In this document: piece by piece, positions 1-64,000 of the stretch | How the letters are laid out: every line of letters starts with the position of its first letter | Position numbering within the stretch: the first letter of the stretch is position 1 | Origin: Streptomyces sp. DSM 15324 | GTDB taxonomy: Bacteria > Actinomycetota > Actinomycetes > Streptomycetales > Streptomycetaceae | DNA: 64,000 bases | Reading direction: 5' to 3' | Assembly: GCF_001514285.1 (NCBI RefSeq) | Contig: NZ_KQ949028.1 | Coordinates: 312,743 to 376,742 of the forward strand | Program-made: the position numbers and the translations under genes | Notes under the pieces: generated by a model | What the model was told of the DNA's origin: nothing | The model's input: only the letters and a program-made list of their open reading frames with translations | The model's database searches: none

Positions 1-708
1 CGGCGACGGGGGTGCGCAGCGTGTGCCACGGCAACACCGGTTCCGCCAGGGCGAGTTCCCGCGCGTACGCGCCCACCAGCGCCGTCGCGTCCCGGGCGCC
101 GTACGCCGTGAAGGCCGCCAGGGTCCCGGCCGCGCCGCCGAGTTGGACGGGCAGGGAGCCCCGTACGGAGGTGATCCGGTCGCGCGCGTCCAGGACGAGG
201 GAACGCCAGCCGGCGGCCTTCAGCCCGAACGTCGTCGGTACGGCGTGCTGGGTGAGGGTCCGGCCGGGCATCACCGTGTCCCGGTGCGCGGCGGCGAGCC
301 GGGCGAGCGCCTCCTGGGTACGGCCGAGGTCGGCCAGGATCGTCCCGAGGGCGCGCACGGCGACCAGCATCGTCGCCGTGTCCATGATGTCCTGGCTGGT
401 CGCACCCCGGTGGACGTACGGGCCGAAGGTGCCGCCGACGGCCCGGGTGAGGTCCGCGACCAGCGGGATCACCGGGTTGCCGCCGTCGCGGGCGCGCACG
501 GCGAGGGAGTGCGCGTCGAACGCGCCGGCCGCGGCCGTGGTGACCGCGGCGCCCGCGCCCTCGGGGGCCAGGCCCAGTCCTTCCTGGGCGCGGGTCAGCG
601 CGGCCTCCGCGTCCAGCAGCGCCCGCAGGTAGGCGTCGTCGCTCGTCGCAAGGGCGGCGGGGGAGCCGGTCCACCCCGGGGAGAGCAGACCGGACTCGGG
701 CCGGGCAT
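1..708 (-). CDS. pcaB: 3-carboxy-cis,cis-muconate cycloisomerase (partial, runs off left edge)
   Basis: This is the N-terminal 236 residues of a fumarase/aspartase-superfamily enzyme that lactonises 3-carboxy-cis,cis-muconate in protocatechuate degradation. The ATG lies 3 nt after the pcaG stop, so the two are probably translationally coupled. The translation contains GATSQDIMDTA, the conserved active-site segment of the CMLE/adenylosuccinate lyase family, followed by RTLTQHAVPTTFG, also typical of PcaB. The 3' half is outside the window. Its place directly behind pcaH and pcaG agrees with the Streptomyces pca operon order. The name is secure; completeness cannot be judged. Confidence 0.9.
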
Positions 709-711
709 CCG

Positions 712-1317
712 TCACTGGAACTCCAGGAACACCGTCTCGCCTTCGCCCTGAAGGCGGATGTCGAAACGGTAGGTGCCCAGTGGGCCGTCCGTGGCGATCA
801 GCGTGGCCCGGCGCGCCGGGTCGAGCCGCTCCAGCAGCGGGTCGGCGGCGAGCGCGGCCTCGTCGCCCGGCAGGTAGATCCGGGTGTAGAGGTGCACCAG
901 CAGACCGCGGGCGAACACACAGACGCTGAGATAGGGGGCGCTGTTCCCGCGCGCCCCGGGCCGCAGGGTGCGGGCCGACCAGTGGCCGTCGGCGTCGGTC
1001 TGGACGCGGCCCCAGCCGGTGAACTCCACGCCGTTGCGGCCGAGGAAGCCGCCGGTGGCCGGGTCGCGCCGCATCGAGCCGTGGACCTGCGGCACCCGGC
1101 CGTCGGGGTCGGCGCCCCACAGCTCCACGAACGCGTCCGGCAGCGGGGCTCCCTCGCCGTCGTACACGTACCCCTGGAGGGCGATGGTGTCCGGGTGGCC
1201 GAGCGGGGCGATGTCGCCGCCGCCGGGGAACGGCAGGGCATGGCCGTAGAAGGGGCCGACCGTGTGCGACGGGGTCGGGAGCACGGTCTCCGGACGGGTT
1301 GTGTCGATCTTCGTCAT
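712..1317 (-). CDS. pcaG: Protocatechuate 3,4-dioxygenase alpha subunit
   Basis: This is the 201-residue alpha subunit of the non-haem Fe(III) intradiol dioxygenase that opens protocatechuate to 3-carboxy-cis,cis-muconate. It has the intradiol fold signature (TVGPFYGHALPF near the N-terminus, then the beta-sandwich stretch GYVYDGEGAPLPDAFVELW). It lacks the full Tyr-Tyr-His-His iron ligand set, as expected for the alpha chain. It follows pcaH by only 6 nt on the same strand, so the subunits are made together. Length is normal for the family. Confidence 0.95.
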   Translation of the reverse strand: MTKIDTTRPETVLPTPSHTVGPFYGHALPFPGGGDIAPLGHPDTIALQGYVYDGEGAPLPDAFVELWGADPDGRVPQVHGSMRRDPATGGFLGRNGVEFTGWGRVQTDADGHWSARTLRPGARGNSAPYLSVCVFARGLLVHLYTRIYLPGDEAALAADPLLERLDPARRATLIATDGPLGTYRFDIRLQGEGETVFLEFQ

Positions 1318-1323
1318 GGCAGG

Positions 1324-2097
1324 TCAGCGCCCTTCTTCGATCCAGGTGGCGTGCGGGCCGTCCAGCACGATGTCCCAGTGGTAGCCCATCGAGAACTCCG
1401 GCACCGACAGGTTGTGGTCGTAGGTCGCGACCAGCCGCTGGCGGGCCGCGTCGTCCGTCACCGACTGGATGATCGGGTCGTAGGGGAACAGCGGGTCGCT
1501 CGGGAAGTACATCTGGGTCACGAGCCGCTGGGTGAACGCCGTGCCGAAGAGCGAGAAGTGGATGTGGGCGGGCCGCCAGGCGTTGAGGTGCTGGCGCCAC
1601 GGGTAGGGGCCCGGCTGCACGGTCGTGAAGTGGTACCGGCCGTCGGTGTCGGTCAGGGTGCGGCCCACGCCGGTGAAGTTCGGGTCCAGCGGGGCGTCGT
1701 GCTGCTCGCGCTGGTGGGCGTACCGGCCCGCCGAGTTGGCCTGCCAGATCTCGATCAGCTGGCCGCGGATCGGGCGGCCTTCGCGGTCCAGCAGCCGCCC
1801 GGAGACGGTGATGCGCTCGCCGATCGGCTCGCCGGCGTGCTGGCGCGTCAGATCGTTGTCGATCTCGGTGATGTCGCGCTCGCCGAAGGCGGGGGAGTGC
1901 AGCTCCACCAGCTCCGGGTCCTTCGAGACGTCGATGGTGACCGGCGGCTGCTTCGGGTGCCGCAGGACCGAGGAGCGGTACGGCGCGTAGTCGCGGCGCG
2001 GCTGGTGCTCCACGGGCGCGCCGTCGGCGAGGCGCTTGTCGTACGCGGCGCGCTCGGCCGCGATCTCCTGGTCGATGTCGTGCTGGGTGAGTGTCAT
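1324..2097 (-). CDS. pcaH: Protocatechuate 3,4-dioxygenase beta subunit
   Basis: This is the 257-residue iron-bearing subunit of protocatechuate 3,4-dioxygenase. It carries the intradiol dioxygenase core (RGQLIEIWQANSAGRYAHQ) and the downstream segment GPYPWRQHLNAWRPAHIHFS, whose Tyr and two His residues are the expected Fe(III) ligands. The ATG at 2097 is preceded by an AGGA-type ribosome site and gives the usual N-terminus (MTLTQHDIDQEI). An in-frame start farther upstream would run back into the pcaF relic and is less likely. The gene begins 16 nt after the relic stop, where intact operons have a full pcaF. Confidence 0.95.
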   Translation of the reverse strand: MTLTQHDIDQEIAAERAAYDKRLADGAPVEHQPRRDYAPYRSSVLRHPKQPPVTIDVSKDPELVELHSPAFGERDITEIDNDLTRQHAGEPIGERITVSGRLLDREGRPIRGQLIEIWQANSAGRYAHQREQHDAPLDPNFTGVGRTLTDTDGRYHFTTVQPGPYPWRQHLNAWRPAHIHFSLFGTAFTQRLVTQMYFPSDPLFPYDPIIQSVTDDAARQRLVATYDHNLSVPEFSMGYHWDIVLDGPHATWIEEGR

Positions 2098-2113
2098 GAC
2101 GTTTCCTGGAGGC

Positions 2114-2419
2114 CTAACGTTCGAGGACGGGGGCGGGGCCTTGGCCCACGCCGGCGTGGAGGGTGGCGACACCGGTCCCGCTGCCCCGGCGGGCGAGCCG
2201 GCGGGCGAGCCGGTGGGCGAGGGTGCCGGCGAGCGGCGCGGGCGTCCGGGCCGGCAGCGTACGGACGGCGTGGGCGGCGAGGTGGTCCGGGCGGACCCCC
2301 GCGAGGGCGTCGCCGTGGCGGGGGTCCGGGGTACGGACGGTGCCCCGGACCCCCGCGAGGGCGTCGCCGTGGCGGGGGTCCGGGGTACGGACGGTGCCGA
2401 CGGCGTGGACCGTGTTCAC
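2114..2419 (-). pseudogene. pcaF: Internally deleted relic of beta-ketoadipyl-CoA thiolase
   Basis: The GTG start overlaps the pcaJ stop (GTGA), as expected for pcaF in a pcaIJF operon. The 101-codon frame begins like a thiolase ([13 protein letters not shown]...ALAGVRPDHLAAHAV) and ends like one (LARRGSGTGVATLHAGVGQG, then PVLER). Roughly 300 internal codons are missing, including the segment that carries the nucleophilic Cys, and the usual C-terminal catalytic Cys (ALCIGVGQG in relatives) reads His. An 18-codon unit is tandemly duplicated in frame near the N-terminus and a 4-codon LARR unit is doubled near the C-terminus. The frame is open but cannot encode a working thiolase. The last step of the pathway must come from another thiolase, for example the gene at 29255. 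An assembly error is the main alternative. Confidence 0.8.
2292..2398. repeat. 54-nt tandem duplication inside the pcaF relic
   Basis: Two copies lie head to tail with a 54-nt period (2292-2345 and 2346-2398), identical over 53 positions. The period is a multiple of three, so the reading frame of the relic is kept and an 18-residue block containing RTPDPRHGDALAGVR appears twice. Confidence 0.9.
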
Positions 2420-3060
2420 CGCAGGTCCTGGGAGACGGTCAGCTCGGCGCCGGTCCGGGCGACGACGTCCTCGACACCGACCCCGGGCGCGACCTCGGTC
2501 AGCAGGAGCCCGTCCGGGGTCACGTCGATCACCCCGAGGTCGGTGACGACGCGGTTCACGCACCGCGCGCCGGTGAGCGGCAGCGCGCACTCCTCGAGGA
2601 TCTTCGGCGAGCCGTCCTTGGCGGTGTGGGCCATCACCACGACGACCGTACGGGCCCCGTGGACGAGGTCCATCGCGCCGCCGATCCCGGTGATCAGCTT
2701 CCCGGGGACCGCCCAGTTGGCCAGGTCGCCCCGCGCGGACACCTGCATGGCGCCGAGCACGGCGACGTCGATGTGCCCGCCGCGGATCATCCCGAAGGAC
2801 AGCGCCGAGTCGAAGAAGGAAGCACCCGGCAGGACCGTCACCGTCTCCTTCCCCGCGTTGATCAGATCCGGGTCGACGGCGTCCTCGGCCGGGTAGGGGC
2901 CGGTGCCCAGGATGCCGTTCTCCGACTCCAGGATCACCTCCACGCCCTCCGGCAGGAAGTTCGGGATCAGCGTCGGCAGTCCGATGCCCAGGTTGACGTA
3001 CTGCCCGTCGCGGAGCTCGCGCGCGGCCCGGGCGGCCATCTGCTCACGTGTCCAGGCCAT
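2416..3060 (-). CDS. pcaJ: 3-oxoadipate CoA-transferase subunit B
   Basis: This is the 214-residue beta subunit of succinyl-CoA:3-oxoadipate CoA-transferase, which activates beta-ketoadipate to its CoA thioester. The translation shows the family signature [18 protein letters not shown] and the active-site stretch [12 protein letters not shown], whose Glu carries the CoA-thioester intermediate. The ATG shares one base with the pcaI stop (TGATG). The last codons overlap the GTG of the pcaF relic, so operon architecture at this end is intact although pcaF is not. Confidence 0.95.
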
Positions 3061-3815
3061 CAGCGGCTCACCGTCCGCTGCTCGATCTGCTTGTCGGCGG
3101 CCTGCTCGGGGGTCAGCGCGACCACCCGCTGCACGAAGACGCCCGGCAGGTGCACCGCGTCCGGGTCGATCTCCCCGGGTTCCACGAGTTCCTCCACCTC
3201 GGCGACCGTGATCCGCCCGGCCATCGCGGCCAGCGGGTTGAAGTTGCGGGCGGACTTGTTGAAGACCAGGTTGCCGTGCCGGTCGCCCCGGGCGGCCCGG
3301 ACCAGGGCGAAGTCGGTGCGGATACCGCGCTCCAGCACATACGGGGTGCCGTCGAACTCGCGCACCTCCTTCGGCGGGGACGCCAGCGCGACGCCGCCCT
3401 CACCGTCGTAGCGCCACGGCAGCCCGCCCTCGGCGACCTGGGTGCCCACCCCGGCAGGGGTGTAGAAGGCCGGGATGCCCGCGCCGCCGGCCCGCAGCCG
3501 CTCGGCGAGGGTGCCCTGCGGGATCATCTCGAGCTCCACCTCCCCGGCCAGGTACTGCCGGGCGAACTCCTTGTTCCCGCCGATGTAGGAACCGGTCACC
3601 CGGGAGATCCGCCCGGCGGCGAGCAGGACCGCGAGGCCCGACTCCATCGCCCCGCAGTTGTTGGAGACGACCGACAGCGCGCTCACGCCCCGCTCGTACA
3701 GGGCCTGGACGAGGACGTTCGGCACGCCGCTCAGCCCGAAACCGCCCACCGCCAGCGACGCGCCGTCCGGCACGTCGGCCACCGCCTCCAGGGCCGTGGC
3801 GACCACCTTGTCCAT
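3060..3815 (-). CDS. pcaI: 3-oxoadipate CoA-transferase subunit A
   Basis: This is the 251-residue alpha subunit of the 3-oxoadipate CoA-transferase and the first gene of the pca operon. It carries the glycine-rich CoA-binding segment ([16 protein letters not shown]), the SNNCG motif and GSYIGGN that mark family I CoA-transferase A chains. The gene starts 24 nt from an operator-like palindrome in the pcaI-pcaV gap, consistent with control by the divergent MarR regulator. Confidence 0.95.
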
Positions 3816-3840
3816 CCGTGGAGCCCCATCTCTGCGAATT

Positions 3841-3858
3841 AATCAGCGCACTGAGTAT
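3841..3858. promoter_or_regulatory. Operator-like inverted repeat near pcaI
   Basis: An inverted TCAG-N4-CTGA element (3843-3854) sits just upstream of pcaI. It resembles the half-sites of the longer palindrome at 3956-3975, so both are probably bound by PcaV. This is inferred from sequence symmetry and position. Confidence 0.5.
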
Positions 3859-3955
3859 TCCAGCGAGGTGGCCCACGCTGCCACTGGTCACCGAAGTCCG
3901 TCAAGAGCTGGGAAGATGACGGGTCGCCTGCCGAGCGGGCGCGAGGGCGCGTATT

Positions 3956-3975
3956 ATTCAGTGCACGGACTGAAT
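3956..3975. promoter_or_regulatory. Perfect palindrome, probable PcaV operator
   Basis: ATTCAGT-N6-ACTGAAT is a perfect 7-bp inverted repeat in the pcaI-pcaV intergenic region. It abuts a TATTAT box (3952-3957) that could be the pcaV -10 element and ends 16 nt before the pcaV ATG. MarR proteins typically bind such sites and repress both divergent genes. Confidence 0.65.
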
Positions 3976-3991
3976 CGGACGGGGAGTGCAC

Positions 3992-4456
3992 ATGGGCGCG
4001 CTGGACCTCACCACCCACCCCGGGCACCTCGCCCGGCGGCTGCAGCAGGCGCACTACCTGCTGTGGAACACGATGGTCTCCGAGGAGATCACCTCCCCGC
4101 AGTTCGCCGTCCTCAACGCGCTCGTCGCCGAGCCGGGACTGGACCAGCGCACGGTGGGGGAGCGGGTCGGTCTCGACCGGTCGACCATCGCCGAGGTCAT
4201 CAGCAGGCTCGGCCGCCGCGGGCTGCTCGACAAGGTCCGCGACCCCCAGGACGGCCGCCGCTCCCTGCTGCGCCTCACGGACGACGGCCTGCGCACCCAC
4301 CGCAAACTGACCGTCCGCACGGCCCGGATGAACCAGGTCTTCCTCGCCCCGCTCTCCGCCGCGGAGCAGGAACAGTTCCTGGATCTGATCCGCAGGGTCT
4401 CGGACGCGGCGGAAAGCCTGCGCAACCCCACGGAACGGCTCGTGCCGCACGACTGA
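3992..4456 (+). CDS. pcaV: MarR-family regulator of the pca operon
   Basis: This is a winged-helix MarR repressor of about 154 residues. The winged helix is clear (TSPQFAVLNALVAEPGLDQ, then the recognition helix DRSTIAEVISRLGRRGLL and the wing RDPQDGRRSLLRLT). ATG 3992 is preferred to the in-frame GTG two codons earlier because a GGGGAG site lies 5 nt ahead of it. The gene is divergent from pcaI across a gap with two operator-like palindromes. In S. coelicolor the gene in this place represses pca genes until protocatechuate binds; the same role is inferred here. Confidence 0.88.
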   Translation: MGALDLTTHPGHLARRLQQAHYLLWNTMVSEEITSPQFAVLNALVAEPGLDQRTVGERVGLDRSTIAEVISRLGRRGLLDKVRDPQDGRRSLLRLTDDGLRTHRKLTVRTARMNQVFLAPLSAAEQEQFLDLIRRVSDAAESLRNPTERLVPHD

Positions 4457-4478
4457 CCACCCGGGCCCGTCCACCCGT

Positions 4479-5498
4479 CTAAGGGGTGTCCGGCGGAGCC
4501 TTCGCGAAGACCACCCACACCTGCCCCTGCGCGAAGTCGACCGGATTGCCGTCGGCGGTGGTGAAGTCCGTGCCGTCCCGTGCCGTCGGCCGCTTCCAGC
4601 GCACGTCGTAGGCCCGGCCGTCGCGCAGCACCTCCGCCGTCCCCGACCCCACCGTCTCGGTGTACGGCGTGTTGTTGCCGAGGAAGTCGTGGAACGCCGA
4701 GGCGCGCGTCCTGACGTACTGCACCACCACCGTGGCCGGGGCCACCCGCTGTCCGTCGGCCGTCACCGTCGGCGTGCCGTCCATGGAGACCAGCCAGCGG
4801 GCCCGGTCCGCCGACCAGGTGAAGGTGAAACGGGCCGCCGGATAGCGCACGGTCCGCGCGGCCTGCGTCCGGCCGCCCAGGGGCGCGGGGCCGTAACGGA
4901 AGCCGGTGGTCAGCGCCGCCGCGCCCGGCGCCGAGGACAGCAGCCGGTCCGGGCGCAGGTAGAGATTGTGCGGGGCGGCCCGGCCCGGGCCGCGGACATA
5001 GGCGCGCGACGCGTCGCCCGGGGTCACGGCGTCCAGGGGCGCCCGGTCGATCAGCGGCAGCAGCTTGTGCTGCGCCCCGGAGAACGCCAGCAGCGGCCGC
5101 CGGAACTGGCCCAGCAGCTCCAGATCCGACTCACGGGCGCTGCGCACCGGCCCCACCGCCGGCGGGAGCCTGCTCGCGTACACCGCCATCAGCCGGCTCA
5201 GCCCGCCCTCGACCTGCTCGACGTAGACGACGTCCGCGGCGTCCACCCCGGTCTGCGGGCGGGCCGCGTCCGCGTTGTCGATCTTCACGGCGAGCACCGG
5301 GCCGAGGGACGTGGCGGGCGGGCTGGTGCCCTGCGGCCGCCCCGACGTGCTGCGCCCGTCGTCGGGCGACGGGGAGCGGGACGTCGTACAGCCCGCGGTG
5401 AGGGACAGGGAGACGGCGAGGGCGGCGGCGAGCAGGGCCCCGGCCGGTGTCGCCCGGACCGCCGCCCTGGAGCGTCTCGCGCGTCGCTCACCCACCAT
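4479..5498 (-). CDS. DUF3048 (YerB-like) lipoprotein
   Basis: This is a 339-residue secreted lipoprotein with an Arg-rich N-terminus, a hydrophobic stretch, and a lipobox LTAGC with the lipidated Cys at about residue 37. A Ser/Pro-rich linker follows. The mature part has the features of DUF3048: LAVKIDNADAARPQTGVDAADVVYVEQVEGGLSRLMAVY, cut here into segments (AVKIDN, QTGVDAADVVYVE, GPVRSARESDLELL), and a C-terminal half with VVQYVRTRASAF and GQVWVVFA. The molecular function of this family is not established. It converges with pcaV, with only 22 nt between the stops. Confidence 0.8.
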   Translation of the reverse strand: MVGERRARRSRAAVRATPAGALLAAALAVSLSLTAGCTTSRSPSPDDGRSTSGRPQGTSPPATSLGPVLAVKIDNADAARPQTGVDAADVVYVEQVEGGLSRLMAVYASRLPPAVGPVRSARESDLELLGQFRRPLLAFSGAQHKLLPLIDRAPLDAVTPGDASRAYVRGPGRAAPHNLYLRPDRLLSSAPGAAALTTGFRYGPAPLGGRTQAARTVRYPAARFTFTWSADRARWLVSMDGTPTVTADGQRVAPATVVVQYVRTRASAFHDFLGNNTPYTETVGSGTAEVLRDGRAYDVRWKRPTARDGTDFTTADGNPVDFAQGQVWVVFAKAPPDTP

Positions 5499-5666
5499 CG
5501 CCACCCCGTCTCCGTCCCTCGATTGTGCGCCCGTCCGTCCGGTCGCGCCTGCGCGTGGACGGGGCCGGTGTGACGGGGCCCGCGGTCCGGGTACCCGGGG
5601 CCCAGCCGGGAACGGCGCCCCCGGGCCCGCCGGGACGGACCGGACCGGCGGAGGGAGCGCACCACC

Positions 5667-6857
5667 ATGAAGGCAGTGACCTGGCAGGGCAAGCGGGACG
5701 TCCGGGTGGAGACCGTGCCCGACCCGCAGATCCAGGAACCCACGGACGCCGTCGTCCGCATCACGTCCACCGGGCTGTGCGGCTCCGACCTGCACCTGTA
5801 CGAGGTGCTCACCCCGTTCATGACCCCCGGCGACATCCTCGGCCACGAGCCGATCGGCATCGTCGAGGAGGTCGGCGCCGCGGTGCCCGACCTGAAGGCC
5901 GGCGACCGGGTCGTGGTGCCGTTCCAGATCGCCTGCGGCACCTGCTGGATGTGCCTCAACTCGCTGCCCACGCAGTGCGAGACCACCCAGGTCAGCTCCG
6001 AGGGCATGGGCGCCGCCCTGTTCGGCTACACCCGCCTGTACGGCTCGGTGCCCGGCGCCCAGGCCGGGTATCTGCGCGTCCCGCAGGCCCAGTTCGGCCC
6101 GATCAAGGTCCCCGAGGGCCCGCCCGACGACCGGTTCGTGTACCTCTCCGACGTCCTGCCCACCGCCTGGCAGGCCGTCGCCTACGCCGACGTCCCGCCC
6201 GGCGGCAGTGTCGCGGTGCTCGGCCTCGGCCCCATCGGCGACATGGCCTGCCGGATCGCCCGGCTGCGCGGCGCCGGGCGGGTGTTCGGCGTCGACCTGG
6301 TCGGCGAGCGGCTGCGCCGGGCGCGGGCGCGCGGGGTCGAGACGTACGACCTGCGCGCCTTCGACAGCGAGAAGGAGCTGATCACCGCCCTGCGCGACGA
6401 GACCGACGGGCGCGGCCCCGACGCCGTGATCGACGCCGTCGGCACCGAGGCGCACGGCAGCGCGGCCGCCCGTCTGGTCCAGAACGCCGCCGGGCTGCTG
6501 CCGCGCGCGCTCGGCGGTCCCCTGGCGGAACGCTTCAGCGTGGACCGGCTCGCCGCCCTGCGCACCGCCATCGAGCTGGTGCGGCGCGGCGGCACCCTCT
6601 CCCTGACCGGTGTCTACGGCGGCACGGCCGACCCGCTGCCCCTGCTCACCCTGTTCGACAAGCAGGTCCAGATCCGGATGGGCCAGGCCAATGTGCGCCG
6701 CTGGGCCGACGACATCCTGCCGTACCTCACCGACGAGGACCCGCTCGGCGTCGACGACTTCGCCACCCACCGGCTGCCGCTGGCCGAGGCGCCGCACGCG
6801 TACGAGATGTTCCAGCGCAAGCAGGACGGCGCGGTGAAGATCCTGCTGACGCCGTGA
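5667..6857 (+). CDS. Zinc-dependent medium-chain alcohol dehydrogenase
   Basis: This is a 396-residue MDR-superfamily NAD(P)-dependent dehydrogenase. Catalytic zinc ligands are visible in LCGSDLH and GHEPIG, the four structural-zinc cysteines lie in CGTCWMCLNSLPTQC, and the Rossmann motif is GLGPIGDMA. Length and the tail (RKQDGAVKILLTP) resemble the branch annotated as glutathione-independent formaldehyde dehydrogenase-like or threonine-dehydrogenase-like enzymes. A GGAGGGA ribosome site lies upstream of the ATG. Substrate cannot be told from sequence, and no neighbour suggests one. Confidence 0.82.
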   Translation: MKAVTWQGKRDVRVETVPDPQIQEPTDAVVRITSTGLCGSDLHLYEVLTPFMTPGDILGHEPIGIVEEVGAAVPDLKAGDRVVVPFQIACGTCWMCLNSLPTQCETTQVSSEGMGAALFGYTRLYGSVPGAQAGYLRVPQAQFGPIKVPEGPPDDRFVYLSDVLPTAWQAVAYADVPPGGSVAVLGLGPIGDMACRIARLRGAGRVFGVDLVGERLRRARARGVETYDLRAFDSEKELITALRDETDGRGPDAVIDAVGTEAHGSAAARLVQNAAGLLPRALGGPLAERFSVDRLAALRTAIELVRRGGTLSLTGVYGGTADPLPLLTLFDKQVQIRMGQANVRRWADDILPYLTDEDPLGVDDFATHRLPLAEAPHAYEMFQRKQDGAVKILLTP

Positions 6858-6858
6858 G

Positions 6859-7959
6859 TCAGCGTGCCGACGGGGGCGCCGTCGGGGGCTGCGGCGGCGC
6901 CCCGAGGATCTCCGCGAGGTCGTAGCGCACCGGCTCTTCCAGCTGGCCGTACGTGCAGCTCTCCGGGGTGCGGTCCGGGCGCCAGCGGCGGAAGCGGGCC
7001 GTGTGCCGAAAGCGCGCCCCGTTCTCCATGTGGTCGTACGCCACCTCGGCCACCCGCTCCGGCCGCAGCGGCACCCAGGACAGGTCCTTCTTGCCCGACC
7101 AGCGGCTCGGCGCCCCCGGCAGCCGCGCCGTCTCATGGGCGGCCTCCTGCGCCCAGGCCGCCCACGGGTGCCCGGTGACATCCGCCATCCGCAACGGCTC
7201 CAGCTCCTCGATCAGTTCGGCCCGGCGCTTCATGGGGAAGGCGGCGGACACGCCCACGTGCTGGAGGGCGCCCCCGTCGTCGTACAGGCCCAGCAGCAGC
7301 GACCCGACGACCGGCCCGCTCTTGTGCAGGCGGTAGCCGGCGACCACCACGTCGGCGGTGCGCTCGTGCTTCACCTTGAACATGGCCCGCTCGTCCTGCC
7401 GGTAGAGCAGGGTGAGCGGTTTGGCGATCACCCCGTCGAGACCCGCGCCCTCGTACTGCTCGAACCACCGCCGGGCCACCTCGACGTCCGTCGTCGCGGG
7501 CGCCACGTGCACCGGCGGCGTCACCCCCGCCAGCGCCCCGGTCAGCAGCTCCCGCCGCTCGCTCAGCGGTACGTCGAGCAGCGCGGTGTCGGCCAGCGCC
7601 AGCAGGTCGAACGCCACGAACGAGGCCGGTGTCCGCTCCGCCAGCGTGCGCACCCTCGACTCGGCCGGGTGGATGCGCTCGGTGAGCGCGTCGAAGTCCA
7701 GCCGCCCCTCCCGCGCGATGACGATCTCCCCGTCCAGCACGCACCGCTCGGGCAGCCGCTCCTTCAGCGCCTCCACCAGCTCGGGAAAGTACCTGGTCAG
7801 CGGCTTCCCGGTGCGGCTGCCCAGCTCGACCTCTCTCCCGTCGCGGAACACGATCGCCCGGAACCCGTCCCACTTGGCCTCGTACTGCATCCCCGCCGGG
7901 ATCGCCGCCACCGACTTGGCGAGCATCGGCTTCACGGGCGGCATCACCGGAAGATCCAT
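6859..7959 (-). CDS. ligC: ATP-dependent DNA ligase (LigC-type)
   Basis: This is a 366-residue single-subunit ATP ligase. The nucleotidyl-transfer lysine sits in EAKWDGFR (motif I), with LDGEIV (motif III), SFVAFDLL, GLDGVIAKP (motif IV) and MFKVKH (motif V) in order, then an OB domain. ATG 7959 gives the family start (MDLPVMPPVKPMLAK). It is divergent from a LigD-type polymerase gene, the usual pairing in actinomycetes for end-joining or base-excision repair. No ku gene is in the window. Confidence 0.88.
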   Translation of the reverse strand: MDLPVMPPVKPMLAKSVAAIPAGMQYEAKWDGFRAIVFRDGREVELGSRTGKPLTRYFPELVEALKERLPERCVLDGEIVIAREGRLDFDALTERIHPAESRVRTLAERTPASFVAFDLLALADTALLDVPLSERRELLTGALAGVTPPVHVAPATTDVEVARRWFEQYEGAGLDGVIAKPLTLLYRQDERAMFKVKHERTADVVVAGYRLHKSGPVVGSLLLGLYDDGGALQHVGVSAAFPMKRRAELIEELEPLRMADVTGHPWAAWAQEAAHETARLPGAPSRWSGKKDLSWVPLRPERVAEVAYDHMENGARFRHTARFRRWRPDRTPESCTYGQLEEPVRYDLAEILGAPPQPPTAPPSAR

Positions 7960-8032
7960 GGCTCCGACTGTACGAGCCGCCCAGGACACCCGCACGCCGC
8001 ACCCATCCGCGCGGGCGACGGCTCCGAAGAGG

Positions 8033-8100
8033 GGGCGAGGGCCATCGAAGCTGCGCCCTCGCCCGTCGCCCGGCCGTCGCCGACGCTCCGGCCGGGCGAC
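8033..8100. repeat. Two adjacent perfect stem-loops in a divergent promoter region
   Basis: A 10-bp perfect inverted repeat (8033-8042 with 8055-8064, 12-nt loop) is followed immediately by an 11-bp perfect one (8065-8075 with 8090-8100, 14-nt loop). Both lie in the 215-bp gap between ligC and the LigD-type polymerase, upstream of both genes, so they are not simple terminators. Confidence 0.7.
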
Positions 8101-8174
8101 CGTCCCCCACGGCGAACGCGGCGGGCGGATCGCCCGGTATGCGGGTCATGGGCGGTACGCCTACCGTGGCTCGC

Positions 8175-9257
8175 ATGGCTGATGCGGTGGAACTGGAGGC
8201 GGGCGGCCGGACCGTACGGCTGTCCAGTCCCGACAAGGTGTTCTTCCCGGAGCGCGGCTTCACCAAGCTGGACCTCGCCCGCTACTACCAGGCCGTCGCG
8301 CCCGGCGTCCTGCGTGCCCTGCGCAACCGTCCCACCACCCTGGAGCGCTACCCGGAGGGCGTGACCGGTGAGTCCTTCTTCCAGAAGCGGGCCCCGAAGA
8401 ACATGCCCGACTGGATCCCCACCGCCCACATCACCTTCCCCAGCGGGCGCAGTGCCGACGAGATGTGCCCCACCGAGGAGGCGGCCGTGCTGTGGGCCGC
8501 CCAGTACGGCACGCTCACCTTCCACCCCTGGCCCGTCCGCCGCGACGACGTGGACCGCCCCGACGAACTGCGCATCGACCTCGACCCGCAGCCCGGCACC
8601 GACTTCGACGACGCCGTCCGCGCCGCCCACGAACTACGCGCCGTCCTCGACGAGTTCGGCGGTCTGCGGGGCTGGCCCAAGACCTCCGGCGGCCGGGGAC
8701 TGCACGTCTTCGTGCCGATCCGGCCGGAGTGGACCTTCACCCAGGTGCGGCGCGCCGCCATCGCCGTCGGCCGGGAGATGGAGCGGCGGATGCCGGACCG
8801 GGTGACGATCAGGTGGTGGAAGGAGGAGCGCGGCGAGCGCATCTTCCTCGACTACAACCAGACCGCCCGGGACCGCACCATCGCCTCCGCCTACTCCGTA
8901 CGGCCCCGCCCGCACGCCCCCGTCTCGGCGCCCCTGCGCTGGGAGGAGGTCGGCGAGGCGCACCCCCGCGACTTCGACCTCGCGACGATGCCGGCCCGCT
9001 TCGCCGCACTCGGCGACGTCCACGCCGACATGGACGAGCACGCCTTCTCCCTGGAGCCCCTCCTGGAACTCGCCCGCCGCGACGAGCACGACCACGGCCT
9101 CGGCGACCTCCCGTACCCCCCGGAGTACCCGAAGATGCCGGGCGAGCCGAAGCGGGTCCAGCCGAGCCGGGCCCGCGGCGAGGACGCCCCGCCGCCCTCC
9201 GGCTCCCACCGCCGGGGCAGGTCCGCGCCGCCCCCGCCCGGGCCGACGGGCCCCTGA
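8175..9257 (+). CDS. LigD-type DNA primase-polymerase domain protein
   Basis: This is a stand-alone archaeo-eukaryotic primase-superfamily polymerase of about 360 residues, homologous to the PolDom of LigD. Landmarks are the N-terminal LSSPDKVFFPERGFTK, the catalytic acidic motif RIDLDPQPG, SGGRGLHVFVPI, and the C-terminal DYNQTARDRTIASAYSVR. ATG 8175 (MADAVELEAGG) fits relatives better than the upstream in-frame ATG. It probably fills or extends DNA/RNA at breaks with the divergent ligase. The Pro-rich C-terminal tail is likely disordered. Confidence 0.88.
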   Translation: MADAVELEAGGRTVRLSSPDKVFFPERGFTKLDLARYYQAVAPGVLRALRNRPTTLERYPEGVTGESFFQKRAPKNMPDWIPTAHITFPSGRSADEMCPTEEAAVLWAAQYGTLTFHPWPVRRDDVDRPDELRIDLDPQPGTDFDDAVRAAHELRAVLDEFGGLRGWPKTSGGRGLHVFVPIRPEWTFTQVRRAAIAVGREMERRMPDRVTIRWWKEERGERIFLDYNQTARDRTIASAYSVRPRPHAPVSAPLRWEEVGEAHPRDFDLATMPARFAALGDVHADMDEHAFSLEPLLELARRDEHDHGLGDLPYPPEYPKMPGEPKRVQPSRARGEDAPPPSGSHRRGRSAPPPPGPTGP

Positions 9258-9343
9258 CCCTGCCGGCTCCCGTGGCGGACCTCAGGGGCTTCCGTGACGT
9301 CCTCCCGGCGGCGGGGTCACCGCCCGGGCGCCCGTCCGGTGGC

Positions 9344-9355
9344 GAGAGCGCTCTC
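9344..9355. promoter_or_regulatory. LacI-type operator palindrome
   Basis: GAGAGCGCTCTC is a perfect palindrome with the central CG step typical of LacI/GalR operators and is close to the CebR-type consensus. It lies 63 bp before the LacI-family gene, so autoregulation is likely. Confidence 0.6.
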
Positions 9356-9417
9356 ACCGGCCACCTCACGGAGCTATCCTGATCCGCACCCACCGAGGTC
9401 CGAGGAGGAGCCCCGCC

Positions 9418-10443
9418 GTGACCGAGACCGCGCAGCGTCCCACCCTGGAGGCCGTGGCCGCCCGCGCCGGGGTGTCCAGGGCCACCGTGTCGAGGGTCGT
9501 CAACGGTGGGGACGGGGTCCGGGAACCCCTGGTGGAGCGGGTCCGGCGGGCCGTGGAGGAACTCGGGTACGTGCCCAACCAGGCGGCCCGCTCCCTGGTG
9601 ACCAGACGGCACGGCGCCGTGGCCGTCGTCATCGCCGAACCCGAGACCAGAGTCTTCGCCGACCCGTTCTTCGCGCTGCAACTGCGCGGCATCAGCAAGG
9701 AGCTGACCGCCCAGGACAACCAGCTCGTCCTGCTGCTCACCGAGGGCCGCGACGACCACACACGGGTCGCCCGCTATCTCGCCGGCGGCCATGTCGACGG
9801 CGCCCTGGTGTTCTCCCTCCACCTCGACGACCCGCTCCCCGGCCTCATCCGGGGCGCCGGTCTGCCCACCGTGTTCGGCGGCCGCCCGGGCTGGAGCGAC
9901 GGCGACGCCGGGGTGGCGTACGTCGACAGCGACAACCGCGGCGGGGCCCGCGAGGCCGTACGCCATCTCCTCGGCCTCGGCCGCACCCGCATCGCGCACC
10001 TCACCGGACCGCTCGACCAGACCTCGGCGGCCGACCGCCTCGACGGCTACCGGGACGTCATGGGCGAGGCCGATCCGCGGCTCGTCGTGGAGAGCGACTT
10101 CACGCCCGGCGGCGGCGAGCGTGCGATGCGCGCCCTCCTGGACCGACGCCCGGACGTGGACGCGGTGTTCGCCGCGAACGACCTCACCGCCTCCGGCGCG
10201 CTGCGGGTGCTGCGCGAGCAGGGGCGGCGGGTGCCCGAGGACGTGGCGGTCGTCGGCTTCGACGACATGCTGCCGGTCGCCGAGGCCACCGACCCGCCGC
10301 TGACGACGGTCCGTCAGGACATCGAGGAGATGGGCCGCATCATGGCCCGCCTCCTGCTGCGCCGCCTCGACCCGCGCACCCCCGAGGAGCCCCCGGCCGG
10401 CGTGGTCCTGCCGACCACCCTGGTACACCGCGCTTCGGCGTGA
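9418..10443 (+). CDS. LacI/GalR-family transcriptional regulator
   Basis: This is a 341-residue regulator with an N-terminal helix-turn-helix (TLEAVAARAGVSRATVSRVVN), the hinge helix (VPNQAARSLVTRR) and a periplasmic-binding-protein-like effector domain ending in the family motif VAVVGFDDM and PPLTTVRQD. The GTG start follows a GAGGAGGAG ribosome site. No sugar transporter or glycosidase lies nearby, so its effector and targets are unknown. A palindromic site upstream suggests self-control. Confidence 0.9.
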   Translation: MTETAQRPTLEAVAARAGVSRATVSRVVNGGDGVREPLVERVRRAVEELGYVPNQAARSLVTRRHGAVAVVIAEPETRVFADPFFALQLRGISKELTAQDNQLVLLLTEGRDDHTRVARYLAGGHVDGALVFSLHLDDPLPGLIRGAGLPTVFGGRPGWSDGDAGVAYVDSDNRGGAREAVRHLLGLGRTRIAHLTGPLDQTSAADRLDGYRDVMGEADPRLVVESDFTPGGGERAMRALLDRRPDVDAVFAANDLTASGALRVLREQGRRVPEDVAVVGFDDMLPVAEATDPPLTTVRQDIEEMGRIMARLLLRRLDPRTPEEPPAGVVLPTTLVHRASA

Positions 10444-10480
10444 CCGGTCCGCCCGCCGGGGTGCCTCGTGCTTTGGCCTG

Positions 10481-10797
10481 GGGCCGGCCGCCGGTCCGGT
10501 TTCGTCAGGCCTCCCGTTGCGCTTTCCTGATACCGCGAAGCGCGCCCCGTGGAGGTCGGCTGGTCGGGCGATTCGGCCCGCCGTCGACGACCGCCGCGGG
10601 CGTCCGCCGCTCCCGGGCGCCAGTGTCTCCGTCTGAGCGGGGTCGGCCGCCCGTCCGGTTTCGTCAGGCCTCCCGTCGCGCTTTCCTGATCACCGCGAAG
10701 CGCGCCCCGTAGGGGTCGGCCTGGCGGGCGATTCGGCCCACGCCCTCGGGTCCGCCGCTGCCGGGCGCCCCTCGTCTCGTCTGAGCGGGTTCGGCCG
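10481..10797 (-). repeat. Two degenerate copies of the VOC gene 3' end
   Basis: The last roughly 90 bp of the VOC gene and its flank recur downstream at about 10640-10797 and again, more decayed, at about 10481-10640 (spacings about 147 and 159 bp). On the minus strand the nearer copy still reads GVGRIARQADPYGARFAVIR and the farther reads RIARPADLHGARFAV before a 1-nt shift. The gap carries no other visible gene. Confidence 0.8.
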
Positions 10798-11589
10798 TCA
10801 GGCCTGCCGTTGTGCGCTCCTGATCACCGCGAAGCGTGCCCCGTACGGGTCGGCCAGGCGGGCGATCCGGCCCACGCCCTCGACGTCGGCCGCCGGCATC
10901 CGCACCCGGCCGCCCCGGGACTCCGCCTCGGCGGCCACCGCGTCCACGTCCGCGACCTCGAAATAGGGCAGCCAGTACGCCCCGTCCCGCGCCTCGGTCG
11001 GATCGTCGGCCAGCGGCACGAACCCGCCGAACATGGCGTCCTCGCCCGCACCCGCGGGGTTGACACTGGTGTACACGCCACCGGGGAAGGGGACCGCGGA
11101 GGTCTCCAGACCCAGCGTCGTGTAGTAGAACGCGGCCGCAGCCGCGACGTCCGGCGTGTACAGCTCCACCCAGCACAGCGAACCGGGCTCGCCGGCCACG
11201 TCCACGCCCTTGTTCCGCCCGGGCGCCCACAGCCCGAACGGCACCCCCGCCGAGTCGGCGACGATCGCCATCATGCCCTGGCCCATCACGTCCATGGGAG
11301 CGAAGAGCACCCGGCCGTGGGCCCCTTCGGCGGCCCGGGCGGTGGCGTCCACGTCCGACGACTGGAAATACACGGTCCAGGACGGGGGCCCCTGCGCGGG
11401 CGTGGTCTGCATCCCGCCCGCGACGGTTCTGCCCTCCGACCGGAAGAAGCCGTAACCGCCGGCGTCCGGACCCGCGGACTCGAAGCGCCAGCCGAACAGG
11501 GCGCCGTAGAAGGAGGTGGCGCCGTCGATGTCGGGCGTGCCGAGATCGATCCAGTTCGGAGCGCCGTCGACGAAACGCGTGGTGAGCAT
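10798..11589 (-). CDS. VOC (glyoxalase/bleomycin-resistance fold) protein, two-domain
   Basis: This is a 263-residue protein with two vicinal-oxygen-chelate modules: module 1 from NWIDLGTPDIDGATSFYGALFGW and module 2 from CWVELYTPDVAAAAAFYYT. Such tandem VOC proteins are common in Streptomyces and their substrates are mostly unknown. The ATG has a strong GAGGAGGG site. It ends GVGRIARLADPYGARFAVIR, the segment repeated twice downstream. Glyoxalase, dioxygenase or ligand-binding roles are all possible. Confidence 0.82.
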   Translation of the reverse strand: MLTTRFVDGAPNWIDLGTPDIDGATSFYGALFGWRFESAGPDAGGYGFFRSEGRTVAGGMQTTPAQGPPSWTVYFQSSDVDATARAAEGAHGRVLFAPMDVMGQGMMAIVADSAGVPFGLWAPGRNKGVDVAGEPGSLCWVELYTPDVAAAAAFYYTTLGLETSAVPFPGGVYTSVNPAGAGEDAMFGGFVPLADDPTEARDGAYWLPYFEVADVDAVAAEAESRGGRVRMPAADVEGVGRIARLADPYGARFAVIRSAQRQA

Positions 11590-11788
11590 CTGCGCCCTCC
11601 TCACAAGGGTCCCGTTGCCTGCACTGCCGAGTCTTGCACCGCCCACCGACAACCGCAGGGCGCGTTCCGCGCGCCGCCGTGCGCCGAGGCCCCTCACGGC
11701 GTCATCATCGGGGCGGCCGGAGGCCTGCGCCCGCCGCGTATATCCGGCGTTGATCGAACGTTTTTCGCCGCGCGGCACGATCCTGGCC

Positions 11789-12034
11789 ATGCATACCGAC
11801 ACGATCCCCACGTCCGACCTCGACTGGCAGAGCCAGGCGCTGTGCGCGCAGACCGGGGCGGACTTCTTCTTCCCGGAGCCCGGCAGCTCGGTGCGCGAGG
11901 CCAAGCGCATCTGCGGCATGTGCGACATGCGCGTGGCCTGTCTCGAGTACGCCCTGGCCAACGACGAGCGCTTCGGTGTCTGGGGCGGTCTGTCCGAGAA
12001 GGAGCGCCTCCAGATCAGGCGCGCGTCCTGTTGA
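11789..12034 (+). CDS. WhiB-like (Wbl) iron-sulfur regulator
   Basis: This is an 81-residue Wbl protein. The four cluster-binding cysteines (C19, C42, C45, C51; C-x2-C-x5-C core) and the GVWGG turn are present, as is the conserved CLEYALANDERFG. Wbl proteins hold a 4Fe-4S cluster and act with sigma factors in development and stress. It is shorter at the N-terminus than WhiB but resembles it more than WblE. By position it may match the S. coelicolor gene sometimes called wblJ, which I could not verify. Confidence 0.88.
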   Translation: MHTDTIPTSDLDWQSQALCAQTGADFFFPEPGSSVREAKRICGMCDMRVACLEYALANDERFGVWGGLSEKERLQIRRASC

Positions 12035-12118
12035 CCCGTCACGGGGCACGCCGGGCAGGGGTGCCGCGAAAACCCGGAGACCGCGTCGCGGGGGTGCGGT
12101 TAGGATCCGAGGGCGCCA

Positions 12119-12190
12119 CCGGGCGTAGCGCAGAGGCAGTCGCGCCGGCTTGCCCAGCCGGATACGCCGGTTCGAATCCGGTCGTCCGGG
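12119..12190 (+). tRNA. tRNA-Gly(GCC), aberrant
   Basis: A cloverleaf can be folded: 7-bp acceptor (CCGGGCG with CGTCCGG), 3-bp D stem with a short AGAGGCAG loop, 5-bp anticodon stem with loop TTGCCCA (anticodon GCC at 12152-12154), and a normal T arm. Oddities are C at position 37, the shortened D loop, a 4-nt variable loop, and G as discriminator. No CCA is encoded. It lies 7 nt before a second odd tRNA and just upstream of the SDR-fold gene. Confidence 0.7.
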
Positions 12191-12197
12191 CGCGGAG

Positions 12198-12269
12198 GGT
12201 CCTGTAGAGCAGAGGCAGACTCGCCACCCTGTCAAGGTGGAGACGCCGGTTCGAATCCGGCCGGGACCG
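12198..12269 (+). tRNA. tRNA-Asp(GTC), aberrant
   Basis: The fold has a 7-bp acceptor (GGTCCTG with CGGGACC), a 3-bp D stem with the same short AGAGGCA loop as its neighbour, anticodon stem CCACC/GGTGG with loop CTGTCAA (anticodon GTC at 12231-12233), and a T arm identical in loop to the Gly gene. G is the discriminator, as in normal tRNA-Asp. It ends 29 nt before the ATG of the SDR-fold gene, so the RNAs and that operon may share a transcript. Confidence 0.75.
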
Positions 12270-12298
12270 CGGTAGGGCGAGCACGGGGGCGGGGACGG

Positions 12299-13660
12299 AT
12301 GGGCGAGCAGAGCGGACGGGCGGCGGTCACCGCGCCGGTCACCGAGACGGAACTGGCCGCCTTCCACGCGCTGGTGGGCAGGCTGCGCGCGCTGCCGGTC
12401 GACGATCCCGTACGGCTGCGCGCCGAGCAGGTCGCCGCCTCCTTCACGCGCGACGGACGGCTGCGCCGCCGCAAGGCCCGCGGCGCCGAGCTGTCGGCCG
12501 CCGACGCCGCCGCGATGGCCGCCACCGCCACCGGAGCCCCGGACCGGCGCGAGGACGCACCCCTGACCGGCGCCGACACCGGCGCGGGAGGCGTGTTCCT
12601 GCGGCCCCGTACCTGCTACGTCTGCAAGTCGCCGTATCGACAGGTCGACACGTTCTACCACCGGCTCTGCCCCGGCTGCGCCGCCGACAACACCGCCCGC
12701 CGCGCCCTGCGCACCGATCTGCGCGGGCGGCGCGTCCTGCTGACCGGCGGCCGGGTGAAGATCGGTTTCCAGCTGGCGCTGATGATGCTGCGCGACGGCG
12801 CCGAGGTCCAGGTCACCTCCCGGTTCCCGCACGACACCGTGCGCCGCTTCCGGGCCGAGCCGGGCAGCGACCGGTGGCTGGAGCGGCTCACCGTGCTCGC
12901 CGTCGACCTGCGCGACCCGCGCCAGGTGCTGGGCCTGTGCGAGGACCTGCGCGCCGAGGGCCGGCCCCTCGACATCCTCGTCAACAACGCGGCCCAGACC
13001 GTGCGCCGCCCTCCGCAGGCATACGCCCTGCTCGCGGCCGGCGAGGTCGACGCGCTGCCCCGAGGGGCGCGCCAGGCCCCCGGGTTCGCGCCGATGCGCA
13101 TGCTCCCGGGCGGGGCCGCCCCGCTGCCCGCGGCCCTGCGCGAGGCCGACGAGGCCGGTCTGCTGCCCGACCCCTCCCCGGAGAACTCCTGGTCGGCGAC
13201 GCTCGGTGCGCTCGATGCGGCCGAGGTCCTGGAGACCCAGCTCGTCAACGCCGTGGCCCCCGCCCTGCTGTGCGACCGGCTGCTGCCGCTGCTGCTCGCC
13301 TCTCCGCACCCACGCCGGTACGTCGTCAACGTCACCGCCGTCGAGGGCCGGTTCACCGTGCGCAACAAGATGCCGGGGCATCCGCACACCAACATGGCCA
13401 AGGCCGCCCTGAACATGCTCACCCGCACCAGCGCCGCCGAACTCGCCCCCCGGGGCGTCCACATGTGCGCCGTCGACACCGGCTGGATCACCGACGAGAA
13501 CCCGGCGCCGAAGAAGGCCCGGATGGCGGGCGCCGGCTTTCGCACCCCGCTCGACATCGTCGACGGCGCCGCCCGGGTGTACGACCCGATCGTGCGCGGC
13601 GAGGCCGGGGACCCGGTGTCGGGCGTGTTCCTGAAGGACTACCGGGAGGCGGAGTGGTGA
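12299..13660 (+). CDS. SDR-fold protein with N-terminal zinc ribbon, catalytic residues lost
   Basis: This 453-residue protein has three parts: a helical N-terminus, a four-cysteine knuckle (C106, C109, C124, C127), and a Rossmann domain with the SDR nucleotide motif TGGRVKIG (149-156) and NNAAQ (229-233). At the active site, the YxxxK Tyr is Thr364 (TNMAK, Lys368 kept) and the usual Ser region reads NVTAVEG. It is therefore probably a nucleotide-binding or structural protein and not a normal oxidoreductase. It begins 29 nt after tRNA-Asp and overlaps the next gene by 4 nt (GTGA). Function is unknown. Confidence 0.8.
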   Translation: MGEQSGRAAVTAPVTETELAAFHALVGRLRALPVDDPVRLRAEQVAASFTRDGRLRRRKARGAELSAADAAAMAATATGAPDRREDAPLTGADTGAGGVFLRPRTCYVCKSPYRQVDTFYHRLCPGCAADNTARRALRTDLRGRRVLLTGGRVKIGFQLALMMLRDGAEVQVTSRFPHDTVRRFRAEPGSDRWLERLTVLAVDLRDPRQVLGLCEDLRAEGRPLDILVNNAAQTVRRPPQAYALLAAGEVDALPRGARQAPGFAPMRMLPGGAAPLPAALREADEAGLLPDPSPENSWSATLGALDAAEVLETQLVNAVAPALLCDRLLPLLLASPHPRRYVVNVTAVEGRFTVRNKMPGHPHTNMAKAALNMLTRTSAAELAPRGVHMCAVDTGWITDENPAPKKARMAGAGFRTPLDIVDGAARVYDPIVRGEAGDPVSGVFLKDYREAEW

Positions 13661-14853
13661 GCGAGGAGAACCGGCCGGCCGGCCTCGCCGGAGTGCCCCC
13701 GGTCGTGCCCCGGCCGCTCGCCGATCTCGCCCCGCTGCTCGACTGGCTGCGCGCCGGGCGGCCGGCGGGGGAGCGCCTCGACTTCACCGCGGGGACCGCG
13801 CTGCCGGACGGGCGTCTGGACCTGTGCAAGCAGGCGCTGGGCGCCGAGGGGGCGGCGCTGATCGCCGAGGCCCTGGCCGACGGCCCGTCGCCGGTACGGC
13901 ACCTGCTGCTGGGCACCGACGCCCTCGGCGACGACGGGGCCGCCGCCGTGGCCGGCACCGAGGCGCCGGTCGAGACGCTCTACCTCGGCTGCAACGGCAT
14001 CACCGCCGGCGGCGCCTGCCGGATCGCCGACCAGCTGCGCGCCTCTCTGCAGGTCGTCACCGGTGTCTGGCTCAAGCGCAACCCGCTCGGCGGCGGGGCG
14101 GGCCGGGCGGCCGCCGAACTCATCGAGTCCGCGCGGACCCTGCGCACCCTCGACCTCGTCCAGACGGGCCTCACCGCGTCCGGCGCGGCCCTGCTCGCCG
14201 ACGCGCTCCTGGCCGCCGCCGACGGCGGCCGGCGCATCGAGCGGCTGTTCGTCGGCGGCAACCCGCTGGGCGCGCAGGGCGCCGAGGCGCTCGCCGCGGT
14301 GATCGCCTCGGGGGCCGTCGACGAGCTGTACGTGTCCGCGGCCCGGCTGGGCGACCCCGGCGCCCTCCGGCTCGCCGGCGCGCTGGCGCGGGCGCCGTAC
14401 GGGCGGCTCACCCGGCTGTCCGTCGCCAGCAACGGCATCGGACCCGGGGCCGCCGCCGTGCTGGTGGAGGCGGCCACGGCCGCCGGGGTCACCCTGCTGG
14501 ACCTCGGCCGGGTGCGCGCCGCCGCCGTGCTCGGCGCGGCCGACAACCGGCTCGACCTCGAGGCGGCCGACCGCATCGGCCGGACCCTGGCCGCCGGTGA
14601 ACACCGCCTCGCCCACCTGTACCTGCGCCACACCGGCCTGCGCAGCCCGGAGGCCCACCGGCTGCTCGACCACGCGCCCCGCGCCGCCACGGCCACCCGT
14701 TTCGTCCTCGGCCAGTCCATCGCGACCAGCGTCAAACGCCGCCTCGCGGCACTCAGCGCCCACGTCCCGCCCCCGCCGGTGTCCCCGGACGTGACAGCCG
14801 TACGCAGCGTCCACCGCACGGCACCGCCCGACTCCGGGAGCCGGGAGACCTGA
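13657..14853 (+). CDS. Leucine-rich repeat protein (ribonuclease-inhibitor type)
   Basis: This 398-residue protein consists largely of LRR units of about 28 residues of the RNI class, with phrases such as LYLGCNGITAGGACRIAD, LDLVQTGLTASGAALLAD, LFVGGNPLGAQGAEALA and LSVASNGIGPGAAAVL. It has no signal peptide or membrane segment, so it should be a cytoplasmic binding scaffold. The GTG start overlaps the stop of the SDR-fold gene, so the two are translated together and may form a complex. The Pro-rich tail (residues about 365-398) is probably disordered. Ligand unknown. Confidence 0.85.
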   Translation: MSEENRPAGLAGVPPVVPRPLADLAPLLDWLRAGRPAGERLDFTAGTALPDGRLDLCKQALGAEGAALIAEALADGPSPVRHLLLGTDALGDDGAAAVAGTEAPVETLYLGCNGITAGGACRIADQLRASLQVVTGVWLKRNPLGGGAGRAAAELIESARTLRTLDLVQTGLTASGAALLADALLAAADGGRRIERLFVGGNPLGAQGAEALAAVIASGAVDELYVSAARLGDPGALRLAGALARAPYGRLTRLSVASNGIGPGAAAVLVEAATAAGVTLLDLGRVRAAAVLGAADNRLDLEAADRIGRTLAAGEHRLAHLYLRHTGLRSPEAHRLLDHAPRAATATRFVLGQSIATSVKRRLAALSAHVPPPPVSPDVTAVRSVHRTAPPDSGSRET

Positions 14854-15089
14854 TCGAGCTCGGGACGCTGCCGGCCGGCGGTGTCGTACGTCCGTCGACG
14901 GAGCCACCGCTTCACGGCGCCGGGACGCGTGTCGAAGGCGGCGGAAAGCGGCGGGAGTTGCCCAGCCGCGCACCACGGCATCGACCGTTGACCGGAACGC
15001 GGTCTCAGCGGCGGCGCCGTCGAGGCCGCCGGCGAGTTCGTGTACTGGGCGCGCCGGACGGCGGGGTCGTTCGGGTCCCGCACGTCGGC

Positions 15090-16889
15090 TCAGCTCCCCC
15101 TCGCCTTCCCCGTGAACACCTCCATCCAGAACCGCTGGTGCTTCTCCGACGCCCCCACCAGGTACGTCGCCCGCAGCTTCGGGGGCAGATGGCGCGCCAG
15201 GCGGGTCACCACCGCGCGATGCCTGCGCAGCTGGGACAGCTCGGCGTTGGCGAGGATCTGGTGGACGACGTCGGTGTCGTCCGCGCCCTCGTCCGAGTGC
15301 GCGGCGGCGCGGCGCAGTCGGGCCTCCCAGGCGTCCGCGTCCCGGGCGAGTTCCCCGAGGCCGGTGACCGGCCGGCCCCGCAGGCGGTCGATCAGCGCGG
15401 TCAGGGGCACGGGCGCGTACTCGCCGTCGCCGAGGTAGACCGTCGCCATCTCCAGCGGCAGCCCGCGCCGGTGCAGCTTGATCAGCCGCTCCAGGGTGCG
15501 CTTGGTGATCCAGGCCCGGCCCTCCTCGTCGATGTCGTGCTTCCACCACTCCAGCACCGTCGCTGCGTCCGCGCCGTACCGCTCCAGCAGCCACTCGTTG
15601 GCCGGGATGTCCGCCGGGGTCACCTCCAGCGAGGCCGTGAAGCGGGTCGCCTGGGCGATGTTGTTCCGGGACACCAGCAGCTTGCGGCCCAGGTGGTACG
15701 GCGGGTTCTGCACGGCTATCTGGGCGCGCAGGTTCTCGATCCGCCGCCCGGCCAGGGACCACTCCTGGGTGATCTCCATCAGCTTGGCGAACGCGGCCCG
15801 GTCCTTGGGCCGGTTGTACTCGTCCCACACGATCGCCTTGGGCTCGGGCCCCGTGAACCGTACGGCGAGCAGATTGTCCAGCGTGCCGTCCGGCGAGGGC
15901 ACCGGCGCGCACAGGTCCTCCACGTTCGTCACCGGCAGCGAGAAGTACAGCGGGTCTCGGCCCAGCCCCTCGCGGAGCGTCTCGCGCACCAGTTCCGTCT
16001 TGCCGCAGCCGGGCGGCCCCTGGAGCAGCACCGTCCAGCGGTTGCGCAGTGCCGCCCGGACCACCTGCCGTACCGGGTCGGCGATCGTGGCCGGGTTCGG
16101 CACGCCCAGGGCCGCGGCGATCCGGTCCAGGATCTCCGCCGTACGGTTCGTCCCGGGTCGGCCGTCGGGTCCGGGCTCGGCCAGCCGCAGCCGCTCCCCG
16201 TCGACCAGGGGCAGCCCCCAGCGCAGCGGGAAGCCCTCGCGCGCCTGGGCGAGGACGTGATCGAGGGTGCGGGGGGAGAACAGCTCGCGCAGACCGGGGG
16301 AGAGCGACGCCCACACGGCGAACACCGGACGCAGGTCCCACGGGCGGTACGCGGCCTGGAGGTGACGCCGCCACGACGTGTCGTTCGCCGTGATCCGCAT
16401 CGTCACCATGCGGTCCAGCAGCGCGAGGTCGCCGCGCCGGGCCGAGGTCTCGGTGAGCGATTCGTTGTCGGTGAGGAAGACCCCGACACAGCCCAGGGCC
16501 CGCAGGTCGTGCTCGCCGAGCGTCCAGTTGCAGGCGATCTGCATCAGCTGCGACTGGATGGTGTCGCCCGCCTGGAGCGAGTCGTCGATGAGCAGGACGA
16601 ACGGCCGCCCCGGCGTGAGCTGGCTCATCACCAGCTGACGCAGCACGAGTTCACCCGAGCGGGGATCGCGCACCGGCGCGTTGACGAGCAGGTCGTCGGG
16701 GGTGAGGTTCGCGGCCGGTACGTAGACCAGCGCGGTGTCCGGGCGGGTGCGCGCGAGGTACGAGAAGAACGTCGACGTCTTGCCGATGCCGTGTTCCCCG
16801 AAGACCTGCCCGGTCTGGCCGAGGTCGATCATCGCGTCGATGAACGCTTCCAGACGCGAGGCGGTCTGCTGCGGTGCCTGTGTGGTCAT
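15090..16889 (-). CDS. Tandem AAA+ ATPase (MoxR-like)
   Basis: This 599-residue cytoplasmic protein has two ATPase modules. Module 1 has Walker A GEHGIGKT (31-38) and Walker B VLLIDD (98-103). Module 2 has Walker A GPPGCGKT (291-298) and Walker B AIVWDE (352-357), followed by a sensor-like AVQNPP. This fits MoxR/RavA-type AAA+ proteins, which commonly work with VWA-domain partners as metal-dependent chaperones. Its partner is the VWA gene 21 nt upstream in the same operon. The operon converges on the tRNA-SDR-LRR operon. Confidence 0.87.
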   Translation of the reverse strand: MTTQAPQQTASRLEAFIDAMIDLGQTGQVFGEHGIGKTSTFFSYLARTRPDTALVYVPAANLTPDDLLVNAPVRDPRSGELVLRQLVMSQLTPGRPFVLLIDDSLQAGDTIQSQLMQIACNWTLGEHDLRALGCVGVFLTDNESLTETSARRGDLALLDRMVTMRITANDTSWRRHLQAAYRPWDLRPVFAVWASLSPGLRELFSPRTLDHVLAQAREGFPLRWGLPLVDGERLRLAEPGPDGRPGTNRTAEILDRIAAALGVPNPATIADPVRQVVRAALRNRWTVLLQGPPGCGKTELVRETLREGLGRDPLYFSLPVTNVEDLCAPVPSPDGTLDNLLAVRFTGPEPKAIVWDEYNRPKDRAAFAKLMEITQEWSLAGRRIENLRAQIAVQNPPYHLGRKLLVSRNNIAQATRFTASLEVTPADIPANEWLLERYGADAATVLEWWKHDIDEEGRAWITKRTLERLIKLHRRGLPLEMATVYLGDGEYAPVPLTALIDRLRGRPVTGLGELARDADAWEARLRRAAAHSDEGADDTDVVHQILANAELSQLRRHRAVVTRLARHLPPKLRATYLVGASEKHQRFWMEVFTGKARGS

Positions 16890-16910
16890 GTGCCGGTTCC
16901 CTGTGCTCGG

Positions 16911-18311
16911 TTACCGCGATCCGGTGGTCACGCGATGGCAGGCCATCACCGGGGTGTGCCGTTCGGGCCACTCGTCGCCGCCCTCGGTGATGAGCCATAT
17001 CCATTTCCCGGGGTCGGCCGGGGTGATCGGCGGGGCGTGGCCGTCGGTCAGGACCACGATCGCGTCCGGATTCCCGTCGAACCGGCGGCCGTCGGCCTCG
17101 GCACGGCCTTCCACGTAGTCGGCGACCACCTGGAAGCTCGTGCCTCCGCCGCCGTACACCCGCCCGCCGGGCCGGAACGGCATCACCACGCCGTCGAAGG
17201 ACAGCCAGTGCGCCTCGACGCCGTCGATCCGCCCGACCAGGTCGGTGAGCCACCGCACCACGTGGTCCGGCATCGACCCCGAGGTGTCGTACGCGATCAC
17301 CAGGACCTTCTCGCGGACCGGGCCGCGCCGCGCCAGCATGGGGTCCTGGCCGAGCGCCGCGAGCAGCGCGCCCCGCTTCCTGGGGTACACCAGCCGCTCG
17401 CCCTCGCGGAGTTTCGAGGCGAGCACGTCGACGAGCCAGCGCTGCCACCAGTGGACGGTCCCCGTGCGCGTGGTCTCCCCGCGCAGCGCGCCGGCGCCCA
17501 GGGCGCCCCACAGCCGGGCCGCCCGCGCCGAGTCGCCCTCGGTCCGGCCCATCAGCTCCAGCAGCTCCGCCTCCGCGCCCGCGTGCCCGCGGCGGGCCGC
17601 CAGCAGGGAGTTGAGCAGCGCCGAGGACGTCACCGTGTCGACGGTCTCCTGGTCTGCGGGGACCCCGCCCGCCAGGTGCACACAGAGCCGGCGCTCCACG
17701 ACCGGCGGGCGGTGCATCCGCTTCAGCTCGCCGTACACCCGCATGTCCGTCTCGGTGAACGTCCCGTAATCCACCGGCTCCCGCCCGTGGGCCGTCAGGT
17801 CCTCGACGTAGGCCTCATGGATCCGCCGCGGGTCGATGCCCGTGGGACGGCCGTCCAGGAGGGGCAGGTCCTCGCGCTCCAGCCGGACCAGGGCGACGTG
17901 GTTGACGGCCACTTCCGCGGCCAGCTCGAACACAGGGTCCTCGCGCAGCCCGGGTTCGGCCAGCAGATGCCGGTGCACCAGATGCCTCGCCTCGTGGAAC
18001 AGGACGAACTTGACGCCGTCCAGGCCCAGTCGGACGAAGAAGTCCGGGTTGTACAGCAGCAGACAGGTGCCGTCGCCTGAGGCCACCACGGCCGCCGTGT
18101 CCACCGCCGTCGTCGGGATCTGGTGGTGGCACTTGGTGTACAGCCAGGACGCGACCGCCGACTCCGTCAGCCCGAAGTCCAGCAGCGCCGCCTCCTTCAG
18201 CCGCCGCGCCTGCGCGACGACCTCGGGATCGGCGGGCCGGTAGGCCTCCAGCGCCCGGCGGTCGGCCAGATCCACCACCGGCGCACGCCGCTCCCGCTCC
18301 CCGTAGCCCAT
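16911..18311 (-). CDS. VWA-domain protein with N-terminal HExxH (DUF2201-like) domain
   Basis: This 466-residue protein has an N-terminal metallopeptidase-like domain with FHEARH (HExxH, residues 106-110), followed by a linker and a C-terminal von Willebrand A domain. The VWA MIDAS residues are seen in YDTSGSM (D342), GGGGTSF and VLTDGH. No signal peptide is visible. ATG 18311 is preferred to an ATG 13 codons earlier because a G-rich ribosome site precedes only the former. It is paired with the AAA+ gene as in MoxR-VWA systems. Whether the HExxH is catalytic is unknown. Confidence 0.85.
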   Translation of the reverse strand: MGYGERERRAPVVDLADRRALEAYRPADPEVVAQARRLKEAALLDFGLTESAVASWLYTKCHHQIPTTAVDTAAVVASGDGTCLLLYNPDFFVRLGLDGVKFVLFHEARHLVHRHLLAEPGLREDPVFELAAEVAVNHVALVRLEREDLPLLDGRPTGIDPRRIHEAYVEDLTAHGREPVDYGTFTETDMRVYGELKRMHRPPVVERRLCVHLAGGVPADQETVDTVTSSALLNSLLAARRGHAGAEAELLELMGRTEGDSARAARLWGALGAGALRGETTRTGTVHWWQRWLVDVLASKLREGERLVYPRKRGALLAALGQDPMLARRGPVREKVLVIAYDTSGSMPDHVVRWLTDLVGRIDGVEAHWLSFDGVVMPFRPGGRVYGGGGTSFQVVADYVEGRAEADGRRFDGNPDAIVVLTDGHAPPITPADPGKWIWLITEGGDEWPERHTPVMACHRVTTGSR

Positions 18312-18404
18312 GCCGCAGCCCCCCGTACGACGCTTCCCCCAGTACCTCATTGGTAGCAGCCCGCACCGACATCGGGCCAAGGCATTAAGCTCCCCCGCAA
18401 GGGC

Positions 18405-18476
18405 GGGGCCGTAGCGCAGCGGCAGCCGCACCGGTCTCCAGAACCGGAACACGCTGGTTCGAATCCAGCCGCCCCG
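18405..18476 (+). tRNA. tRNA-Trp(CCA)-like gene, aberrant
   Basis: The anticodon arm CCGGT-CTCCAGA-ACCGG (anticodon CCA at 18438-18440), the T arm GCTGG-TTCGAAT-CCAGC and a short-looped D arm (AGCGGCA) like the two tRNAs at 12.1 kb are clear. The acceptor stem pairs only if one C is bulged on the 5' strand (GGGGC-C-G against CGCCCC). It stands alone, divergent from the VWA-AAA operon. It could be a functional variant, a regulatory tRNA-like RNA or a decayed gene. Confidence 0.6.
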
Positions 18477-18496
18477 CCCCCTCCCCTTCCCCGTGC

Positions 18497-19333
18497 TCAG
18501 GCGAGGGCGCCCGCCGTCATCAGCAGTTCCGGAGCGCTCCCGTGGAAGGTCCCGGCGAGCTGGGCCAGCACGGCCCAGGCGTCCTCGCGGTCGCCGAGGT
18601 GGTCGTGGACGAGCGGGCGCAGAGCGTCCTCGGCCTCGGGGAGGCGGGCCGGGAACATCAGCCGGCCCATGGCGAGGACCTCCAGGACCCGGACCGCCGG
18701 GCCGGGTCCGGTGGCGTACGCGGCGGGCCCGTCCAGCACCCCCGCCTCCCGCAGCCGGTGCGTGAACTTGGCGTGCGTGCCGAACCGGGCGCGCAGCGCG
18801 GGCGGGCAGTCCGGGCGGGTTGCGAGCGCCCAGCGGGTGTAGCCCGGCAGCGGCCGGGCGGCGTCCGCCTCGGCGACCGTCGTCCAGTCGTCCCGGGTCA
18901 GCACCATGGAACAGGCCGCGTGGCCCTGGGAGAGGGTGTCCACCGCGCGCAGGGCGCCCACGAGGCCGTGGCGGACATAGCTGTCGGGGATCCCGGGTTC
19001 CGGCTCGCGCGCCAGCTCGCGATCCACCGGTACGGGCGCCGTGCGGCCGGGGCCGAAGGGCACCCCGCGGACGACGGCCCGCCGCAGGCCCGCGTTCCTG
19101 CCGAGGTGGGGCCAGACCAGGGCGTTCAGCCGCGGGTCGTCCTCCTCCAGCGTCCACAGCGCGACGGACGACGGCACGGGGGACCAGTTCCAGGCCCGTC
19201 TGATCCGCCGCCTGGCCAGCCGGGAGGGTTCGTCCGATCCGAGCCCGATGCGCGCCCGGACGCGGGCCGCGGTGTCGTCGTCGGTCAGGTCCAGCAGGAG
19301 GCCGACCGCCAGTCGCGTGGTGTCGTCGAGCAT
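18497..19333 (-). CDS. Conserved hypothetical protein of the tRNA/AAA/VWA cluster
   Basis: This 278-residue protein has no recognisable catalytic motif, signal peptide or membrane helix. It is rich in Leu, Arg and Asp and looks largely helical. ATG 19333 (MLDDTTRLAVGLLLDL) is a better start than the in-frame ATG 12 codons upstream, since it removes a non-conserved-looking extension. It lies on the same strand as the VWA and AAA genes, separated from them by the tRNA-Trp-like gene. A role with that cluster is suggested only by position. Confidence 0.65.
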   Translation of the reverse strand: MLDDTTRLAVGLLLDLTDDDTAARVRARIGLGSDEPSRLARRRIRRAWNWSPVPSSVALWTLEEDDPRLNALVWPHLGRNAGLRRAVVRGVPFGPGRTAPVPVDRELAREPEPGIPDSYVRHGLVGALRAVDTLSQGHAACSMVLTRDDWTTVAEADAARPLPGYTRWALATRPDCPPALRARFGTHAKFTHRLREAGVLDGPAAYATGPGPAVRVLEVLAMGRLMFPARLPEAEDALRPLVHDHLGDREDAWAVLAQLAGTFHGSAPELLMTAGALA

Positions 19334-19411
19334 GGCGGCATGATGCCGCACACCCCCGACAGGGCGCACCGCTGTTTCGGTGCGCCCTCCTCGGTGGCCC
19401 GAGCCCGGGTG

Positions 19412-20386
19412 TCAGGCCCCGGCGCGCGCCGCCATGCGCGCCTTGCGCGCCGCGAGCTTCTCGTCGAACTTCGACGCCTCCGAGTCCAGGCCGCCGAGGA
19501 ACAGACCCAGCTCCTCCTGGGCCTGGCGGCCGTCGGCGCCGAGGCCGTCGATCTCCATGACCTTCAGGTGGCGCAGCACGGGCTGGAGGACGTCGTCGTG
19601 GTGGATGCGCAGGTTGTAGACCTCGCCGATGGCCATCTGCGCGGCGAACCGCTCGAAGCCGGGCATGCCGTGGCCGGGCATCCGGAAGTTCACGATGACG
19701 TCCCGCACGGCCTGCATGGTGAGGTCGGGGGCGAGCTCGAACGCGGCCTTCAGCAGGTTGCGGTAGAAGACCATGTGCAGGTTCTCGTCGGTCGCGATCC
19801 GGGCCAGCATGCGGTCGCAGACCGGGTCGCCGGACTGGTGGCCGGTGTTGCGGTGCGAGATGCGGGTCGCGAGCTCCTGGAAGGCGACGTAGGCGACCGA
19901 GTGCAGCATCGAGTGGCGGTTGTCCGACTCGAAGCCCTCGCTCATGTGCTCCATCCGGAACCGCTCCAGCTTGTCCGGGTCGACCGCGCGCGAGGCGAGC
20001 AGGTAGTCGCGCATCACGATGCCGTGCCGGCCCTCCTCGGCGGTCCAGCGGTGCACCCAGGTGCCCCAGGCGCCGTCGCGGCCGAACAGGGAGGCGATCT
20101 CGTGGTGGTAGCTGGGCAGGTTGTCCTCGGTGAGGAGGTTCACCACGAGCGCGATCCGGCCGATCTCGGTGACCTTGGACTGCTCCTTGTCCCAGGCCTC
20201 GCCGTCCTCGAAGAAGCCGGGGAAGTTGCGGCCGTCGCTCCAGGGCACGTACTCGTGCGGCATCCAGTCCTTGGCGACCTTCAGATGCCGGTTGAGTTCG
20301 GTCTCGACCACTTCCTCGAGCGCGTACAGCAGCTTGGCGTCGGTCCAGACGGCGGGGCTGCCGAGGTGAGGGGAGGTGATCGTCAC
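19412..20386 (-). CDS. Acyl-ACP desaturase (ferritin-like diiron)
   Basis: This is a 324-residue soluble fatty acyl-ACP desaturase that inserts a double bond using a diiron centre and reduced ferredoxin. The iron-ligand motifs are present: TEDNLPSYH, EEGRHG, and the second-half DENLH. The GTG start has a GGAG site at suitable spacing. Three tandem palindromic repeats lie about 60-110 bp upstream and are likely the operator for a TetR-type lipid regulator. No regulator gene is adjacent. Confidence 0.9.
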   Translation of the reverse strand: MTITSPHLGSPAVWTDAKLLYALEEVVETELNRHLKVAKDWMPHEYVPWSDGRNFPGFFEDGEAWDKEQSKVTEIGRIALVVNLLTEDNLPSYHHEIASLFGRDGAWGTWVHRWTAEEGRHGIVMRDYLLASRAVDPDKLERFRMEHMSEGFESDNRHSMLHSVAYVAFQELATRISHRNTGHQSGDPVCDRMLARIATDENLHMVFYRNLLKAAFELAPDLTMQAVRDVIVNFRMPGHGMPGFERFAAQMAIGEVYNLRIHHDDVLQPVLRHLKVMEIDGLGADGRQAQEELGLFLGGLDSEASKFDEKLAARKARMAARAGA

Positions 20387-20445
20387 GAGGTACTCCAGGG
20401 GGACAGAAAAACGGAGCGGAACACTCCGGCGAGCGGGGGCCGGAA

Positions 20446-20493
20446 CCTACGGGATCGTAGGCTACGAAACCGTAGGTTACGAAGCCGTAGGTT
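20446..20493 (-). promoter_or_regulatory. Three tandem 15-bp palindromic repeats upstream of the desaturase
   Basis: On the minus strand three adjacent units each read CCTACG-N4-CGTA(R), 15 nt apart, and the copy nearest the gene is a full CCTACG-N4-CGTAGG palindrome. The symmetry and placement suggest cooperative binding of a dimeric repressor, probably TetR class, controlling membrane-lipid desaturation. Confidence 0.65.
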
Positions 20494-20605
20494 AAGGGTG
20501 CTGTAAAGATCGCTGATCAGCCAGGCTCCCCAAGGGTTTTCCAGGGGTGCCGAGCAGTCCCGGGATCCGCAGGTCCCAGGGTCGAAGGGGTGATCCACTC
20601 ACCCG

Positions 20606-21382
20606 TCAGGCGTACAGTTCCCTAAGCCGCACCGAGAGGCAAGTCACACATCCCTCGAGCTTCTCGAACTCGCTGATGTCGACGGTGACGGGTTCGAGGC
20701 CGAGGTCGGCGAAGAGCTCGGCGGACCGGGGCGCGGCGGCCGACATGAGCAGCTTCGGGCCGCCCAGGAGTACCACGTGCGCGCCGGCCTCCTCGGGCAC
20801 CGACAGGAACCGCGGGAACAGCGACGGCCGGTCCACGTGCGGGATGTGCCCGATCACCGTGCCGTCGGGCAGCGCGGTGACCGCCGACTTCAGATGCAGC
20901 ACCTTGCTCACCGGTACGGCCACCACCCGCGCCCCGAGCGGCTCGAACGCCGCCCGCACCTGCTGGAGCCCGGCGGCGTTGGTGCGTCCGCCGCGGCCGA
21001 CGTAGATCGTGTCGCCGACCTTCAGCACGTCGCCGCCGTCCAGGGTGGCCGGCTCCCAGACCCAGTTCACCGAGCAGCCGAGGCGGGCCACGGCCTCCTC
21101 CACCCCGTCGGTCTCCGCGCGCCGGGACTCGGCGCCGGGGCGCGCGATCAGGGCCACGTTCCGGTACATGACCACGGTGTCCTCGACGAACACGGCGTCG
21201 GGGCAGTCGTCGGCCGGGGCGACCTCGATCGTCTCCCAGCCGTGCGCGCGGAGCGTCTCCGTGTACGCCTCCCACTGGTCGAGGGCGAGGTCGGCATCGA
21301 TCTTCTCGCGCTCGATGTGGGTCACCAGCCCTTCGGCGAGACGGGGGCCGGGGCGGCGGACGAGGGCTTTCCTGCTGGGCAC
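20606..21382 (-). CDS. ddaH: Dimethylarginine dimethylaminohydrolase
   Basis: This 258-residue amidinotransferase-fold enzyme hydrolyses N-omega-methylated arginines to citrulline. Visible landmarks are CPDAVFVEDTVV, TLDGGDVL, the catalytic His in LHLKSAVT, and the nucleophilic Cys near the C-terminus (GCVTCLSVRL). The GTG at 21382 has a GGAGA site nine bases ahead and gives the usual N-terminus; longer frames only add Arg/Pro-rich sequence. It stands alone on the minus strand. Confidence 0.88.
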   Translation of the reverse strand: MPSRKALVRRPGPRLAEGLVTHIEREKIDADLALDQWEAYTETLRAHGWETIEVAPADDCPDAVFVEDTVVMYRNVALIARPGAESRRAETDGVEEAVARLGCSVNWVWEPATLDGGDVLKVGDTIYVGRGGRTNAAGLQQVRAAFEPLGARVVAVPVSKVLHLKSAVTALPDGTVIGHIPHVDRPSLFPRFLSVPEEAGAHVVLLGGPKLLMSAAAPRSAELFADLGLEPVTVDISEFEKLEGCVTCLSVRLRELYA

Positions 21383-21546
21383 GGACGGGTCTCCGAATCG
21401 CAGCGGTGGCTCGGGCCCGGCCGGCGGGTCACGCCGGACGGTCCGACCGGCGCCCCTGACACGGCGCCGGTCCGCCATCATGCAGCGCGGGCCCACCAGG
21501 ACAAAACCCCTGGCTCCGGCCCGTGTCCCGGCCGGGAGGGCTCCGC

Positions 21547-23169
21547 CTACGCCGGGTCCGTCACCTCCTCCAGGCTGCTCTCGCGCAACTCCCCGTCCAG
21601 CAGCAGCCAGCGGGTGATCCCGATCGACTCCAGGAACGGCAGGTCGTGACTGGCGACGACGAGGGCGCCCTCGTAGGACTCCAGGGCCGTGGTGAGCTGT
21701 CGCACACTCGCCATGTCGAGGTTGTTCGTCGGCTCGTCCAGGAGCAGCAGCTGCGGGGCCGGCTCGGCGAGCATCAGCGCGGCCAGGGCCGCCCGGAAGC
21801 GCTCCCCGCCGGACAGGGTGCCCGCGTTCTGGTCCGCGCGGGCGCCCCGGAACAGGAACCGGGCGAGCCGGGCCCGGATCCGGTTGTTCGTGGCGGCCGG
21901 CGCGAACCGCGCCACGTTCTCGGCGACCGTCAGCGTGTCGTCGAGGACGTCCAGGCGCTGCGGCAGGAACCGCAGCGGCACGTGCGCGTGCGCCTCGCCC
22001 GCGACCGGCGCCAACTCCCCGGCGACGGTGCGCAGCAGGGTCGTCTTGCCCGCGCCGTTGCGCCCGACGAGCGCCACGCGCTCCGGCCCGCGCAGATCGA
22101 GACCGCCCGCCACGCGCGCGCCGTAGGCGAGTTCCAGGTCCCGCAGGGTGAGGACCTCACGCCCCGGCGGGACGGCCGTGAACGGCAGCTCGACGCGGAT
22201 CTCGTCGTCGTCGCGCACCGCCTCCGCCGCCTCGTCGAGGCGTTCCCTGGCCTCGGTGAGGCGCTCCTCGTGCAGGATGCGGTGCTTGCCCGCGGACTCC
22301 TGCGCCGCCCGCTTGCGCGCCCCCATGACGATCTTCGGCTCGTGCTTCTGCTCGAACATCTTCTGTCCGTAGCGCTTGCGGCGGGCCAGCTTGACCTGGG
22401 CGTCGGCCAGTTCGCGCTTCTGCCGGCGCAGATCGGCCTCCGCGACGCGCACCATGCGCTCGGCCGCCTCCTGCTCGCCGGCGAGCGCCTCCTCGTAGGC
22501 GGAGAAGGTGCCGCCGTACCAGGTGATCTCCCCGCCGCGCAGGTCGGCGATCTGGTCGACGAGCTCCAGCAGTTCGCGGTCGTGGCTGACCACGACCAGG
22601 ACGCCCGGCCAGGACTGCACGGCCGCGTAGAGCCGCCGACGCGCGTGCCGGTCCAGGTTGTTGGTGGGTTCGTCGAGCAGCAGGACGTCCGGGCGGCGCA
22701 GCAGCAGCGCGGCCAGCCGCAGCAGGACGGACTCGCCGCCGGACACCTCGCCGACGGTGCGGTCCAGGCCGATGTGGCCGAGGCCCAGCTCGCCGAGGGT
22801 GGCCAGGGCGCGTTCCTCCACGTCCCAGTCGTCGCCGAGGGCCTCGAAGTGCTCCTCCGCGGCGTCGCCGGCCTCGATGGCGTGCAGGGCGGCCCGCTGT
22901 ACGGCGATGCCGAGGACGTCGTCGACCCGCCGGGCGGTGTCGAGCGTGACGTTCTGCGGGAGGTGGCCGACCTCGCCGGAGACCCGCACGGTGCCACCGG
23001 TGGGGGTGAGGAGCCCGGCGACCAGCCCCAGCAGGGTCGACTTGCCGGTGCCGTTCACGCCGACGAGGCCGGTCCGGCCGGGGCCGAAGGAGGCGTCGAG
23101 GCCGTCGAGCACGGCGGTGCCGTCGGGCCAGGAGAAGGAGAGGGAGGAGCAGGTGATGGATGATGACAA
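21547..23169 (-). CDS. ABC-F ATPase, antibiotic-resistance type
   Basis: This 540-residue soluble protein has two ABC cassettes and no membrane domain. Cassette 1 has GVNGTGKST, SGGES and LLLDEPTNNLD; cassette 2 has GRNGAGKTT, SGGERF and LLLDEPTNNLD. A charged linker (about residues 240-310) separates them. ABC-F proteins bind the ribosomal E site and protect it or aid translation. TTG 23169 is proposed because it gives a normal N-terminus (SSSITCSSLSFSWPDG) behind a GAGG site. The 289-nt gap ahead, between this gene and ssgD, could hold a regulatory leader, as often seen for resistance ABC-Fs, but no leader could be proved. Confidence 0.85.
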   Translation of the reverse strand: MSSSITCSSLSFSWPDGTAVLDGLDASFGPGRTGLVGVNGTGKSTLLGLVAGLLTPTGGTVRVSGEVGHLPQNVTLDTARRVDDVLGIAVQRAALHAIEAGDAAEEHFEALGDDWDVEERALATLGELGLGHIGLDRTVGEVSGGESVLLRLAALLLRRPDVLLLDEPTNNLDRHARRRLYAAVQSWPGVLVVVSHDRELLELVDQIADLRGGEITWYGGTFSAYEEALAGEQEAAERMVRVAEADLRRQKRELADAQVKLARRKRYGQKMFEQKHEPKIVMGARKRAAQESAGKHRILHEERLTEARERLDEAAEAVRDDDEIRVELPFTAVPPGREVLTLRDLELAYGARVAGGLDLRGPERVALVGRNGAGKTTLLRTVAGELAPVAGEAHAHVPLRFLPQRLDVLDDTLTVAENVARFAPAATNNRIRARLARFLFRGARADQNAGTLSGGERFRAALAALMLAEPAPQLLLLDEPTNNLDMASVRQLTTALESYEGALVVASHDLPFLESIGITRWLLLDGELRESSLEEVTDPA

Positions 23170-23458
23170 AAGGGCCTCACGGTGTGCGTGTGCGGTCAGG
23201 GGCAGACGCGTGTCGAGACACCGGAGGGCGGCGACCACCGCGGGAGCGGGTGGGTGAGCGCGGGCACGAGAAAGCCCTGTCGCTCGAGGACGGCTCGAAG
23301 ACGCCGAGGTCGCACGCAGCGCCCGCACGGGTGCGGGGCATGGTGTCTCAGGACCTCAGACGAGCAACGTCCTTCTCCAATCGGCGGCAACAGGACCGCT
23401 TCAGACCATAGGAGGGGCCTGCGGCCCCGTCAAAGGATTAAATCCGGCCGCCCGCGGC

Positions 23459-23875
23459 TCAGCAGGCGTCCCGCATCAGCTGCGCGAGGTCGCGGTCCAG
23501 ATCGAGCTGGAGGTGCTCCAGACCGACCGGCACCAGCTCCCCGCTGGCGCTCAGGAAGCGGCGCACGTCCGACGAGTGGACGTGCACGACGGCGGTGCCC
23601 TCGGGGGCGTGGAACTCCAGCACCGTACGGTCGTACCCGTACGGGCGCACTCGGACGTCGCCGTGGCCCTCGGCCCGCTCCAGCCCCGCGGCCAGCAGGT
23701 CACGGGCGAACGTCCAGCAGACCTCGACGCCCTCCAGGGTCGCGGGGGCCGGGAAGGTCATCCGGACGGCGAACGGATCGCTCCGGTCGTAGTGCAGCAT
23801 GGCGGGGATGCTCGGCATCCGAGGCGCGGCGGCGACCAGGCGGGCCTCAACGGGCTGCTCGATGACGGTGGACAA
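23459..23875 (-). CDS. ssgD: SsgA-like (SALP) sporulation/cell-division protein
   Basis: This 138-residue SALP-family protein shows the family core LHYDRSDPFAVRMTF, then VCWTFARDLLAAGL, GHGDVRVRPY and the C-terminal LDLDRDLAQLM. SALPs occur only in morphologically complex actinomycetes and guide septum and peptidoglycan events during sporulation. The N-terminus (STVIEQPVEARLVAAAP) and gene order match my memory of SsgD. The start is TTG at 23875, backed by a GGGAG site 7 nt upstream; no ATG or GTG fits. Confidence 0.85.
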   Translation of the reverse strand: MSTVIEQPVEARLVAAAPRMPSIPAMLHYDRSDPFAVRMTFPAPATLEGVEVCWTFARDLLAAGLERAEGHGDVRVRPYGYDRTVLEFHAPEGTAVVHVHSSDVRRFLSASGELVPVGLEHLQLDLDRDLAQLMRDAC

Positions 23876-23975
23876 CGCCTTGCTCCCTTGCTGACGAGGA
23901 CGGACTTCCGGCCGGACGGGGACCGGATACAGGAAGAGACGCTGGATTCGGCCGATCCGTGCCCACCGATGACGA

Positions 23976-23989
23976 GTGACCTCGGTCAC
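23976..23989. promoter_or_regulatory. Palindrome GTGACC-TC-GGTCAC upstream of ssgD
   Basis: A perfect 6-bp inverted repeat with a 2-bp spacer lies about 100 bp upstream of the ssgD start and 110 bp before the divergent secreted-protein gene. It may be an operator for either gene; no binding protein can be named. Confidence 0.4.
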
Positions 23990-24098
23990 CGCCTTCATGC
24001 GCCGGAGTGACACACCTCTCGTGCCGTCGCGGGCAGGGGAGTGGAGGCGGCGGAGGCCCTCTGGACGCCACCGGGACCGTGGGCTAGCTTCCCGCGCC

Positions 24099-25208
24099 AT
24101 GAGGCGCTTGGGGAAGACGCTACGCACGGTAAGGACGGTAAGAACTGCGCGAAGGAGGGCGTGGGCCGCCGCGGCGGCCCTCTGCGCGGCGGCGCTGGCC
24201 ACGCTGCCCGCCGCGCCCGCCCACGCGCACGGCGATCCGCACTGGGCGCCGAAGGACACCGGCAGTCCCTCGGTCCGCTTCCGCGGGCTGTCCGCCGTCG
24301 ACCGGCACACCGCCTGGCTGTCGGGCACCCGGGGCACCGTGCTGCGCACCACCGACGGCGGGGCGAGCTGGCGGGACGTCTCCCCTCCCGGCGCCGCCGA
24401 CCTGCAGTTCCGCGACATCGAGGCGTTCGACGCGCGCCGCGCGGTGGTGCTGGCGATCGGCGAGGGCGAGGCCTCGCGGGTCTATCGCACCGACGACGGC
24501 GGGGCGACCTGGAGGGAGTCCTTCCGCAACACCGACGCCCAGGCGTTCTACGACTGCATGACCTTCTTCGACCGCCGCCACGGCCTCGCGGTGAGCGACC
24601 CGGTGGACGGCAGGTTCCGCATCCTGTCGACCGCGGACGGCGGCCGGTCCTGGACGGTGCTGCCGGACACCGGCATGCCGGCCGCCCTGGACGGCGAGGC
24701 CGGCTTCGCGGCCGGCGGCCAGTGCCTGGTCTCCGCCGGGCCGAGAGACGTGTGGCTGGCCACCGGCGGCGCGGCACGCGCGCGGGTGCTGCACTCCGCC
24801 GACCGCGGACTGACCTGGACCGCCGCCGACACGCCCGTCCCGGCGGGCGACCCCGCGCGCGGGGTGTTCGCGCTCGCCTTCCGCGACCGGACGCACGGCC
24901 TCGCCGTCGGCGGGGACTACCGCGCCGGTCAGCCCTCCCCGGACTCCGCCGCCACCACGGGCGACGCCGGCCGCAGCTGGCGCTCCGCGGCCGGACCGCC
25001 GCCCGCCTACCGCTCCGGCGTGGCCTGGCTCCCGCACCGCCGCGCCGCCGCCCTCGCCGTCGGCCCCACCGGCACCGACCTGACCACCGACGCGGGCCGC
25101 ACCTGGCGCACCCTCGACACGGGCTCCTACGACACCGTCGACTGCGCGCCCGACGGCGGCTGCTGGGCGTCGGGCGAACAGGGGCGGGCGGCACGCCTGG
25201 AGCACTGA
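24099..25208 (+). CDS. Secreted YCF48/BNR-repeat beta-propeller protein
   Basis: This 369-residue protein starts with an Arg-rich region and hydrophobic stretch ending PAHAHG, a Sec or Tat-like signal peptide. The mature part is built of BNR/YCF48-type propeller repeats with the recurring TTDGGASW, TDDGGATW, TADGGRSW, DRGLTW and TDAGRTW motifs. Proteins of this kind are annotated oxidoreductase, but no catalytic residue is visible. ATG 24099 is chosen because it places the signal peptide at the N-terminus. It probably acts outside the membrane; role unknown. Confidence 0.82.
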   Translation: MRRLGKTLRTVRTVRTARRRAWAAAAALCAAALATLPAAPAHAHGDPHWAPKDTGSPSVRFRGLSAVDRHTAWLSGTRGTVLRTTDGGASWRDVSPPGAADLQFRDIEAFDARRAVVLAIGEGEASRVYRTDDGGATWRESFRNTDAQAFYDCMTFFDRRHGLAVSDPVDGRFRILSTADGGRSWTVLPDTGMPAALDGEAGFAAGGQCLVSAGPRDVWLATGGAARARVLHSADRGLTWTAADTPVPAGDPARGVFALAFRDRTHGLAVGGDYRAGQPSPDSAATTGDAGRSWRSAAGPPPAYRSGVAWLPHRRAAALAVGPTGTDLTTDAGRTWRTLDTGSYDTVDCAPDGGCWASGEQGRAARLEH

Positions 25209-25273
25209 CCGGTCCCGGCCCCCGGGAACCTGATCGCGGACCCGCCCGCGTCAGCCGTACGCTCGTCACCACC

Positions 25274-25969
25274 ATGACGACAGTTGACATTCCCGCGGGC
25301 TGGCCCGCGACCGAGGAGGAGGCCCGCGCCGTCCAGGACGAGCTGCGGGGCCGGGTGGTGCTGGACGAGCCGGGCCCGCCGCCCGGGACCGGCCGGGTGA
25401 CGGGGGTGGACGTCGCCTACGACGACGAACGGGACGTCGTCGCCGCCGCGGCCGTCGTGCTGGACGCGGCGGGCCTGGACGTCGTCGCCGAGGCCACCGC
25501 CGTCGGCCGGATCTCCTTCCCGTACGTGCCCGGTCTGCTCGCCTTCCGCGAGATCCCGACCGTGCTGGCCGCCCTGGACGCCCTGCCCGTCCCGCCCGGC
25601 CTGGTCGTCTGCGACGGCTACGGCCTCGCCCACCCGCGCCGCTTCGGCCTCGCGAGCCACCTCGGCGTCCTCACCGGCCTGCCCACGATCGGCGTCGCGA
25701 AGAACCCGTTCACCTTCACGTACGACGACCCGGACGCGCCGCGCGGAGCCTCCTCGCCGCTCCTCGCGGGCACCGAGGAGGTCGGCCGGGCCCTGCGCAC
25801 CCGACGGGACGTCAAGCCGGTCTTCGTCTCCGTCGGCCACCGCACGACCCTGGCGGACGCCTGCGCCCACACCCTCGCCCTGACGCCCCGGTTCCGTCTG
25901 CCGGAGACGACCCGCAGGGCCGACGCGCTGTGCCGGCGCGCCCTGCGGGAGGCGACGGGCGGGCCCTGA
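25274..25969 (+). CDS. nfi: Endonuclease V (deoxyinosine 3' endonuclease)
   Basis: This 231-residue enzyme nicks DNA or RNA one base 3' to inosine. Family markers are GVDVAYDD (catalytic Asp), SFPYVPGLLAFREIP, VVCDGYGLAHPRRFGLASHLG (second Asp and the His) and IGVAKNPF. ATG 25274 begins the family N-terminus. It lies on the same strand as the propeller gene 65 bp upstream but is probably unrelated in function. Confidence 0.92.
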   Translation: MTTVDIPAGWPATEEEARAVQDELRGRVVLDEPGPPPGTGRVTGVDVAYDDERDVVAAAAVVLDAAGLDVVAEATAVGRISFPYVPGLLAFREIPTVLAALDALPVPPGLVVCDGYGLAHPRRFGLASHLGVLTGLPTIGVAKNPFTFTYDDPDAPRGASSPLLAGTEEVGRALRTRRDVKPVFVSVGHRTTLADACAHTLALTPRFRLPETTRRADALCRRALREATGGP

Positions 25970-26077
25970 CGGACCGCTGGGACCGGCCCGGCACCCGGCA
26001 CGCGCACGCGCGGTGAGTACACGGTCTGAGTATCCGTACGGATGCGGGCGCCGTCCGGCGGCGGCGAGGCTGTGCCC

Positions 26078-26224
26078 ATGACCACGCACCGTGCCCCGAA
26101 GCCCCTCGCCGACCCCGACCGGCCCGTCGAGCGCGTCGTGAACGCCGCCCTGATCCTCGCCGTGCTCGCGGGCCTCGGCTGGATCGTGGGCATGATCTAC
26201 ACGCTCGTCGAGTGGCCGATGTGA
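26078..26224 (+). CDS. Small single-span membrane protein
   Basis: This 48-residue protein has a polar N-terminal half with ADPDRPVERVV and one hydrophobic helix (about residues 20-42, ALILAVLAGLGWIVGMIYTLV). The ATG is in a good coding frame with Streptomyces codon bias; a GGCGAGG site lies upstream. No family was recognised. It converges with the saccharopine-dehydrogenase-like gene. Confidence 0.6.
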   Translation: MTTHRAPKPLADPDRPVERVVNAALILAVLAGLGWIVGMIYTLVEWPM

Positions 26225-26255
26225 GCCGGCGCGCCGCGGCGGCGGGCGGGTCCGC

Positions 26256-27428
26256 TCAGCGGCTCGCGGCCACCCGGAAGCGGATGCCCGCGCGGATCAG
26301 CCGCTCGGTCAGCGCGTCGCCCATCGCCACCGCCGTGGTGACCTGTCCCGCCGTCGGCGGCAGGTCGTCGCAGGCCAGCGCCAGCGCGCCCTCGGCGAAC
26401 ATCTTCGCCGTCTCGTCGTAGCCGGGGTCGCCGCCCGAGACCTCCGTGAACACCCGTCGGCCGCCGCCCTCGCCGACGAACCGGACCGAGAACCAGCTCC
26501 GGGCCCGGGTCTGCGCGCTCGGCCCCTCCCCGGGCCTGAGCCGGCCCGACAGCCAGCGCCGCGCGGGCGGCAGCTGGGCGGCCGCGACGACCGTCCCGAC
26601 GGCCGCGACCCCGCCCACGGCGACCGGCAGCCGACGTACGGCCGCGTAGTGGCGGTAGCGGAAGTCGGGGCCGTACCGATCCAGCGCCTTCGCCGACCGG
26701 CACACGATGTGCCGGTCCACCGTCGGCAGCGGCAGCGCCCAGGCGCCGACCTCCGGGGCGAACCTGGGGGTGCCCGCGGGAGCGGTGGCCCGCCTGCCCA
26801 TCAGCCGCGGCTCGTGCCGGCGCCGGTCCCGCGCGGCCGAGGCCAGCTGCCTCCTGCGCGCGAACTGACCCAGCGCCGAGGCGAACGTCCCGCCCGAGAA
26901 GGCGGCGTTCGCCGTCACGAAGCCGTCCACGGTCAGCGGCACGCCCTCGGGCAGCTGCCGGACGGTGAAGTACGCGCCGAGGTCGTGCGGGACGGAGTCG
27001 AAGCCGACGGCGTGCACCAGCCGTGCGCCCGTCTCCCGCGCGCGGGCGTCGTGGCGGACGTACATCAGGTCCAGGAACTCCGGCTCGCCGCTGAGGTCCA
27101 GGTAGTCGGCGCCGGTGTCCGCGCAGGCGGCGACCAGTTCCTCCCCGTACTCCAGATAGGGGCCGACGGTCGTGGCCACCACGCGCGCGTGCTCCGCGAG
27201 GGCGCGCAGCGACGCCGGGTCCGCGGCGTCGGCGGTGAGCACCCCGGCCGGCCCGCCGAGCCGCTCGCGCAGGCGTTCCAGCTTCTCGCGGCTGCGGCCG
27301 GCGACCGCCCAGCGCAGATCCCGGGGCGCGTGGGCGGCGAGATACTCGGCGGTGAGCGTCCCGACGAATCCGGTCGCGCCGAAGAGCACGAGGTCGTACG
27401 GACGGTCCGTCCTCTTTAGCCTGCTCAT
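26256..27428 (-). CDS. Saccharopine dehydrogenase-like / trans-acting enoyl reductase-family protein
   Basis: This 390-residue Rossmann-fold protein has N-terminal LVLFGATGFVGTLTAEYLA, then VATTVGPYLEYGEELVAAC, DYLDLSGEPEF and HAVGFDSVPHDLG, all typical of the saccharopine dehydrogenase/trans-acting enoyl reductase family found in actinobacterial lipid metabolism. A hydrophobic segment near residues 270-295 may contact the membrane. No polyketide synthase lies nearby, so its substrate is unknown. Its ATG overlaps the stop of a 7-codon upstream ORF with its own ribosome site. Confidence 0.83.
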   Translation of the reverse strand: MSRLKRTDRPYDLVLFGATGFVGTLTAEYLAAHAPRDLRWAVAGRSREKLERLRERLGGPAGVLTADAADPASLRALAEHARVVATTVGPYLEYGEELVAACADTGADYLDLSGEPEFLDLMYVRHDARARETGARLVHAVGFDSVPHDLGAYFTVRQLPEGVPLTVDGFVTANAAFSGGTFASALGQFARRRQLASAARDRRRHEPRLMGRRATAPAGTPRFAPEVGAWALPLPTVDRHIVCRSAKALDRYGPDFRYRHYAAVRRLPVAVGGVAAVGTVVAAAQLPPARRWLSGRLRPGEGPSAQTRARSWFSVRFVGEGGGRRVFTEVSGGDPGYDETAKMFAEGALALACDDLPPTAGQVTTAVAMGDALTERLIRAGIRFRVAASR

Positions 27429-27448
27429 GACACCCCTTGCCCGTTCAT
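27425..27448 (-). promoter_or_regulatory. Seven-codon upstream ORF coupled to the 27428 gene
   Basis: ATG at 27448 with an AAGAGGTG site encodes M-N-G-Q-G-V-S and stops in TGA that shares the ATGA with the main start. The site and start form a direct repeat (14 of 15 bases, 20-nt period) with those of the main gene, so it may be either a duplicated initiation region or a translational leader. Confidence 0.45.
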
Positions 27449-27538
27449 GACACCTCTTGGTCCCGCAGCCCGCGCCGCTGTCGGTGGCTGAGGCTAGCGT
27501 GAGGAGTGCGCAGCCGACGACGAGCCCGGAGGCAGCAG

Positions 27539-27919
27539 GTGACGGTGGACCGGAACGCCCTGAAGAAGTGGCGGAAAGTGCGCGAGTTCGCGCTCGGGCT
27601 GCCGGGCGCGACCGAGGAGTTCCCCTGGGGCGGTTCGGTCGCCAAGGTCAACCGCAAGGTGTTCGTCTTCCTCGGCGTCGACGACGGCAGTCACCCGCTG
27701 GGCGTCACCGTCAAGCTCCGGGACGAGACCGCCCACGCGCACGCGATGGCCGCCCCCGGCGCCGAGCCCACCGGGTACGGCCTGGGAAAGGCGGGCTGGG
27801 TGAGCCTTCCGCTGCAGGAGAAGGGCGCCCCGCCGGCCGACCTGCTGTGCGACTGGGTCGAGGAGAGCTACCGCACCATCGCGCCCAAGCGGCTCATAGC
27901 CGAGCTGGACGCCCGCTGA
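27539..27919 (+). CDS. MmcQ/YjbR-family DNA-binding-fold protein
   Basis: This 126-residue MmcQ/YjbR (CyaY-like fold) protein shows typical phrases: ALGLPGATEEFPWGG, KVFVFLGV, VTVKLRD, GYGLGKAGWVSLPL and a C-terminal WVEESYRTIAPKRLI. The GTG at 27539 is chosen because GGAGG lies 6 nt before it. The family is widespread and lacks a firm biochemical role; DNA binding has been proposed for some members. Confidence 0.82.
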   Translation: MTVDRNALKKWRKVREFALGLPGATEEFPWGGSVAKVNRKVFVFLGVDDGSHPLGVTVKLRDETAHAHAMAAPGAEPTGYGLGKAGWVSLPLQEKGAPPADLLCDWVEESYRTIAPKRLIAELDAR

Positions 27920-28046
27920 GCCGGTGCCGACCGGGGACATCCGCCCTAGACTGGCTAAGCGCTTGCTCGCTCGGCTCTCGTGGCCACTGGAACACGTTCT
28001 TACCATCACGGGTGTTACATCGGTTGTGTCACAGCAAGGGGGCTGG

Positions 28047-29219
28047 ATGACGACGGCACACACCTCCGGGCACGGCCCGCTCGCCGGAGTGCGCGTGGTG
28101 GAGCTCGCCGGCATCGGCCCGGGCCCCTTCGCCGCGATGCTGCTGGCCGACCTCGGCGCCGACGTGGTCCGCGTGGACCGCCCCGGCGGTCCCCCCCTCG
28201 CCGTCGACCCGGCCCACGACGTCACCAACCGCAACAAGCGCTCGGTCGTCGTCGACCTCAAGGCACCCGACGGCCCCGCCCGCGTGCTCGATCTCGCCGC
28301 CCGCGCCGACGTGCTGATCGAGGGCAACCGGCCCGGCGTCGCCGAACGGCTCGGCGTCGGCCCCGAGGACTGCCACGCCCGCAACCCCCGACTGGTCTAC
28401 GGCCGGATGACCGGCTGGGGCCAGGACGGCCCGCTCGCCCACCGCGCCGGCCACGACATCGCCTACATCGCGCTGACCGGCACCCTCGGCATGATCGGCG
28501 CCCCGGACACCCCGCCGCCCGCCCCCGCCAACCTGCTCGGCGACTACGCGGGCGGCTCCCTCTACCTCGTCGTCGGCATCCTCGCCGCGCTCCACCACGC
28601 CCGCGTGAGCGGCACCGGCCAGGTGGTCGACGCGGCGATCGTGGACGGCACCGCCCACCTCTCCACCATGATCCACGGCATGCTCGCGGGCGGCGGCTGG
28701 CAGGACCGGCGCGCCGCCAACCTCCTCGACGGCGGCTGCCCCTACTACGGCACCTACGAGACCGCCGACGGCGGGTACATGGCGGTCGGCGCCCTGGAAC
28801 CGCGGTTCTACGACGAGTTCACCGGCCTCCTCGGACTCGGGGACTTCCGGGACGCCCGCAAGGACCGGACCCGCTGGGGCGAGCTGCACGAGGCGGTCGC
28901 CGCCCGCTTCCGGACCCGCACCCGGGACGAGTGGACGGCCCTGTTCGACGGCACCGACGCGTGCGTGGCGCCCGTGCTCTCGCTGCGCGAGGCCCCGCAC
29001 CACCCGCACCTCGCCGCCCGCGGCACCTTCACCGACCACGGCGGCATCACCCAGCCGGCCCCCGCCCCCCGCTTCTCCGCCACCCCCACGGCCGTCCGCT
29101 CCGGTCCCGCGCGGCCCGGCGCCGACACGGCGCGGGTCGCCCGCGACTGGGACGTACCGGGGCTGGTGGACGACCTCGTGAAGACCTCCGTGAACGACCT
29201 CCCGCGCCAGGGCGACTGA
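28047..29219 (+). CDS. Family III CoA-transferase / alpha-methylacyl-CoA racemase
   Basis: This 390-residue CaiB/BaiF-fold protein has N-terminal [36 protein letters not shown] in shorter identifiable blocks ([22 protein letters not shown]). It also has [13 protein letters not shown], and the AMACR-type catalytic pair His in GHDIAY and Asp in LLGDYAGG. This points to the 2-methylacyl-CoA racemase branch, which makes methyl-branched acyl-CoAs available for beta-oxidation. It is followed by thiolase and FadB-type genes, supporting that role. A GGGGG-type site precedes the ATG. Confidence 0.85.
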
Positions 29220-29254
29220 CCCGTTCGGCCCCCCCTCCCCGAAAGGCTTGACCA

Positions 29255-30469
29255 GTGAGCACCGAAGCGTACGTGTACGACGCGATCCGCACCCCGCGCG
29301 GGCGCGGCAAGGCGAACGGCGCCCTGCACGGCACGAAGCCCGTCGACCTCGTCGTCGGCCTCATCCACGAACTCCGCGACCGCTTCCCAGGCCTGGACCC
29401 GGCCGCGATCGACGACGTCGTCCTCGGTGTCGTGGGCCCCGTCGGCGACCAGGGCTCCGACATCGCGCGCATCGCCGCGATCGCGGCAGGGCTGCCGGAC
29501 ACGGTGGCGGGCGTGCAGGAGAACCGCTTCTGCGCCTCGGGTCTGGAGGCCGTCAACCTGGCCGCCGCCAAGGTCCGCTCCGGCTGGGAGGACCTGGTCC
29601 TCGCGGGCGGCGTGGAGTCGATGTCCCGGGTGCCGATGGCCTCCGACGGCGGCGCCTGGTTCAACGACCCGATGACCAACCTCGCCGTCAACTTCGTGCC
29701 GCAGGGCATCGGCGCCGACCTCATCGCCACCATCGAGGGCTTCTCCCGCCGGGACGTCGACACGTACGCGGCGCTGTCGCAGGAGCGGGCGGCGACGGCC
29801 TGGAAGGAGGGCCGCTTCGACCGCTCCGTCGTCCCCGTCAGGGACCGCGCCGGCCTCGTCGTCCTCGACCACGACGAGCACCTGCGCCCCGGCACCACCG
29901 CCGACTCCCTCGCCGCCCTCAAGCCGTCCTTCGCCGACATCGGCGAACTCGGCGGCTTCGACGCGGTGGCGCTCCAGACGTACCACTGGGTGGAGAAGAT
30001 CGACCACGTGCACCACGCGGGCAACTCCTCCGGCATCGTCGACGGCGCCTCCCTGGTCGCCATCGGCTCCCGGGAGGCCGGCGAGCGGGGCGGCCTCACC
30101 CCGCGCGCGCGGATCGTCTCCGCGGCCGTCTCCGGATCCGAGCCGACCATCATGCTCACCGGCCCCGCCCCGGCCACCCGCAAGGCCCTCGCCAAGGCCG
30201 GACTGACCATCGACGACATCGACCTCGTCGAGATCAACGAGGCCTTCGCCGCGGTGGTGCTGCGGTTCGTCAAGGACATGGGCCTGTCCCTGGACAAGGT
30301 CAACGTCAACGGCGGCGCCATCGCCCTCGGCCACCCCCTCGGCGCCACCGGCGCGATGATCCTCGGCACCCTCGTCGACGAACTGGAGCGCCAGGACAAG
30401 CGGTACGGCCTGGCCACCCTCTGCGTCGGCGGCGGCATGGGCATCGCCACGATCGTCGAGCGCGTCTGA
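29255..30469 (+). CDS. fadA: Acetyl-CoA C-acyltransferase (thiolase)
   Basis: This is a 404-residue degradative thiolase. The nucleophilic Cys93 lies in [12 protein letters not shown], followed by [11 protein letters not shown], the His motif [15 protein letters not shown] and the second catalytic Cys in LCVGGGMG. It begins with GTG 35 nt after the racemase-like gene and is followed 44 nt later by the FadB-type gene, so the two encode the last steps of beta-oxidation. It is also the nearest intact thiolase that might stand in for the defective pcaF, although it looks like a fatty-acid enzyme. Confidence 0.92.
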
Positions 30470-30513
30470 CCCTTCCCGGCGGCACCCCCACAGACTTCTA
30501 CGGAGACCCCGTC

Positions 30514-32691
30514 ATGACCGAGAGCACCACCATCCGCTGGGAACAGGACCGCACCGGCCTCGTCACCCTCGTCCTCGACGACCCGAACCAGTCCGCCAAC
30601 ACCATGAACGCGGCGTTCCGCGCCTCCCTCGCCGCGGTCACCGACCGCCTGGAGGCGGAGAAGGACACCATCCGCGGCGTCATCCTCACCTCCGCCAAGA
30701 AGACCTTCTTCGCCGGCGGCGACCTGCGCGACCTGATCCGCGTCACCCCGGAGACCGCCCGGGAGCTGTTCGAGGGCGGCCTGGAGATCAAGCGCAACCT
30801 CCGCCGCATCGAGACCCTCGGCAAGCCCGTCGTCGCGGCGATGAACGGCGCGGCCCTCGGCGGCGGCTACGAACTCGCCCTCGCCTGCCACCACCGCATC
30901 GCCCTCGACGCCCCCGGCGCCAAGATCGGCTGCCCCGAGGTCACCCTCGGCCTGCTCCCCGGCGGCGGCGGAGTCGTCCGCACCGTCCGCCTGCTGGGCA
31001 TCGCCGACGCCCTCCTGAAGGTCCTCCTCCAGGGCACCCAGTACGGCCCGCACAAGGCCCTGGAGAACGGCCTGATCGACGACGTCGCCGCCACCCCCGA
31101 GGAACTCCTCGCCAAGGCGCGCGCCTTCATCGACGCGAACCCGGAGGCGCACCAGCCCTGGGACAGGCCGGGCTACCGCATCCCCGGCGGCACCCCGGCC
31201 CACCCCAAGTTCGCCGCCAACCTGCCGGCCTTCCCGGCCACCCTGCGCAAGCAGACGGGCGGCGCCCCCTACCCGGCGCCGCGGGCCATCCTCGCCGCGG
31301 CCGTCGAGGGCTCCCAGGTCGACTTCGAGACCGCGCAGGTCATCGAGGCCCGCTACTTCGTCGAACTCGCCGCCGGCCAGACCTCGAAGAACATGATCCA
31401 GGCGTTCTTCTTCGACCTCCAGGCCGTCAACTCCGGCGCCAACCGCCCGCAGGGGATCGAGCCCCGCCAGGTCCGCCGGGTGGCCGTCCTGGGCGCGGGC
31501 ATGATGGGCGCCGGCATCGCCTACGCGTGCGCCCGCGCGGGCATCGACGTCGTCCTGAAGGACGTCACCCCCGAGGCCGCGGCCAAGGGCAGGGGCTACT
31601 CCGAGAAGCTCTGCGCCAAGGCCGTCGCCCGGGGCCGTACGACCCGGGAGAAGGCGGACGCGCTGCTCGCCCGCATCACCCCCACCGCCGAGGCGGCCGA
31701 CCTCGCGGGCTGCGACGCCGTCATCGAGGCCGTGTTCGAGGACACCGCCCTCAAGCACAAGGTCTTCCAGGAGATCGAGCACGTCCTCGCCCCCGACGCG
31801 CTCCTCTGCTCCAACACCTCCACGCTCCCCATCACCGCCCTCGCCGAGGGCGTGGAGCGCCAGGAGGACTTCATCGGCCTGCACTTCTTCTCACCCGTCG
31901 ACAAGATGCCGCTCGTGGAGATCATCAAGGGCGAGCGCACCGGCGACGAGGCGCTCGCCCGCGCCTTCGACCTGGTCCGGCAGATCAGGAAGACGCCGAT
32001 CGTCGTCAACGACTCGCGCGGCTTCTTCACCTCCCGGGTGATCGGCCACTTCATCAACGAGGGCGTCGCCATGGTCGGCGAGGGCATCGAGCCCGCCTCG
32101 ATCGAGCAGGCGGCCGCCCAGGCCGGCTACCCGGCCAAGGTGCTCTCGCTGATGGACGAGCTGACGCTGACGCTTCCGCAGAAGATCCGCCGTGAGTCCC
32201 GGCGCGCGGTGGAGGAGGCGGGCGGCACCTGGACCGCCCACCCCGCCGAGGCCGTCGTCGACCGCATGGTCGACGGGTTCGGCCGCCCCGGCCGCAGCGG
32301 CGGAGCGGGCTTCTACGAGTACGCCGAGGACGGCTCCCGCGGCGCCCTCTGGCCGGGCCTGCGCGAGCACTTCACGCGCGCGGGCGGCGAGATCCCCTTC
32401 CGGGACATGCAGGAACGCATGCTCTTCTCCGAGGCCCTCGACACCGTCAGGCTCGTCGAGGAGGGCGTGCTGACCTCCGTCGCCGACGCCAACATCGGCT
32501 CCCTGTTCGGCATCGGCTTCCCCGGCTGGACCGGCGGTGTGCTCCAGTACATCAACGGCTACGACGGGGGACTGCCCGGATTCGTGGCACGCGCGCGTGA
32601 GCTCGCCGCACGCTACGGCGACCGCTTCACCCCGCCCGCCCTGCTGGTGGAGAAGGCGGAACGGGGGGAGACCTTCACCGACGCCCGCTGA
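30514..32691 (+). CDS. fadB: Fatty acid oxidation multienzyme (enoyl-CoA hydratase/3-hydroxyacyl-CoA dehydrogenase)
   Basis: This 725-residue bifunctional protein has an N-terminal crotonase domain (about 1-190, with [10 protein letters not shown] and the oxyanion segment [15 protein letters not shown]), a Rossmann domain ([18 protein letters not shown] at about 330-350), and a 3HCDH domain with the catalytic region [17 protein letters not shown]. It hydrates enoyl-CoA and oxidises L-3-hydroxyacyl-CoA, feeding the thiolase encoded just upstream. A strong terminator follows the stop. Confidence 0.93.
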
Positions 32692-32722
32692 CACCCCGCG
32701 CGCCGGACCCCGTGACCTCCCC

Positions 32723-32752
32723 GGGGCTCACGGGGTTCGCCCCGTGGGCCCC
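32723..32752 (+). terminator. Strong terminator after fadB
   Basis: A 13-bp stem with one G-T pair (GGGGCTCACGGGG against CCCCGTGGGCCCC) closed by a TTCG tetraloop lies 32 nt after the fadB stop. No U-tract follows, as is common in Streptomyces. Confidence 0.8.
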
Positions 32753-32819
32753 GCCGCGTAACGCTCCTCGCGCCCCGGTCCAAGAACAGCCGTAGGGACC
32801 ACGGGAGGAAGGGACGCGT

Positions 32820-34073
32820 GTGGACGGCACGAGGCGGTCACGGCTGGACTGGCTGGACGTGCTGCGCGCCGTCGCGGCCCTCGTGGTGGTGTTCGACCAC
32901 GCGTCCGCCACCTTCCTGCCGGAGTTCCGGCGCGAGCTCATGCCAAACTTCAACACCAGCCGCTACGGCATCACGGTGTTCTTCCTCGTCAGCGGCTACA
33001 TCATCCCCGCCTCGCTGGAACGCCGCGGTTGTGTCCGCGGCTTCTGGACCGGCCGGATCCTCCGCCTCTACCCGCTGTGGGCGCTCGCCGTCGGCGCCGT
33101 CCTCGTCCTCGACCTCGCGGGGGTCACCCGGACGCGCGGCGGGCCGAGTGCCGTCGCCGTGGCCGTCGCCCACCTCACCCTGCTCCAGGAACTGCTCGGG
33201 ACACCCGGTCTGCTGCTCGTCCTGTGGACGCTGTCGTACGAGATGGCCTTCTACCTGCTGGTCGTCGCCCTCTTCACCCTCCGTCGGCACCGGCGGTCGG
33301 CGACGGTCGCCGTCACCCTCGCCGTGGGCGCCGCCCTCGGCGCGCTCACGGGCGGCGGGCTGCCGGTCTCCGCCCTGGCCGGCCTGGTCGGCACCGGCCC
33401 CCTGATCGCCGCCGCCGCGGCCGTGCTGGCTGTCTCCGTGTGCGCCGCGAGCGCCGGACCGCCCGCACTGCGGGTCGCCGGGGGAGTGCTGGGCGGGCTC
33501 CTGGCGCTCGCCCTGGTGGCGTTCGACAGCACGGTGCCGCAGTGGGAGAGCCTGGTGATCCTCGCCGTGATGTTCCTCGGCACCGCCGTCCACCGGGCCG
33601 AACACGGCCAGAGCAGCCGACGGGCCGCGGTCTGCGCGGCGGCCGTGGTCGTGCTCTGCGCGGTGGGCAGCGCCTGGTGGTACGGCGACGGCCACTACTT
33701 CACCCGGCGCGGCTGGATCACCGCGTTCCTGCTGGCCCTGCTCACCTTCGCCGCCGGATTCGCGGCGCGCCGGCGGCGGATCCTGCGCGGGCCCGCCGCG
33801 CTGGGCGTGATCAGCTACTCGGTCTACCTGCTGCATCCGGTGCTGCTCACGGCTGTCGACGGCACGATCGGCCGGCAGCGGCGCGACGAACCCCTGCTGC
33901 TGGTGGCCTTCCTCGCGGTGCTGCTGCCGCTGTGCGCGCTGACGTACCGCTGGATCGAGGCGCCCGGCCAGGCCTGGGGCCGCCGGCCGGCCCGCCGTGC
34001 GCCGGCCGTCCCTCAGCCGCCCGGCCGCGCCTCCGACAGCCACAGCCGCAGCTCGTCCCGCAGCGAGCGCTGA
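32820..34073 (+). CDS. Acyltransferase 3 family membrane protein
   Basis: This 417-residue integral membrane protein has about ten hydrophobic helices. It starts with the acyltransferase-3 signature RLDWLDVLRAVAALVVVFDHA, seen here as LDVLRAV with the conserved His, and continues NTSRYGITVFFLVSGYIIPASL and FWTGRILRLYPLW. Such proteins acylate exported sugars, lipids or antibiotics. The GTG start lies behind a GGGAGGAAGG site. The 3' end overlaps the converging MerR gene by 61 bp. Confidence 0.87.
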   Translation: MDGTRRSRLDWLDVLRAVAALVVVFDHASATFLPEFRRELMPNFNTSRYGITVFFLVSGYIIPASLERRGCVRGFWTGRILRLYPLWALAVGAVLVLDLAGVTRTRGGPSAVAVAVAHLTLLQELLGTPGLLLVLWTLSYEMAFYLLVVALFTLRRHRRSATVAVTLAVGAALGALTGGGLPVSALAGLVGTGPLIAAAAAVLAVSVCAASAGPPALRVAGGVLGGLLALALVAFDSTVPQWESLVILAVMFLGTAVHRAEHGQSSRRAAVCAAAVVVLCAVGSAWWYGDGHYFTRRGWITAFLLALLTFAAGFAARRRRILRGPAALGVISYSVYLLHPVLLTAVDGTIGRQRRDEPLLLVAFLAVLLPLCALTYRWIEAPGQAWGRRPARRAPAVPQPPGRASDSHSRSSSRSER

Positions 34074-34782
34074 AACGTCGTCAGCAGGGCCTGGACGACC
34101 AGCGGACGCATCTGCGCGGTCAGCGAGCGCACGTCCTGCGCGTCCCGCTGCGCCACCGCCTCCCGCAGCAGCCCGGACAGTTCCTGCGCCGCCGCGCGCG
34201 CGTGCTCGATCAGCGTGGTGCGCGCCGCGAGATCACCTCCTGCGACAGCGGTACGTCGAGCAGCCGCACCCCGAGCGGCAGCAGACCGGAGTCGATCCGG
34301 TACCCGCCGTCGGGGGCGACCTCGACGACGTCCATCGCCACCAGCCGCCGCAGCTCCTCGCCGCTCACCGGCTCGTCGGTGTCCGGCGCCCAGGACGCCA
34401 CCACGGCCCGGTGCACGGCGAGGTCGTGGGCGTCGAGGCCGGGCGGCAGCTGCCCCAGGTAGCGCTCGATCGCCGCCAGGGTCAGGCCCTGCCGCTGGAG
34501 CTCCTCGATCAGCTCCAGACGAGCGAGGTGCTCCGGGCCGTAGTGCCCGACCCGGCGCGGGCCGATCACGGGCGGCGGCAGCAGGCCCCTGGTGCCGTAG
34601 AAGCGGACCGTGCGGACCGTGACCCCCGCGCGTGCGGCCAGCTCGTCGACCGTGAGGGGCGGCTCGTCGGTCTCGATCGTCTTGCGCAGCAGTATCGCCG
34701 CCGCGGGGGCGGCCGTGTGAGAAGTAACGCTCTGTGACCTGCGACACGTGTGATCGCGGGGGCCTCTGGGAAGCTGCTGCAC
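34013..34782 (-). pseudogene. MerR-family regulator broken by a one-base frameshift
   Basis: The 5' part encodes a MerR winged helix (LTVDELAARAGVTVRTVRFYGTRGLLPPP, then GPRRVGHYGPEHLARLELIEELQRQGL) and continues to LLDVPLSQEVI near 34227. That frame stops at 34210. The sequence that should continue the protein (ARTTLIEHARAAAQELSGLL to LRLWLSEARPGG) is in the next frame, ending at 34013. Loss of one C in a GC-rich run explains the shift. The start is uncertain. It may be a true mutation or a sequencing error; without the C-terminal effector region the regulator would be altered. It is divergent from the amino acid permease, which it may have controlled. Confidence 0.7.
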
Positions 34783-34873
34783 TGGTCCGCGTCCCTACCC
34801 GGGAGCCGCCGGCCACGACCGTACGGACACCCGGACCCACGAGGTCCGGGCGCACCAGAGAGTGGAAACACCC

Positions 34874-36340
34874 GTGAGCAAGGACGCCGTGCACACGGCC
34901 GAAGTCGCCGCCCACCCCCAGGCGACCGCGACGCCCGCGGACGCGGGCGACGCCGGCTACAGCAAGGATCTCAAGCACCGCCACGTCAACATGATCGCCA
35001 TCGGCGGCGCCATCGGCACCGGCCTCTTCCTGGGCGCCGGAGGACGCCTCCACAACGCGGGCCCGGCCCTCGCGCTGGCCTATCTGGTCTGCGGCGTCTT
35101 CGCGTTCTTCGTCGTCCGCGCCCTCGGCGAGCTGGTCCTGTACCGGCCCTCCTCCGGCTCGTTCGTGTCGTACGCGCGCGAGTTCCTCGGCGAGAAGGGC
35201 GCCTATGTCGCCGGCTGGATGTACTTCCTGAACTGGTCGACGACCGGGATCGCCGACATCACCGCCATCGCGCTCTACACGCACTACTGGAGCATGTTCA
35301 CCAGCGTCCCCCAGTGGGTGCTGGCGCTGATCGCCCTCGCGGTGGTCCTGGCGGTGAACCTGATCTCGGTGAAGATCTTCGGCGAGATGGAGTTCTGGTT
35401 CGCCATCGTCAAGGTCGCCACCCTCGTCGCCTTCATGTGCGTCGGCGTCTTCCTGCTGGCCACCCGGCACCAGGTCGGCGGCCAGACTCCCGGACTCCAC
35501 GTGATCACCGACCACGGCGGAGTCCTCCCGCACGGCCTGATGCCGGTCGTCCTCGTCATGCAGGGCGTGATCTTCGCGTACGCCGGCCTGGAACTGGTCG
35601 GTGTCGCCGCCGGGGAGACCGCCGAGCCCGAGAAGATCGTGCCGCGCGCGGTGAACTCCATCATGTGGCGCGTCGGCCTCTTCTACGTCGGCTCGGTCGT
35701 CCTGCTCGCCCTGCTCCTGCCGGGCTCGGTCTACTCGGCCGACGAGAGCCCCTTCGTGACGGTCCTGTCGAAGATCGGCGTCTCGGGCGCCGGTGACGTC
35801 ATGAACCTGGTCGTCCTGACCGCCGCGATGTCGTCCCTGAACTCCGGCCTGTACTCCACCGGCCGCATCCTGCGCTCGATGGCCATGGCGGGCTCCGCAC
35901 CCCGGTTCACCGCCCGGATGAACCGCAGTCAGGTGCCCTACGGCGGCATCCTGCTGACCTGCGCGGTCTGCGTCCTCGGTGTCGGCCTGAACTTCCTCAT
36001 GCCGGGCCAGGCCTTCGAGATCGTGCTGAACGTGGCCTCCCTCGGCATCATCAGCACCTGGGTGATCATCATGATCTGCCACCTGGTGTTCGTCCGCCGC
36101 GCCCGGGCGGGCCTCCTCGAGCGGCCCTCCTTCCGCCTCCCCGGCAGCCCGGTCACCGAACTGGTCACGATCGCCTTCCTGCTCGCCGTCCTCGGCCTCA
36201 TGTGGAACGACCCCGAGGTCGGCCGCAAGACCCTGCTGCTGATCCCGCTGATCGCGGCCGCCCTCGTCGGCGGCTGGTTCGCGGTGCGCGGCCGGGTCTC
36301 CAAGGCCGCCGACGCCGAGCTGGCCGACCTCACGAAGTAG
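34874..36340 (+). CDS. Amino acid permease (APC family, AnsP-like)
   Basis: This 488-residue transporter has twelve hydrophobic segments. Family marks include [28 protein letters not shown] in blocks ([18 protein letters not shown]), the conserved [19 protein letters not shown], and [13 protein letters not shown]. These fit the amino acid transporter subgroup that takes up asparagine, GABA or aromatic amino acids; AnsP (asparagine) is the closest by eye. GTG 34874 is preferred to GTG 34862 because of spacing from a GGA-containing site. The specific substrate is not certain. Confidence 0.86.
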
Positions 36341-36386
36341 CAGATCAGGCCCCCTGCCCGTACACGGTGAGCAGCGCGCGGCCGAA

Positions 36387-36424
36387 GGGGCGGGGGGAAC
36401 TGCGCGACCAGCCCCCCGCGGCCC
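36387..36424. terminator. GC-rich hairpin of a common Streptomyces intergenic repeat
   Basis: GGGGCGGGGGG pairs with CCCCCCGCGGCCC across a loop AACTGCGCGACCAG. This sequence, with its GGGGAACTGCGCGACCAGCCCC core, recurs in intergenic gaps of many Streptomyces genomes. It lies between converging genes and probably serves as a bidirectional terminator. Confidence 0.7.
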
Positions 36425-36508
36425 GCACACGCGTACCGGCGGGGGGAATCGCGGCGAGGAACAGCGCCCGCGCCTCGTGTTCACGGCGCCACCCGGGGCC
36501 GCCCCTGC

Positions 36509-37996
36509 TCAGTGCCCGTGCACCCCGTTGGTCGCCTCGATCTTCTTCCAGGCCGCCGGCCGCACCACCGGGACCCGTGCGGTGAGCCCGGCCCGCGCCG
36601 CCGCCTCGGCCGGCTTCGACGGCTGGTACAGCCAGGTGTCGAAGAGCGCGCCGAGCCGCTTGCCGGAGACCTGTTCGGCGTAGGCCCGGAAGTCGGCGAT
36701 GTCGGCGTTGCCGTAGGCACGGCTCCGGGGCCAGCCCTTGAGGACGGCGAAGAACGCCTCGTCGCCGATCTCCTTCCGCAGCGCGTGCACGGCAAGGGCG
36801 CCCCGGTCGTACACGGCGATGTCGAACTGCTTGTCCGCGCCGGGGTCGCCCGGCTTCACCGTCCAGAACGCGTCGTCGGCCGGATGCGAGGCGTACACGT
36901 AGTCGGCCAGCTCCTGCGCCGTGCCCTCGCCCTCGTGCTCGGACCACAGCCACTGCGCGTACCGGGCGAAGCCCTCGTTGAGCCAGATGTCCTTCCAGCC
37001 CTTGAGGGAGACCGAGTCCCCGTACCACTGGTGGGCCAGCTCATGGACGACGACGGAGGTGTTGGCGCCGTTCGCGAACTGCCGGGGGCTGTAGTACACC
37101 CGGCCCTGTGTCTCCAGCGCGAACCCGGTCGTGGTGTTCGGCACGTAGCCGCCGGCCGAGGAGAACGGATACGGCCCGAACACACCGCTCAGCCAGTCGA
37201 CGATCTCCCCGGTGCGCTCCACGCTCGCCCGCGCCGCCCCGTCGTTGTCCCCGAGGTCCTTGCTGTAGGCGTTGACGACCGGGACGCCGCCCTCGGAGGT
37301 GCCGGTGGTGAGGTCGAACCTGCCGAGCGCGAGGGTGGCCAGATAGGTCGCCTGCGGCTTGTTCTGCCGCCAGGTCCAGCGGGTCCAGCCCAGACGGGAC
37401 GTGGTCGACTGGAGCGTGCCGTTGGAGATCGCCTGGGTGCCGTCCGGCACCGCCACCGACACGTCGTAGGTCGCCTTGTCCAGGGGATGGTCGTTGCTGG
37501 GGAACCACCACCAGGCCGACTCGGGCTCGTCCGCCGCGACCGCGCCGTCCGGGGTCCGGTGCCAGGTGGAGAAGCCGTACGCGCTCTTCGTCGACGGCAC
37601 CCCTGAGTACCGGACGACGACGGTCAGAGGCGTCCCCTTCGCCAGCGCCGCCTTCGGGGTGACGACCAGTTCGTGCTCACCGGACCGGGCGAAGGCGGCG
37701 GCCGTGCCGTTCACCCGCACCTCACTCACGTCCAGCAGGAAGTCCAGGTCGAAGCTCGACAGGTCCTCGGTGGTCCGGGCGAGGATCGTCGCGGTCCCCG
37801 CCAGCTCGTCCGTCGCCGGACGGTACGTCAGCCGCAGGTCGTAGTGGGAGACGTCGTAGCCGCCGTTGCCGTACGCCGGGTAGTAGGGGTCGCCGATGCC
37901 CGGGGCACCGGGGGACGCGCCTGCCGCGGACGCCGGGACCGCCAGCAGGACGGACGCCGCGGCGAGTGCGCCGGGCACGAGGAATCTGCGGTGCAC
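36509..37996 (-). CDS. Secreted M1-family zinc aminopeptidase
   Basis: This is a 495-residue exported metallopeptidase. The signal peptide (RRFLVPGALAAASVLLAVPASA) is followed by an M1 beta-domain, the exopeptidase motif variant GFALE (Glu at about 295), the zinc motif HELAHQW (318-324) and the third ligand Glu in NEGFARY (about 341). It is shorter than housekeeping PepN, as is usual for secreted Streptomyces M1 enzymes. GTG 37996 is preceded by GGAG and gives a proper signal sequence. Confidence 0.9.
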   Translation of the reverse strand: MHRRFLVPGALAAASVLLAVPASAAGASPGAPGIGDPYYPAYGNGGYDVSHYDLRLTYRPATDELAGTATILARTTEDLSSFDLDFLLDVSEVRVNGTAAAFARSGEHELVVTPKAALAKGTPLTVVVRYSGVPSTKSAYGFSTWHRTPDGAVAADEPESAWWWFPSNDHPLDKATYDVSVAVPDGTQAISNGTLQSTTSRLGWTRWTWRQNKPQATYLATLALGRFDLTTGTSEGGVPVVNAYSKDLGDNDGAARASVERTGEIVDWLSGVFGPYPFSSAGGYVPNTTTGFALETQGRVYYSPRQFANGANTSVVVHELAHQWYGDSVSLKGWKDIWLNEGFARYAQWLWSEHEGEGTAQELADYVYASHPADDAFWTVKPGDPGADKQFDIAVYDRGALAVHALRKEIGDEAFFAVLKGWPRSRAYGNADIADFRAYAEQVSGKRLGALFDTWLYQPSKPAEAAARAGLTARVPVVRPAAWKKIEATNGVHGH

Positions 37997-38214
37997 ATGA
38001 GCTCCAAGTCGTGGGGGTACCAGGGCTGTTCGAAGCCTATTGAGTCCCGGCGCCCGGCCGGCGTCCACCGCCGCACCTGTCACACGATCGCCATTCGGCC
38101 GTCATGGGCGCACCCCGCACAGCGATCTGTTTCGGCCACCACGCCCCCGGCGGTCACAGGCGGCTCACAAACGCCCTCTTCTGCACGGGTGTTGACCGGG
38201 GTACCGTCCCGCGC

Positions 38215-40158
38215 ATGCCGACACGCACGCGCTTCACGATCTGGAGAACGCTCGCGACCGCCGCCCTCACCCTCCTGGTGGCAGGCCTCCTCACCCCGGT
38301 GACCGCCCAGGGCGCCGCGCGCGAGAGCCGGCCGGTCTACTCCTACGCCCAGGCCGTCCGCGAGGCCGTCTGGGTCGACACCGGACTCGACGGCGACGGC
38401 GACGGTCGGCACGACCGGGTCGCCGTCGACATCGTCCGCCCCCGTGAACCCGCCGCACAGGGCCGCAAGGTGCCCGTCATCATGGACGCCAGCCCCTACT
38501 ACTCCTGCTGCGGCCGGGGCAACGAGAGCCAGCGCAAGACGTACGACCCGGCCGGGAACGTCGTCCAGATGCCGCTGTTCTACGACAACTACTTCGTCCC
38601 GCGCGGCTACGCCGTCGTCGGCGTCGACCTGGCCGGCACCAATCGCTCCGACGGCTGCGTGGACATCGGCGGCCGCTCCGACATCCTCTCCGCGAAGGCC
38701 GTCGTCGACTGGCTGAACGGCCGCGCCAGGGCCTACACCACCCGCACCGGCACCACCCCCGCCACGGCGGGCTGGACCAACGGCAGGACCGGGATGATCG
38801 GCAAGAGCTGGGACGGCACCATCGCCAACGGCGTCGCCGCCACCGGGGTCAAGGGCCTGAGGACCATCGTCCCGATCTCCGCCATCTCCTCCTGGTACGA
38901 CTACTACTTCTCCCAGGGCGCCCCCCTCTACGACTCCGGCCCCGACTGGCTCGCCGGCTACGTCGACAGCCCCGACGCCCGTGCCCGCTGCGCCGCCGTC
39001 CAGCGCAGACTCGTCGAGGAGGCCCCGCGCACGGGCGACTGGACCTCCCTGTGGACCGAGCGCGACTACGTCAAGGACGCCCGCAAGGTCCGGGCGAGCG
39101 TGTTCGTCGTCCACGGTCTGCAGGACCTCAACGTCCGCACCCGGCACTTCGGCCGGTGGTGGGACGCCCTCGCGAAGAACGGCGTCGAGCGCAAGATCTG
39201 GCTCTCCCAGACCGGCCATGTCGACCCCTTCGACTTCCGGCGCGCCGCCTGGGTCGACACCCTCCACCGCTGGTTCGACCACGAACTCCTCGGCTACGAC
39301 AACGGGATCGACCGCGAGCCCATGGCCGACGTCGAACGCCACCCCGACCGGTGGGCCACCTCGACGACCTGGCCGCCGCGCGGCACCCGGTCCACGACCC
39401 TGCGTCCCACCGCGGGAACCCAGCCCGGCGTCGGCTCGCTCGGCCTGCGCCGGGGCACCGGCACCGAGACCTTCACCGACGACCCGCGGCTCGGCGAGAC
39501 CGACTGGGCCGCGGGGATCGACACCCCCACCCCCGCCAAGGCCGGTTTCGCCACCGGGCCGCTCACCCGCGAGCTGCGCCTGTCCGGCTCCTCACAGGTC
39601 ACCGTGACCGCGACCCCCACCGCGGCGACGGCCCACCTCAGCGCCGTCCTCGTGGACCTCGGCCCCGACACCGTCCGGGACTACGCGGCGGCCGGCGAGG
39701 GCGTCACCACCCTCACCGAGCGCACCTGCTGGGGCGAGAGCACGGCCGGCGACAGCGCCTGCTTCAAGGAGACCGCGGCGCGGACCGCCGACGTCGGCTT
39801 CACCGTCCTCAGCCGGGGCTGGGCCGACCTCGGCACCTACGCCGAACCCGGCAAGGGCGTCCCGCTCACGCCCGGCAGGCGGTACACGATCACCCTCGAC
39901 CTGGCCGCCACCGACCACGTCGTACCCGCCGGTCACCGGCTCGCGCTGATCGTCGCGGGCACGGACAAGGACCTCATCGACCCGCCCGCGGACACGCCCA
40001 CGCTGACGGTGGATCTGGCCCGTACGTCGGCTCGGGTGCCGTTCGTGGGGGGTGCGGCCGCGTTCGCGGCGGCCACGTCCGGGGCGGCCGGGGGTGCGCT
40101 CGGCTCCGGTCCGTCGGACGGTGTGCGGGTGCCGGGCGCCACGTACCGGATTCCCTGA
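38215..40158 (+). CDS. Secreted Xaa-Pro dipeptidyl-peptidase-like hydrolase (CocE/NonD, S15)
   Basis: This 647-residue exported alpha/beta hydrolase has a signal peptide (ALTLLVAGLLTPVTAQGA). The nucleophile Ser lies in IGKSWDGT (GKSYDG in most relatives). The oxyanion-side Tyr is seen in ASPYYS, the Asp in VVHGLQDLNV and the His in QTGHVDPF. A C-terminal jelly-roll domain follows. Enzymes of this group remove Xaa-Pro dipeptides or cleave esters. It is divergent from the M1 aminopeptidase, so both may serve extracellular peptide use. ATG 38215 starts the signal peptide. Confidence 0.9.
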   Translation: MPTRTRFTIWRTLATAALTLLVAGLLTPVTAQGAARESRPVYSYAQAVREAVWVDTGLDGDGDGRHDRVAVDIVRPREPAAQGRKVPVIMDASPYYSCCGRGNESQRKTYDPAGNVVQMPLFYDNYFVPRGYAVVGVDLAGTNRSDGCVDIGGRSDILSAKAVVDWLNGRARAYTTRTGTTPATAGWTNGRTGMIGKSWDGTIANGVAATGVKGLRTIVPISAISSWYDYYFSQGAPLYDSGPDWLAGYVDSPDARARCAAVQRRLVEEAPRTGDWTSLWTERDYVKDARKVRASVFVVHGLQDLNVRTRHFGRWWDALAKNGVERKIWLSQTGHVDPFDFRRAAWVDTLHRWFDHELLGYDNGIDREPMADVERHPDRWATSTTWPPRGTRSTTLRPTAGTQPGVGSLGLRRGTGTETFTDDPRLGETDWAAGIDTPTPAKAGFATGPLTRELRLSGSSQVTVTATPTAATAHLSAVLVDLGPDTVRDYAAAGEGVTTLTERTCWGESTAGDSACFKETAARTADVGFTVLSRGWADLGTYAEPGKGVPLTPGRRYTITLDLAATDHVVPAGHRLALIVAGTDKDLIDPPADTPTLTVDLARTSARVPFVGGAAAFAAATSGAAGGALGSGPSDGVRVPGATYRIP

Positions 40159-40205
40159 CGGCTCCACCGGAGACATCGGCAGCCGGCTGCGGGTGCGTGG
40201 CGGCC

Positions 40206-40227
40206 GGGCGCGCGGTTTCCCGCGCCC
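40206..40227. terminator. Hairpin between converging hydrolase and oxidase genes
   Basis: GGGCGCG pairs perfectly with CGCGCCC across an 8-nt loop containing TTT. It lies in the 71-bp gap between convergent stops and probably ends both transcripts. Confidence 0.6.
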
Positions 40228-40229
40228 CG

Positions 40230-41186
40230 TCAGGGGGTTGCGGCCAGGGCCGCCGCCTCCTCCGCGCACCCCCAGGCCACCGTCACGCCCGCGCCGCCGT
40301 GGCCGTAGTGGTGGACCAGGAGCCGGCCGTCGGGGAGCGGCTCCCGTTCCAGCCGCACCCCCGGCCGGACCGGGCGCAGTCCCACCCGGTGGTCCAGCAC
40401 GCGGGTTCCGGCGACCTCCGGGCGCAGGGCCGCGCACCGCCGTACGATCGCCTCGGCCTGGGCCGGGTCCGGCTCGGTGGAGAAGTCGTCGTCCTGGGCC
40501 GTGCCGCCCAGGAGCAGGCGGCCGGGCTGCGGGAAGAGGTAGGCGAGTTCGCCGCCCGAGGTCCCGGCCACGAGCCAGGTGTCGATGCCGGGGTTCTCGA
40601 CCACGACCAGCTGCCCGCGCTGGGGGCGCACCGACAGGTCGCCGGCCAGGTCCCGCGCCCCGAGGCCCGTGCAGTTGACGACGACCGGTGCCCGGACCTC
40701 CGCCAGGTCGGTCACCGTGCGTTCCTCGACCGAGCCGCCCGCCCGCCGCAGCCGCTCCCGCAGCCAGGGCAGATGCACCGCCATGTCGATCAGCGGCAGC
40801 CGGGCCCACATCGCGGCCCCGCCCGGGTACTCCCGCTCGGTGGCCCGGCGCATCCCGGCCGGCCGTCCCGCCGACCACCGGCGGACCTCGTCGGGGTCGG
40901 CGCCGCCCATCGCGCCCTCGACCAGCCGGACCCCGGTCTCCTCGGCGCTGCCCGCCAGCTCCTCGTACACCTGGAGCGAGCGCAGCGCCCACCGGCGCGC
41001 CGCCGCGAGCGGCTCGATGTGGTACGGCCACCAGAGCGCACCGGCCACCGCCGAGGTGGTCCGCTCCACCGGGTCCCGCGTCCACAGCCGCACCCGCCGC
41101 CCGCGCTCGGCCAGCACGAGGGCCGTCGTCAGCCCGACGACCCCACCGCCGACCACCACCACGTCGTCCCGCTCGCCACTGTCCAC
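40230..41186 (-). CDS. D-amino-acid oxidase-like FAD enzyme
   Basis: This 318-residue DAO-family flavoprotein has N-terminal FAD-binding VVVVGGGVVGLTTALVLAERG, then AVAGALWWPY, VVNCTGLGAR, and the C-terminal HHYGHGGAGVTVAWG that closes the flavin site. The core is typical of eukaryotic-type and actinobacterial D-amino-acid oxidases, which deaminate D-amino acids to keto acids. The GTG at 41186 gives the compact family start; no clear ribosome site is seen. Confidence 0.87.
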   Translation of the reverse strand: MDSGERDDVVVVGGGVVGLTTALVLAERGRRVRLWTRDPVERTTSAVAGALWWPYHIEPLAAARRWALRSLQVYEELAGSAEETGVRLVEGAMGGADPDEVRRWSAGRPAGMRRATEREYPGGAAMWARLPLIDMAVHLPWLRERLRRAGGSVEERTVTDLAEVRAPVVVNCTGLGARDLAGDLSVRPQRGQLVVVENPGIDTWLVAGTSGGELAYLFPQPGRLLLGGTAQDDDFSTEPDPAQAEAIVRRCAALRPEVAGTRVLDHRVGLRPVRPGVRLEREPLPDGRLLVHHYGHGGAGVTVAWGCAEEAAALAATP

Positions 41187-41279
41187 GGGCGGACGGTAAC
41201 CGACGGGACCGGGCCGCGGCCAGGCCGCCGGGAGACCCGCGCGCCCGCCCGGCCGCGCGACCACTAGGATCTACGACCT

Positions 41280-42920
41280 GTGACCGCCACCCTCGTCGTC
41301 AAGAACCTCGCCGCCGGACACGGCGACCGCTCCCTCTTCTCCGGGCTGGACCTCGTCGTCGCGCCTGGTGACGTGATCGGGCTGGTCGGTGCCAACGGCG
41401 CGGGCAAGTCCACCCTGCTGCGGCTGCTCGCCGGCCTCGGCGCGCCCGAGCAGGGCGAGCTGAGGCTCTCCCCGCCCGCCGCGACCGTCGGCCACCTGCC
41501 CCAGGAGCCCGAGCGGCGCCCCGGCGAGACCGTCCGGGAGTTCCTCGCCCGCCGCACCGGTGTCGCCGAGGCCCAGCGGGCCATGGACGAGGCGACCCAG
41601 GCCCTGGTGGACGGTGCGCCGGGCGCGGACGACGCGTACGCCACGAGCCTGGAGCGCTGGCTCGGACTCGGCGGGGCCGACCTCGACGAGCGCGCGGAGG
41701 AGGTCGCCGACTCGCTCGGCCTCGGCGTCGGGCTGGACCAGCCGATGACCGCCCTGTCCGGCGGGCAGGCCGCCCGCGCGGGCCTCGCCTCCCTCCTGCT
41801 CTCCCGCTACGACGTGTTCCTCCTGGACGAGCCCACCAACGACCTCGACCTCGACGGCCTGGAGCGCCTCGAACGCTTCGTGACCGGGCTGCGTGCGGGC
41901 ACCGTCGTCGTCAGCCACGACCGCGAGTTCCTCACCCGCACCGTCACCAAGGTGCTCGAACTCGACCTCGCGCAGCAGCAGATCAACCTCTACGGCGGCG
42001 GTTACGACGCCTATCTGGAGGAGCGGGACGTGGCCCGCCGGCACGCGCGCGAGGACTACGAGGAGTACGCCGACAAGCGGGGCGCCCTCCAGGACCGCGC
42101 CCAGATGCAGCGTTCCTGGATGGACAAGGGCGTCAAGAACGCCCGGCGCAAGGCGAGCAACGACAACGACAAGATCGGCCGCAAGTTCCGCAGCGAGGCC
42201 AGCGAGAAGCAGGCCGCGAAGGCCCGGCAGACCCAGCGGATGATCGAGCGCCTGGAGGTCGTCGAGGAGCCCCGCAAGGAGTGGGAGCTGCGGATGGAGA
42301 TCGCCGCCGCCCCGCGCTCCGGGGCGGTGGTCGCCACGCTGCGGGACGCCCAGGTGCGGCGCGGCGACTTCACCTTCGGCCCGGTGACCCTGCAGATCGA
42401 CTGGGCCGACCGGGTCGCGGTCACCGGTGCGAACGGCGCGGGCAAGTCGACCCTGCTCGCCGCGCTCCTCGGCCGGATCCCGCTGGACGGCGGGCACGCG
42501 GCGCTCGGCTCGGGCGTCCTGGTGGGCGAGGTCGACCAGGCACGCAAGCTGTTCCACGGACCGGAGTCCCTGCTGGACGCCTTCTGCGCGGCCGTCCCCG
42601 ACACCGAGCCGGTCGAAGTCCGTACCCTGCTGGCCAAGTTCGGGCTGAAGTCGGACCACGTCCTGCGCCCGGCGGCCACCCTGTCACCCGGGGAGCGCAC
42701 CCGGGCCGCCCTCGCCCTCCTCCAGGGCCGCGGCGTCAACCTCCTGGTCCTCGACGAGCCCACGAACCACCTCGACCTCCCGGCGATCGAGCAACTGGAG
42801 TCGGCCCTCGACGCCTACGAGGGAACGCTGCTCCTCGTCACCCACGACCGCCGCATGCTGGACGCGGTCCACGTCACCCGCCGCCTGGAGGTGGCCTCCG
42901 GCAAGGTGACGGAACGCTAG
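41280..42920 (+). CDS. ABC-F family ATPase
   Basis: This 546-residue protein has duplicated ABC cassettes. Cassette 1 has GANGAGKST, SGGQAARA and LLDEPTNDLD; cassette 2 has GANGAGKST, SPGERTRA and LVLDEPTNHLD. A long basic linker carries KASNDNDKIGRKF. No membrane segments. This linker and length resemble ABC-F proteins that act on stalled ribosomes or ribosome assembly. It is a different subtype from the ABC-F gene at 21547. The GTG start has an AGGA site about 10 nt upstream. Confidence 0.87.
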   Translation: MTATLVVKNLAAGHGDRSLFSGLDLVVAPGDVIGLVGANGAGKSTLLRLLAGLGAPEQGELRLSPPAATVGHLPQEPERRPGETVREFLARRTGVAEAQRAMDEATQALVDGAPGADDAYATSLERWLGLGGADLDERAEEVADSLGLGVGLDQPMTALSGGQAARAGLASLLLSRYDVFLLDEPTNDLDLDGLERLERFVTGLRAGTVVVSHDREFLTRTVTKVLELDLAQQQINLYGGGYDAYLEERDVARRHAREDYEEYADKRGALQDRAQMQRSWMDKGVKNARRKASNDNDKIGRKFRSEASEKQAAKARQTQRMIERLEVVEEPRKEWELRMEIAAAPRSGAVVATLRDAQVRRGDFTFGPVTLQIDWADRVAVTGANGAGKSTLLAALLGRIPLDGGHAALGSGVLVGEVDQARKLFHGPESLLDAFCAAVPDTEPVEVRTLLAKFGLKSDHVLRPAATLSPGERTRAALALLQGRGVNLLVLDEPTNHLDLPAIEQLESALDAYEGTLLLVTHDRRMLDAVHVTRRLEVASGKVTER

Positions 42921-42928
42921 GGGGTGCC

Positions 42929-42959
42929 GACCCCCGAGAGCGACGGCAGCCGGGGGGTC
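42929..42959. terminator. Hairpin between converging ABC-F and glycolipid-binding genes
   Basis: GACCCCC pairs with GGGGGTC across a 17-nt loop. It overlaps the stop codon of the converging gene and probably ends the ABC-F transcript. Confidence 0.5.
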
Positions 42960-43521
42960 AGGGCAGGCGTTCGGCCAGGCCGGGGTAGGCGGTGACGAAG
43001 CCGTCGGCGTCGAACTCGACGTCGGCGCGGAAGGTCCCGGAGACGAACCGCACCCGGGTGCCGCTCTCGCCCGGGCCGAGGTGGGTGTACGTCTGCCAGG
43101 AGGGGCGCACGGTGAGGGCCGGCACCGACACCCACGCCGTCAGCAGCCGGTGTTCGCCCGGGGTCCGGTGCAGGTCGTGCCGGAGGACCGGTGGGGTGTT
43201 GGTGAGGGGACACAGGCCCAGGTCGCAGTCGACGGCGTCCCGGAAGCCCGGCAGCGGCTCCCCGTCGGCCGTCCAGCCGCCACGGCCGTCGTGCCTGAGG
43301 TCCAGCGACCGGGTCCGCCCGGCCGTCTCCACGGTCACCCGCAGCCGCCGGGTCACATAGCCGTCGCCGGTGTCGAGGTCGTACGACACCCAGTACGGCT
43401 CCGGCAGCGTCCCGACCGCGCGCCCCCGCGCCCGCAGCAGCCCGTCACCGGTCTCGGTCCACGCGGTCTCGTAGCCGCCGCTCGCCGCGACGGTCCAGGT
43501 GAGGACACGGGAAGTGCTCAT
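42958..43521 (-). CDS. Putative glycolipid-binding protein (DUF1089)
   Basis: This 187-residue cytoplasmic protein resembles the putative glycolipid-binding family. Conserved phrases include RSLDLRHDGRGGWTADGEPLPG in part (LRHDGRGGW), DCDLGLCPLTNTPPVLR and the C-terminal VEFDADGFVTAYPGLAERL. The true function of the family is not established. It lies downstream of tex, separated from it by a strong hairpin. Confidence 0.75.
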   Translation of the reverse strand: MSTSRVLTWTVAASGGYETAWTETGDGLLRARGRAVGTLPEPYWVSYDLDTGDGYVTRRLRVTVETAGRTRSLDLRHDGRGGWTADGEPLPGFRDAVDCDLGLCPLTNTPPVLRHDLHRTPGEHRLLTAWVSVPALTVRPSWQTYTHLGPGESGTRVRFVSGTFRADVEFDADGFVTAYPGLAERLP

Positions 43522-43540
43522 ACCGTCACTGTACGAGCGG

Positions 43541-43578
43541 GCCGGGCCCCGGCGCCCTCCCGGGAACCGGGGCCCGGC
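43541..43578 (-). terminator. Strong 12-bp hairpin after tex
   Basis: GCCGGGCCCCGG pairs perfectly with CCGGGGCCCGGC across a 14-nt loop, in the 66-bp gap between the tex stop and the next gene on the same strand. It should terminate tex transcripts. Confidence 0.75.
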
Positions 43579-43587
43579 ACCGTCACG

Positions 43588-46002
43588 TCAGCGCCGGCCC
43601 TTCTTCGGGTCGAGCAGGCCCGCCTTGCGCAGGGCGTCGGCCATCGCGCTGTTGGCCGGCGGCGGCGCCTGGCGCGCGGCGCCGCCCCCGCGCTGGCCGC
43701 CGTTCCCGCCGCGCCGGTCGCCCTGCTGCTGGCGCTGCTGCGGCGGGCGTGAGCCGCCCCGCTGCGGCCGCCCGCCGCCGGAGGAACGGTCCTGGCCCTG
43801 GGCGGCCGCCTCGTCGTCCAGCCGGAGGGTGAGGGAGATCCGCTTGCGCGGGATGTCGACGTCGAGGACCTTCACCTTGACGATGTCTCCCGGCTTGACC
43901 ACGTCCCGCGGGTCCTTGACGAACGTCTTCGACAGCGCCGAGACATGCGCCAGACCGTCCTGGTGGACACCGACGTCGATGAACGCCCCGAAGGCCGCCA
44001 CATTCGTCACGACGCCCTCCAGGACCATCCCGGGCGCCAGGTCGGAGATCTTCTCCACGCCCTCCTTGAAGGTGGCGGTCTTGAAGGCGGGCCGAGGGTC
44101 GCGGCCCGGCTTCTCCAGCTCCTTGAGGATGTCGGTCACGGTCGGCAGACCGAAGGTGTCGTCGACGAAGTCCGCGGGCCGCAGCGAGCGCAGCGCGCCC
44201 GTGTTGCCGATGAGGGAGGCCACCTCCTGCCCGGAGGTCTTCACCATGCGCCGCACCACCGGGTACGCCTCCGGGTGCACGCTGGAGGCGTCGAGCGGGT
44301 CGGTGCCGCCGCGGATGCGCAGGAAGCCCGCGCACTGCTCGTAGGCCTTGGGGCCGAGCCGCGGCACCTTCTTCAGCTCCGTACGGGAGGAGAACGGTCC
44401 GTTGGCGTCCCGGTGCGCCACGATGTTCTCGGCGAGTGTGGCGGTGATGCCGGAGACCCGGGCGAGCAGGGGGGCCGACGCCGTGTTGACGTCCACCCCG
44501 ACGCCGTTCACACAGTCCTCCACCACCGCGTCCAGCGAGCGCGACAGCTTCACCTCGGACAGGTCGTGCTGGTACTGGCCCACACCGATGGACTTCGGGT
44601 CGATCTTCACCAGCTCGGCCAGCGGGTCCTGGAGCCGGCGCGCGATGGACACGGCGCCGCGCAGCGACACGTCCATGCCGGGCAGTTCCTGCGAGGCGAA
44701 CGCGGAGGCCGAGTACACCGAGGCGCCCGCCTCGGACACCATCACCTTGGTGAGGTTCAGCTCCGGGTGCCGGGTGATCAGCTCTCCGGCGAGCTTGTCG
44801 GTCTCCCGGGACGCCGTGCCGTTGCCGATCGCGATCAGCTCGACCGCGTGCTCCCGCGCCAGCCGCGCCAGCTTGGCGAGCGCCTCGTCCCACTTGTTGG
44901 CCGGGACGTGCGGGTAGATCACGTCCGTGGCGACGACCTTGCCGGTCGCGTCGACCACGGCCACCTTCACCCCGGTACGGAAACCGGGGTCGAGGCCCAG
45001 CGTCGCGCGCGTGCCGGCGGGGGCCGCGAGGAGCAGGTCCCGCAGGTTCGCGGCGAACACGTTCACCGCCTCGTCCTCGGCGGCCGTGCGCAGCCGCAGC
45101 CGCAGATCGATGCCGAGGTGGACGAGGATGCGGGTCCGCCAGGCCCAGCGGACGGTGTCCGTCAGCCACTTGTCGCCCGGCCGGCCGCGTTCGGCGATGC
45201 CGAACCGCGACGCGACGATCCCCTCGTACGACGAGGGCCCGGGCTGCTCGGAGGGCTCCTCCGGCTCCAGGACGAGATCGAGGACCTCCTCCTTCTCGCC
45301 GCGCAGCATCGCCAGGATCCGGTGCGAGGGCAGCTCGGTGAAGGGCTCGGCGAAGTCGAAGTAGTCGGCGAACTTGGCGCCCGCCTCCTCCTTGCCGTCC
45401 CGCACCTTGGCGGCCAGCCGCCCGCGCCCCCACATCCGCTCGCGCAGCTCGCCGATCAGGTCGGCGTCCTCCGAGAACCGCTCGGTCAGGATCGCCCGCG
45501 CGCCCTCCAGCGCGGCCTGCGGATCGGCGACGCCCTTGTCGGCGTCGACGAACGCGGCCGCCGCCGCGAGCGGCTCCACGCCCGGGTCGCCGAGCAGGCC
45601 CTCGGCCAGCGGTTCGAGACCCGCCTCGCGGGCGATCTGCGCCTTGGTGCGCCGCTTGGGCTTGTACGGGAGGTAGACGTCCTCCAGCCGCGCCTTCGTC
45701 TCGGCGCCGCGGATCTGCGCCTCCAGCGCCTCGGTGAGCTTGCCCTGCTCGCGCACCGACTCCAGGATCGCCGTGCGCCGCTCCTCCAGCTCCCGCAGAT
45801 ACCGCAGCCGCTCCTCGAGCGTGCGCAGCTGCGCGTCGTCGAGCATCTCGGTCGCTTCCTTGCGGTACCGGGCGATGAAGGGCACCGTCGAGCCGCCGTC
45901 GAGCAGCTCCACGGCGGCCTTGACCTGCCGTTCCCGTACGCCGAGCTCCTCGGCGATCCTGCCTTCGATGGACCCTGCTTCGAGGGATCCCGGTGTCGTC
46001 AC
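43588..46002 (-). CDS. tex: Tex, S1-domain RNA-binding transcription accessory protein
   Basis: This 804-residue Tex homologue has an N-terminal helical part ([19 protein letters not shown]), a YqgF/RNase H-like domain ([18 protein letters not shown]), a helix-hairpin-helix region ([18 protein letters not shown]) and an S1 domain ([32 protein letters not shown]). The C-terminus is a Gly/Arg/Gln-rich tail. Tex binds nucleic acid and helps transcription elongation and stress survival. GTG 46002 begins the family N-terminus. Confidence 0.93.
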
Positions 46003-46143
46003 GAGCCCGTACCGCCTTCTCCACTGAGGTTGCGCCGCAATTGTGGCAGGTGACACCGACAACCCGCGGCTGCCCCGACGACATCGCCCCGCACTGGGCC
46101 CTCGTGACGGTCGGCAGAGGTGACGGTCGTCCCGCCGCGCCGG

Positions 46144-46896
46144 TCACCCGGGCGTGACGCTCCAGGTGAAGCGCGGTTCCCGGCGCTCCAGGAAGGCGCT
46201 GACCCCTTCCGCGGTGTCGCCGGCGAGGCGGGCCTGCGCGGCCCAGTGGGCGTCCCGGTCCGTGCGGCCGTTCGCGAACTCCTTCGCGGCCGCCTGGGTC
46301 AGCCGGGAGCGCGAGACGAGGATGCGGGTGAACTCCGCGACGCGCTCGTCGAGTGCGTCGGCAGGCAGCACCTCGTCGACCAGACCGGTGCGCAGCGCCC
46401 GCTCGGTGTCGATCAACTCACCGGAGAACAGCAGGTACTTGGCGGCGGCGGGACCGATCAGCGCCACCAGCCTGCGGGTGGCGGAGGACGGGTAGACGAT
46501 CCCGAGCCTCGCGGGTGTCACCCCGAACAGCGCGCCCTCCTCGGCGAACCGCAGATCGCAGGCCGCCGCGAGCTGGGCGCCCCCGCCCACGCAGTGCCCC
46601 TTCACGGCCGCCAGCGTCGGCTTGGGGAACGCCGCGAGGGACTCCTCGGCCCGTACGGCCAGGGTCTGGGCCTCGTCCGGCGAGCCCTGGAGCGTGGAGA
46701 TGTCGGCGCCCGCGCAGAAGGTGCCGCCCGCGCCGGTCAGCACCAGCGCCCGGACCTCGGGATCGGCGGCCAGCGCCTCCAGCAGCGGCGGCAGCGCGGC
46801 CCACATCGCGGCCGTCATGGCGTTGCGCTTCGCCGGGTGGTGCAGGACGACGGTGGCGACCCCGTCGGTGACGCCGTGCAGCAGTTCGGGCTCCAT
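46144..46896 (-). CDS. Enoyl-CoA hydratase/isomerase family protein
   Basis: This 250-residue crotonase-fold protein has the oxyanion-hole phrases FCAGADISTL and KGHCVGGGAQLAAACDLRFA. The Glu expected in the hydratase second helix is not clearly present (RLGIVYPSSATRRLV), so isomerase or other crotonase chemistry is possible. It stands alone on the minus strand between tex and a divergent ATP-binding protein gene. Confidence 0.85.
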   Translation of the reverse strand: MEPELLHGVTDGVATVVLHHPAKRNAMTAAMWAALPPLLEALAADPEVRALVLTGAGGTFCAGADISTLQGSPDEAQTLAVRAEESLAAFPKPTLAAVKGHCVGGGAQLAAACDLRFAEEGALFGVTPARLGIVYPSSATRRLVALIGPAAAKYLLFSGELIDTERALRTGLVDEVLPADALDERVAEFTRILVSRSRLTQAAAKEFANGRTDRDAHWAAQARLAGDTAEGVSAFLERREPRFTWSVTPG

Positions 46897-47130
46897 GGCC
46901 CGGATGCTAGCCGCGTGCCCCGGGCCCGGTCACAGCGGCCCCGGGCGACGAAACGGGCGCGAACCGGGGCCGAAACGGGCGAGAGGGGCCGAGGGGGCGC
47001 CGAACCCGTACAACCCGAAGAGTGCGCGAAAGCGGCACCATCGGATCGGGACCGGTCGCGGCCGTGACCTGCCCGGGCGGGGGTGGTCGGGAACGCTCGA
47101 TAATGGCTGACTTCTGGTCAGGCAGGAGGT

Positions 47131-47715
47131 GTGGCGAGGCTCGTTGCCAACACTCGACGTGTGGTGACAATCGAGCGCGAGGGTGGCGACCGGACGATGG
47201 ACAACCACGGGCGCGGGCCCGACCCACGCCCCGAGGGCGGCGCGGACGCACCTCTGGAGTCCCCGGCCGGCCCGGGGCCGCGGCCGCTGCCCTACGAAGG
47301 CGTCTGGCGCTTCACCGCACCGGCCGTGGACGCCTCCGTCCCGCAGGCCCGGCACGCCGTGCGCGACCTGCTCCTGCGCCAGGGGGTGCCGGTCTCGGAG
47401 GACCTGGTCCAGGGGCTGCTGCTGATCGTCTCGGAACTGGTCACCAACGCCGTCCGGCACGCGGCGCTGCTGTCGCCGACGCTCGCGGTGGAGGTGGCCG
47501 TCGGGGCCGAGTGGGTGCGGGTGGCCGTCGAGGACAACCACCCCTACCGCCCGACGGCCCTGGAGGCCGATCACGAGGAGACCAACGGCCGCGGACTGCT
47601 CCTGGTGCGGGAGATCACGAGGGAGGCCGGCGGGATCTGCGACGTCGAGCACACCGCCGGCGGCGGCAAGGTGATCTGGGCCGCCCTGCCGCTCAAGCCC
47701 GTACGACTTCCCTGA
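47131..47715 (+). CDS. ATP-binding protein, anti-sigma/GHKL kinase-like
   Basis: This protein of up to 194 residues has a HATPase_c domain (RsbW/SpoIIAB-like): N-box LIVSELVTNAVRHA and G2 region TNGRGLLLVREI. The first part is Pro/Gly-rich. Streptomyces has many such small kinases, presumed to regulate sigma factors with anti-anti-sigma partners; no partner is adjacent. The start is unclear: the AGGAGGT at 47124-47130 touches GTG 47131, too close to serve it, and GTG 47161 or ATG 47197 are alternatives. A GATAAT box near 47099 may be its promoter. Confidence 0.75.
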   Translation: MARLVANTRRVVTIEREGGDRTMDNHGRGPDPRPEGGADAPLESPAGPGPRPLPYEGVWRFTAPAVDASVPQARHAVRDLLLRQGVPVSEDLVQGLLLIVSELVTNAVRHAALLSPTLAVEVAVGAEWVRVAVEDNHPYRPTALEADHEETNGRGLLLVREITREAGGICDVEHTAGGGKVIWAALPLKPVRLP

Positions 47716-47739
47716 CCAGCGGTCGGCCCGCCCCTCCCC

Positions 47740-47754
47740 GGCGCCCTGAGCGCC
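47740..47754. terminator. Short hairpin between converging genes
   Basis: GGCGC pairs with GCGCC across CCTGA, in the 46-bp gap between the ATP-binding protein gene and idi. A modest bidirectional terminator is possible. Confidence 0.35.
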
Positions 47755-47761
47755 CGGCGGC

Positions 47762-48355
47762 TCACCAGCCGGCCGACGGCCCCGTCAGCTCCCGCACGGC
47801 GGGCCGGGCCGCGTCCAGTACGGTCATGAACCAGGCGGAGAACGGGTCCTTCGCGTGCCGCTCGGCCAGCTCCTCGGGCGTCACGAAGGCCGTGTCGCCG
47901 ACCTCCTCCGCATCCGGCCGGAGCGGCGACTGCACCATCCCGACGAAGAGGTGGTTGTACTCCTGCTCCACCAGGCCCGACGCCGGGTCCGGATGGTTGT
48001 AGCGGACGGTGCCCGCCTCCGCCATCAACGACGGCGACACCCCCAGCTCCTCGAACGTACGCCGCGCGGCCGCCGCGAAGGGCGCCTCGCCCGGGTAGGG
48101 GTGGCCGCAGCAGGTGTTGGACCACACGCCGGGGGAGTGGTACTTGCCGAGCGCCCGCTGCTGGAGCAGCAGCCGGCCCCGCTCGTCGAAGAGGAACACC
48201 GAGAACGCGCGGTGCAGCAGACCCGGCGGCTGGTGGGCCGTGAGCTTCTCCTCGGTGCCGATCGTCACACCGTCCTCGTCGACCAGTTCCAGCAAAATCG
48301 CTTCCGCGGCGCCGCTCGACGAGCTGTGCGTCGCGGTGGCAGGTGTGATCGGCAT
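47762..48355 (-). CDS. idi: Isopentenyl-diphosphate delta-isomerase, type I
   Basis: This 197-residue Nudix-fold enzyme interconverts isopentenyl and dimethylallyl diphosphate. Active-site features are the Cys in SNTCCGHPYPGE and the Glu residues in EEVGDTAFVTPEELAERH and YNHLFVG. ATG 48355 (MPITPATATH) has an AAGGA site; two further in-frame ATGs just upstream are possible. It could supply precursors for the hopanoid genes 10 kb away but is not in their operon. Confidence 0.93.
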   Translation of the reverse strand: MPITPATATHSSSSGAAEAILLELVDEDGVTIGTEEKLTAHQPPGLLHRAFSVFLFDERGRLLLQQRALGKYHSPGVWSNTCCGHPYPGEAPFAAAARRTFEELGVSPSLMAEAGTVRYNHPDPASGLVEQEYNHLFVGMVQSPLRPDAEEVGDTAFVTPEELAERHAKDPFSAWFMTVLDAARPAVRELTGPSAGW

Positions 48356-48529
48356 ACGCATCCTTAGCATCGGTCCTCGCGTCCCCAGTCTGCCGTACGA
48401 GCCCGGTCGGCCCGGCGCTTCGCACGAACGCCGCGCCCGTCCCCCCGCGCACGACGGCGGGCCCCGCGGGTGATCTTGCCCGGGGCCCCGGGCAGGGAAC
48501 CGTCCTGAACTGGTGTCCGGATCGCCGCC

Positions 48530-49471
48530 TCAGTGGCAGAGCCGCGCCTCGTGCTCCGCGTGGCCGACCGGCTCCAGCTGGAAGGTGCAGTGCTCCACGT
48601 CGAAGTGGTCGCCGAGGCAGCCCTGGAGCTCGTGCAGCATCTTCTCGTGACCGATCGCGTTCAGCACGTCCGAGCGCACCACCACGTGCGCCGACAGCAC
48701 CGGCATCCCCGAGGTGATCGTCCAGGCGTGCAGGTCGTGCACGTCCTCCACCCCGTCCAGCGCGACGATGTGGGCCCGCACCTCCGCCATGTCGACGTCC
48801 TTGGGCGCCGCCTCCAGCAGCACGTCGAGCGTCTCCCGCAGCAGCTTCACCGTGCGCGGCACGATCATCAGACCGATCACCAGGGAGGCGATCGGGTCGG
48901 CGTACTCCCAGCCGGTGGTCAGGATCACCACGGCCGAGATCAGCACCGCGACCGAGCCCAGCGCGTCCGCCGCCACCTCCAGGAACGCCCCGCGCACGTT
49001 CAGGCTCTCCGCCTGGCCCCGCATCAGCAGCGTGAGCGAGATCATGTTCGCGATCAGACCGATGGCCCCGAACCAGATCATCAGCCCGCCCTCGGTACCG
49101 GCCGGGGTGACGAACCGCTGGACCGCCTCGTACAGGACGTACCCGCCGACGCCGAGCAGCAGCAGACAGTTGGCGAGCGCGGCCAGGATCTCGGCGCGGG
49201 CGTACCCGAAGGTGCGGTTGGTGCTCGCGGGCCGGTTCGCGAAGTGGATCGCGAGCAGGGCCATGCCCAGACCCAGCGCGTCCGTCGCCATGTGCGCCGC
49301 GTCCGCGATCAGCGCCAGGGAGTCGGCGAGGAGCCCGCCGACGATCTCGACCACCATGACGCCGAGCGTGATGCCCAGCGCGACGCGCAGCCGGCCGCGG
49401 TACGCCGCCGCGGCCGTACCGGTGGTCGGCGCGTGCGTGTGTCCGTGGCCGTGGTCGTGCCCAGCCCCCAT
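48530..49471 (-). CDS. CDF-family cation efflux transporter
   Basis: This 313-residue cation diffusion facilitator has six predicted transmembrane helices and a cytoplasmic C-terminal domain. The His-rich start (GHDHGHGHTHA) and the paired metal sites DAAHMATD in helix 2 and EVAADALGSV in helix 5 fit zinc-type CDFs (HxxxD pattern). The C-terminus ends HAEHEARLCH, also metal-binding in character. ATG 49471 is preferred since it follows a GGAGGG site. Confidence 0.9.
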   Translation of the reverse strand: MGAGHDHGHGHTHAPTTGTAAAAYRGRLRVALGITLGVMVVEIVGGLLADSLALIADAAHMATDALGLGMALLAIHFANRPASTNRTFGYARAEILAALANCLLLLGVGGYVLYEAVQRFVTPAGTEGGLMIWFGAIGLIANMISLTLLMRGQAESLNVRGAFLEVAADALGSVAVLISAVVILTTGWEYADPIASLVIGLMIVPRTVKLLRETLDVLLEAAPKDVDMAEVRAHIVALDGVEDVHDLHAWTITSGMPVLSAHVVVRSDVLNAIGHEKMLHELQGCLGDHFDVEHCTFQLEPVGHAEHEARLCH

Positions 49472-49598
49472 GGAAAGCACCCTCCTGTGGTCGCCCGGGA
49501 TCACAGTGAACTACGGGTGGGGGGTATCCGGCAACGCGGCACTGAACACCGTTGTCATGTGCTCTGACCTGCGGAAACGAAATGCAGGTCAGGCCACC

Positions 49599-50582
49599 TC
49601 AGTCGCCGTCCGGCCGGGGTTCGGCCCGGTGCAGCAACCAGCCGCGCCAGGCCGACTCCACCATCTCGCGCACCCCGCGCCGCGCCGTCCAGCCCAGTTC
49701 CCGCGCCGCAAGACCGGCCGAGGCGACCGCGCGCGGCGCGTCACCCGGGCGCCTCCCCTCGACCACCGCGGGCCGCGCGTCGCCGGTCACCTCGCCGATC
49801 AGCGTGACCAGCTCGCGCACCGAGACGCCCTCGCCGCGCCCGATGTTCACGGTGAGGTCACCCCCGTCGCCGGCCGCCCGGCGAGCCGCCGCGAGATGCG
49901 CCTCGGCCAGGTCCGCGACATGGATGTAGTCCCGCACACACGTGCCGTCCGGTGTCGGGTAGTCGTCGCCGAAGATCCGCGGGGCCTCGTCGCGGGTCAG
50001 CCGGTCGAAGACCATCGGCACGATGTTGAACACCCCGGTGTCGGCCAGCTCGGGCGCGGCGGCGCCGGCCACGTTGAAGTAGCGCAGACACGTCGTCGTG
50101 ATGCCGTGCGCCCGCCCGGCCGCCCGCACCAGCCATTCCCCGGCGAGCTTGGTCTCGCCGTAGGGGTTCACCGGGGCGCAGGGGGTGTCCTCCGTGATGA
50201 GGTCCACGTCCGGGTTGCCGTAGACGGCCGCGGACGAGGAGAACACGAACCGCCGCACCCCGGCCTCGGCCACCGCCTCCAGGAGCGTGGCCAGACCGCC
50301 GACGTTCTCCCGGTAGTAGCGCGTGGGCCGCGCGACCGACTCGGCGACCTGCTTGTGCGCCGCCAGGTGCACCACACCGGTCACCGCGTGCCCGGCCAGG
50401 ACCTCCTTGAGCAGGGCCGCGTCCAGCGCGGAGCCCCGCACCAGGGCGACGTCCGCCGGCAGCCGGGCCGGGACGCCGGCCGAGAGGTCGTCCAGGACGA
50501 CGACGCGCTCGCCGGCGCCCGCCATGGCCCGCGCCACATGCGCCCCTATGTATCCGGCTCCGCCGGTGATCAGCCACGTCAT
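49599..50582 (-). CDS. galE: UDP-glucose 4-epimerase
   Basis: This 327-residue extended-SDR epimerase has the NAD motif GGAGYIG, the catalytic SSSAAVYG and YGETK (YxxxK), and the typical LRYFNVAGA and CVRDYIHVADLA. It interconverts UDP-glucose and UDP-galactose. It is divergent from the polyol-phosphate polymer operon starting at 50906, so it may provide sugar for the same surface polymer, though this is only suggested by position. Confidence 0.92.
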   Translation of the reverse strand: MTWLITGGAGYIGAHVARAMAGAGERVVVLDDLSAGVPARLPADVALVRGSALDAALLKEVLAGHAVTGVVHLAAHKQVAESVARPTRYYRENVGGLATLLEAVAEAGVRRFVFSSSAAVYGNPDVDLITEDTPCAPVNPYGETKLAGEWLVRAAGRAHGITTTCLRYFNVAGAAAPELADTGVFNIVPMVFDRLTRDEAPRIFGDDYPTPDGTCVRDYIHVADLAEAHLAAARRAAGDGGDLTVNIGRGEGVSVRELVTLIGEVTGDARPAVVEGRRPGDAPRAVASAGLAARELGWTARRGVREMVESAWRGWLLHRAEPRPDGD

Positions 50583-50905
50583 GGCCGCCCACCCTATGCC
50601 GAGGCGCCGCGCCGCCCGCAATGTCCTCCATGTCGGACACCCGACCCCGTGGTGCGCGCCCGGAGGCCCTCGCGGTTTGTCGGGCGGGCCGCCGATCGAT
50701 GATGATGATCTCGGCAAAGGCCGGTTCAAGCCGTGCCGTCCGGCCGTGTTGATCGGAGCTGAACGGCCGATGAACGCGGCCTTCCCGGCATCCGATAGCC
50801 TCTGCCGACATGCCGCCCGCCCGGCCCCGACCGGGGCAGGCCCAGGGCGCCTCCATCGTGTACACGACCGGCGCGGACGCGTCGGGACCCAGGGAGTGAG
50901 TTCGG
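50583..50905. other. Divergent promoter region, no gene seen
   Basis: This 323-bp gap lies between galE and the polymer operon. Neither strand shows a convincing gene or long palindrome. It presumably holds promoters for both sides; no confident -10/-35 pair was identified. Confidence 0.6.
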
Positions 50906-52699
50906 TTGCCGACCGCCATCCTCACCGGTCAGCCGGTCCCCGGATCGTCGATCGAGAGTGATCTGCACTCCCTCGGCTTCGACGTCCGGCTCGCCGCCGG
51001 CGGCGCCGACACCGAGGCACTGCTCGCCGAGGTGCCGGCCCAGGACCGGGTCGCCGTCGTCGACGCCCGCTTCGTCGGTCATCTGCACGCCCTGCGCCTC
51101 GGCCTCACCGACCCGCGCTTCCCGCTCGCCGCGATCCCCGGCGCGCTCACCGCGCAGGCCGCCGGCCGGCCGGCCCTCGCCCGCGCGCTGGCCCGCGAGA
51201 ACGGCGCGAGCGGCGGCACCGCGGTCGCCGTGGACAGCCTCGCCGACCGTGTCGTCACCGCCCTCGACGCCGACGGCGAGGGCGTCCACCGCCCCGAGCT
51301 GGGCAGCCTGGTCGCCGAGGTCCCCGCCGACCCCCAGGCCCGCAACGAGGCGCGGCAGGCCGTCGCCTCCGTCGACGACGAGGCCGTACGCCTGAGGTCG
51401 GCCGTGAAGGCCCGCGACGGCTTCTTCACCACCTACTGCATCAGCCCGTACTCCCGCTACATCGCCCGCTGGTGCGCCCGCCGGGGCCTCACCCCCAACC
51501 AGGTCACCACCGCCTCCCTGATCACCGCGCTGATCGCGGCCGGGTGCGCGGCCACCGGCACCCGGGGCGGCTTCGTCGCGGCCGGTGTCCTGCTCATCGC
51601 GTCCTTCGTGCTGGACTGCACCGACGGCCAGCTCGCCCGCTACTCCCTGCAGTACTCCACGCTCGGCGCCTGGCTCGACGCCACCTTCGACCGGATCAAG
51701 GAGTACGCCTACTACGCCGGCCTCGCGCTCGGCGCCGCGAAGGGCGGCGACGACGTGTGGGCGCTCGCGCTGGGCGCGATGATCCTGCAGACCTGCCGGC
51801 ACGTGGTCGACTTCTCCTTCAACGAGGCCAACCACGACGCCACCGCCAACACCAGCCCCACCGCCGCCCTCTCCGACAGGCTCGACAGCGTCGGCTGGAC
51901 GGTCTGGGTGCGGCGGATGATCGTCCTGCCCATCGGTGAACGATGGGCCATGATCGCCGTCCTGACGGCCGCCACGACCCCCCGGATCACCTTCTACGCG
52001 CTGCTCGCGGGCTGCGCCTTCGCGGCGACGTACACCACGGCCGGGCGGGTGCTGCGCTCGGTCACCCGCAAGGCGCGGCGCACCGACCGGGCTGCGCAGG
52101 CGCTCGCGGACCTGACCGACAGCGGCCCCCTCGCCCAGGGCCTGGCCCGGGTCCTGCGCGGCAGGGGCGGCCACCTGGCACCGTTCAGCGCCGCCGGGGG
52201 CGTCGTCCTGGTCGTGGTGGGGTCCTGGCTGTGGGGGCCGGGCTGGTGGACCGTCCTGATGGCCGGTGCCTATGTCCTGACCTCGGCCGAAGCCGTCTCG
52301 CGCCCCCTCAAGGGCGCCCTCGACTGGCTCGTCCCCCCGCTCTTCCGGGCCGGCGAATACCTCACCGTCCTGATCCTCGCGGCGAAGTCCGGGGTGAACG
52401 GAGCCCTTCCCGCGGCTTTCGGCCTGGTGTCCGCCGTCGCCTACCATCACTACGACACGGTGTACCGCATCCGCGGCAACGCCGGAGCGCCGCCGGTCTG
52501 GCTGGTGCGCGTCGTAGGGGGGCAGGAGGGGCGGACGCTGCTCGTCGCGGTGCTGGCCGCCCTGCTCACCGCCACGCAGTTCACGGTCGCGCTCACGGTT
52601 CTTGCCGTGGCCGTCGCCCTCGTGGTGCTCGTCGAGAGCATCCGCTTCTGGGTGTCCGCAGGGGCCCCCGCCGTACACGACGAAGGAGAACCCGCATGA
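50906..52699 (+). CDS. Membrane CDP-alcohol phosphatidyltransferase with N-terminal extra domain (DUF5941-type)
   Basis: This 597-residue, three-part protein has an N-terminal alpha/beta domain (1 to about 165) of unknown role, then a CDP-alcohol phosphotransferase membrane domain with the full motif D237-x2-D240-G-x2-A-R245-x8-G254-x3-D258-x3-D262. The C-terminal membrane region (about 410-597) resembles DUF5941. It should transfer an alcohol phosphate from a CDP-activated donor to an acceptor. TTG 50906 with GGGAG upstream is the likely start. Its stop overlaps the next ATG (ATGA). It leads a seven-gene operon. Confidence 0.82.
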   Translation: MPTAILTGQPVPGSSIESDLHSLGFDVRLAAGGADTEALLAEVPAQDRVAVVDARFVGHLHALRLGLTDPRFPLAAIPGALTAQAAGRPALARALARENGASGGTAVAVDSLADRVVTALDADGEGVHRPELGSLVAEVPADPQARNEARQAVASVDDEAVRLRSAVKARDGFFTTYCISPYSRYIARWCARRGLTPNQVTTASLITALIAAGCAATGTRGGFVAAGVLLIASFVLDCTDGQLARYSLQYSTLGAWLDATFDRIKEYAYYAGLALGAAKGGDDVWALALGAMILQTCRHVVDFSFNEANHDATANTSPTAALSDRLDSVGWTVWVRRMIVLPIGERWAMIAVLTAATTPRITFYALLAGCAFAATYTTAGRVLRSVTRKARRTDRAAQALADLTDSGPLAQGLARVLRGRGGHLAPFSAAGGVVLVVVGSWLWGPGWWTVLMAGAYVLTSAEAVSRPLKGALDWLVPPLFRAGEYLTVLILAAKSGVNGALPAAFGLVSAVAYHHYDTVYRIRGNAGAPPVWLVRVVGGQEGRTLLVAVLAALLTATQFTVALTVLAVAVALVVLVESIRFWVSAGAPAVHDEGEPA

Positions 52700-53448
52700 T
52701 CGGCCTCGTGCTGGCGGCCGGCGCCGGCCGGCGTCTGCGCCCCTACACCGACAGCCTGCCCAAGGCGCTGGTGCCGGTGGGGCCCGCGGGCATAGAGGGC
52801 GAGCCCACGGTCCTGGACCTGACCCTCGGCAACTTCGCCGAGATCGGGCTGACCGAGGTCGCGGTCGTCGTCGGCTACCGCAAGGAGGCCGTGTACGCGC
52901 GCAAGGAGGCGCTGGAGGCGAAGTACGGCCTCAAGCTCACCCTGATCGACAACGACAAGGCCGAGGAGTGGAACAACGCCTACTCCCTGTGGTGCGGCCG
53001 TGACGCCCTGAAGGACGGCGTGATCCTCGCCAACGGCGACACCGTGCACCCGGTCTCCGTCGAGAAGACCCTGCTCGCCGCCCGCGGCGAGGGCCGGCGG
53101 ATCATCCTCGCCCTGGACACCGTGAAGTCCCTCGCCGACGAGGAGATGAAGGTCGTCGTCGACCCCGAGCGGGGCATGACGAAGATCACCAAGCTGATGG
53201 ACCCGGCCGAGGCCACCGGCGAGTACATCGGCGTCACGCTCATCGAGGGCGACGCCGCCCCCGAGCTCGCCGACGCGCTGCGGACCGTCTGGGAGACCGA
53301 CCCGCAGCAGTTCTACGAGCACGGCTACCAGGAGCTGGTGAACCGCGGCTTCCGGATCGACGTCGCGCCGATCGGCGACGTGAAGTGGGTGGAGATCGAC
53401 AACCACGACGATCTCGCCCGGGGACGGGAGATCGCGTGCCAGTACTGA
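52696..53448 (+). CDS. Nucleotidyltransferase (phosphocholine/polyol-phosphate cytidylyltransferase-like)
   Basis: This 250-residue GT-A-fold nucleotidyltransferase has N-terminal LVLAAGAGRRLRPYTDSLPKALVPV (blocks AAGAGRRLRP and LPKALVPV). Also seen are NNAYSLWCGRD, the metal Asp in LANGDTVHP and WVEIDNHDDLARG. NNAYSLW is seen in LicC/phosphocholine cytidylyltransferase-like enzymes, so a CDP-activated alcohol is the likely product, here perhaps CDP-glycerol of 1-phosphate stereochemistry. It overlaps genes on both sides. Confidence 0.82.
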   Translation: MIGLVLAAGAGRRLRPYTDSLPKALVPVGPAGIEGEPTVLDLTLGNFAEIGLTEVAVVVGYRKEAVYARKEALEAKYGLKLTLIDNDKAEEWNNAYSLWCGRDALKDGVILANGDTVHPVSVEKTLLAARGEGRRIILALDTVKSLADEEMKVVVDPERGMTKITKLMDPAEATGEYIGVTLIEGDAAPELADALRTVWETDPQQFYEHGYQELVNRGFRIDVAPIGDVKWVEIDNHDDLARGREIACQY

Positions 53449-54497
53449 CCCGGCTCATCCCCTCGCCGGTCGTCGTCGACATCCGCCCGGGTGCCCTGGA
53501 CGACCTGGGATGCGTCCTCGCCGACGAGCGCATCTCGCACTCCGGCAGGCTCGCCGTCGCCGTCAGCGGCGGCTCGGGCGCCCGGCTGCGCGAGCGGCTC
53601 ACGCCCCTGCTGCCCGGCGCCACCTGGTACGAGGTCGGCGGCGGCACCCTCGACGACGCCGTCCGGCTGGCCGGCGACATAAAGGCCGGCCACTACGACG
53701 CCGTCGTAGGCCTGGGCGGCGGCAAGATCATCGACTGCGCCAAGTTCGCCGCGGCACGGGTCGGCCTCCCGCTGGTCGCCGTCCCCACGAACCTCGCGCA
53801 CGACGGCCTGTGCTCCCCGGTCGCCACCCTCGACAACGACGCGGGCCGCGGCTCCTACGGCGTGCCCAACCCGATCGCCGTCGTGATCGACCTGGACGTC
53901 ATCCGCGAGGCCCCGGTGCGGTTCGTGCGCGCCGGCATCGGCGACGCGGTGTCGAACATCTCGGCCATCGCGGACTGGGAGCTGGCCAACCGCGTCAAGG
54001 GGGAGAAGATCGACGGCCTCGCCGCCGCGATCGCCCGCCAGGCCGGCGAGGCGGTGCTCAGGCACCCCGGCACCATCGCCGACACCGACTTCCTCCAGGT
54101 GCTGGCCGAGGCGCTGGTGCTCAGCGGCATCGCCATGTCGGTGTCGGGCGACTCCCGCCCCTCCTCCGGCGCCTGCCACGAGATCAACCACGCCTTCGAC
54201 CTGCTCTTCCCCCGGCGGGCCGCCGCCCACGGCGAGCAGTGCGGGCTCGGCGCGGCCTTCGCGATGTACCTGCGCGGAGCCCACGAGGAGTCCGCCTCCA
54301 TGGCCCGGGTGCTGCGCCGGCACGGACTGCCGGTGCTGCCCGAGGAGATCGGCTTCACGGTGGACGAGTTCGTCCGCGCCGTGGAGTTCGCCCCCGAGAC
54401 CCGGCCCGGCCGCTACACGATCCTCGAACACCTCGACCTCAAGACCGAACAGATCAAGGACATCTACGCCGACTATGTCAAGGCCATCGGTAGCTGA
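53436..54497 (+). CDS. sn-glycerol-1-phosphate dehydrogenase
   Basis: This 353-residue iron/zinc-dependent polyol dehydrogenase belongs to the glycerol-1-phosphate dehydrogenase (EgsA/AraM) group. It shows NAD-binding VGLGGGKIIDCAKFAA and the metal ligands in TNLAHDGLCSP (Asp), SGACHEINHAFD (His) and AAHGEQCGLG (His). It should reduce dihydroxyacetone phosphate to sn-glycerol 1-phosphate, the archaeal stereoisomer. The GTG at 53436 overlaps the upstream gene by 13 nt and the gene overlaps the next by 23 nt. Confidence 0.85.
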   Translation: MPVLTRLIPSPVVVDIRPGALDDLGCVLADERISHSGRLAVAVSGGSGARLRERLTPLLPGATWYEVGGGTLDDAVRLAGDIKAGHYDAVVGLGGGKIIDCAKFAAARVGLPLVAVPTNLAHDGLCSPVATLDNDAGRGSYGVPNPIAVVIDLDVIREAPVRFVRAGIGDAVSNISAIADWELANRVKGEKIDGLAAAIARQAGEAVLRHPGTIADTDFLQVLAEALVLSGIAMSVSGDSRPSSGACHEINHAFDLLFPRRAAAHGEQCGLGAAFAMYLRGAHEESASMARVLRRHGLPVLPEEIGFTVDEFVRAVEFAPETRPGRYTILEHLDLKTEQIKDIYADYVKAIGS

Positions 54498-55254
54498 ACT
54501 CAGACCGGTCGTCCACCCCCCGGGGGTGAAGGACCGGCGCAGCGGTGAGCACTGGATGGGACGCCTCTACATGCGTGAGGTGTCCCTGCGGGTGGACCGC
54601 TATCTGGTGAACACCAGGGTCACGCCCAACCAGCTCACGTACCTGATGACCGTCTTCGGCGTGCTCTCGGCCCCGGCACTGCTCGTGCCGGGGATCCCGG
54701 GCGCCGTGCTCGGCGTCCTCTGCGTCCAGCTGTACCTGCTGCTGGACTGCGTGGACGGGGAGATCGCGCGCTGGAAGAAGATGTACTCGCTGAACGGGGT
54801 CTACCTCGACCGCGTCGGCGCGTACCTCACCGACGCCGCCGTGCTCGTCGGCCTCGGGCTGCGCGCCGCCGACCTGTGGGGGAGCGGCCGCATCGACTGG
54901 CTGTGGGCCTTCCTCGGCACCCTGGCCGCGCTCGGCGCGATCCTGATCAAGGCCGAGACCGACCTGGTCGGCGTCGCCCGCCACCAGACCGGCAAGCCGC
55001 CGGTCAAGGAGGCCGCCGCCGAGATGCGCTCCTCCGGCATGGCACTGGCCCGCCGGGCCGCCGCCGCGCTGAAGTTCCACCGGCTGATCCTCGGCATCGA
55101 GGCGTCGCTGCTGATCCTGGTCCTGGCGATAGCCGACCAGCTCCGCGGCGACCTCTTCTTCACCCGCCTCGGCGTCGCCGTCCTCGCCGGCATCGCCCTG
55201 CTCCAGACCCTGCTGCACCTGGTCTCGATCCTCGCGTCGAGCAGGCTCAAGTGA
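54475..55254 (+). CDS. Second CDP-alcohol phosphatidyltransferase, altered motif
   Basis: This 259-residue membrane enzyme has about six hydrophobic helices. The CDP-alcohol motif is present (D91-CV-D94-G-EI-A-R99, G108, D112), but the fourth Asp, usually the catalytic base, is Ala116 (LDRVGAYL). Related actinobacterial proteins with a non-Asp residue here come to mind, so this may be a subfamily with different chemistry. It shares overlaps with both neighbours (23 nt and GTGA), so all products are probably made in equal amounts. Confidence 0.8.
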   Translation: MSRPSVAELRPVVHPPGVKDRRSGEHWMGRLYMREVSLRVDRYLVNTRVTPNQLTYLMTVFGVLSAPALLVPGIPGAVLGVLCVQLYLLLDCVDGEIARWKKMYSLNGVYLDRVGAYLTDAAVLVGLGLRAADLWGSGRIDWLWAFLGTLAALGAILIKAETDLVGVARHQTGKPPVKEAAAEMRSSGMALARRAAAALKFHRLILGIEASLLILVLAIADQLRGDLFFTRLGVAVLAGIALLQTLLHLVSILASSRLK

Positions 55255-56132
55255 GCGCCCTGAAGGTCGGGGCGGTGATCATCACCATGGGTAACCGCCC
55301 CGACGAGCTGAGGGCCCTGATCGACTCGGTCGCGGGGCAGGACGGCGACCCGGTCCAGGTCGTCGTGGTCGGCAACGGCTCGCCCGTCCCGGACGTCCCC
55401 GAGGGCGTGCGCACGGTCGAGCTGCCCGAGAACCTGGGCATCCCCGGCGGCCGCAACGTCGGCATCGAGGCCTTCGGCCCGGCCGGCCGCGACGCCGACG
55501 TCCTGCTCTTCCTCGACGACGACGGCCTGCTGGCCCGGGAGGACACCGCCGAGCTGTGCCGGCGGGCCTTCACCGCCGACCCGGAGCTCGGCATCGTCAG
55601 CTTCCGCATCGCCGACCCGGACACCGGCGTCACCCAGCGCCGGCACGTGCCGAGGCTGCGGGCCTCCGACCCGATGCGCTCCTCCCGGGTCACCACCTTC
55701 CTCGGCGGCGCCAACGCCGTCCGTACGCAGGTTTTCGCAGATGTGGGTGGACTGCCGGACGAGTTCTTCTACGCCCATGAGGAGACCGACCTCGCCTGGC
55801 GGGCCCTCGACGCGGGCTGGATGATCGACTACCGGTCCGACATGGTGCTGTACCACCCCACGACCGCGCCCTCGCGGCACGCGGTCTACCACCGCATGGT
55901 GGCGCGCAACCGGGTCTGGCTGGCTCGGCGCAACCTGCCCGCCGTGCTCGTTCCGGTCTATCTCGGGGTGTGGCTGCTGCTCACCCTGGCGCGGCGGCCC
56001 TCGCGGTCCGCGCTGAAGGCCTGGTTCGGCGGCTTCCGGGAAGGCTGGACCACATCGTGCGGGCCCCGCAGGCCCATCAGGTGGCGTACGGTGTGGCGGC
56101 TGACCAGACTGGGCCGCCCCCCGGTCATCTGA
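55251..56132 (+). CDS. Family 2 glycosyltransferase
   Basis: This 293-residue GT2 enzyme has N-terminal VGAVIITMGNRPDELRALIDS (nucleotide-binding start), LPENLGIPGGRNVGIE, the metal-binding FLDDDG, and YAHEETDLAWRALDAGW (ED catalytic region). A C-terminal hydrophobic stretch (VLVPVYLGVWLLLTLA) may anchor it. It probably adds sugars to the polyol-phosphate polymer or its lipid carrier. It starts with GTG overlapping the upstream stop. Confidence 0.88.
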   Translation: MSALKVGAVIITMGNRPDELRALIDSVAGQDGDPVQVVVVGNGSPVPDVPEGVRTVELPENLGIPGGRNVGIEAFGPAGRDADVLLFLDDDGLLAREDTAELCRRAFTADPELGIVSFRIADPDTGVTQRRHVPRLRASDPMRSSRVTTFLGGANAVRTQVFADVGGLPDEFFYAHEETDLAWRALDAGWMIDYRSDMVLYHPTTAPSRHAVYHRMVARNRVWLARRNLPAVLVPVYLGVWLLLTLARRPSRSALKAWFGGFREGWTTSCGPRRPIRWRTVWRLTRLGRPPVI

Positions 56133-56230
56133 CAAGCTCGTCCCAGAGGGCTCCCGGCCGCACCGGGAGCCCCCCGGCTCATGCCGGCCCGGTCAAGGCC
56201 GTGCATCGCGAAGACGAAAGTTTCCTACTT

Positions 56231-57160
56231 GTGAGTGAGACAACGCATGACGGCGGAGTCGCGGTGAGCGCGCTTCCGTCGCCCGACGGGGGCCTGACGG
56301 CCGCCCAGCTGGCCGCCAAGTACGGGCTGGCCGTGAGCGGCGCCCGGCCCCCGGTGCGGGAGTACGTCCGCCAGCTCTGGGGACGCCGGCACTTCATCCT
56401 GGCGTTCTCCCGGGCGAAGCTGACCGCACAGTACAGCCAGGCCAAGCTCGGCCAGCTGTGGCAGGTGGCGACGCCGCTGCTGAACGCGTTCGTGTACTTC
56501 ATGATCTTCGGCGTGCTGCTCAACGCCAGCAAGGGCATGCCGAAGGACGTGTACATCCCGTTCCTGGTCACGGGCGTCTTCGTGTTCACCTTCACCCAGA
56601 GCTCCGTGATGAGCGGGGTCCGGGCGATCTCCGGCAACCTCGGCCTGGTGCGCGCCCTGCACTTCCCGCGCGCCTCGCTGCCCATCTCCTTCGCGCTCCA
56701 GCAGCTCCAGCAGCTGCTGTACTCGATGCTGGTGATGTTCGTCGTCGTGATCGGCTTCGGCAGCTACCCGGACGCCTCCTGGGCGCTGATCGTGCCGGTG
56801 CTGGTCCTGCAGTTCGCCTTCAACACCGGACTGGCGCTGGTGTTCGCCCGGGCGGGCGCGAAGACCCCCGACCTCGCCCAGCTGATGCCGTTCGTGATGC
56901 GGACCTGGATGTACGCCTCCGGCGTGATGTTCTCCATCCCCGTCTTCCTCGCCGACAAGCCGCAGTGGGTGGCCAACGTCCTGCAGTGGAACCCGGCCGC
57001 CATCTACATGGACCTCATGCGCTTCGCGCTCATCGAGGAGTACGGCGCCGAGAACCTTCCCGACCACGTCTGGGCCGTCGCCGGCGGCTGGGCCCTGGTG
57101 CTCGCGGTCGGCGGATTCCTCTACTTCTGGAAGGCCGAGGAGAGGTACGGACGTGGCTGA
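56231..57160 (+). CDS. ABC-2 type polysaccharide/teichoic-acid export permease (Wzm/TagG-like)
   Basis: This 309-residue permease has six predicted membrane helices. Blocks such as AKLTAQYSQAKLGQLWQVATPLLNAF, read as YSQAKLGQLWQV, IPFLVTGVFVFTFTQS, and MYASGVMFSIPVF fit the Wzm/TagG family that exports cell-surface polymers. It pairs with the overlapping ATPase gene downstream. GTG 56231 is used; GTG 56264 has a better-spaced GGAG site and is a real alternative. Confidence 0.88.
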   Translation: MSETTHDGGVAVSALPSPDGGLTAAQLAAKYGLAVSGARPPVREYVRQLWGRRHFILAFSRAKLTAQYSQAKLGQLWQVATPLLNAFVYFMIFGVLLNASKGMPKDVYIPFLVTGVFVFTFTQSSVMSGVRAISGNLGLVRALHFPRASLPISFALQQLQQLLYSMLVMFVVVIGFGSYPDASWALIVPVLVLQFAFNTGLALVFARAGAKTPDLAQLMPFVMRTWMYASGVMFSIPVFLADKPQWVANVLQWNPAAIYMDLMRFALIEEYGAENLPDHVWAVAGGWALVLAVGGFLYFWKAEERYGRG

Positions 57161-57941
57161 CCAGGTATCCGCACGGCACACCCCCACCGTCATCGCCGAC
57201 GACGTGCACATCGTCTACCGCGTCAACGGCGCCAAGACGGGCAAGGGCAGCGCCACCGCCGCGCTGAGCCGGATGATCAGGCGGGGCTCCGGCGACGAGG
57301 CACGCGGTGTGCGCAAGGTGCACGCGGTCCGCGGGGTCTCCTTCGTCGCCCACCGCGGCGAGGCCATCGGCCTGATCGGCTCCAACGGCTCCGGCAAGTC
57401 CACCCTGCTGCGGGCCATCGCCGGTCTGCTGCCGCCGGAGAGCGGCAAGGTCTACACCGACGGCCAGCCCTCCCTGCTCGGCGTCAACGCGGCCCTGATG
57501 AACGACCTCACGGGCGAGCGCAACGTGGTCCTCGGCGGGCTCGCCATGGGCATGTCCCGGGAGCAGATCAAGGAGCGCTTCCAGGAGATCGTCGACTTCT
57601 CCGGCATCAACGAGAAGGGCGACTTCATCACCCTGCCGATGCGCACCTACTCGTCCGGCATGCAGGCCCGGCTGCGCTTCTCCATCGCCGCCGCCAAGGA
57701 CCACGACGTCCTGATGATCGACGAGGCCCTGGCCACCGGCGACCGCAAGTTCCAGAAGCGCTCCGAGGAACGCATCCGGGAGCTGCGCAAGCACGCCGGC
57801 ACGGTGTTCCTGGTCAGCCACAGCAACAAGTCGATCCGCGACACCTGCGACCGTGTCCTGTGGCTGGAACGCGGCGAACTGCGCCTGGACGGACCGACCG
57901 ACGAGGTCCTCAAGGAGTACGAGAAGTTCACGGGCAAGTAG
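57153..57941 (+). CDS. ABC transporter ATPase (Wzt/TagH-like)
   Basis: This 262-residue ATPase has Walker A GSNGSGKST, signature YSSGMQARL and Walker B VLMIDEALATGD, the form seen in polysaccharide exporters. It has no C-terminal carbohydrate-binding domain. The GTG overlaps the permease by 8 nt. With the permease it should flip a lipid-linked polymer across the membrane. It ends the operon, followed by a strong terminator. Confidence 0.9.
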   Translation: MADQVSARHTPTVIADDVHIVYRVNGAKTGKGSATAALSRMIRRGSGDEARGVRKVHAVRGVSFVAHRGEAIGLIGSNGSGKSTLLRAIAGLLPPESGKVYTDGQPSLLGVNAALMNDLTGERNVVLGGLAMGMSREQIKERFQEIVDFSGINEKGDFITLPMRTYSSGMQARLRFSIAAAKDHDVLMIDEALATGDRKFQKRSEERIRELRKHAGTVFLVSHSNKSIRDTCDRVLWLERGELRLDGPTDEVLKEYEKFTGK

Positions 57942-57954
57942 CGCGTGGCGACCG

Positions 57955-57984
57955 GGGCCCCGCCGGAACGGTCCGGTGGGGCCC
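57955..57984 (+). terminator. Strong terminator after the polymer-export operon
   Basis: A 13-bp stem (GGGCCCCGCCGGA with TCCGGTGGGGCCC, one G-T pair) with an ACGG loop begins 13 nt after the ATPase stop and separates this operon from the hopanoid genes. Confidence 0.8.
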
Positions 57985-58239
57985 ACGTGTCTGCAAAGGA
58001 AGCGTCAACTCCGGTACCGCGTAGGAATCTTGACGCGAATCGGTGTGTTGTTGTGATCTGTGGGACACCCGCGCGGACCCCGCTGGTTGTACAACGTAAG
58101 CTGTGACAGGTCCCGAAACGCGTCAAGTGGGGCGATAATGCGCGACACCCTCGGTCGAGGCTGCCGCGCGGACAGCCGGGCGGCGTGTCCGAAATAGTGT
58201 GTCTTGGGTCGGCGGTGTAGAACGGGAGATGTGACGGCA
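57985..58239 (+). promoter_or_regulatory. Hopanoid operon promoter/leader region
   Basis: This AT-richer stretch (relative to the window) lies between a terminator and the hopanoid leader ORF. It contains GTTGTACAAC, a perfect 10-bp palindrome (58086-58095), and a GATAAT box near 58134. The region probably holds the hopanoid promoter and an operator, but no sigma factor class can be assigned. Confidence 0.5.
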
Positions 58240-58305
58240 ATGGCTACGGAAACTCCCCAGCTCAAGGCAGTACGTGCCGTCCCTGCCCCGGGTAGTGAAC
58301 GATGA
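58240..58305 (+). CDS. 21-codon leader ORF coupled to hpnC
   Basis: ATG 58240 encodes MATETPQLKAVRAVPAPGSER and stops in TGA that overlaps the hpnC ATG (ATGA). A GGGAG lies 11 nt upstream, and GTG 58231 is an in-frame alternative. The overlap implies that ribosomes finishing this peptide initiate hpnC. No family was recognised; it is either a leader for translational coupling or a functional micro-protein. Confidence 0.55.
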   Translation: MATETPQLKAVRAVPAPGSER

Positions 58306-59222
58306 CGGCGCCGGTCGTGCCCCGCACCGGCGGTCCCGGACGCGGCACCCTCGACAAGGCCTCCGACGAGAACTTCCCGGTCGCCCCGTTCTTCCTCCCC
58401 CGCGCGTGGCGCGAGGACCTCATGGCCGTCTACGGCTTCGCCCGGCTCGTCGACGACATCGGGGACGGCGACCTCGCCCCCGGTGGCGCCGACGCCGCCC
58501 TCCTCGGTGTACCGGCCGCCGACGCCGAGGACCGCCTGCTCCTCCTCGACGCCTTCGAGGCCGATCTGCGCCGCGTCTTCGAGGGCTCCCCCGGCACCCC
58601 GGGAGGGCCCCGCCACCCCCTGCTGCGCGCCCTGCTGCCCACGGTCCGCCGCCACCGCCTCACCCCCGAGCCGTTCCTCGCCCTGATCGCCGCCAACCGC
58701 CAGGACCAGCTCGTCAAGCGCTACGAGACCTACGACGACCTGCTCGCCTACTGCGAGCTGTCCGCCAACCCCGTCGGCCGTCTCGTGCTCGCCGTCACCG
58801 GCACCGCGACCCCCGAGCGGATCCGCCGCTCCGACGCGGTCTGCACCGCACTCCAGATCGTCGAACACCTCCAGGACGTGGCCGAGGACCTCGGCCGCGA
58901 CCGCGTCTACCTGCCCGCCTCCGACATGAAGCGCTTTCATGTGCGGGAGGCGGATCTCGCCGCGCCCACGGCGGGCGCCTCGGTGCGCGCCCTGGTCGCG
59001 TTCGAGGCGCAACGCGCCCGCGATCTGCTGAATGAAGGCGCCCCCCTCGTGGGTAGCGTCCAGGGCAGGCTGAGGCTGCTGCTCGCGGGATTCGTGGCGG
59101 GGGGAAGGGCGGCGGTCCACGCGATCGCCGCCGCCGAGTACGACGTCCTTCCCGGCCCGCCCAAGCCCGGCAAGCTCCGGCTGCTGCGCGAGGTGGGCGT
59201 GACCCTGCGAGGAGAGGGGTGA
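58302..59222 (+). CDS. hpnC: Squalene biosynthesis protein HpnC
   Basis: This 306-residue trans-isoprenyl-diphosphate synthase of the squalene/phytoene synthase fold acts after HpnD, converting presqualene diphosphate to hydroxysqualene. Asp-rich motifs are seen in YGFARLVDDIGDG and IVEHLQDVAEDLGRDRVYLP. It has the HpnC-type start (NFPVAPFFLPRAWREDLMAVYGFARL region). Its stop overlaps the GTG of hpnD (GTGA). ATG 58302 is set by the overlap with the leader ORF. Confidence 0.92.
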   Translation: MTAPVVPRTGGPGRGTLDKASDENFPVAPFFLPRAWREDLMAVYGFARLVDDIGDGDLAPGGADAALLGVPAADAEDRLLLLDAFEADLRRVFEGSPGTPGGPRHPLLRALLPTVRRHRLTPEPFLALIAANRQDQLVKRYETYDDLLAYCELSANPVGRLVLAVTGTATPERIRRSDAVCTALQIVEHLQDVAEDLGRDRVYLPASDMKRFHVREADLAAPTAGASVRALVAFEAQRARDLLNEGAPLVGSVQGRLRLLLAGFVAGGRAAVHAIAAAEYDVLPGPPKPGKLRLLREVGVTLRGEG

Positions 59223-60169
59223 TCCGGACCGTGGAGCCGTCACCGCACGTGTCCGCACCGGTACTCGCCGCCTACAGCTACTGCGAGACCGTCACCGGAG
59301 CGCAGGCCCGTAACTTCGCCTACGGGATCCGGCTGCTGCCCACACCGAAACGCCGCGCGATGTCGGCGCTGTACGCCTTCTCGCGCCGCGTCGACGACAT
59401 CGGCGACGGCGCCCTGGAGGACAAGGTCAAGGCCGCCCGCCTGGAGGACACCCGCGCCCTGCTCGCCCGGGTCCGCCACGGCGAGGTCGACGAGGACGAC
59501 ACCGACCCCGTCGCGGTCGCCCTCGCCCACACCGCGCGCGTCTTCCCCGTCCCGCTCGGCGGCCTGGACGAACTGATCGACGGCGTCCTGATGGACGTAC
59601 GCGGTGAGACCTACGAGACCTGGGACGACCTCAAGGCGTACTGCCGCTGTGTGGCGGGCGCGATCGGACGCCTCTCGCTCGGTGTGTTCGGTACGGAACC
59701 GGGGGCGCGCGGCGCCGAGCGCGCGCCGGAGTACGCCGACACCCTCGGGCTCGCGCTCCAGCTGACGAACATCCTGCGCGACGTCCGTGAGGACGCGGCC
59801 GGCGGCCGGACCTATCTGCCCGCCGACGACCTCGCCAAGTTCGGCTGCTCGGCCGGGTTCGACGGGCCGACGCCGCCCGAGGGCTCCGACTTCGCGGGAC
59901 TCGTGCACTTCGAGGTGCGCCGGGCCCGCACCCTGTTCGCCGAGGGCTACCGGCTGCTGCCCCTGCTCGACCGGCGCAGCGGCGCCTGTGTCGCCGCCAT
60001 GGCCGGCATCTACCGGCGCCTGCTCGACCGCATCGAACGCGACCCCGCCGCCGTGCTGCGCGGCCGGGTCTCGCTGCCCGGCCGCGAGAAGGCCTATGTC
60101 GCCGTGCGCGGACTGTCCGGACTGGACGCCCGGCACGTCTCCCGGCAGACCGTCAGGAGGCATGCCTGA
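59219..60169 (+). CDS. hpnD: Presqualene diphosphate synthase HpnD
   Basis: This 316-residue squalene/phytoene-synthase-fold enzyme joins two farnesyl diphosphates to presqualene diphosphate. Signature motifs are YAFSRRVDDIGDG, GETYETWDDLKAYCRCVAGAIG and LTNILRDVREDAAGGRTYLP. GTG 59219 overlaps the hpnC stop. The stop overlaps the ATG of a small ORF (TGATG). Confidence 0.93.
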   Translation: MIRTVEPSPHVSAPVLAAYSYCETVTGAQARNFAYGIRLLPTPKRRAMSALYAFSRRVDDIGDGALEDKVKAARLEDTRALLARVRHGEVDEDDTDPVAVALAHTARVFPVPLGGLDELIDGVLMDVRGETYETWDDLKAYCRCVAGAIGRLSLGVFGTEPGARGAERAPEYADTLGLALQLTNILRDVREDAAGGRTYLPADDLAKFGCSAGFDGPTPPEGSDFAGLVHFEVRRARTLFAEGYRLLPLLDRRSGACVAAMAGIYRRLLDRIERDPAAVLRGRVSLPGREKAYVAVRGLSGLDARHVSRQTVRRHA

Positions 60170-60339
60170 TGGGCGCCGTGGGCGACGCCGCGGGACGGGG
60201 TGCCGCCGCCGGGGAAACCACAGGAACCGACGGAAAGCGGCACGCAACCCTCCGCTGCGGCGCGGCGTCCCTGAGTGCGACCGCGGGCCGTGCACAGTTC
60301 ACCTACCACGGCAGGGCGGCAGGGGAGGGTGCACGATGA
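60169..60339 (+). CDS. 56-residue small protein between hpnD and hpnE (DUF6380-like)
   Basis: The ATG is coupled to the hpnD stop (TGATG), and the TGA overlaps the ATG of hpnE (ATGA). The peptide is rich in Ala and Gly, with a conserved-looking GKRHATLRCGAASLSATAGR, and resembles the small proteins I recall in this place in other Streptomyces (DUF6380). Its tight overlap on both sides argues that it is translated. Function is unknown. Confidence 0.7.
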   Translation: MGAVGDAAGRGAAAGETTGTDGKRHATLRCGAASLSATAGRAQFTYHGRAAGEGAR

Positions 60340-61718
60340 GCGACGGACGGCACACGGTCGTCGTCGGCGGCGGACTCGCCGGCATCACCGCCGCGCTCGC
60401 GCTCGCCGACGCGGGCGTGCGCGTCACCCTGCTGGAGGGCCGCCCCCGCCTGGGCGGACTGGCCTTCTCCTTCCGGCGCGGCGACCTCACCGTGGACAAC
60501 GGCCAGCATGTCTATCTGCGCTGCTGCACCGCCTACCGCTGGTTCCTCGACCGCATCGGGGGCGCCGCCCTGGCCCCTCTGCAAAATCGTCTCGACGTGC
60601 CCGTTGTCGATGTCGCGCGGCCCGCGGGACGCCGGCTCGGCAGGCTCCGGCGCGACGCCCTGCCGGTGCCCCTGCACCTCGGGCGCAGCCTCGCCACCTA
60701 CCCGCACCTCTCCCTCGCCGAACGGGCCCGGGTGGGCCGGGCCGCGCTCGCCCTCAAGGGGCTCGACCTCGCCGACCCGGCGCTGGACGCGCAGGACTTC
60801 GGCAGCTGGCTGACCGCGCACGGCCAGTCGGCGCGCGCCGTCGAGGCCCTGTGGGACCTGGTCGGGGTCGCCACCCTCAACGCGGTCGCGGGCGAGGCCT
60901 CCCTCGCGCTCGCCGCCATGGTGTTCAAGACCGGACTGCTCTCCGACCCGGGCGCCGCCGACATCGGCTGGGCCCATGTCCCCCTGGGCGACCTGCACGA
61001 CGGGCTGGCCCGCCGGGCGCTCGACTCCGCGGGCGTACGCACCGAGGTCCGTACCCGCGTCACCTCGCTCTCCCCGGAGGGCGACGGACGCTGGAGCGTC
61101 CGGGTCCCCGGCGAGACCCTCACCGCCGACGCCGTCGTCCTCGCCGTACCGCAGGGCGAGACCCACGATCTGCTGCCGGCCGGAGCGCTCGACGACCCGG
61201 GACGGCTGAAGGAGATCGGCACCGCGCCCATCCTCAACGTCCACGTCGTCTACGACCGCAAGGTGCTGGACGCCCCCTTCCTCGCCGCGCTCGGCACCCC
61301 CGTGCAGTGGGTGTTCGACCGCACCGACGCCTCCGGGCTGTGCGAGGGCCAGTACCTCGCCCTGTCCCAGTCCACCGCCCAGGACGAGATCGACACCCCG
61401 GTCGCCGCACTGCGCGCGCGCTACCTTCCCGAGCTGGAACGGCTGCTGCCCCGCGCGCGCGGCGCCGAGGTGAGGGACTTCTTCGTCACCCGGGAGCGCC
61501 ACGCGACGTTCGCTCCCGCCCCCGGCGTCGGGCGGCTGCGTCCCGGCGCCCGCACCGAAGCCCCCGGCCTGTACCTGGCCGGAGCGTGGACCGCCACAGG
61601 GTGGCCCGCGACCATGGAGAGTGCGGTCCGCAGCGGCGTGAACGCGGCGGACGCCGCGCTCGGCGCCCTCGGCCGGCCCCGACCCCACCGGCTCTTCGCG
61701 TTCGAGGAGGCGGCCTGA
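60336..61718 (+). CDS. hpnE: Hydroxysqualene dehydroxylase HpnE
   Basis: This 460-residue FAD-dependent amine-oxidase-fold enzyme completes squalene by reducing hydroxysqualene. N-terminal FAD motif VVVGGGLAGITAALALADAG and GGLAFSF, and the C-terminal GLYLAGAWTATGWPATMESAVRSG (in part GAWTATGWPATMES), are diagnostic. ATG 60336 overlaps the preceding small ORF. It sits in the hpnC-D-E order usual for Streptomyces. Confidence 0.92.
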   Translation: MSDGRHTVVVGGGLAGITAALALADAGVRVTLLEGRPRLGGLAFSFRRGDLTVDNGQHVYLRCCTAYRWFLDRIGGAALAPLQNRLDVPVVDVARPAGRRLGRLRRDALPVPLHLGRSLATYPHLSLAERARVGRAALALKGLDLADPALDAQDFGSWLTAHGQSARAVEALWDLVGVATLNAVAGEASLALAAMVFKTGLLSDPGAADIGWAHVPLGDLHDGLARRALDSAGVRTEVRTRVTSLSPEGDGRWSVRVPGETLTADAVVLAVPQGETHDLLPAGALDDPGRLKEIGTAPILNVHVVYDRKVLDAPFLAALGTPVQWVFDRTDASGLCEGQYLALSQSTAQDEIDTPVAALRARYLPELERLLPRARGAEVRDFFVTRERHATFAPAPGVGRLRPGARTEAPGLYLAGAWTATGWPATMESAVRSGVNAADAALGALGRPRPHRLFAFEEAA

Positions 61719-61783
61719 TGCTCGATCAGCACGGCTCGGCACACCCCCGCACCCCCTCCGGTACCGCAACAAGAGGAGAAACT

Positions 61784-62857
61784 GTGCCCACTGTGCCCCC
61801 GGCCTCGCCGGCCGCTCGCAGGACCGCGGTGGACGTGACCGCGCTCCTGGAGCGCGGCCGCACCCTGGCCACTCCGGTGCTCCGGGCGGCCGTCGACCGG
61901 CTGGCGCCGCCCATGGACACGGTCGCCGCCTACCACTTCGGCTGGATCGACGCCCAGGGCAACCCGACCGACGGCGACGGCGGCAAGGCGGTCCGTCCCG
62001 CCCTCGCGGTGCTCTCCGCCGAGGTGACCGGCGCCGCCCCGCAGACCGGGGTGCCCGGCGCGGTCGCCGTGGAGCTGGTCCACAACTTCTCGCTGCTGCA
62101 CGACGACCTGATGGACGGCGACGAGCAGCGCCGGCACCGCGACACCGTCTGGAAGGTGCACGGTCCCGCCCAGGCGATCCTGGTCGGCGACGCCCTGTTC
62201 GCCCTCGCCAACGAGATCCTCCTCGAACTCGGCACCGCGGAGGCCGGCCGCGCCACCCGCAGGCTGACCACCGCCACCCGCGCCCTGATCGACGGGCAGG
62301 CCCAGGACATCTCCTACGAGCACCGCGACCGCGTCAGCGTCGAGGAGTGCCTGGAGATGGAGGGCAACAAGACCGGCGCCCTGCTGGCCTGCGCCAGCTC
62401 CATCGGCGCCGTCCTCGGCGGCGCGGACGAGCGCAGCGCCGACCGCCTGGAGAAGTACGGCTACCACCTCGGCCTGGCCTTCCAGGCCGTCGACGACCTC
62501 CTCGGCATCTGGGGCGACCCGGTCTCCACCGGCAAGCAGACCTGGAGCGACCTGCGCCAGCGCAAGAAGTCCCTGCCGGTCGTGGCGGCCCTCGCGGCGG
62601 GCGGCCCCGCCTCCGAGCGGCTCGGCGAGATCCTCGCCGCCGACGCCAAGAGCAGCGACTTCGCGACCTTCTCCGAGGAGGAGTTCGCCGCCCGCGCCGC
62701 GCTCATCGAGGAGGCCGGCGGCCGGGACTGGACCGCCGAGGAGGCCCGCCGTCAGCACACCGTCGCCATCGAGGCCCTGAACGCCGTGGACATGCCCGAG
62801 CAGGTGCGGGACCGGTTCACGGCGCTCGCCGACTTCGTCGTCGTACGAAAGAGATGA
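61784..62857 (+). CDS. Polyprenyl (farnesyl) diphosphate synthase of the hopanoid operon
   Basis: This is a trans-isoprenyl diphosphate synthase of about 357 residues. The first Asp-rich motif lies in LLHDDLMDGDEQRR and the second in AFQAVDDLLGIWGD, with GGKAVRPALAVLS near the N-terminus. It should make the farnesyl diphosphate used by HpnD. The GTG at 61784 is preferred because AAGAGGAG lies just ahead of it; an ATG at 61718 overlapping the hpnE stop would add 22 low-complexity residues and cannot be excluded. Confidence 0.88.
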   Translation: MPTVPPASPAARRTAVDVTALLERGRTLATPVLRAAVDRLAPPMDTVAAYHFGWIDAQGNPTDGDGGKAVRPALAVLSAEVTGAAPQTGVPGAVAVELVHNFSLLHDDLMDGDEQRRHRDTVWKVHGPAQAILVGDALFALANEILLELGTAEAGRATRRLTTATRALIDGQAQDISYEHRDRVSVEECLEMEGNKTGALLACASSIGAVLGGADERSADRLEKYGYHLGLAFQAVDDLLGIWGDPVSTGKQTWSDLRQRKKSLPVVAALAAGGPASERLGEILAADAKSSDFATFSEEEFAARAALIEEAGGRDWTAEEARRQHTVAIEALNAVDMPEQVRDRFTALADFVVVRKR

Positions 62858-62975
62858 TCACTATCGGTCGAATAGTCCTCGCGTAGTCGCCGGCCGGTGC
62901 CGCGAGGCGAGATGCGTACCGGCCGACGGCGTTCCCACAGCAGCACGACTCGCACGACTGCACGAAGGGGAAGCC

Positions 62976-64000
62976 ATGACAGCGACGACCGACGGAAGCG
63001 CCGGGGCGGCCCTGCCGCCCCGGGCGGCCGCGGCCAGCGACACCGACATCACCATCCCCGTGGCGGCCGGGGGACAAGAAGCCGCCGCACGCGCCATGCG
63101 GCGCGCCACCGACTTCCTGCTCGCCCGCCAGGACCCCGAGGGCTGGTGGAAGGGCGACCTCGAGACCAACGTCACCATGGACGCCGAGGACCTCCTCCTC
63201 CGCCAGTTCCTGGGCATCCGCGACGAGGCCACCACCCAGGCCGCCGCCCGCTTCGTCCGGGGCGAGCAGCGCGAGGACGGCACCTGGGCCACCTTCCACG
63301 GCGGCCCGCCCGAACTGTCCGCCACCGTCGAGGCGTACGTCGCCCTGCGGCTGGCCGGTGACGCCCCCGACGCCCCGCACATGGCGAAGGCCTCGGAGTG
63401 GGTCCGCGCCCAGGGGGGCATCGCCGCCGCCCGTGTCTTCACCCGGATCTGGCTCGCCCTGTTCGGCTGGTGGAAGTGGGAGGACCTGCCCGAACTCCCG
63501 CCGGAGCTGCTGTACTTCCCGAAGTGGTTCCCGCTCAGCATCTACCACTTCGGCTGCTGGGCCCGGCAGACCATCGTCCCGCTCACCGTCGTCTCGGCGA
63601 AGCGCCCGGTGCGCCCGGCGCCCTTCCCCCTCGACGAGCTGCACACCGACCCCGACCGCCCCAACCCGCCGCAGCCCCTGGCACCCCTGTACACCTGGGA
63701 CGGTCTCTTCCAGCGGCTCGACAAGGTGGTCCGCGGCTACCGCACGGTCGCGGTGCGCCGGCTGCGCAGGGCCGCCATGAACTCCGCCGCCCGGTGGATC
63801 ATCGAGCGGCAGGAGAACGACGGCTGCTGGGGCGGCATCCAGCCCCCGGCCGTGTACTCGGTGATCGCCCTGCACCTGCTCGGCTACGACCTCGAACACC
63901 CCGTGATGCGCGAGGGTTTGAAGTCGCTGGACCGTTACGCCGTGTGGCGCGAGGACGGCTCCCGGATGATCGAGGCCTGCCAGTCACCGGTCTGGGACAC
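62976..64000 (+). CDS. shc: Squalene-hopene cyclase (partial, cut by right edge)
   Basis: The first 341 residues of the membrane-bound triterpene cyclase that turns squalene into hopene/hopanol. Repeated QW-type motifs are visible (QDPEGWWKG, QREDGTWATF, QENDGCWGG) along with typical LLYFPKWFPLSIYHFGCWARQTIVPL pieces (LSIYHFGCWARQT). The catalytic DxDD lies beyond the window. The ATG has a GAAGGGGAAG site. It closes the hopanoid pathway encoded upstream. Confidence 0.95.
   Translation, partial: MTATTDGSAGAALPPRAAAASDTDITIPVAAGGQEAAARAMRRATDFLLARQDPEGWWKGDLETNVTMDAEDLLLRQFLGIRDEATTQAAARFVRGEQREDGTWATFHGGPPELSATVEAYVALRLAGDAPDAPHMAKASEWVRAQGGIAAARVFTRIWLALFGWWKWEDLPELPPELLYFPKWFPLSIYHFGCWARQTIVPLTVVSAKRPVRPAPFPLDELHTDPDRPNPPQPLAPLYTWDGLFQRLDKVVRGYRTVAVRRLRRAAMNSAARWIIERQENDGCWGGIQPPAVYSVIALHLLGYDLEHPVMREGLKSLDRYAVWREDGSRMIEACQSPVWD

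Follow-up and report, generated by a model that had tools for sequence, protein, structure and literature searches.

We find, with near certainty, that a group of odd tRNA-like RNAs belongs with SDR, LRR and AAA-VWA genes; these tRNA look-alikes and their protein partners point to an undescribed system with a possible role other than building proteins. The window, the stretch of 64,000 nucleotides of Streptomyces sp. DSM 15324 that we analyzed, holds Gly and Asp tRNA-like genes before an SDR-LRR operon, facing an AAA-VWA operon with a Trp tRNA and an orphan gene, a layout that had been noted from the sequence and is confirmed by ARAGORN, Rfam, Pfam and the open reading frames. On the forward strand, a -10-like box (TAGGAT, 12101–12106), which may serve as a promoter, lies 12 bases before odd tRNA 1 of the array, a tRNA-Gly(GCC) (12119–12191; ARAGORN, Rfam 49.7 bits, model R1 80.6 bits), followed by odd tRNA 2, a tRNA-Asp(GTC) (12198–12270; ARAGORN, Rfam 58.8 bits, model R1 83.1 bits). 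Downstream on the same strand are the gene for an SDR-fold protein (12299–13660; PF00106, PF13561), with four invariant, zinc-ribbon-like Cys residues and TxxxK in place of YxxxK, and the overlapping gene for a ribonuclease-inhibitor-type LRR protein (GTG start at 13654 or 13657, ending at 14853; PF13516). The reverse strand encodes a tandem AAA+ ATPase with two Walker A motifs at residues 31 and 291 (15090–16889; PF07728) and a VWA protein (16911–18311; PF13203) with an N-terminal DUF2201_N metallopeptidase domain, HEARH at 106 and DTSGS at 342. A second -10-like box (TAAGCT, 18386–18391, forward strand), also a putative promoter, is found upstream of odd tRNA 3, a tRNA-Trp(CCA) (18403–18480, forward; ARAGORN, Rfam 44.8 bits, model R1 76.7 bits) on the strand opposite to both of its neighbours, the VWA gene and a reverse-strand gene for an orphan all-helical protein without a Pfam family (18497–19333, alternative start 19369). 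All three tRNA-like genes exceed the Rfam gathering score of 29 bits. In our own annotation they span slightly less than in the ARAGORN calls given above: 12119–12190, 12198–12269 and 18405–18477.

Among 80 named loci collected via the VWA protein, odd tRNAs are present at all 47 with a linked SDR or orphan gene and at none of the 33 without, and the AAA gene is present at 78 of the 80. According to the VWA tree, the odd-tRNA association arose approximately once and was then lost in places; the 47 loci do not stand for 47 separate events. The cassette ranges across Streptomycetaceae, Actinospica and Pseudonocardiaceae, and its gene order is the same in Streptomycetaceae and Pseudonocardiaceae. 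At 14 of 37 long cassette loci, the WhiB, desaturase and DDAH-like neighbours are all absent and the cassette is nonetheless intact. The number of odd tRNAs per locus varies from one to six and is most often three (33 of 43 SDR loci). That the tRNAs are part of the machinery, as originally predicted, is strongly supported by their conservation across loci and by an independent second operon type.

VWA-AAA pairs are also found without such tRNAs, at 33 of the 80 loci. Three Streptomyces carry SDR, LRR and odd tRNAs but no VWA, and two more have VWA remnants. Because VWA-AAA occurs without odd tRNAs, and odd tRNAs occur with SDR and LRR without an intact VWA, the SDR gene is the constant tRNA partner in this operon type (type A). 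Within the cassette clade, three loci (L238, L240 and L243) have kept VWA-AAA and lost the remainder; therefore, VWA-AAA without the RNAs seems to be tolerated. A decay of the tRNAs following VWA-AAA loss is hinted at by one genome with a degenerate array (G009), but is not general, given that high-scoring odd tRNAs persist without VWA in G551, G649 and G575 and beside VWA remnants in G572.

What the window's three odd tRNAs have in common goes beyond the short D loop that had been noted: their D arm, CAG[A/C]GGCAG, is near-invariant, and the 3′ strand of its stem contains an additional base. When one mismatch is tolerated, this D-arm pattern by itself gives many chance matches in the window's genome, and the odd-tRNA claim therefore relies on the whole RNA and its conservation. 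Across odd tRNAs, both the D and the T arm hardly vary, and the tRNA elbow is kept (cloverleaf, with G18 G19 and TTCGAAT in the D and T arms). The acceptor stem covaries (114 double-changed cells versus 42 in shuffles); a 7-bp stem fits some copies, others need a 9-bp stem or a shifted register, and positions -1 and 73 pair in 14 of 43, positions -2 and 74 in 22 of 43. An encoded CCA is absent from 110 of 115, as from many canonical tRNAs of the window's genome. The concern that these are normal housekeeping copies is ruled out, as the same genome has separate canonical Gly-GCC (three places), Asp-GTC (two) and Trp-CCA (one) genes with other bodies, and the odd-tRNA model gives 67–90 bits for the 43 odd tRNAs used to build it versus at most 54.2 for the own-genome canonical tRNAs supplied. 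The anticodon stem-loop of the window's odd Asp tRNA is identical to that of the genome's canonical Asp tRNA. Across loci, T33 is retained in 105 of 113 anticodon loops, C37 occurs in 22 of 113, and bases 32, 37 and 38 agree with the canonical tRNA of the same anticodon in 220 of 333 cases, versus a mean of 190 of 333 after shuffling that ignores relatedness. On a possible phage origin of the odd tRNAs, the searches point both ways: blastn of two of them against 50,697 phage records returned no match, but the odd D arm is found in tRNA-Thr genes of two of four viral contigs with a pattern match.

We now turn to the proteins. The LRR profile (A3) matches ribonuclease inhibitor in the PDB (E = 2.3e-32), and the metallopeptidase motif of the VWA protein (H106, E107 and H110) is invariant in 17 of 17 sequences. 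A PDB sequence search with the VWA protein returned nothing at E 1, and its structure prediction failed (pLDDT 58.3). The AlphaFold2 model of the orphan protein is all helical (pLDDT 90.6) and matches no PDB fold at E 0.001. The SDR protein is degenerate, as predicted, in that its catalytic Tyr is lost; of 15 family loci examined, all 14 with a readable motif have TxxxK in place of YxxxK. As a mark of the system, however, this degeneracy is rejected, since TxxxK also occurs in family members near which a pattern search found no odd tRNA. One of the 15 loci, L146, belongs to the system; L150, the paralogue in the window's genome, gave no motif with the pattern used. Among the five window proteins, Pfam and PADLOC recognised neither a nuclease nor an RNA-binding family nor a known defence gene, and of eight proteins compared with PADLOC models (five type A and three type B), the AAA proteins alone matched, weakly and over short stretches. 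Both ribonuclease-inhibitor-type LRRs and pairs of MoxR-type AAA and VWA proteins are compatible with conflict or chaperone systems.

The roles proposed at first for the RNAs, as substrate, sensor or decoy and perhaps in RNA damage control, are candidates. Our leading reading, to which we assign a probability of roughly 0.38, is a conserved RNA-protein system in which trans-acting bait tRNAs are watched by the SDR and LRR proteins, with the AAA-VWA metallopeptidase as effector. We infer that the tRNA-like RNAs would be transcribed from their own promoters and folded with a D/T elbow, and would not be used in translation as normal adaptors. The constant elbow would be gripped by the SDR-fold protein, the LRR protein or both, and the exchangeable anticodon loop would be presented to the cell, in trans, as bait. 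When the bait is damaged, or is captured by a tRNA-attacking nuclease, a phage product or a stress enzyme, the AAA-VWA metallopeptidase machine would be released or activated.

Exchange of the anticodon depends on the position of the RNA. Over 44 loci, the last array position has changed its anticodon at least 22 times; the first has done so at least 17 times (37 loci) and the VWA-side position 3 times (38 loci). The first position most often carries GCT (10 of 37), GCC (10), GGC (6) or GCA (4), the last position GTC (19 of 44) or CTC (8), and the VWA-side position CCA (32 of 38). The array anticodons thus specify mostly small (Gly, Ala, Ser and Cys) and acidic (Asp and Glu) residues, with Trp beside the VWA gene, which would fit an aminoacyl-tRNA-dependent pathway outside the ribosome, where charged odd tRNAs pass amino acids to the SDR or AAA-VWA proteins, or inform them of charging. 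Of the distinct GTC (Asp) copies, 8 of 15 have G73, versus 1 of 13 CTC (Glu) copies, which also favors it. Closeness of anticodons in sequence space, however, accounts for the preferences equally well. Furthermore, tRNA-Ser is recognised by a long variable arm and tRNA-Ala by G3:U70; the long arm is missing from all 10 'Ser' odd copies (variable region 4–5 bases) and G3:U70 is present in 1 of 16 'Ala' copies, and cognate charging by SerRS and AlaRS is consequently unlikely. Pfam recognised neither a peptide precursor nor a tRNA-dependent ligase family among the five window proteins, and we regard such a pathway as an unlikely account.

The second operon type (type B) bears on a different role for the RNAs. 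It combines a tRNA-like RNA with LRR, ankyrin, AAA and VWA genes, where the AAA and VWA families differ from those of type A, and the two AAA-VWA pairs are too divergent for blastp alignment. In 14 of 14 genomes the LRR gene is preceded by the RNA, both being encoded on one strand, and the operon is complete in all six that were read. The type B body is near-invariant (mean column identity 95%); its anticodon arm, by eye, is irregular. A fixed body of this kind, together with the type A RNAs' near-invariant D and T arms, freely changing anticodons and occasional C37, would suit structural or regulatory subunits of an AAA-VWA or SDR-LRR machine, comparable to the Y RNA of Ro60, with an anticodon of little weight. 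This explanation is about as improbable as the aminoacyl pathway: T33 is widely retained, the loop bases follow the anticodon better than in shuffles, and several different RNAs per locus exceed the needs of a scaffold. Single odd tRNAs of a related kind (type C) occur at other sites, including in Streptomyces without an LRR gene of either type, where no protein partner could be assigned; the RNA family is therefore wider than the SDR/LRR/AAA-VWA system.

Given their placement, the RNAs could also be leaders that act in cis on the gene behind them, for example through RNase P processing or mimicry of an aminoacyl-tRNA synthetase target. Across 43 loci, a median of 43 bases separates the end of the array from the SDR alignment that follows on its strand, and the type B RNA is just upstream of its LRR gene. 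However, the VWA-side tRNA and its two neighbours are on opposite strands, and the tRNA is nevertheless conserved along with a -10-like box of its own; in one genome (G104), the upstream odd tRNA lies approximately 9 kb from the SDR gene; we consider control in cis doubtful, and clearly less likely than either previous alternative. Upstream of the VWA-side tRNA, 38 of 38 loci have a TAnnnT box, most commonly TACGCT or TACGAT, where 2.7 would be expected from shuffled sequence. The 30 bases ahead of the first array tRNA contain such a box at 41 of 44 loci (3.5 expected), mostly at a constant distance. From these sequences, each RNA unit probably has its own promoter.

Similarly poor odds attach to spare or damage-resistant tRNAs that sustain translation under attack. 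The intact elbow, the retained T33 and the unencoded CCA, as in many canonical tRNAs, agree with such a role; the missing Ser and Ala identity elements, the C37 loops and the shifted or 9-bp acceptor stems of some copies weigh against it. Although mobile elements often use tRNA genes as attachment sites, a chance neighbourhood or an integration hot spot is rejected as extremely improbable by the 47/47 versus 0/33 linkage, the gene order common to two families, the differing chromosomal neighbours and the repetition in type B.

Returning to the bait reading, the linkage counts, the invariant elbow, the -10-like boxes, the anticodon exchange, the canonical-like loop bases, the missing Ser and Ala signals and type B count for it. 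Against it count the lack of a recognised nuclease, RNA-binding or defence family, the solo VWA-AAA pairs, the cassettes without VWA and the wider RNA family; C37 in some loops is hard to reconcile with a close imitation of host anticodon loops. A broader version, which we hold somewhat more tentatively, is a class of surveillance systems with tRNA decoys as swappable sensors. Here, the anticodon loop would evolve toward the current tRNA-directed threat, the SDR and LRR proteins would hold the elbow, the AAA-VWA metallopeptidase would act on detection, and the AAA-VWA pairs of types A and B would have been joined to the same RNA-plus-LRR principle. Dedicated tRNA-like RNAs in arrays, tied by evolution to an SDR/LRR/AAA-VWA machine, would represent an RNA-protein system of a new kind. 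If so, tRNA look-alikes would have gained a role beyond translation in a major group of antibiotic producers, possibly as a sensor of tRNA attack, and tRNA annotation counts in Streptomyces may contain non-adaptor genes.

The system was predicted to be undescribed, and we found no account of tRNA-like RNAs with SDR, LRR and AAA-VWA partners in the family libraries or the literature searched, which included few subscription papers and no bioRxiv preprints. RavA-ViaA is a pair of a MoxR AAA and a VWA protein. The window system shares with such pairs an AAA ATPase adjoining a VWA protein, to which it adds DUF2201_N with HExxH, and differs in its dedicated tRNA-like RNAs and its SDR and ribonuclease-inhibitor-type LRR partners. 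In Ro60-Y RNA particles, too, a protein with a VWA domain is combined with small RNAs that partly resemble tRNAs, whereas the window's RNAs are arrayed tRNA-like cloverleaves with varying anticodons, and Pfam found no TROVE/Ro60 family among its five proteins. Allo-tRNAs and other non-canonical tRNAs have non-standard acceptor or D arms as well; here, in contrast, exchangeable anticodons sit on a constant body, and allo-tRNAs are not known to be tied to SDR, LRR, AAA or VWA operons. Pfam detected no VMAP, bpMoxR or beta-propeller family among the five window proteins; the window's AAA protein had no bpMoxR match at E 0.001, and the type B AAA matched that model weakly, below its cut-off. Ternary MoxR-vWA systems with VMAP and a beta-propeller have been described (PMC7159879), and the passages of that paper that were examined mention no tRNA or LRR component. 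Finally, phages and mycobacteria carry tRNA array units, which the abstract of PMC12803027 terms a putative antidefence system and which are also clusters of extra tRNA genes; the arrays described here consist of one to six tRNAs that share a single odd body and are tied to a protein cassette.

Three tRNA genes in the window are called by both ARAGORN and Rfam: tRNA-Gly(GCC) and tRNA-Asp(GTC), with 6 bases between them and directly before the SDR gene, and tRNA-Trp(CCA), which follows the VWA gene on the strand opposite to AAA and VWA. The original prediction of a Gly and Asp pair immediately before an SDR-LRR operon, and of a third, odd Trp gene beside the VWA-AAA operon, is thereby confirmed. 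The 3' end of the SDR gene overlaps the LRR gene; the genes for a tandem AAA ATPase and the VWA protein are oriented against SDR-LRR, followed by the Trp tRNA and then by an orphan gene. Pfam assigns the SDR to adh_short, the LRR protein to LRR_6, the AAA protein to AAA_5 and the VWA protein to DUF2201_N, a putative metallopeptidase, and has no match for the orphan protein. Two Walker A motifs are present in the AAA protein, and HEARH and DTSGS motifs in the VWA protein; the LRR profile matches a ribonuclease inhibitor in the PDB (E = 2.3e-32). We call this arrangement the type A cassette. Separately, an Rfam ASdes match lies at 19968-20035 on the + strand (68.3 bits, gathering threshold 40), antisense to a fatty-acid desaturase gene; it may reflect only conservation of the desaturase coding sequence.

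The D and T arms of these odd tRNAs are nearly invariant across 43 sequences. Lengthening the acceptor stem by two pairs leaves 114 cells with changes on both sides, where shuffles give 42; every measure falls when the partner is slid. The outer pairs form in 14/43 (-1:73) and 22/43 (-2:74). By eye, they complete a 9-bp stem in first-array tRNAs of several genera, and a shifted acceptor register fits the VWA-side tRNAs. The D-arm pattern alone is no proof of membership, because with up to one mismatch it finds many chance matches in the GC-rich genome of the strain. R1, a covariance model built from odd tRNAs, does separate them from canonical tRNAs: its 43 building sequences score 67.0-89.7 bits and the canonical tRNAs tested at most 54.2 bits, in a comparison covering 63 sources from a portion of the loci.

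The VWA protein was matched in 23 of 150 genomes, the strain's own included; one match, in genome G122, was rejected as spurious (29% identity over 175 residues). Flanked VWA loci were retrieved for 20 of the 21 other genomes with a real match, and 12 of them hold the cassette with odd tRNAs, while the stretches of the other eight hold only VWA and AAA and no odd tRNA. Genome-wide, R1 scores at least 67 bits in 12/12 cassette genomes; seven of nine VWA + AAA-only genomes have no match at E 1e-11, and the remaining two have one each (63.7 and 57.9 bits). Across 396 genomes of the phylum, 84 have matches at E 1e-11; outside Streptomyces the best score is 65.1 bits, and the loci inspected there are canonical tRNAs, such as Gly-CCC.

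A VWA-alignment scan of an 84,980-species collection gave 113 relatives, of which we kept the best 80 loci; the strain S. smaragdinus RB5 contributes two of these, L237 having a cassette and L264 none. Among these best 80 of 113, odd tRNAs accompany a linked SDR (65% identity or higher) or orphan gene in 47/47 loci and occur in 0/33 loci with neither (Fisher 3e-23). These events are not independent, because the odd-tRNA label requires three changes on the VWA tree, where a 51-row clade (support 97) holds every odd-tRNA row and three rows without (L238, L240, L243). VWA and AAA also occur where no odd tRNA is present (8 of 20 and 33 of 80 loci). Within the 47, the SDR is missing in four (L207, L208, L218, L251), where the contig ends, and the orphan gene in three (L235, where the contig ends, L239 and L245); of the 43 loci with the SDR, 30 also have the LRR. 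R1 matches of at least 52.6 bits in these loci number 134, the lowest two (54.0 and 52.6) falling within the canonical range; five more, at most 35.3 bits, were left out of the count. Hosts include Streptomyces, Actinacidiphila, Kitasatospora, Streptacidiphilus and Actinospica, together with the Pseudonocardiaceae genera Lentzea, Amycolatopsis, Allokutzneria, Kibdelosporangium and Actinosynnema. Nine Actinomadura and Nonomuraea loci (L254-L257, L259, L272, L273, L284, L285) carry a same-family SDR (45-56% identity) between AAA and VWA, and no odd tRNAs; the AAA side of L273 lies beyond the contig end. The unit is not kept by static synteny, since the window's WhiB, desaturase and DDAH-like neighbours are all missing from 14 of the 37 cassette loci that span 19 kb or more. 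Linkage of the tRNA-like RNAs with the SDR, LRR, AAA and VWA proteins is near certain.

Reduced cassettes identify the constant core. Eight further Streptomyces carry the type A LRR; of these, three have an intact VWA, two a remnant and three none. Odd tRNAs reach at least 78 bits in all seven searched with R1 and can also be seen in the remaining one, G572. In G009 SDR was the sole cassette protein found, beside a degenerate array (37.8 and 27.3 bits). VWA-AAA and LRR are thus dispensable in some type A lineages, and odd tRNAs with SDR form the core. Two cassettes are decaying: in L146 (G009) degenerate tRNAs adjoin an open SDR frame, and in L368 (G572) AAA and VWA survive as remnants and a single stop interrupts the LRR match. 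Single odd tRNAs (type C) lie at other Streptomyces chromosomal sites (L192-L196, L198, L338-L344, L347-L352), adjoining none of the type A or B genes, in hosts with and without either LRR (G545, G547 and G550 have neither). In L195, L342 and L348 the tRNA (AGC, GCT and an unassigned loop) is, by eye, beside seemingly the same SDR and LLM-type genes. On viral contigs L204 and L206, tRNA-Thr genes of phage arrays share a 19-base D-arm stretch with odd tRNAs.

R1 also found weaker odd tRNAs in other Streptomyces, one adjoining an LRR gene that is 41% identical to the window's. This type B LRR occurs in 14 of 150 Streptomyces genomes, with a tRNA-like gene of near-invariant body just upstream on the same strand in 14/14; the order tRNA-like RNA, LRR, ankyrin protein, AAA, VWA holds in 6/6 loci inspected, and the VWA there is DUF2201_N + DUF2201. 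By blastp, the LRRs align (42% over 345 residues) and the type B AAA and VWA give no significant alignment to the window's, so that the same combination has been put together using AAA and VWA proteins of another kind.

From these sequence patterns we tentatively favour, at a probability of roughly 0.38 and over four rivals, a system in which the odd tRNAs would be baits watched by the SDR and LRR proteins, with AAA-VWA as the putative effector.

An aminoacyl-tRNA-dependent pathway is an unlikely alternative, on which the charging signals bear. We parsed 131 odd tRNAs (best 80 of 113 loci and the window), 115 distinct and 113 of these with regular loop and stem; a few anticodons hinge on loop parsing, and for one L242 tRNA ARAGORN and our parser disagree. 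Anticodons are GCT 10, GCC 10, GGC 6, GCA 4 and others 7 at the first array position (n = 37), GTC 19, CTC 8, GGC 5, CGC 4 and others 8 at the last (n = 44), and CCA 32, GCA 4, CCC 1 and GCG 1 beside VWA (n = 38), with at least 17, at least 22 and 3 changes, respectively, on the VWA tree. Loop bases 32, 37 and 38 equal those of canonical tRNAs of the same anticodon in 220/333 cases versus a shuffled mean of 190 (s.d. 5.4), a difference that relatedness inflates; C37, unusual in tRNAs, occurs in 22 of the 113. SerRS requires a long variable arm and AlaRS G3:U70. The anticodon is an unreliable predictor of charging, because 0/10 Ser-anticodon copies have the arm and 1/16 Ala-anticodon copies the pair. 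G73, expected for Asp tRNA, is commoner in distinct GTC copies (8/15) than in CTC copies (1/13), all positions counted, a bias that favours charging a little.

Just as unlikely as that pathway is a role of the RNAs as a scaffold.

The array tRNAs sit directly 5' of the SDR gene, and their acting as cis leaders is improbable. A TAnnnT box, mostly TAGGAT, precedes the first array tRNA by at most 30 bases in 41/44 loci (shuffled, 3.5), 16-19 bases away in 40 of the 41, and the VWA-side tRNA in 38/38 (shuffled, 2.7), mostly 17-20 bases away; such a pattern would fit RNA units that each have a promoter of their own.

Equally improbable is that they are spare tRNAs. Among 72 Rfam tRNA matches in the genome, canonical Gly-GCC (three places), Asp-GTC (two) and Trp-CCA (one) have different bodies, so the window's tRNAs, which R1 sets apart, are extra to the housekeeping copies. 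The same genome has tRNA-Leu(CAA) and tRNA-Leu(TAG) genes (C1:1334214, C1:148477; loci L050, L200 and L049, L199) that have no long variable arm, although a tRNA-Leu should carry one; another Streptomyces (L345) has the armless tRNA-Leu(CAA), which may be genus-wide. Further irregular, low-scoring tRNA-like genes lie at C5:128378 (L061), C7:433348 (L062) and C10:83070 (L059), with Gln-TTG, Gly-TCC and Ser-TGA.

Matches in Pfam, NCBIfam and PADLOC are to single domains, and none of the three names a system. In the literature covered, outside which most subscription papers and preprints lie, no description of tRNA-like RNAs with SDR/LRR and AAA-VWA proteins was found, so the system appears to be new. 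Among the published systems covered, the closest are combinations of MoxR with VWA proteins (PMC7159879), and Streptomyces tRNA sets are treated in PMC4932002.
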